From Punctularia strigosozonata HHB-11173 SS5 (Eukaryota; Basidiomycota; Agaricomycetes; Corticiales; Punctulariaceae), in NCBI RefSeq assembly GCF_000264995.1, contig NW_006767434.1, forward strand, positions 1,026,317 through 1,050,478: DNA of 24,162 bases, given 5' to 3'. Positions 1-24,162 of this stretch are shown here, in pieces. The position numbers were made by a program, and so were the translations under genes. The notes under the pieces were generated by a model. It saw only the letters and a list, made by a program, of their open reading frames with translations, had not been told where the DNA came from and did no database searches. Positions within the stretch are counted from its first letter, which is position 1, and every line of letters starts with the position of its first letter.

Positions 1-17
1 AGGCAAACGGCAGGGGC

Positions 18-265
18 GAAGCTGGGGGTGGCAGGACGGGCACTCCGAGTGCTCGGGGCGGGGTGCGACGACGGGCGTGGGGGAGAACGCTACGCCGAGT
101 GCGACCGCATTGGCGGCTCGCACTCGGGGATGGGCAGACGGCAGAGGTGGGAGCTGCACCGAGCGAGACCGCGTTGGCGGCTCTCCCTCGGACAGGGGCA
201 GCGGGTGGAAGCTGAGGACGGCGGAGCGGGCACTGCAAGTGTCGGAGCGAGATGCGACGGCGGAG
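18..265. repeat. degenerate GC-rich tandem repeat, period about 60-65 bp
   Basis: Related segments recur at roughly 60-65 bp steps. The stretch starting GAAGCTGGGGGTGGCAGGAC near 18 matches one starting GAAGCTGAGGACGGCGGAGC near 208. GCGACCGCATTGGCGGCTCG (about 100) matches GCGAGACCGCGTTGGCGGCT (about 162). The copies are well diverged. Open frames here exist on both strands and look like by-products of high GC and the repeat, so no gene is called. The repeat may continue left of the window. Confidence 0.5.
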
Positions 266-359
266 ACTTGCGAGACGTGCGCACTTGCAAGCGCGGTGCC
301 AGGCGCACTCTTGCCAGCGCGGATGGTCGTCACGTGATGGGCTCATTCGCGTTGAATCT

Positions 360-1812
360 CCTAAGTCCGTGTTGGCTACTGTATCTCTATGTCATAGCAA
401 TCCCAAAGTATATAGAGATACATTTCAGTTCATGAGGCTGTCAATAGTAAATGAATAGGACATTAGAGAGATTAACCACATGAGACTAAACCATTATAAT
501 AGTGTTTCCTAGCCATCACCTCAGTGATCTACAGGGTACATAACTATGTTGTTGGCTACAGAGATATCTGGCTTTTCAGATGTACATGCAGGATGTGTAT
601 ATAAGCTAGGGGTAGATGGGATGAGCTGATATCACAGAGGGAGCCATGCAAGGATGAGGTGTCAGCAGTCAAGTACCAAACCCCAACTCCAATACTCACA
701 CCTAGATATAGTCTCTAACTTCTCCTTGTACATGGACCAGCGCTAATATGATTGACACTGCAACAACCTTCTATGTCAATGGTTTCAAGCCCCCTTGTAC
801 CTACTCTCTAAATGGTCAGTCATCTGGCATGATTTAACAGTTTTATGTGATTTTTTGGCCTTTTTGTGAAATTTTAATAGAATATAGTCATATTATGAAC
901 TATGTATTCCTATATGTAGAAATTTGCCAGAGGGGGCATTTCCTGATGGACTACGTCACTACGGTGACAAACACGCGAGACTCGTTGCATCCGCTCCCGC
1001 GAAGGCGATTACGGCGAACGTTCTATGTAACCCTTCTGTCACACTGCCCACCGACCCAATGCCTGTATCAAAACACCACCGTCTCTGAAACGTATGACGA
1101 GCCTCGCGGTAGCGATCGAAATGCCCCAGCGTTGCCTGCGGCGGCATGTGCGCGTCAGCGTCTTTTGTCCGTCAACGTTGCCCCATGGGCCCGCGCCTCG
1201 ATCCCCTAAGCATTAACGATGAATTCGAAGTGCTACGACTGGTGACGCTACGCAGGATAGCGCTGCGTTGACTTCCTGTTGCGCCAGACTAGCGTCCTCC
1301 TCACTGCTCATGCGCGCATCTCCAAAGATAGATCTTAGGCGGTTCGTTTCTTCCTCACATCCTGGGGACCCCTGCCGACGATGGATGGCGGCGTCAAGTG
1401 TCACCGCCGGATCACAGCGCAACTTACTACTGTCCCCTGCCTTACCCTTTCGAGGGAATGTCTGTCGTCTGCAGATACAGGGGTCGGGCTGGCCTCTACT
1501 CTAATCCTGTCCGTACACGTGAACGACACGAGGTTAGCTTCTTGGCGCCCACATCATCTCCGTATTGCCGCCCCTCATCGATCCTCTCCCTCCCTCCCTC
1601 TCTCTCTCTCTCATACTGGCTAGCGGCTTCAGGTAGCACAAGCAGGTATTCATCTTACGACGCCTTCAATTTTCGGATGAGATGGAATCGGATGCGACGT
1701 GAGTGGGGGACCTGAGCTGATCCGAGCAACGTATTGACGTTACCAGTCCCGCTGAAACGGTTCAGATCGGTGCGTTTCATTGTAATCTGTGTTGTGTTGA
1801 GGACGTAGGTTA
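360..1812. other. gene-free stretch, AT-rich to about 950
   Basis: Base composition drops sharply after about 360 and stays AT-rich to about 950, with stops in all frames. From 950 to 1812 composition is mixed and short frames occur, but none resembles a known family or joins to another through splice signals. A perfect TCACGTGA lies at 330-337, just before the composition change. No terminal repeats, transposase or polymerase motifs were seen, so a decayed transposon can be neither claimed nor excluded. Confidence 0.45.
1583..1612. repeat. CT-rich microsatellite
   Basis: A run of CCCT units passes into a pure CT dinucleotide run of about 14 bases. It lies about 200 bp upstream of the kinase gene and may be part of its pyrimidine-rich promoter. 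Confidence 0.85.
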
Positions 1813-4800
1813 ATGTCCATTGGTAACGTAGATCTTGACGAAGAGACTTGGGCTGTGTTGCTCCAAACACCTATACCCCAAGAACCCGCCGTACAGTTGC
1901 TCCCGACCAAACCTAGCATACACGCTGCCAATGCATCAACTCTCATCGACTACCTTCACCACGTTCGTAGCTATGTTCCGTTCCCAAAATCATAATCATA
2001 ACTCTGCCCCTCGTAGGTCATGATGTTCTTCAGCTCTGGAGAATACCGAAGTGATGCCACCCGCAAAGCCATCAGTCGCCTCATACTGAGGCTAGTGCAG
2101 CAAACGAACATGCTTCCTTCGGGGCTTTTCGTCAATGGCGTCCAATTGTATTCTCGGGATGCCGTCGATGCCGGGGGTTTTGGGGATATATTCCAAGGGT
2201 CATACCATGGACAAGAGGTCGCATTAAAACGTTTCCGCATCTTTTCCCGCGACCGCGTGATCATCCACCGGGTATGTCAGCAAAGTCCACACGACTATGA
2301 AGCTAATGAACCGTATCAACAGAGAATTTACCGCGAGCTTCTCCTGTGGCAAACCTTGAACCACCCCAACGTATTGCCGTTCATAGGTGTTGATGCGTCA
2401 TCGTTCGAGAGCATGATTTGTGCGGTTTCCCCTTGGATGCATGGCGGAAGTTTGTCAAATTATAGGGCACGATTCGAACCCACCCCATCGGATATCAATG
2501 CTCTGGTACGTCATTCATGCACCACATGTGGCAGTGTGGCGTTTTCTTATAGTATTCTGTAGCTATTAGAAGCTGCGCTCGGCATGGACTACCTGCACTC
2601 CTTGTCAATAGTTCACGGAGACCTCCGATGTGTACGTCCCAATACGGCTATCCTGATGTCATGACCTAAAGCACGACCAGACCAATATTCTCGTAGACAG
2701 GGACGGTCATGCTAAGCTCGCCGATTTCGGCCTGTCAGTGATCATCATCGGCGAAATGGGTACTGCCACCACAAGCAATGGCTCCTATCGCTGGGCTGCA
2801 CCTGAACTGTTCGCTACGGGAGATGTTCACAGGACTGTGCAAAGTGATGTCTACGCGTTTGGTTGCGTCTGTCTGGAGGTTCGCAATTCACGTCTACCAG
2901 ATTTTCAGGTGATAAACAATACTTCTCTCTCAGGCGCATACTGGATTGCCCCCATTTGCCGAGATTGCTAATGAATTCAAGGTTGTTCTACAATTAACGA
3001 GTGGCGCCCGACCTTGTAGGCCGGATTACAATCAAAGCCGTCTAGTCTCGGAGCACTTGTGGACGCTTGTGGAACGTTGCTGGAACGTCAAAGCCGACCT
3101 CCGCCCAGCTTCCGTCGTGGTCGTCGAAGAGTTGCGGCATATACTGGTATCCAGCATAGAGCTTGAAGACGGTGCCTCAGTCACGACTGTTTCACGGGTT
3201 GGTCCCATGTCCCACCAATCCTCCTTCAGGTCCAGCCCATCCCTTACCACAACCTTTTCCGCGTCACAGAAACACCTCGAACAGTTCAACGACACCACTG
3301 CTTCCAATGAAGCCGTCGATCCCCATAACCTCATCCCCACGATGCAACCTGACACAGAAGCGGAGAACAGGCATTTCAATTGGCCAGATTCGGAAGGACA
3401 GATCGCTAACCGCCAGGACATGCAGCCAGCGGATGCTGTAGCCCTGCTGGCCGAGCTGCGGCACATGGGTATGTGGCCGTATACTGTCGGTAAATCTCCT
3501 CACGACTTTGCGGTAGTTTTTCAAATCGGGCACAAGACGTCTGATATGCTCGTAGCTCTGTGTTCCGCTGTCCCGGAGTTGACTGCGTCTCTCGTCGTCG
3601 ATCTTTTTGTTCTTCACTCCGGTAATGCCCGCTCGCTTCTTGAAAACTTTATGGAGGAACTCCTGAGAGTACGGTGCAGCCACCAAAATTCATACCCCAA
3701 ACTAACCATGCCTTACAATCAACCTTCAGAGTTTCCGCACGACTACCACCGAGATGAAGCTCCCGGACTCGACACGCGACATTGTGTCCAGGGCGCTCGT
3801 CGAGTTGACTATACGCTTCGATACTTTTCCGCAGAGCCTTTTGATAACAGGCGTAAAATTCGATCTTGACAAGTGTCATGATACCGGATCGTTTTCGGAC
3901 TCTTACAAGGGAACATACAAGGGATTGACAGTAGCGATTAAACGTATGCGTCACGGCATACTTGGTCAAAATCCGGTTAGATTGAAAAAGGCAAGTTCGA
4001 GCACCGTTGTCGCCGTTCGCCTCCCTTGATTACACCGCATGGTTTCCAATTAGCGCTTTTTTCGGGAGATTTTCGTGTGGCAATCTTTGTCACACGAGAA
4101 TGTGCTACCATTCTTAGGCGTCGATCGTCAACTCTTCCCTGAAGAACTCTGCACGGTGTCTCCGTGGATGTCCAACGGAGATCTGTGTGAATACATACGC
4201 AATCACGCTCTGGATCCCTCGGTGGTCAACCAACTGGTGCGCTGTACTGTGCGCTCTGCATTGTGATTTCTGGCTCATACGACCCGTCAGCTGTTCGACT
4301 GTGCCACTGGCCTGCAATACTTACATTCTTGCGATGTCATACACGGTGATTTGCGTGCCGTGAGTACCGCCTCCTGGCCTCTGTGACCATGGCATAAAGC
4401 AAGAGCTTTTACCTCATCTCAGAGCAACGTGCTCATCGCGCCCAATGGGCGGGCGCTCCTGACGGACTTCAGCCTGTCACATGTTGTCGCGGAGGCGGGT
4501 GTGGTGCTCACCTCCGAGTCCGCGTACAGTTTTATTCGATGGAACGCACCGGAGTACTTCAGGGAGGGGGTTTTAGTTAAGACGAGCATGGGTGATGTAT
4601 ACTCGTTCGGGTGCGTATGCCTCGAGGTGAGTAAACTCTCGCTCGACTTTCATCAGTGGAAGCATGACTGGACTCGTCGTCAGGCGTACACGCTTAACCA
4701 TCCCTTCCCGGAAACCCGAAACAAAGCACGGGTCTTATGGCTAGTTCTCCAGGGCGTGAAGCCGGGGAGCGATGTCAGGGACAATCCGGAGCGTTTTGGA

Positions 4801-4980
4801 ATATCTGCCCAGCTTTGGTCCTTGATGGAGGAATGCTGGGACGCCGACCCCTCCCAGCGGCCCACCGCTGAAGACCTGGTGGAGTCACTGCGAGGCGTGA
4901 CACGGTCTCCCCCCAAAGTTGGCGACGTCGAGGAGTCTGAAGGGGCAAACCAATCCTTACAAGATAGAACCCGCACATGA
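1813..4980 (+). CDS. double TKL-type protein kinase (kinase plus degenerate kinase)
   Basis: The model has eleven exons: 1813-1962, 2017-2271, 2323-2505, 2563-2631, 2681-2878, 2934-3668, 3730-3990, 4054-4236, 4291-4359, 4423-4626, 4684-4980. All introns are phase 0, giving 867 residues. Domain 1 (about 95-355) has a glycine loop GGFGDI at 103, VALK with Lys121, a probable helix-C Glu140, HGDL with Asp216, Asn221, DFG at 234-236 and APE at 259-261. It therefore looks catalytic, with the HGD loop usual in fungal TKL kinases. A Ser/Thr-rich linker follows. Domain 2 (about 575-850) keeps AIK Lys601, Glu622, HGDL Asp698, Asn703 and APE, but has GSFS for the glycine loop and DFS for DFG. Each domain is preceded by a similar helical module ending in LPSGLFVNGV or FPQSLLITGV. 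The joint between the halves rests on the intron at 3669-3729 (GTACGG donor, CTAAC branch, TTCAG acceptor). If it is retained, the first half ends separately at 3869. The start at 1813 is the least certain point. Substrates are unknown; both domains are probably cytosolic Ser/Thr kinases or scaffolds. Confidence 0.8.
3991..4053 (+). other. GC-AG intron in the double-kinase gene
   Basis: The donor reads AAG/GCAAGT, the strong consensus known for GC-AG introns, and the acceptor is AATTAG. Removal joins RLKK to RFFREIFVW. This matches the first kinase copy, where RIYRELLLW follows the GT-AG intron at 2272-2322 at the same place and phase. Confidence 0.8.
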
Positions 4981-5400
4981 TGTTGATACTGGAAGCCCTC
5001 GTTTGCACCTCGATCTTGACTGTGCTTGTAGAGCGGTGATGATCAAGAATGAGAATATATGTGCCATACCTTGTTCCGTATCAATGCAGTATCTTATCCA
5101 CTCGGGAACCCTCGGGCGGGCTGTCTGTGACCTTCCCAACATATCCAGTCCGGGCACTTCTGCTTTTGCTGCATATATGCTACTCAGCCGCAGGGATAGA
5201 TGCATTACAGGTATGTCGCCTGCATTCGCCGTGTCAATCGTCTAACTTGGTTTGGAATAGGTATTATACTGGGAATCTTCTGCGAATGCTCGGCTGCAAG
5301 GAACCGTCGTGAGCATGCGCGACTGTTTGTCGTTTTGTTGGCTCTACTGATCGTACGCCCATAGGTCGCGGACTGTATCACATTTCGCGCTCATCGTGCT
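4981..5400 (+). other. downstream flank of the kinase gene with an orphan intron signal (5211-5260)
   Basis: A textbook intron lies at 5211-5260: GTATGT donor, TCTAAC branch, AATAG acceptor, 50 nt. Splicing could join a frame starting at 5049 to a stop near 5337, giving about 83 residues with a short hydrophobic run. Another frame gives a hydrophobic C-terminus. Neither product resembles a family known to me. The segment may be a small gene or a spliced 3' UTR of the kinase gene. Confidence 0.3.
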
Positions 5401-6395
5401 CCTCGTGACACTGCAGCCAGTAGACTCGTTTCGGCTGGCTGGTGGTTGAGTATATGCAGTAGTGTACATGAGCTGCTATGTATGTATGTAGTAGTTTGGG
5501 AATAGAGTGATATCTAAGCAACGTTGCCAGATGGAGCGGAAGGGAGCTCTTAGTTCCATCTGACTGCGCACATCGGAGCGCTGGTAACATTCCTATCATC
5601 TCCCTTCCGCGCCGTCCAGCTCTGGCGGACTTTTGACCGGGCGCGTCGACGTTCTCAGTCATTTATCCGGATGGACTCTGGATTCCGGGTTCATATACAT
5701 ACGAGCCACTCTAATTATCGCTCGGAGATGTGGCGCAATGCCGTGCACGGAGATCTGTCCGGGCGGCTGTTGGCAACACTGGGATCCGGGGGGCGCGTGA
5801 CGAGGGCTTGATCTGCTGATGTAGATCGTGCGCGGTTGGCTATAGTCGTCTATGGCGGTGAGACGTGGGGAGATGCGCTGAGACGCTCAGCAGCCATCGT
5901 AGATGCAGGCCGTCGAAAGAGGAGTCGCAGATGCCTGGGGACGAAAGGAGTCGCGGAGGACGAGTGGGGTCCGAGAAAGAGCACGGAAGAAGCGCTCAAC
6001 GTGGGGCGTTCCTGATTTCATCAGTTCATCGGGTGGGCCCAGATCATACCACGTGCGGGCCGTCGGCGTCCGCGGTCGGCTCGGGCTGTCCAGTCGTCCC
6101 AGGGGCGGAGGACGACGATGGGAGGGCCGGCCGTATTTTGGTGATATTATCGCTGGAGGCGCTGCCTTATCTTCGTTACTCTGCGAGTAGCCGCACGCAC
6201 CCGCTGGACGTTTACCTCCTTCGTTTTACCGTTCGCCGTCCCTTGCTGGTCGAGAGTTGTTGTAGAAGAAAGATCTGTGTCGCGTTCCGCTTGATGTGCT
6301 TTGCCTAGAGTCGCAACAGGATTCCCACGGAGCCGACGACGCCCAGCCAATCGCCCGCGGCCTTCGCCACCGTGCCTATTCACGGACGTCCCGTT
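5401..6395. other. intergenic, no gene recognised
   Basis: Short frames on both strands lack splice signals or family resemblance. A short inverted repeat, AGATGGA with TCCATCT, flanks about 5530-5562. Most of this stretch is probably upstream sequence of the mucin gene. Confidence 0.4.
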
Positions 6396-6634
6396 GCCCT
6401 CTCCTTCCCTCCCAGCCCCTCGTCCTGCTCCTCCTCCCCCGCGCCCTCGCTCGCCAGGCCAGCGTCCCCCACCCCCACACTCGTTTGCACCACCCTCGAC
6501 GTCGCCCGCCGTCCCTCTGCGGCTGCAGCCAGCAAAGGCGCCCTCGCGCGCCCTTAGCCAACCAACCCAAACTTTGCCATCACCACACCATCGACAGCGA
6601 CAACAACGACAACCAGCAAAAAAAAAGCCAAAAC
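6396..6634 (+). promoter_or_regulatory. pyrimidine-rich promoter and 5' leader of the mucin gene
   Basis: A long C/T-rich tract runs from about 6396 to 6560. It is followed by an A/C-rich leader with a run of A bases and an AAAAC context directly before the ATG at 6635. Pyrimidine tracts close to transcription starts are common in filamentous fungi. No TATA box is evident. Confidence 0.5.
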
Positions 6635-9600
6635 ATGCATCTCCACCACCTCGCGCTCCTCGTCGCGCTCCCCGCCCTCCTCGTCCTCCTCGTCTCGGCC
6701 GAGCACGCAGAACACGCCAGCGCGAATGCGTCCCACCGCGCGCTCAAGCGCCGCATGATGCGCGCGAACAAGCTCCTCGCCTCCGCGCAGGGCCGCGATC
6801 TCGGCGGCGCCCTGGGCGACATCGGGAACGCCGTGGGCGACATCGGGCAGGGCCTCGGTAACGCCATAGGCGACATCGGCGGTGAGCGTCGTCGTCGTCC
6901 TCCTCCTCTCTCCTCCTCACCTCACCTCCTTACCTCCACCTCCATCATGACTGCCCTCCACCCGAGATGATCACGCCCGCTTTTTTATTATACATTTTTC
7001 GGGACGCAAGTACTGACGACGTCCTTTGTGTGTGTTTTTGTTTTTTTCTTCAGATGGCATAGGCGCGATCTTCAACCCGTCCGACTCGGCCTCGGCCTCC
7101 TCAAGCGCCTCGACGGACTCCGCGTCGGCCTCGTCTTCCGCGTCCGCGTCCGCGTCCTCCACGTCTTCAGCCTCGGATGGTACGACCACTTCCCCCTCCC
7201 TCTCCTCTTCCCTTTCCTCTGTGTTGTCTTCTTCGTCATCGTCGACGGCGTCTGTGGCCTCTGGCTCTGCGTCCACTTCGAGCGGTGCTTCCGCTACCGG
7301 TGTTTCTTCTACTCCTTCTGGGGACTCGAGCTCCGTCGTTTCTTCTGCGACCTCTGCCGAGGATTCGGGCTCCGTGACAGCGCCTTCTTCTTCGGCCACC
7401 TCTTCCGCGAGCGCCAGCTCTATAACGGCATCTTCATCGGCCACCTCTTCCGAGGATTCCGGCTCTATAACAGCTTCTTCTTCAGCGACCTCTTTCGAGA
7501 GTGCCAGCTCTATAACAGCTTCTTCTTCAGCGACCTCTACCGAGGATTCCAGCTCTATATCATCTTCTTCAGCGACCTCTACCGAGGAATCTAGCTTCAC
7601 AACTAATCCTGCGACCTCATCCTCCCGCGAGGGATCCAGCGCTTCCACCTTCACTTCCGCGACCTCTCACGAGGCCCCGACGTCTTCCGTCGATCCTTCC
7701 TCTTCTTCTGCCTCATCCGAGGCCTCGTCTCCTCCTTCTCCTACTCCTACCCCTGATCCAACCAGTGCTGACGCGTCTTCTTCTTCCCCTTCTGCTTCCA
7801 TCACCTCCTCCTCCCCGGCATCGACCTCTGCGTCTGCGGCGGATCCAGGTTCCTCGGCCTCCTCGTCTTCGGTCGCCGCGTCTTCGACCGCATCGGATGG
7901 TAGTACCTCTTCTTTCTCCTCCTCCTCCGCGGAGGTGTCCGGTTCCACGAGTGCTGACCCGACGTCTTCTCCCCCTTCTTCTGCTTCTCCCTCCCCGACC
8001 ACCTCGGCGGATCCAGGTTCCTCCTCCTCCTCCTCCTCCGCCTCCGCCTCCTCGTCGGCGTCAGACTCGGCGACCGCAACCGCGACGGACGGTACGAGCT
8101 CGGCCCCGGCGCCTTCTTCATCCTCCTCCGCCTCCTCGCCTGTCTCTGACGCGACCCCTTCTTCTTCTTCTTCTTCTTTTTCCCCGACGGATCCAGGTAC
8201 GACGACCGCGGCTGCGTCCGCGACGGACACCTCCACGGACGCGACCGTGACGGTCATCACCGGCACCTCGACCTTCACCGACACCTCGTCGCCCACCGAT
8301 TCGGCCTCGTCCACGCCTACCGATTCGGCCTCGTCCACGCCCACGTCCACGGACGCGACGAGCAGCGGTCTCGGCATCTCGCTCTCGCTTCCGACGATCT
8401 CGCTCCCGACGATCTCGCTCCCGACGATCATCCCCTCGTTGACGGGCACGGCCAGCTCGAGCGCCGCGACCGACTCGTCCAGCTCGGCCGTCACCTCCGC
8501 CGCCTCCTTGACCGGCACGGACTCGACCGTCGTCGTCACCGTCAGCTCGACCGTCACCGACACCGACACCGGCTCGTCCTCGCCCACCAGCGTCAGCTCA
8601 AGCAGCAGCTCAAGCAGCAGCGGGATCTCGCTCCCGATCTCCGTTCCGGGCCTGTCCACGTCCATCTCGATCTCGATCCCGACGTCCCTCTCCATCTCGG
8701 ACCCGTTCTCGATCTCGACCTCGGCCACGGACTCGGTCTCGGTCAGCGTGTCGAGCGTGCCGACGAGCATCTCCGGCGTGTCGACCGACATACCGACGAC
8801 GGTCAGCGTGAGCGTCACGCTCTCGGGTTCCCAGAGCAGCGGCTCGACGTCCGTCTCCGCGTCCGTCACCGGCTCGGTCTCGGGCACCGACAGCGTCACG
8901 TCGTCGACTGCGAGCGGCTCCGACAGCGTCACGTCCTCGACCGTGAGCGGCTCCGACTCGGTCACGACCACCGTCTCCGGCTCCGACTCGATCACGACCT
9001 CGACGGGCAGCGCGGGCGTGACCACGATCACCAGCGGCTCGGAGACGCTCACGAGCACGAGCACGGTCAGCGGCTCCAACTCGGCCTCGGTCTCCGTCTC
9101 CGTCACCGACTCGGGCATCTCATCCTCCGTGACCGCGTCCGGCTCGACTTCGTCCACCGTCTCGATCGTCTTCCCGAGCGGCACCTCGTCCAGCGCGAGC
9201 GGCTCGGCCTCGATCTCGGGCTCGTCCTCCGTCTCCGGCTCGGACTCGCTCACCTCGTCCGGCGCGTCGGCCTCCGCCACGTCCTCGTCGTCCTCGTCCT
9301 CGGTCGAGACCGCGATCGCGTCCCAGTTCTCCTTCCTCACCGACACCTCCTCGCTCGTCCTCCAGTCCGTCCCGACGACGTCCTCGGCCGCGAGCACGCA
9401 GACCGACCCGGACGCGGCGCCGACGACGTCCTCCGTGTTCTCGTCCGTGCCCGCGACGGCGACGGTCTCGTCCGTCCCGCTCCCGAGCGGGCTCCCCGCG
9501 CGCATCGTCGCGGGCGACATCGACTTTACGGAGAAGCAGCTCGCGGGCAAGACGTTCATCAGCCTGCTGTTTGGACCCGGGTTGAGCTGGAATTGGGTCG

Positions 9601-10441
9601 CGAACCACGCGGACACGAGCGGCCAGATCTTGGCGTATACGCCGTTGGTGTTGCAGAACGCGCTTGGGCTCACGTGTACGTGCATCTCTCTTTTTATTAT
9701 TATCAATTACCCTCTCCGTGGTACGAATGTGTGGCTGACGTCGGCCTCGTGTTTTCAGCGGACCAGATCCTCGAGTACGCGCTACAGGTCTACGTCCCGG
9801 CCTCGTACCAGTCCACGGCGGACGTCGATAAGCTGTTGACCATGTTCCTCGCGTACATCCCTAGCGACTCGGTCGACGACCTCGCGTCGCAGATCAAGGT
9901 CAAGACGAGCGCATTCTATACCGGCTCCACCGGCGTCGCGCAGCAGATCGCCACCCAGGTCGACAGCAGCTTCAGCGTCATGTCCGTCTCGGACCCGAAC
10001 GCGGGCTCGGAGGGGAGCTCGTCGAGCTCCGGGACGTCGAGCTCCTCCGCGGACGACAAGGCGGGCGCGAGCAGCAGCAGCAGCAAGCGCCAGGACGCGA
10101 TCATCGGCGTCGTGTCGTCCCTCGGCGGCGTCACGCTCATCGTGCTCGCCCTGCTCGTGTTCCGCTCGCTCAAGCGCCGCCGCGAGCTCGCGCACCAGCA
10201 GCTCGGCGAGGAGCCGTCGGACACGTACGTCGGCGCGCGCCCGGAGGGTCAGGAGTTTGATCGCGATTCGGTTGGCGGGCAGCGCAGGCGGTCGTTCTAC
10301 TTTGCGGAAGACTCGCTCAGGGGATTCGACGGGCAGCATTCGCCGCAGGCGGGCAGCGCGAGCCCGGGCGGGATGCGCCAGCGGATGGGCGCCGGCGCGG
10401 TGTCGGCGCCGATCTTGAGGGAGAACACGATGAACTTCTGA
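6635..10441 (+). CDS. MSB2: Msb2-like signalling mucin (cell-surface sensor)
   Basis: Three exons, 6635-6881, 7054-9675 and 9759-10441, give 1183 residues. The order is: signal peptide (about 1-22, hydrophobic Leu/Val core), a basic segment, a Gly-rich GDIG repeat (about 56-90), a Ser/Thr/Ala-rich mucin domain (about 92-880), a conserved extracellular domain (about 890-1030), a transmembrane helix (about 1070-1092) followed by KRRRE, and a cytosolic tail of about 90 residues. The extracellular domain holds SLLFGPGLSWNWV, SGQILAYTPLVLQNALGL and MFLAYIPSDSVDDL. These resemble the Msb2/MsbA pattern of a membrane-proximal domain with QIFAYLP and AYIPS motifs. Msb2 proteins sit in the plasma membrane, are heavily O-glycosylated, shed their mucin part and feed the Ste11-type MAPK pathways (osmotic, filamentation, host sensing). 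The donor at 9676 was chosen because it alone keeps the frame (NALGLTSDQIL). Another transmembrane mucin of the same group is the main alternative. Confidence 0.75.
7347..7597 (+). repeat. in-frame 45-bp minisatellite in the mucin domain
   Basis: Five to six imperfect copies encode a 15-residue unit of the type ATSSEDSGSITASSS, with variants such as ATSFESASSITASSS. The last copy is one residue shorter. Copy number in such mucin repeats often varies between strains. Confidence 0.75.
8294..8429 (+). repeat. short in-frame tandem repeats (24 bp x2 and 15 bp x3)
   Basis: Two 24-bp units at 8294-8317 and 8318-8341 differ at one base and encode PTDSASST. From about 8388, three 15-bp units encode LPTIS. 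Both lie inside the mucin coding region. A looser 10-residue unit, SGSDSVTSST, recurs near 8900-8990. Confidence 0.75.
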
Positions 10442-10466
10442 GCCCCGATTGATCCCTCGCTCACGA

Positions 10467-10855
10467 CCCCCCCCCCCCCCTGCGATGACCAGACACGAAT
10501 GACCACCCCGACCCGGAAGCAAAGAAAGGAATACTGTCTCTCTCTCTGTACGACGANNNNNNNNNNNNNNNNNNNNNNNNNNNNNNNNNNNNNNNNNNNN
10601 NNNNNNNNNNNNNNNNNNNNNNNNNNNNNNNNNNNNNNNNNNNNNNNNNNNNNNNNNNNNNNNNNNNNNNNNNNNNNNNNNNNNNNNNNNNNNNNNNNNN
10701 NNNNNNNNNNNNNNNNNNNNNNNNNNNNNNNNNNNNNNNNNNNNNNNNNNNNNNNNNNNNNNNNNNNNNNNNNNNNNNNNNNNNNNNNNNNNNNNNNNNN
10801 NNNNNNNNNNNNNNNNNNNNNNNNNNNNNNNNNNNNNNNNNNNNNNNNNNNNNTT

Positions 10856-10886
<31 letters not shown>

Positions 10887-10963
10887 TTGCGATGACCAGA
10901 CACGAATGACCACCCCGACCCGGAAGCAAAGAAAGGAATACTGTCTCTCTCTCTGTACGACGA
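10467..10963. repeat. duplicated 76-bp segment around an assembly gap, each copy after a poly-C run
   Basis: A 14-base C run (10467-10480) precedes a 76-bp segment at 10481-10556. A 30-base C run (10857-10886) precedes the identical 76 bp at 10888-10963. The gap lies between them. The segment starts 26 bp after the mucin stop codon, so it belongs to the 3' UTR or flank of that gene. Confidence 0.9.
10557..10853. other. assembly gap (297 N)
   Basis: All bases are N. The right edge resumes with TTT and a C homopolymer. Reading frames that span the Ns are meaningless. Confidence 0.99.
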
Positions 10964-11882
10964 CCGACGATTGACGACCGACCGACGGCATGGGCGTACC
11001 GGACCTCAACCTCGGATGATGCATCGATACCCCTCCACCCCACCGCGCCGGCTTCGCGTCTACCAACACCTCGTCCCGTCGTCTTCTTCGCGAGACGGGT
11101 CGGGTGGATCGCACACCTCGTCGGTGTGTTCCCTACCTTTTGATGTTTCACGTTCCCATCCTCTTTTTCACTGTGTTGTGTCTTTTTGGTGATTCGGTGC
11201 GGCCTTGCGGGATAGTGCTCTATCATTACTCTTAGTTCTTCCCTCGTCTATATCGAAACCCCTCTCCCTCGTCTATATACCTATTTATTATCTTCATTCC
11301 CCCGTCAAACGGATGTAATGCGTCGTCGCCGTCTCTTGAAAGTCCCTTTGTTCGTCCGTGACTGATTTTTTGAGGCTTCGCTGTCACCATCTCCCCCTGG
11401 AGGACTGTCAATTCTTTTAGCACACATCCGAACGTTTTTTAGCATATATGCATCATGCAAGCTCCGTCAATGTGTGTTCACGTCGCTGCGAACTGAGATG
11501 GGTTGACTAGTTGACTGAGCGTACGCGCCATGCATATGCATGCTCGTCGACGTTCACGCGTGCGAACGCTCCAAGGAAGGAGGGCTCGTCCTTGCTCCCG
11601 CTTGAATCCGAGCTTTCGGAATCTCCTCAAATCTCCCATTGTGCCCTCGCTTTGGGAGATCTTCGCTTCTCGTCAACCACGATATGCGCGATCGCCCACG
11701 CCGCAAGATTAGACGACCGAATCTAGCAGAATCTGCTCACGAGCCTTGGCCATGAGGCTAGTGGCAATATTGCGGCAGCGACGGCTCCGCATTCCATGCT
11801 CTCGGAGAAACGTGTTAGCTCTGTCCATTTATATTCGAGAAACGTTGCAGATGGACGATGTACCCCCCCTTGGTATCGCGAT
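10964..11882. other. intergenic region with TATA-like site and palindrome
   Basis: No gene was recognised. The left part is probably the mucin 3' flank, pyrimidine-rich with CCCTCGTCTATA twice near 11240-11275. A perfect 14-bp palindrome CATGCATATGCATG lies at 11529-11542. A TATA-like TTTATATT at 11828-11835 sits about 50 bp before the chosen ATG of the next gene, which favours the start at 11883 over the in-frame ATG at 11796. Confidence 0.45.
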
Positions 11883-14800
11883 ATGTCCAGGACGACAAGC
11901 GTGCGCGGTGCTTTGGACCCGGTCTCCAGCGAAGATGATGAGATCGTCGAGGTCGTGCCGTCTATCCCGCTCGATATCCTGATCCCTTCGGTTTACTGGC
12001 ATACGTGGAAGGAATTCTATCACAGCAAGAAGACCGTGGCGCGCGATAAACTCGCAGCTCTGGCCGGTCCTTTGCCTGATGCCCCGCCTCCGCTGCTGCC
12101 TGCCGACTGGGACCTCGTATCCGGTGTGCCGGGCACGGAGTCCGCTACGACACTTGAACCGGAGATACTGGACCTCAGGAGCTCGCTCACTCTGCAGCCG
12201 CACGAACGCTATGAGATGATCGCTCCTTCTAACGTGAACATCGCTTGGCGGCCGCTGGAACTCGATTACTCGACGACGCTCGCGTTCATCCCGTACGCAG
12301 ATGATCCCGACTTCGAGCAAGAAGCATACGTTTCTGTCTTCCCGAAACTACTTTGGATGGACGATATGATAGATCCCGATCGTAAGCACCGCCGCTCGGG
12401 GACTACCTGACCCTTCCCCGAATTGGTCGCTGACGATCCTCGGGCGCCATGACGGTACTCACCCTAGACGAAATCATTCAGTACGAGACGCTACGGCGGC
12501 TCGTGCTTCGACATAGGCTGAGTATGGACACAGTGGACGAGGCGGGGATTCTGCCGCCTCTCCGGAGCAACGCGGAAGGCGGTCTCTTATGGGATGTATC
12601 GCAACGGTCAGCTCCGTGCTGTCCTCGAGGCAGCGCTGTTGATGTATCTACAGCGACCTGCTACCGTGGCCAGGCGATCCCGTGTTTCCGGACGCGCCAC
12701 TTCCCGCGCGCACATACTTCCCGGATGCCATGGATCTCCCTGGCAGGACGGAATGGCTGCGTCGCCACTTTTGTCCGAACTTGAACTGCCTTCAATTTCG
12801 GTGCTTGACGCACGGTACGCCTCAACTCCGTTGGACTGATGTTGAACGTTGACACGAATCCGCATTTTGATCGTAGTCGACACCGGCTTCGACCCACGCG
12901 TCAAGAAGCCGACGATAACAAATGCAATGTGGCTCGAACGTGCCCCGGATATGGAGTCCTGCGGTTCAGAGTGCTTTGCTCTGAGAACGTTTGACCCTGA
13001 AACCATGGCAGTATGTGTATCCCGCTATACGAAGATGCGTACTTGCATAACGCAAAGCCGTGCTGTAGCAAACGCTTGAATGGGAGGAAAGTGCTGAAGA
13101 AAGCCTCGAGTTGCTTCTGCGGCAAGAACCTGATGCCACACCATGCAATCTCTCCCTGCTTTTGAGGCAACCATGCAACGAAGTGTTCTATCAGCGCACA
13201 AGGATTTACCCAGACGATCACATCCTTGCTGGCATGGAGGATGGTTTGTTGGTCGATGGTCGTACGTCCCAAGAGGCTGAACAAGAAAGACGTGAAGCAA
13301 GGGAGAGGAGGGAGAAGGATGTCTTGCGTAATCGTGAGCCGTTTGTGTACTTGTTCCGGTCACGGACCTCATTGGTTTGCATGGCCTACAGGTGGACGCA
13401 CGAATCAAATGTACGGACCGGTGGATGTCGTTCGAGCGTATCCTTGGAGTAATGAATCGCGTTTTAGTGGCAAAACTGGCACATTGGTGATGTGCAATCA
13501 CCCCGGACTCCGCTGCAAAGATGACGCCCAGGAGATCATTTGTCAGTGCGTACTCGAGGGGGTGCATTGCGGAAGTCGATGCGCTTGTGACGAGATGTGT
13601 GAGTACACGCTGCGACTTCTGAGCTCGCGTGCACGTTCACTACTTTATAAACAGGCAACCGACGATGGCTTGATGTGCAGACAACGGACGAGGTGCAGAT
13701 GGTACGAGAGACCATGTATGCGCCCCTCTACCTTCCGCCCGACAGCGTCTGAGACATGGGCGTATCTGCTAATGACTCACAGTGAAGCACGATGCGAGCA
13801 CGAAGGACTATGCAGCATCGAGAACAATTGTCAATGTGCGCTCGCTTCTATACACTGCCAGCGAAGCTGTTACTGCAATGGACACAACTGTCAGTACTTC
13901 CGCCGATGGTCTGGCGCCCGGACTTAAGATGTACATGCTTTGCATAGGTGGAAGGAGGTGGAAGGGCTGTACATGTAGGCGAAAGGGCAAAGAAAATGGC
14001 AAAGACACGCAGCTGCCATGCGAGCACAATAGCTCCTGCCCCTGTGACAAAGCGGGCATGGAATGTGACCCAGAGGTGTGCAAGTCCTGCGATAGTGGGT
14101 ACGTGACATCAACCTTGCCACGGCTCTCACTATATCTCATTGCCGTCAAGCGGAAAACGTCTGTGTCGTCTCTTGACATATGGTACTTAGGATATTGGGA
14201 GCTAAGGCCCGATTCAGATAGGGGCAGACATTGCCAAAATTCAAACATCCAACGGCAGATACAAGAGGTTCGTCTCCCGCTTTGGGTATACGTGTATGGC
14301 CGCATCAGTTCATACTGTTCTTGGCATAGCCGCTATGCATCAAACCTGGCTTATATGGCTTGGGTGCATTCAGCACTTCAGCAATCCCTAAAGGAAGATT
14401 CCTCGGGGGTACGCCTCTCTTCGCAAACGTTAGCCGACTCCTGCTGAGTGTCAGCTGCTTGTAACCAGAATACACAGGCGACCTCGCGAACCCCGCCGAG
14501 CAGGAGGAAGCTGCGGAGTGAGTTATCCTTTTTCGGCACATGATCTCGAGTCGGGCGATGTCAGCCATTGCGCCGATCCTTTAACTCATCTTATTCAGAA
14601 TCCTCGAGAAATATGGGATGAACTACAAATTTTCACTCACGGAAGACCGGCATACAGTGGATGCCGCTACGGTAGGCAACGAGACGCGCTTCCTCAACCA
14701 TCGTTCGAAAAATCCGGACGTTGTCGCGCGAAGTATGTTGAACATATTTTATCGTTTTGTGTCAAAAGCCATTGACCGGGTTATATAGTCGTGCTCGTCA

Positions 14801-14958
14801 ATAATGTTCTTCGTATAGGCTTCTTTGCAGGTACGTACTCTGATTAAATTTGGACCAAGTAGCTGATGGTGTGTATGCTAGAGAGAAATATCAAAGCGGG
14901 GAAGGAGCTTTTCCTCGATTATGGCGAGGGGTTTTTCAAACATTACCACCCGGGTTAA
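11883..14958 (+). CDS. E(z)/EZH2-like SET-domain histone methyltransferase
   Basis: Fifteen exons: 11883-12381, 12468-12606, 12654-12814, 12877-13010, 13069-13333, 13392-13598, 13655-13715, 13783-13889, 13948-14098, 14228-14267, 14330-14408, 14469-14517, 14599-14732, 14789-14830, 14882-14958. The spliced length is 2145 nt (714 residues); an ATG at 11796 would add 29. The order is an N-terminal region, a Cys segment HFCPNLNCLQFRC, SCGSECFAL, a charged helix (about 370-395), CXC zinc modules (about 434-575), CQNSNIQRQIQE and a SET domain (about 588-714). SET motifs are YGLGAFSTSAIPKG, EYTGDL, GNETRFLNH, LVNNVLRIGFFA and ELFLDYG. CXC plus CxNxxIQ plus SET at the very C-terminus is the E(z) layout, the PRC2 subunit that methylates H3K27 in nuclei. 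Least certain are the 47-nt intron 12607-12653 and the 129-nt intron 14099-14227. A half CXC module is duplicated. PNC in the SET core is replaced by PDV, so activity is unproven. Confidence 0.8.
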
Positions 14959-15547
14959 GATAGCAAGATATCTAGAGATGGAGATGCTGAATTTGAGGAA
15001 GACAGCGAAGCTGATGAATTGTGTGGTTAGTCGCCGGTATGAGGGGACCTCGGTGACAAACAGACAAAAGAAAAAGTCATCTTAGTGGACAGAGAGTTCG
15101 TCGGATTGTGTACGTACGCTTACAGACGATTGAGATACTGTACGCTCTCAACTACGATATTTCAACGCACTGTTGGTGCGGCTTGTTCGCGTCTGCAAGC
15201 TGCCTTGGGCAATCGAGGGACTACAGGTTCCTGGGAGAACACGCGAATGTCTGGCACGGAAGGCTCCGCATTTTCTTCGGCGTCGGGAAGAAGGATCGCT
15301 GCGTCGGTTCTAACCAGTATTGCGATGCGACTATCTAGCAAGATCGCTGTCGACGTTGACAAACGGACAGCCTGACTGATTCGCAGTACGCTACTTTCGC
15401 CACGAAATCCTGGAGTCAACGAGTAATTAATGTGTCGATGCACTGTGTACAATCTCAAGCCGAAGAATAATCCTGGAGTGAGCTACGTTCTACCCCAGTC
15501 CGAGCGTAATGTCTATAAACTATGGCGCGTATGACCGTAACCTCTTA
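14959..15547. other. intergenic between convergent genes, no gene recognised
   Basis: This holds the 3' flanks of the E(z)-like gene and of the minus-strand gene. A plus-strand frame at 15085-15375 and an overlapping one at 15108-15338 have no family resemblance or clear splice partners. I see nothing else that can be supported. Confidence 0.4.
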
Positions 15548-16176
15548 TTAGTAACCCATCCTATCATACTTGTCCGGACGACCATTGAGATGCGTCAGCC
15601 TGGTGCCGTTGATCGTCATCGTATACCGTGGCTCCCCTTTCATCGTCGCCAGCACGCCGTTGCCAGTGAGCATCGAAGTCAATCCGATATCTGTCATCGA
15701 GCCGCCAGCGGCATCCATGATACTGCGCGCGTCGTAGTCAAAGTTTTCTGGACCGAGAGCGGCGCGCTTGCGTTCCGCAAGTTGCTTGAGTGAGTCAAGC
15801 GAATACACCGTCTTTGAAGAGCCCGCAAAGGCTTGATGCGGGAGACTCAGTATCTCCTTGGGCGTCAAGCCGAAAGATCTCTGCGCGTCGCTCTTGAATA
15901 GAACCTGCATTCATGGTCAGGACGGCCGCAACTCGATGACCGTGGCATACCGACCTTCGTGCCGATGGCGTAGGTGACTCTGCGACCTTCCGACGCGAGA
16001 CCCTCCTCCCATACTTTCTTCTTCTCGCGCATCTCCTTGCGAGTCGCGGCAAGAAGCTTTTTCTCTTCCTTTTCTTCGGGCGTCAGAACGACTTTGACTC
16101 GCGGCTTCTTCAACTTGACGGGAGCGGCTTCTTCACGAGCGTATGCGCACATGGGGCGACGACCATAGCGGGGCAT
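15548..16176 (-). CDS. small XPA-C-terminal-like protein
   Basis: Two exons on the minus strand, 16176-15955 and 15904-15548, give 192 residues. The N-terminal half is basic with a charged helix (EEKEEKKLLAATRKEMREKK). After GTK the second exon begins VLFKSDAQRSFGLTPKEILS followed by LP, then SKTVYSLDSLKQLAERKRAA. The pattern of a polar residue-DA-x-x-x-F-x-L-x-x-x-E-I-x-x-LP resembles the XPA C-terminal DNA-binding fold (TKTEAKxxYxLxxxDL) used in nucleotide excision repair. The N-terminal XPA zinc finger is absent, so this is at most an XPA-domain relative. The donor is read as GTCGGT at 15954, which keeps phase 0. The nearby stronger-looking GTATGC at 15950 would shift the frame and lose the conserved block. 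Function is inferred weakly. Confidence 0.6.
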
Positions 16177-16400
16177 GATGGGTGAATGGTATGTGTTTCG
16201 AGGGGAGGCTCTCGGGGAGCTGACTCAGCTGAGGGTGTAGTCAATGATGAAGACACGCGTGAATTAGAGAAAAGTCCTGACGAAGCGCTTATAAGCGGCA
16301 CAACGCGCCGACGCCCGTCACGACGCGACGGCGCAGTAGCAAAAACGCGTGACGTCGCGCGATTCTCCGATTCTCGGAGTGACGTGACGGTTCCCATTCA
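16177..16400 (-). promoter_or_regulatory. promoter of the XPA-like gene with palindromic TATA and MluI boxes
   Basis: Upstream of the minus-strand ATG lie a TATA motif inside a perfect 12-bp palindrome CGCTTATAAGCG (16286-16297), two ACGCGT MluI boxes (16255-16260 and 16345-16350), and a CRE-like TGACGTC directly abutting the second box (16350-16356). A short inverted repeat CTCCGA-TTC-TCGGAG follows at about 16366-16380. MluI boxes bind the MBF cell-cycle regulator in yeasts; that role here is inferred. Confidence 0.45.
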
Positions 16401-17020
16401 TCCCCTTTGAACGCAAACTTTGCTTTGAGCGACCGTTGCGCTAAACCATATCGGATACACAGCACTGTCCAAATACTCGTGCTGCTCTCTTGCCTGTGCT
16501 TCCGATTCGGACTACTTTGCCAAGGAACTCGAGGTATTGAGAGCAATGAGAGTGCTGAAATCGTTTTCAAATGCTGACCATCGCGAGAGCGCGTTCTGCA
16601 CGGCCATGATTTGTTCGTCCTTGCCGGCAAAGTATGGCGAGGACTCAAAATCATTCGAGCTGAGAATTGCTGGCATGCTCCCCACCCATGCAGGTCACTT
16701 CATGCTCACTCGCTCGGCTAAACAAGGCTCCCACATCACCGCTCAACGAGCCACCGAACATTGAGGATGATCGCTCGTTCGTATTTCATCGTCGACTACG
16801 AACTTCGATTGTGCACGTAGTATGTCGTTTTGTCTTATTTCTGCATGTTTTGATTGACGAACAAGCATCCACGGATCTACAGGTTCCCCTTCAAATAATC
16901 CGCAGGAGTGAATACGCATTCACCTCGACACCAAGGGTTAAGCGAGAGGTGAGACACCATGGCCGCGGTGGTCATGCGCCACAAAGCAGGGCCTGAACCA
17001 CGCATGGTCGAGGAGGGCAC
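16401..17020 (+). other. unassigned stretch with intron-like signals
   Basis: A good intron signal lies at 16820-16882 (GTATGT donor, TTGAC branch, CTACAG acceptor, 63 nt). The frame around it is open and would read NIEDDRSFVFHRRLRTSI before and PLQIIRRSEYAFTSTP after. A second donor/acceptor pair lies at 16632-16693, but joining both does not give one clean frame. This could be a diverged or broken gene. I recognise no family. Confidence 0.3.
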
Positions 17021-17025
17021 CTTTC

Positions 17026-17119
17026 CTCGCTCGCCCACCGACACCTCGCTCGCCCACCGACACTCCGCTCGCCCACCGACACGAGGGCGTGGCAGATACC
17101 CTTGCTCGCCCACCGACAC
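17026..17119 (+). repeat. 19-bp tandem repeat in a promoter (3 adjacent copies plus 1 spaced)
   Basis: CTCGCTCGCCCACCGACAC occurs at 17026-17044 and 17045-17063. A variant beginning TCCG is at 17064-17082. After an 18-bp spacer, a variant beginning CTTG is at 17101-17119. The core GCTCGCCCACCGACAC is unchanged in all four. The spacer is almost one repeat length, so the phase is kept. The last copy ends 26 bp before a TATA box. Confidence 0.95.
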
Positions 17120-17145
17120 ACCCCGGCCATGCCTTCAACGAGGGC

Positions 17146-17151
17146 TATAAA
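17146..17151 (+). promoter_or_regulatory. TATA box of the gene at 17380
   Basis: TATAAA sits in the context GGGCTATAAATCCC. A transcript start would be expected about 30 bp downstream, near 17175, which gives a leader of about 95 nt after removal of two introns. Confidence 0.7.
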
Positions 17152-17162
17152 TCCCTCACCAT

Positions 17163-17319
17163 AAGGCTGGGTAGATGCATCCCAACCAGCCTTCACACTT
17201 CGAGTCGTAAGTCCTCTCGATTAATTCCTGAGGATCAACTCTTACGGGCTCTTCCCAGACGACTCCAGCCTCACGTACCAAAGCCAGATAAATCCCGATC
17301 CCCTTCCTTCCACTTGTAA
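17163..17319 (+). promoter_or_regulatory. 5' leader with hairpin, spliced upstream ORF and two introns
   Basis: AAGGCTGG (17163-17170) and CCAGCCTT (17186-17193) form a perfect 8-bp stem, and the ATG at 17175 lies in the 15-nt loop. Intron 17207-17258 (GTAAGT donor, CCCAG acceptor) joins this ATG to a frame ending TAA at 17317-17319, an upstream ORF of 30 residues. A second intron at 17321-17378 (GTAAGT, CTGATGAC branch, CCTAG) starts one base after that stop and ends one base before the main ATG. Confidence 0.5.
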
Positions 17320-17379
17320 AGTAAGTTCCGTTGACCGACCGTCTTGAAGGTGCTTCTGATGACGCTTCCGTTTCCTAGA

Positions 17380-17886
17380 ATGTCCAACTCTAGAGAATCC
17401 TTGCACGCAATGGCGGAGAGATTTCAGGACGACAACTCCCTGAAGAAGGTTTTCATTCAAGGGGCGCTCCGCAACAAGGACTTCGCGAACGCGGACGTAG
17501 ACAGACACGTTCACTTATTCTGGTTCAACGAGGACACTCCCGAAATAACCGTTATCGAAATCTTGCATCTGAGCGGTTCATGGGGCTCGCTTCAGTTCGA
17601 GCACGCAAAGCGAAGCCGCCGCGCTGACTTTGATGTGGTCAACGAGACGTACCTGCTCGGATACTTTACTCGTGCCCAGCGCGACCAGATCTGCAAGCTT
17701 GCGAAGGACGTCCAGTACAACCCAAAGTCACACGTGAACGGGTGCCGGGTTTGGATGCGCGACTTGCTCGACGCCATGATGAAAGATGCTCTCGTCAAAG
17801 CGAGCCCCCTGGCCATCGAGCACATCACCAGCAGCACTAGGATCCCTCTGCCGTTCCGTCGGCCAGAACCCCAACGCGCCAACTAG
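17380..17886 (+). CDS. small protein of a fungal family of unknown function
   Basis: One coding exon encodes 168 residues. The ATG at 17380 follows the acceptor of the leader intron by one base. An in-frame ATG lies upstream at 17362 but falls inside that intron. Visible features are HVHLFWFNED (about 42-51), a middle Gly/Ser turn LSGSWGSLQFEH, a helix YFTRAQRDQICKLAKDVQ, and NGCRVWMRDLLDAMM (about 120-134). A histidine early and an N-G-C-x-x-W block late are reminiscent of small papain-like or NlpC/P60-like fungal proteins, but this is a guess. No signal peptide or membrane segment is seen, so the protein is probably cytosolic. The promoter is distinctive: a 19-bp tandem repeat, TATA box and spliced leader. 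I do not recognise a named function. Confidence 0.7.
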   Translation: MSNSRESLHAMAERFQDDNSLKKVFIQGALRNKDFANADVDRHVHLFWFNEDTPEITVIEILHLSGSWGSLQFEHAKRSRRADFDVVNETYLLGYFTRAQRDQICKLAKDVQYNPKSHVNGCRVWMRDLLDAMMKDALVKASPLAIEHITSSTRIPLPFRRPEPQRAN

Positions 17887-18490
17887 GTTGCAGTAAGTCG
17901 CTTCGTGGCCTACCATTTCGCCCATCTGACCTCGCCTTCAGGTATTCACCTCGTAGGCATGTACCTGGTGTCGTGCCTCAGTCGGACTAGATCTATCCCA
18001 AATGCCCTCCTATTGTGGAAATGTTGCTATAATTGTACTCTCATCGCTAATATGTATCTGCATGTGCTCAGGTGTTTCCTGCAGTAAAACACGACTCCGC
18101 AGTTGTAGAGGTGACAGACATTTCCAGAGCGAATTCCTTTTGTGTCGTTCAGGTACAGCAATCGCATTTTCCTGGACTAAGGCCTTGAAGGCATGACATG
18201 CATTCAGACATCCCAGAGTAGATGCTATCCTAGCTATCGTCTCCAGTCGGTGCGGACAACGTCTGAGACAAAGTTGTCGTCATGGAGCACCCGTTGAATT
18301 ACGGAGAGGATTTCCAGAAGAAGCATGCCCGTGTTCAAAAGGATGCACCCTAGTCTAAGATGAAACTCGATGGAGCAGTTGACGAGGAACAGAGGAGAAG
18401 ATGTTTATGGTAACCGTCATGAACCGTTACCGGTGGAGAGCGCGTATCGAGCTAAAGCCGCTTCCAACCGCCCACCGGACTGCTCTGAGT
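17887..18490 (+). other. 3' flank with a probable 3'-UTR intron (17893-17941), otherwise empty
   Basis: Six bases after the stop codon comes GTAAGT. The intron-like segment ends TTCAG at 17941 after 49 nt, with CTGAC as branch site. The remainder to 18490 contains no recognisable gene and forms the flank shared with the convergent tetraspanin gene. Confidence 0.4.
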
Positions 18491-19995
18491 TCATCCCAGC
18501 AACGGCAGCCTCTCCTCCCTATCCTCCCGCGCCGCACCGCCGACCTTGAACTTCGTGAGCTCCGGCACGGCCAAGTCGTCGTAAGGCGCCAGGTCGTCCA
18601 CGCCCGCCCGCCTCAGGTCGTCCGCCGTGAGCCAGTAGCGCCTCGGCATGATCTTGCCCCCGAACGCGCCGTCGACGTGGTTCGCGCACAAGAGCGCGAC
18701 CGCGATGTTGACGACGTGCAGCGGGACGAGCGCGAACGCGGCCGCCCACGCCGCGCCCAGCGCCCGCCGCTCGAACCGGAGCAGCGGGCCCTTGCACCCC
18801 GGGAGGCGGGTGCGCGCGAAGCACGACGCGCTCGGCGCGGCCTCGTGCAGCGGGCTGTGGTAGCCGCAGCACGCGAGCGATTCCTGGATGACGAGCCGCG
18901 CGAGGGGCGTGTACCACTCGCTCCAGGCGAGGTTGAGCTTGCGGTCGAGCGCGAAGGCGGCCCGTTTGTACGCGACGTAGCCGATCGTGAGGAGCGAGAC
19001 GAAGGCGGGCCAGAGGAAGAGGGCGTAGAGCGCGAGGAGCGGGCGGGAGTGTAGGAGCGTGCCGCAGAACCCGACGACGGAGGAGAGGAGAAGGATGGCG
19101 GAGGAGAGGGCGAGGAGGGCGAGGATGTCTGGGTCGGTGTAGCGGAGGACGTCGGCGTGGGTCCAGGCTACGGAGGATACCAAGTTAGGAAGTGGAAGAG
19201 TCTGGATACCTAGGATCGCTCACAATCAAAACATGTTGCTAGAAAACAGAACAGCCCGACCATGCCGTACGCGAAGACCGACAGAGAAGAGAACAGGAGA
19301 CACCATTTGGAGATGTTCCAGGGCTCGGCCTCCACATTCTGTTGGGCCCGTCGATGCCTCCGCGACGGAACGAACCACCGCCATGAGATCGTCGTCGGCG
19401 GACTGGGAGGGATCAAGCGGGCAGCTGGCCACTTCGAAGTGAGCTTGTACTTGATGTCCGGCGGAAGATGGGGCGCATAGTCGTCAGAAACAGGGTGTTT
19501 TTCAGGCATCCTAGACGGGTTTCTCTTCGTATCGTCGACGCGGGGATAGGTGCGGGTAGACCGGGTTCTCCTCTGCGACTCGTAATTCGGAGGAGGCGAG
19601 CGACTTGGAATCGTAGCTTCGTCTCTCAGGTAGTCGGGCGTGGGCAGTCGCGTCGGTTCCTTCTCGATCCCGTACGGATCACCGCCGACCGCTTCCCCTT
19701 CGTCCCATTTTCCAGAGCGCGCCGAGGCTCCCGTATTGCGCCGTGACAAGCTCGCCCAAAACGCCTCCTTGTTTTCCTCCCATGTCGGGGCCGACGACGA
19801 CGACGGTCGGCTCTGCTGGCAGGGACACGGGCTCGCACAAGCCTCTTCTCGAGGAGACGCAGCAGGTTGGATTTGATAAGGCGCAGATGGATCCACCAGA
19901 CGATCCGAGGCCCGAGGCAGATGGGTCGACCGTTTACGGGCGGACGAGTACGAGTTCAAAGCCGACGAGCTCGACGAAGGGTACCGATAGTCCAT
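18491..19995 (-). CDS. tetraspanin with long cytosolic N-terminal tail
   Basis: Two exons on the minus strand, 19995-19224 and 19167-18491, are joined through a 56-nt GTGAGC..CTAAC..GTAG intron and give 482 residues. The first 230 or so residues are hydrophilic, rich in Ser, Pro and Arg. Four hydrophobic spans follow: WCLLFSSLSVFAYGMVGLF; ILALLALSSAILLLSSVVGF; LLALYALFLWPAFVSLLTIG; and FALVPLHVVNIAVALLC. Between spans 3 and 4 is a large loop with the hallmark CCG (CCGYHSP) and two further cysteines (PSASC and PGC), as expected for the second extracellular loop. This pattern fits fungal Tsp2/Tsp3-type tetraspanins, which organise plasma-membrane microdomains; in pathogens tetraspanins act in infection structures. 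The tail ends EERLPLLG. The intron falls in the first extracellular loop (CFDSWTHADV). Confidence 0.85.
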
Positions 19996-20449
19996 CGGGA
20001 ACGCGAGCCGGAGAGCACACCACTTTGCATCGTAACACGGCGCTCAGACACACGTTCAACATTGTGCTTTGAGTTTGACGTGAGTGAAGAGCAGCCCAGT
20101 TGACGGACTCGAGCGGGGTCAAGTTCGCGGGCGTGACCTGATGGGGAAAATCCCCTGAACAGCGAGAACGCAGGGGCCGACGATTCGTGCAGGTCTGGAA
20201 TGCACCTATGGCTCTACCGGTGTGGTATGCGAAGGAATATGCATGTACTCGGTCAAACAAGACAAAAGAAAAAGAAACGACAAACGGAGTCCACAAAAAA
20301 AAAGAGCGTGCGCGTATATGCTAGATATAGTGAGGGGATGCAAACCTGTCCACGATATAAGGTCCGTAGATGCGATTTTTATTATATAGAATACACTACT
20401 GTTTCTGCTCCGAACAAGGAAAAGAGGGACGAGCCGAGGTAGGAAGAAC
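19996..20449. other. intergenic between two minus-strand genes
   Basis: This holds the promoter of the tetraspanin gene and the 3' flank of the LEA_2 gene. A-rich tracts occur near 20265-20305. No coding region is supported. Confidence 0.5.
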
Positions 20450-21972
20450 TCAAGGGGCCGATTGGGACAGCTCGACGGGACACGGCGCGTTGGTGACGCT
20501 CGTCGCGGAGACCTTTTTGCCGATGAGGCCGAAGATGTCCATCGTCAGCACGAGCTTGAACTTGAGGCCCGGCCGCTTGCCGTCGGTGTAGAACGCCTTG
20601 TTCCTGCACGCGTCGTACCAGGTCGTCCCTGTGCCCCCGCACGCGCCATCAGCACCATGAACACAAAACAAAGAAAAACACGAGGGGGAAGACAAAAAAA
20701 AGAGGGAGACTAACACGTCGTGTCCGAGTCGTTCACGGCGACGTACGTAAAGTTGAGCGGGAGGCTGACGTGCGTGAACGTCTTGGCCTTGTACGTCTGG
20801 TGCCCGATCTCGCCCGAGGCGACCTTGAAATTCGTGTCCGTGTCGAACACCTCCGCCTTCATGCTCGTCATCCGGAGCGGGAGGAAGTTGCTGCCGGTGT
20901 CGACCTGCATGTCCGCCGCGGAGGCGAAGGTGAAGTTGGCCGGGGAGCGGGAGAAGCGGGTCGGGATCGACTTGGCGAAGGAGCCGGTGGCGTTGACGAG
21001 CGGCGTGTCCGAGTTGAGCTGGAGCGAGGGCACGCGGGGGATCGTGAACGCGAGTATGATGCCGACGCTGACGAACGTTTCCTCGGTCAGCGATCGTTCG
21101 TCCTTCGACCCCGAGCGAGTAAAGCGCGCGCAAAATAAAATAAAATAAAAAACTCACGCGACGCAGACGCCGAACATGACGAACACGAGCGTCCGCCTCG
21201 TCATGAACTGCATGCCACAGCACCCGCGCTGGTCGCGGTTCCACTCCCTCCACTTCTGGAGCGCGCTCTCCTTCCGCTCCTTCTTCTTCCCCTTCTTCGT
21301 CATCTCCTGCAGCTCGCGCTTCGACCATTCGGGACCGAGCCCGGGCACGGTGACGAGTTCGACGTTGCCGTCGCCCGTGTTGATCCCGCCCTCGAGCTGC
21401 GCCGGGTGCGCGTAGTCGCCTTCGTACTTGGTGTCGGCGAGCGTCGGCGTGGCGGGTGACGGGGTCGGGATAGGGTGGTACCTGAACGAGGACGAAAGGG
21501 GGAGGTGATGATCAGTAAAACACGTTTCAGCTACAGTACGAAAGCAGGACAGAGCGCATATATGCGCACGTCCGCGCCGCGAGAGAAGCACAGAGATATC
21601 CAAGCATTGATCGCACACCACTCACCCAGCAGCAGTGGTCTGCCCGAACGCCTGGCTGTACCTCGGCCCCGCGTTGTTGAAATCCGCGTATACGTCCCAT
21701 CCCTGGTCCGCGCCGAGATCGTCTTCCTCCTGCAAGCCTTTCACGGGCTGAGTCCTAGGCCCCTGGTCAAAATACGACGCCGGCCGATTCGCGTACCCCG
21801 CGCCCGCCGGCGGCGCCGCGACGTTGCCGGTGCCAAAAAAGGTAGAGGACGAGTCCCTCCGTGCGCGGTCCGGCTGCGGGTACGACGCGGGATACTCGAC
21901 GTTGAGCGCATCGCCCGAGGTGCGTGGGCGGTTGTAGAACGAGGAGACGGCGGAGCGGCGGTCGGGCTCCAT
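20450..21972 (-). CDS. LEA_2-like single-pass membrane protein
   Basis: Four exons on the minus strand, 21972-21626, 21481-21158, 21067-20715 and 20628-20450, give 400 residues. The N-terminal half is polar and disordered (DRARRDSSSTFFGTGN, PGLGPEWSKRELQEMTKKGK). A basic helix and RDQRGCCGMQF lead into one transmembrane span, RTLVFVMFGVCVAVGIILAF, which is continuous only after splicing. The C-terminal part (about 220-400) is an all-beta-type domain with NFTFASAADMQVD, FLPLRMTSMKAEVFD and VSLPLNFTYVAVND, ending in WYDACRNKAFYTDGKRPGLK and a strand ending CPVELSQSAP. This layout matches fungal proteins with a LEA_2 (NDR1/HIN1-like) domain, thought to sit at a membrane with the domain in a lumen or outside. 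Three introns (144, 90 and 86 nt) all have good signals. The ATG at 21972 is chosen over the open upstream extension because of its G at -3 and the sequence character change. Exact role unknown. Confidence 0.75.
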
Positions 21973-22392
21973 CGCTGGAGTTTTTTGGTCGGGTTGGTGG
22001 GGATAAGGCCGGAGACTGTAGCTGTAGCGCCTTGCTAGAGGTCGTCGGGATCGTCGTCGAGGAAAGGAGCGAGGGAGACTCGGTGCTCGTCGCTGTGAAC
22101 GGCGATGAGGGATGTGTGAGAGGTCACACGGCGCTTCGAGACCGCGGTCGGTGGGCGCCTGATTTGGCAGGCCCCGTTCCGTCATCGGGCGCTTGCTACG
22201 AACGTTGACACTCTCTACCGAGTTTCGGTCCAATGACCCTGGACTGAATAAAGCCATCTCTTTACCATTTACGGTCTGATAAAGATTGATGGAGGGGCCA
22301 TGCATTTGGCATTGGACGCTCCGAGTCGTCCAACGTACCCTCTACTCTCCTGAGACAACTCCCACTATCACTGAAACCTTTGTTACATACCC
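21973..22392. promoter_or_regulatory. shared promoter region of two divergent genes
   Basis: The LEA_2 gene is read leftward from 21972 and the Cys-rich gene rightward from 22393, so these 420 bases hold both promoters. The minus-strand frame stays open over most of it, but the peptide is Arg/Pro-rich and looks non-coding. No clear TATA box is seen. Confidence 0.45.
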
Positions 22393-23022
22393 ATGGGCGA
22401 CGAAATTCTCATCGCCATACCCGCATCGACCCTCCGACGGCGCGAGGAAGAGGCCGCACGGCGCAAGCTCGAGCAGGGAGACGTGTCCGAACACAGACAG
22501 GGCGTCGCAAGAGCACGCTGCACCGGCTGCGGGACTGAGCTGCGGGACGAAGACGCAGGGACCGGGTTCGGCGAGAACGTGCTGGACACGAGCTGCCGCG
22601 ATTGCGGGTACCGAACATGTTTGGCGTGCACGGGGCAACGCCGCCGAGGCGGGCCCTCCTCTCCCATATTTTTCAACAACGGGCGATGCTCAGATGACAA
22701 CCCTTTTTAGGAACGTGCCGATGCCTAAAGTCCAACTTTGACGAGAAAGTACTGCGATCTCACACCGCGTTGGCACCACGGAAGCCACCGCGACCCTCGC
22801 TCCGTTCCCAAGGTCGACGATAAGGAGCTCATCGAGCGCTACACCGGCGACCGGCACCCTGCGGACCCGGACGTGCTCGACGAATGCTACGAGGACGCCG
22901 ACCGAACATGTGGAAACTGTGGACAGATGAGACGATGCCTTAAGGACGAATACAAGATGAAGGCGGAGTACAAGACAGGCTCGGCGTCGAAACGGATGGA
23001 GGAGATGGGCTTGGGGGAATAA
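22393..23022 (+). CDS. Cys-rich basidiomycete protein with apparent frame break
   Basis: The 5' exon (22393-22648) encodes a charged N-terminus, then CTGCGTEL and CRDCGYRTCLACTG. Removing 22649-22710 as a GC-AG intron continues RRRGTCRCLKSNFDE. After this the frame must move by one base to reach KYCDLTPRWHHG, ending YTGDRHPADPDVLDECYED, CGNCGQMRRCLKDEYK and a stop at 23022. The order CxxCxxRTCxxC, RGTCxC, SNFxxxYCDxxPxWYH, GDRHP matches a family of uncharacterised agaricomycete proteins I recall, so both halves belong together. The odd base is in GACGAGAAAGTACTGC, an A run of three where two would restore the reading. This may be a sequencing error or a recent frameshift; the weak GC donor adds to the doubt. 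Paired cysteines suggest zinc binding. Confidence 0.55.
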
Positions 23023-23515
23023 ATGGAAACAGAGCTGTTATGCTCGCATCCCCGGTACTGGTCTTGCTATCACGAACACGAGCCTTCGGAGTATGCCTTT
23101 GACGTTTGCCTTCGTGTTCGTGTTGGATGACGGACAGGACTTGTGAAGATATCGGGAGAAAAGATTATACTCGGCCGTTTCTCACCGAAGTCAGCTGCTC
23201 AGTACAGTGAAGCTTTGAAGAACGATGACCATCGCGATCTCCCTGAACGTGCAGCTCGTACATAACTCGCGCATCTGCGCGCCCATCGCTGACATAGCGT
23301 GGTCGGGTGGAGAGCAGGTCGCCGCGCCAGGATTGGCTGGCCAACGCTGATGAGCGTGGCGAGTGCTCACGTGACCGCCTCCTGCTTTATCATTCCTTCT
23401 CATCTCGCGGCGCCGTATAAATCGACCGTTTGCAGCCCTGTTCCGCTCATCCTTCTCCCGAATCGCGCCCTTGGCCTCGGCTGTACTTGTAGACATCCAG
23501 CGCGCAAAGCACACG
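23023..23515 (+). promoter_or_regulatory. promoter of thioredoxin reductase
   Basis: A perfect TCACGTGA lies at 23367-23374, an ATTGG (inverted CCAAT) at 23332-23336 with CCAAC at 23341-23345, and a TATA box TATAAAT at 23416-23422, about 95 bp before the ATG, followed by a pyrimidine-rich leader. TCACGTGA is the Cbf1-type E-box linked in fungi to sulfur and redox metabolism; its use here is inferred. No gene is seen between 23023 and 23330. Confidence 0.55.
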
Positions 23516-24162
23516 ATGGCACCCGTCACCAACGGTAAAGGCGCCCGCTCGTCCAAGATGCACTCCAAAGTCGTACGTTCGAACTCTTACCGCAGCGATC
23601 CATGGGGGGTCGTTTAACCACAAAAACATTCGCATCGCAGGTCATCATCGGCTCGGGCCCCGCAGGGCACACCGCCGCGATCTACCTCGCCCGCGCGAAC
23701 CTCAACCCGGTCCTCTTCGAGGGCTTCATGGCCAACGGCTTCGCCGCCGGCGGCCAGCTCACCACCACCACCGACGTCGAGAACTTCCCCGGCTTCCCCT
23801 CCGGCATCCTCGGCCCCGAACTCATGGACAAGTTCCGCGCGCAGTCCCTCCGGTTCGGCACGCAGATCATCACCGAGACGATCACCAAGCTCGACCTCTC
23901 CCAGCGGCCCTTCCGGTACTGGCGCGAGATGCAGGAGGGCGGCGAGCCCGAGACGGCGGACACGATCATCATCGCGACGGGAGCGAGCGCGAAGCGGCTC
24001 GGGCTCAAGGGCGAGGACACCTACTGGCAGAGCGGCATCTCCGCCTGCGCCGTCTGCGACGGCGCCGTCCCCATCTTCCGCAACAAGCCCCTCGCCGTGA
24101 TTGGCGGAGGCGATTCCGCGGCCGAAGAAGCGACCTGTGAGTTACCTCCTCAGTAACCCCCC
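23516..24162 (+). CDS. TRR1: cytosolic NADPH thioredoxin reductase, 5' part
   Basis: Exon 1 (23516-23572) and exon 2 (23641-24136) give 184 residues before a GTGAGT donor at 24137; the rest lies beyond the window. Full-length low-molecular-weight reductases have about 320-350 residues. Seen in order: an N-terminal extension ([19 protein letters not shown]), the FAD-binding [51 protein letters not shown], the redox-active CAVCDG, and the NADPH-binding start [13 protein letters not shown]. It transfers electrons from NADPH through FAD and the Cys pair to thioredoxin, for peroxide defence, sulfate assimilation and ribonucleotide reduction. Lack of a clear targeting peptide suggests cytosol. Assignment is firm; only the 3' end is missing. 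Confidence 0.95.

Follow-up and report, generated by a model that had tools for sequence, protein, structure and literature searches.

Background

The pairing of a pseudokinase and a kinase in cis as a regulatory idea is known from the Janus kinases. For the large expansions of tyrosine-kinase-like (TKL) kinases in mushroom-forming fungi, we know of no established job. In a survey of plant tandem kinase proteins, 52 of 92 are attributed to duplication and 40 to fusion, domains on separate tree branches being read as gene fusion (PMC6170490). In fungi, a TKL expansion is reported in Laccaria bicolor (PMC2838846), and in the fungi-specific lineage FslK 16 of 241 members are described with extra domains (PMC3937382). 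Among the literature matches listed, from a coverage outside which most subscription journals lie, no fungal TKL-TKL protein was recognised.

Here, we describe a locus in a window of 24,162 nucleotides, the whole stretch of DNA analysed, from the basidiomycete Punctularia strigosozonata HHB-11173 SS5. On its plus strand, a single spliced frame encodes two TKL (PF07714) domains whose phase-0 introns match. Unlike in the Janus kinases, the less canonical domain comes second, and the Pfam matches in the protein are of kinase type only. Like the TKLs of L. bicolor, its kinases are of PF07714 type and belong to a large expansion; the main text on that species (PMC2838846) uses neither 'two kinase domains' nor 'double kinase', whereas the window locus is predicted to hold two family members in one gene. 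The resemblance to FslK lies in kinases that are expanded in some Agaricomycetes (PMC3937382). As in plant WTK1/Yr15 and its kin (PMC6170490), there are two kinase domains per protein and the second is less canonical, but the kinase families and the kingdom differ, and kinase 2 of the window gene keeps its catalytic residues.

Results

Gene model

The gene most likely encodes a protein of about 870 residues, predicted from the sequence to consist of an N-terminal module, TKL kinase 1, a Ser/Thr-rich linker, a second N-terminal module and TKL kinase 2 (Table 1). We infer that this protein is soluble; a borderline hydrophobic stretch in module 2 has a 19-residue mean of 1.78. With the start at ATG 1813 used in the initial annotation, the open spliced frame covers 867 aa. 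A start at ATG 1682 with two extra 5' introns, at 1699-1746 (phase 2) and 1770-1831 (phase 1), also leaves the frame open and gives 874 aa. ATG 1682 appears the more likely translation start because the nearest genomic relative found, at C2:1138511-1142858, keeps it but not ATG 1813 (alignment judged by eye). Intron 1699-1746 is not conserved in this relative, which reads through there. The claim that every intron is phase 0 holds for the ten introns from 1963 onward, which are GT-AG except for the GC-AG intron at 3991-4053, but not for the two 5' introns that come with ATG 1682.

Table 1. Features of the predicted double-kinase gene (positions in the window)
Feature	Position	Strand	Evidence
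Probable 5' end, first part of module 1	exons 1682-1698, 1747-1769, 1832-1962	+	ATG 1682 kept in the C2 relative; spliced model open
5' end in the initial annotation	one exon, 1813-1962	+	
Phase-0 intron within N-terminal module 1	1963-2016	+	site matched in 6/11 other copies
Remainder of module 1, with kinase domain 1	exons 2017-2271, 2323-2505, 2563-2631, 2681-2878, 2934-3146 (last runs on to 3668)	+	PF07714, motifs
Putative fusion breakpoint	3143-3166	+	blastn match ends at 3143; alignment decays to ~3166 by eye
Ser/Thr-rich linker	3147-3419	+	stop-free in the kinase 1 frame
N-terminal module 2, part before the intron	3420-3668	+	open, coding-like
Phase-0 intron in module 2, carrying the frame into kinase 2	3669-3729	+	distance to kinase equals that of the module 1 intron
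Remainder of module 2, with kinase domain 2	exons 3730-3990, 4054-4236, 4291-4359, 4423-4626, 4684-4980 (stop)	+	PF07714, motifs
GC-AG intron in kinase 2	3991-4053	+	GCAAGTTC...CAATTAG

Three further stretches of the window were read by eye. On the plus strand, 6634-10441 holds a long frame that is rich in Ser/Thr and begins in a signal-like way, and a later frame with a hydrophobic stretch like a membrane span; it resembles a cell-wall or mucin-like protein. The frame at 18491-20043 on the minus strand, with a CCG motif, looks tetraspanin-like, and the frame at 23539-24156 on the plus strand, with CAVCDG, looks thioredoxin reductase-like.

One gene or two

The unspliced frame of kinase 1, whose domain ends at about 3146, meets its first stop only at 3869, inside the second half. 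The stretch 3147-3668 was stop-free in the kinase 1 frame in 4 of 2000 dinucleotide shuffles, and none of the 2000 reached its codon score, a score that penalises stops. For the linker alone (3147-3419), the codon score was reached by 3/2000 shuffles and the frame was stop-free in 230/2000. In a tandem trio of single TKL genes on C16, stops follow 2, 14 and 10 codons past the aligned end of the kinase. A single gene is favoured over two because the kinase 1 frame stays open across the linker into module 2, and one transcript would then cover both kinases. The joining of two kinases into one gene through the intron at 3669-3729, as first proposed, is supported at the level of frame and sequence.

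Two adjacent tandem TKL genes in place of one seem quite improbable. Such neighbours do occur in this genome, as the C16 trio shows, seven in-frame ATGs between 3207 and 3651 could serve a second gene, and 41 GT-AG pairs of fitting length starting at 3100-3419 leave room for an unseen linker intron. However, since the unspliced kinase 1 frame has no stop before 3869, the first gene would have to overlap the second in the same frame, and the linker between them has a coding-like score.

Kinase domains and N-terminal modules

The domain search of the spliced product proposed in the initial annotation matched PF07714 twice, with 134.8 bits for kinase 1 and 140.4 bits for kinase 2 (cut-off 23.1). 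Kinase 1 carries the motifs GGFGDIFQG, VALKR, YREL, HGDLRCTN, DFG and APE; the counterparts in kinase 2 are TGSFSDSYKG, VAIKR, FREI, HGDLRASN, DFS and APE. The catalytic Lys, Glu, Asp (HxD), Asn and Asp (DFG) are present in both. Kinase 1 looks like an active enzyme, judging by these motifs. It matches 233 solved chains, and B-Raf makes up nearly all of the best 60, the others being TNNI3K, EGFR and one HGF receptor. It is under purifying selection: compared with the C2 relative, dN is 0.21 and dS 0.74 (NG86), or 0.21 and 0.70 (YN00), so kinase 1 is constrained.

Kinase 2 has no close relative in the genome (best identity 44%), and two of its motifs are altered, GSFSD replacing GGFGD and DFS replacing DFG. 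It is not a pseudokinase in the sense of a second domain without catalytic residues, as it retains the ATP lysine, the C-helix glutamate, HGD, the asparagine and the DFG aspartate. The altered glycine loop and DFG, together with a long branch in the tree, would also suit a decaying gene in which kinase 2 is becoming a pseudogene. This is very improbable, however, given a spliced model without a frame break, splice sites that are all GT-AG or GC-AG, and the retained K/E/D/N/D residues.

The initial annotation also held that the N-terminal module had been duplicated along with the kinase. This is true of the 42 residues between module intron and kinase, which are equal in length in both halves and align without gaps with 10 identities, a score that none of 2000 shuffles reached. 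It could not be upheld for the parts before the intron, where 142 of 2000 shuffles reach the score, so that the likeness is not significant. The part of module 2 before the intron (3420-3668) has no Pfam match.

Introns across the family

The exon lengths of the halves (255/261, 183/183, 69/69 and 198/204 nt) and the module introns at 1963-2016 and 3669-3729 were found as first described. The introns also fall at matching protein positions, since cross-alignment of kinases 1 and 2 to the opposite halves, which stops short of the module intron, recovers the same four intra-kinase introns. These agreements had been taken as the mark of a gene doubling, a conclusion that fails because most other family copies examined have the same introns. 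All four intra-kinase introns occur at the same place and phase in 33 of 47 other TKL copies in the genome, as in both window halves, the copies being the matches that score at least 300 outside the window, minus the duplicate L068 and plus the partial L066. Site by site, the intron is matched in 39/47, 45/47, 45/47 and 43/46 of the other copies, and in 0/11, 0/17, 0/17 and 0/17 of 17 lower-scoring kinases. The module intron is matched (within 1 residue, phase 0) in 6 of the 11 other copies whose alignment reaches the site. The matching introns follow from family membership, and as proof of an internal duplication they are ruled out by the 33 copies with all four. The 33.6 Mb genome has at least 152 places that match PF07714, counted per exon and over all kinase kinds.

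Relatives of the two halves

Kinase 1 and its module share 239 of 354 residues (67%) with the relative at C2:1138511-1142858, which lies on the minus strand about 110 kb away. Kinases 1 and 2 share 120 of 292 (41%). From a set of 68 matches, L068 was dropped as a duplicate, as was the kinase at L062 that is not a TKL; of the 66 domains left, 51 entered the tree and 15 (14 low-scoring kinases and the partial L066) stayed outside. Before this set was drawn up, 20 loci were skipped as overlapping, repeated or merged; L087 and L088 came after it. In the 51-domain tree, kinase 1 groups with the C2 relative (100/99) inside a clade of six rows (96/89). Kinase 2 lies outside this clade on a branch of length 1.06, in a weakly supported placement (83/24).

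The halves are not nearest relatives in this tree, and their placement as sisters was rejected (AU p = 0.0256); a gene doubling in the form first proposed is not supported. Kinase 2 as sister to the whole six-member kinase-1 clade, as expected from a doubling that predates this clade, was not rejected (p = 0.42). The two domains instead lie on separate branches, the pattern read as fusion in PMC6170490, but with the sisterhood of kinase 2 and the kinase-1 clade not rejected (p 0.42).

An old internal doubling to a kinase-kinase gene could also account for the locus, if most descendants lost the second kinase, some gained TPR-like tails and the window gene kept both kinases. The p value of 0.42 for kinase 2 as sister of the six-row clade leaves room for it, and the 42 alike residues before the kinases agree with it. 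The same domain order recurs in a candidate pair at C8:1026205-1031450, and in the best tree the first kinases of the window and C8 pairs form one group with their single relatives (45/4) and the second kinases cluster together (83/24), both weakly. We nevertheless regard this history as unlikely. Besides the rejected sisterhood of the halves, kinase 1 and the first C8-pair kinase as a clade of two were rejected (p 0.0001), and an old doubling requires repeated losses, with related tails gained independently by the nearest relative and by two outer clade members.

The DNA similarity between the window and the C2 relative (blastn) covers 1664-3143, ending where kinase 1 does, and a short stretch at 1597-1641. 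Beyond its kinase, the relative continues for 352 codons in a tail resembling those of two further clade members (single-pair blastp, 5.5e-12 and 4.7e-10), with a 24% identity that could be general TPR likeness. The cut-off of Pfam TPR_10 is passed by the tail of one of these two, while the TPR matches of the C2 relative and the second member stay below Pfam cut-offs. In the clade members L053 and L071, the tails, read unspliced, have 35 and 36 codons. A remnant of a TPR tail in the window gene's linker was considered and rejected (best blastp E 0.20).

Kinase partners elsewhere in the genome

The initial annotation held tandem kinase proteins to be uncommon among fungal TKLs. Within this genome, close kinase pairs were picked by eye, and one other TKL-TKL pair was seen, a count that is a lower bound. 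This pair (L039/L048, C8:1026205-1031450, minus strand) has the same order as the window gene. In its second domain, which looks like a pseudokinase by these motifs, HGD has become HGN and DFG has become GFD; the two domains of the pair as sisters were not rejected (p 0.0586). L061, a further candidate for a double kinase, proved to be single. A spliced alignment that takes the full double protein along one path was discarded as evidence: it joins the C8 pair (score 747), but it is not discriminating because it does the same with two separate genes of the C16 trio (641) and with L087 (494).

Other TKL copies are followed by different domains. At L062 (C6:295300-303300, plus strand; 909-3610 and 4929-7609), a degenerate domain of Ser/Thr kinase type stands behind each of two adjoining TKL copies, with HGNLTLES and GDFSS seen by eye; the first TKL copy shares an open frame with its degenerate partner, a Pkinase match of 114 bits. 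At L087 (C8:380800-385600, minus strand), the last TKL exon stays open for 555 codons towards a MAP3K-like kinase and takes in a Byr2-type Ras-binding domain (27.8 bits, cut-off 27) on the way, and there is no in-frame ATG from the TKL to the end of the Ras-binding domain. No other match to the Byr2-type Ras-binding domain was found in the genome. MAP3K-like kinases occur at 5 places, including the query's own, and a SAM domain lies about 3 kb from one of these, on C9. The TKL tail at L065 (C10:369400-372600, minus strand) partly matches a response regulator receiver domain, with 24.7 bits below the cut-off of 30.2. At L077 (C7:1600000-1601500, plus strand), a C2H2 zinc finger match (29.1 bits, cut-off 25.2) lies in a TKL tail that runs off the locus.

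Discussion

The reading of this gene as a duplication is probably to be replaced by one as a fusion. We consider it fairly probable that kinase 1 exchanged its tail for a distant member of the family, and that kinase 1 is the active enzyme and kinase 2 weak or regulatory. The ancestor would have been the kinase-1 gene of the family, with a kinase and a TPR-like tail. After the split from the C2 relative, this gene would have lost the tail and been fused, with the frame kept, to a remote member of the same family, which would have brought its own N-terminal module and kinase. Kinase 2 would now occupy the position of the TPR-like tail and act as a weak kinase or a cis-regulator. We infer the direction and timing of the fusion from these comparisons. 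The join may be older, and the kinase-1 and kinase-2 lineages neighbours of older date, because the sisterhood of kinase 2 and the kinase-1 clade was not rejected.

The locus also illustrates that intron matching can mislead, since introns shared by a whole family mimic the signature of a recent doubling. As a double-TKL gene whose nearest genomic relative is without the second kinase, it is a natural experiment on the role of the second domain.

More tentatively, and with some doubt, the family might evolve by keeping a fixed kinase cassette marked by its introns and swapping the partner behind it. The partners would be TPR-like repeats, another TKL, a degenerate Ser/Thr kinase, a Ras-binding domain with a MAP3K, and perhaps a receiver domain or zinc finger. 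Such partner swapping, including a TKL in frame with a Ras-binding MAP3K, would offer testable hints to the pathway of these kinases. If true, the TKL-MAP3K join would put orphan TKLs directly in MAPK cascades.
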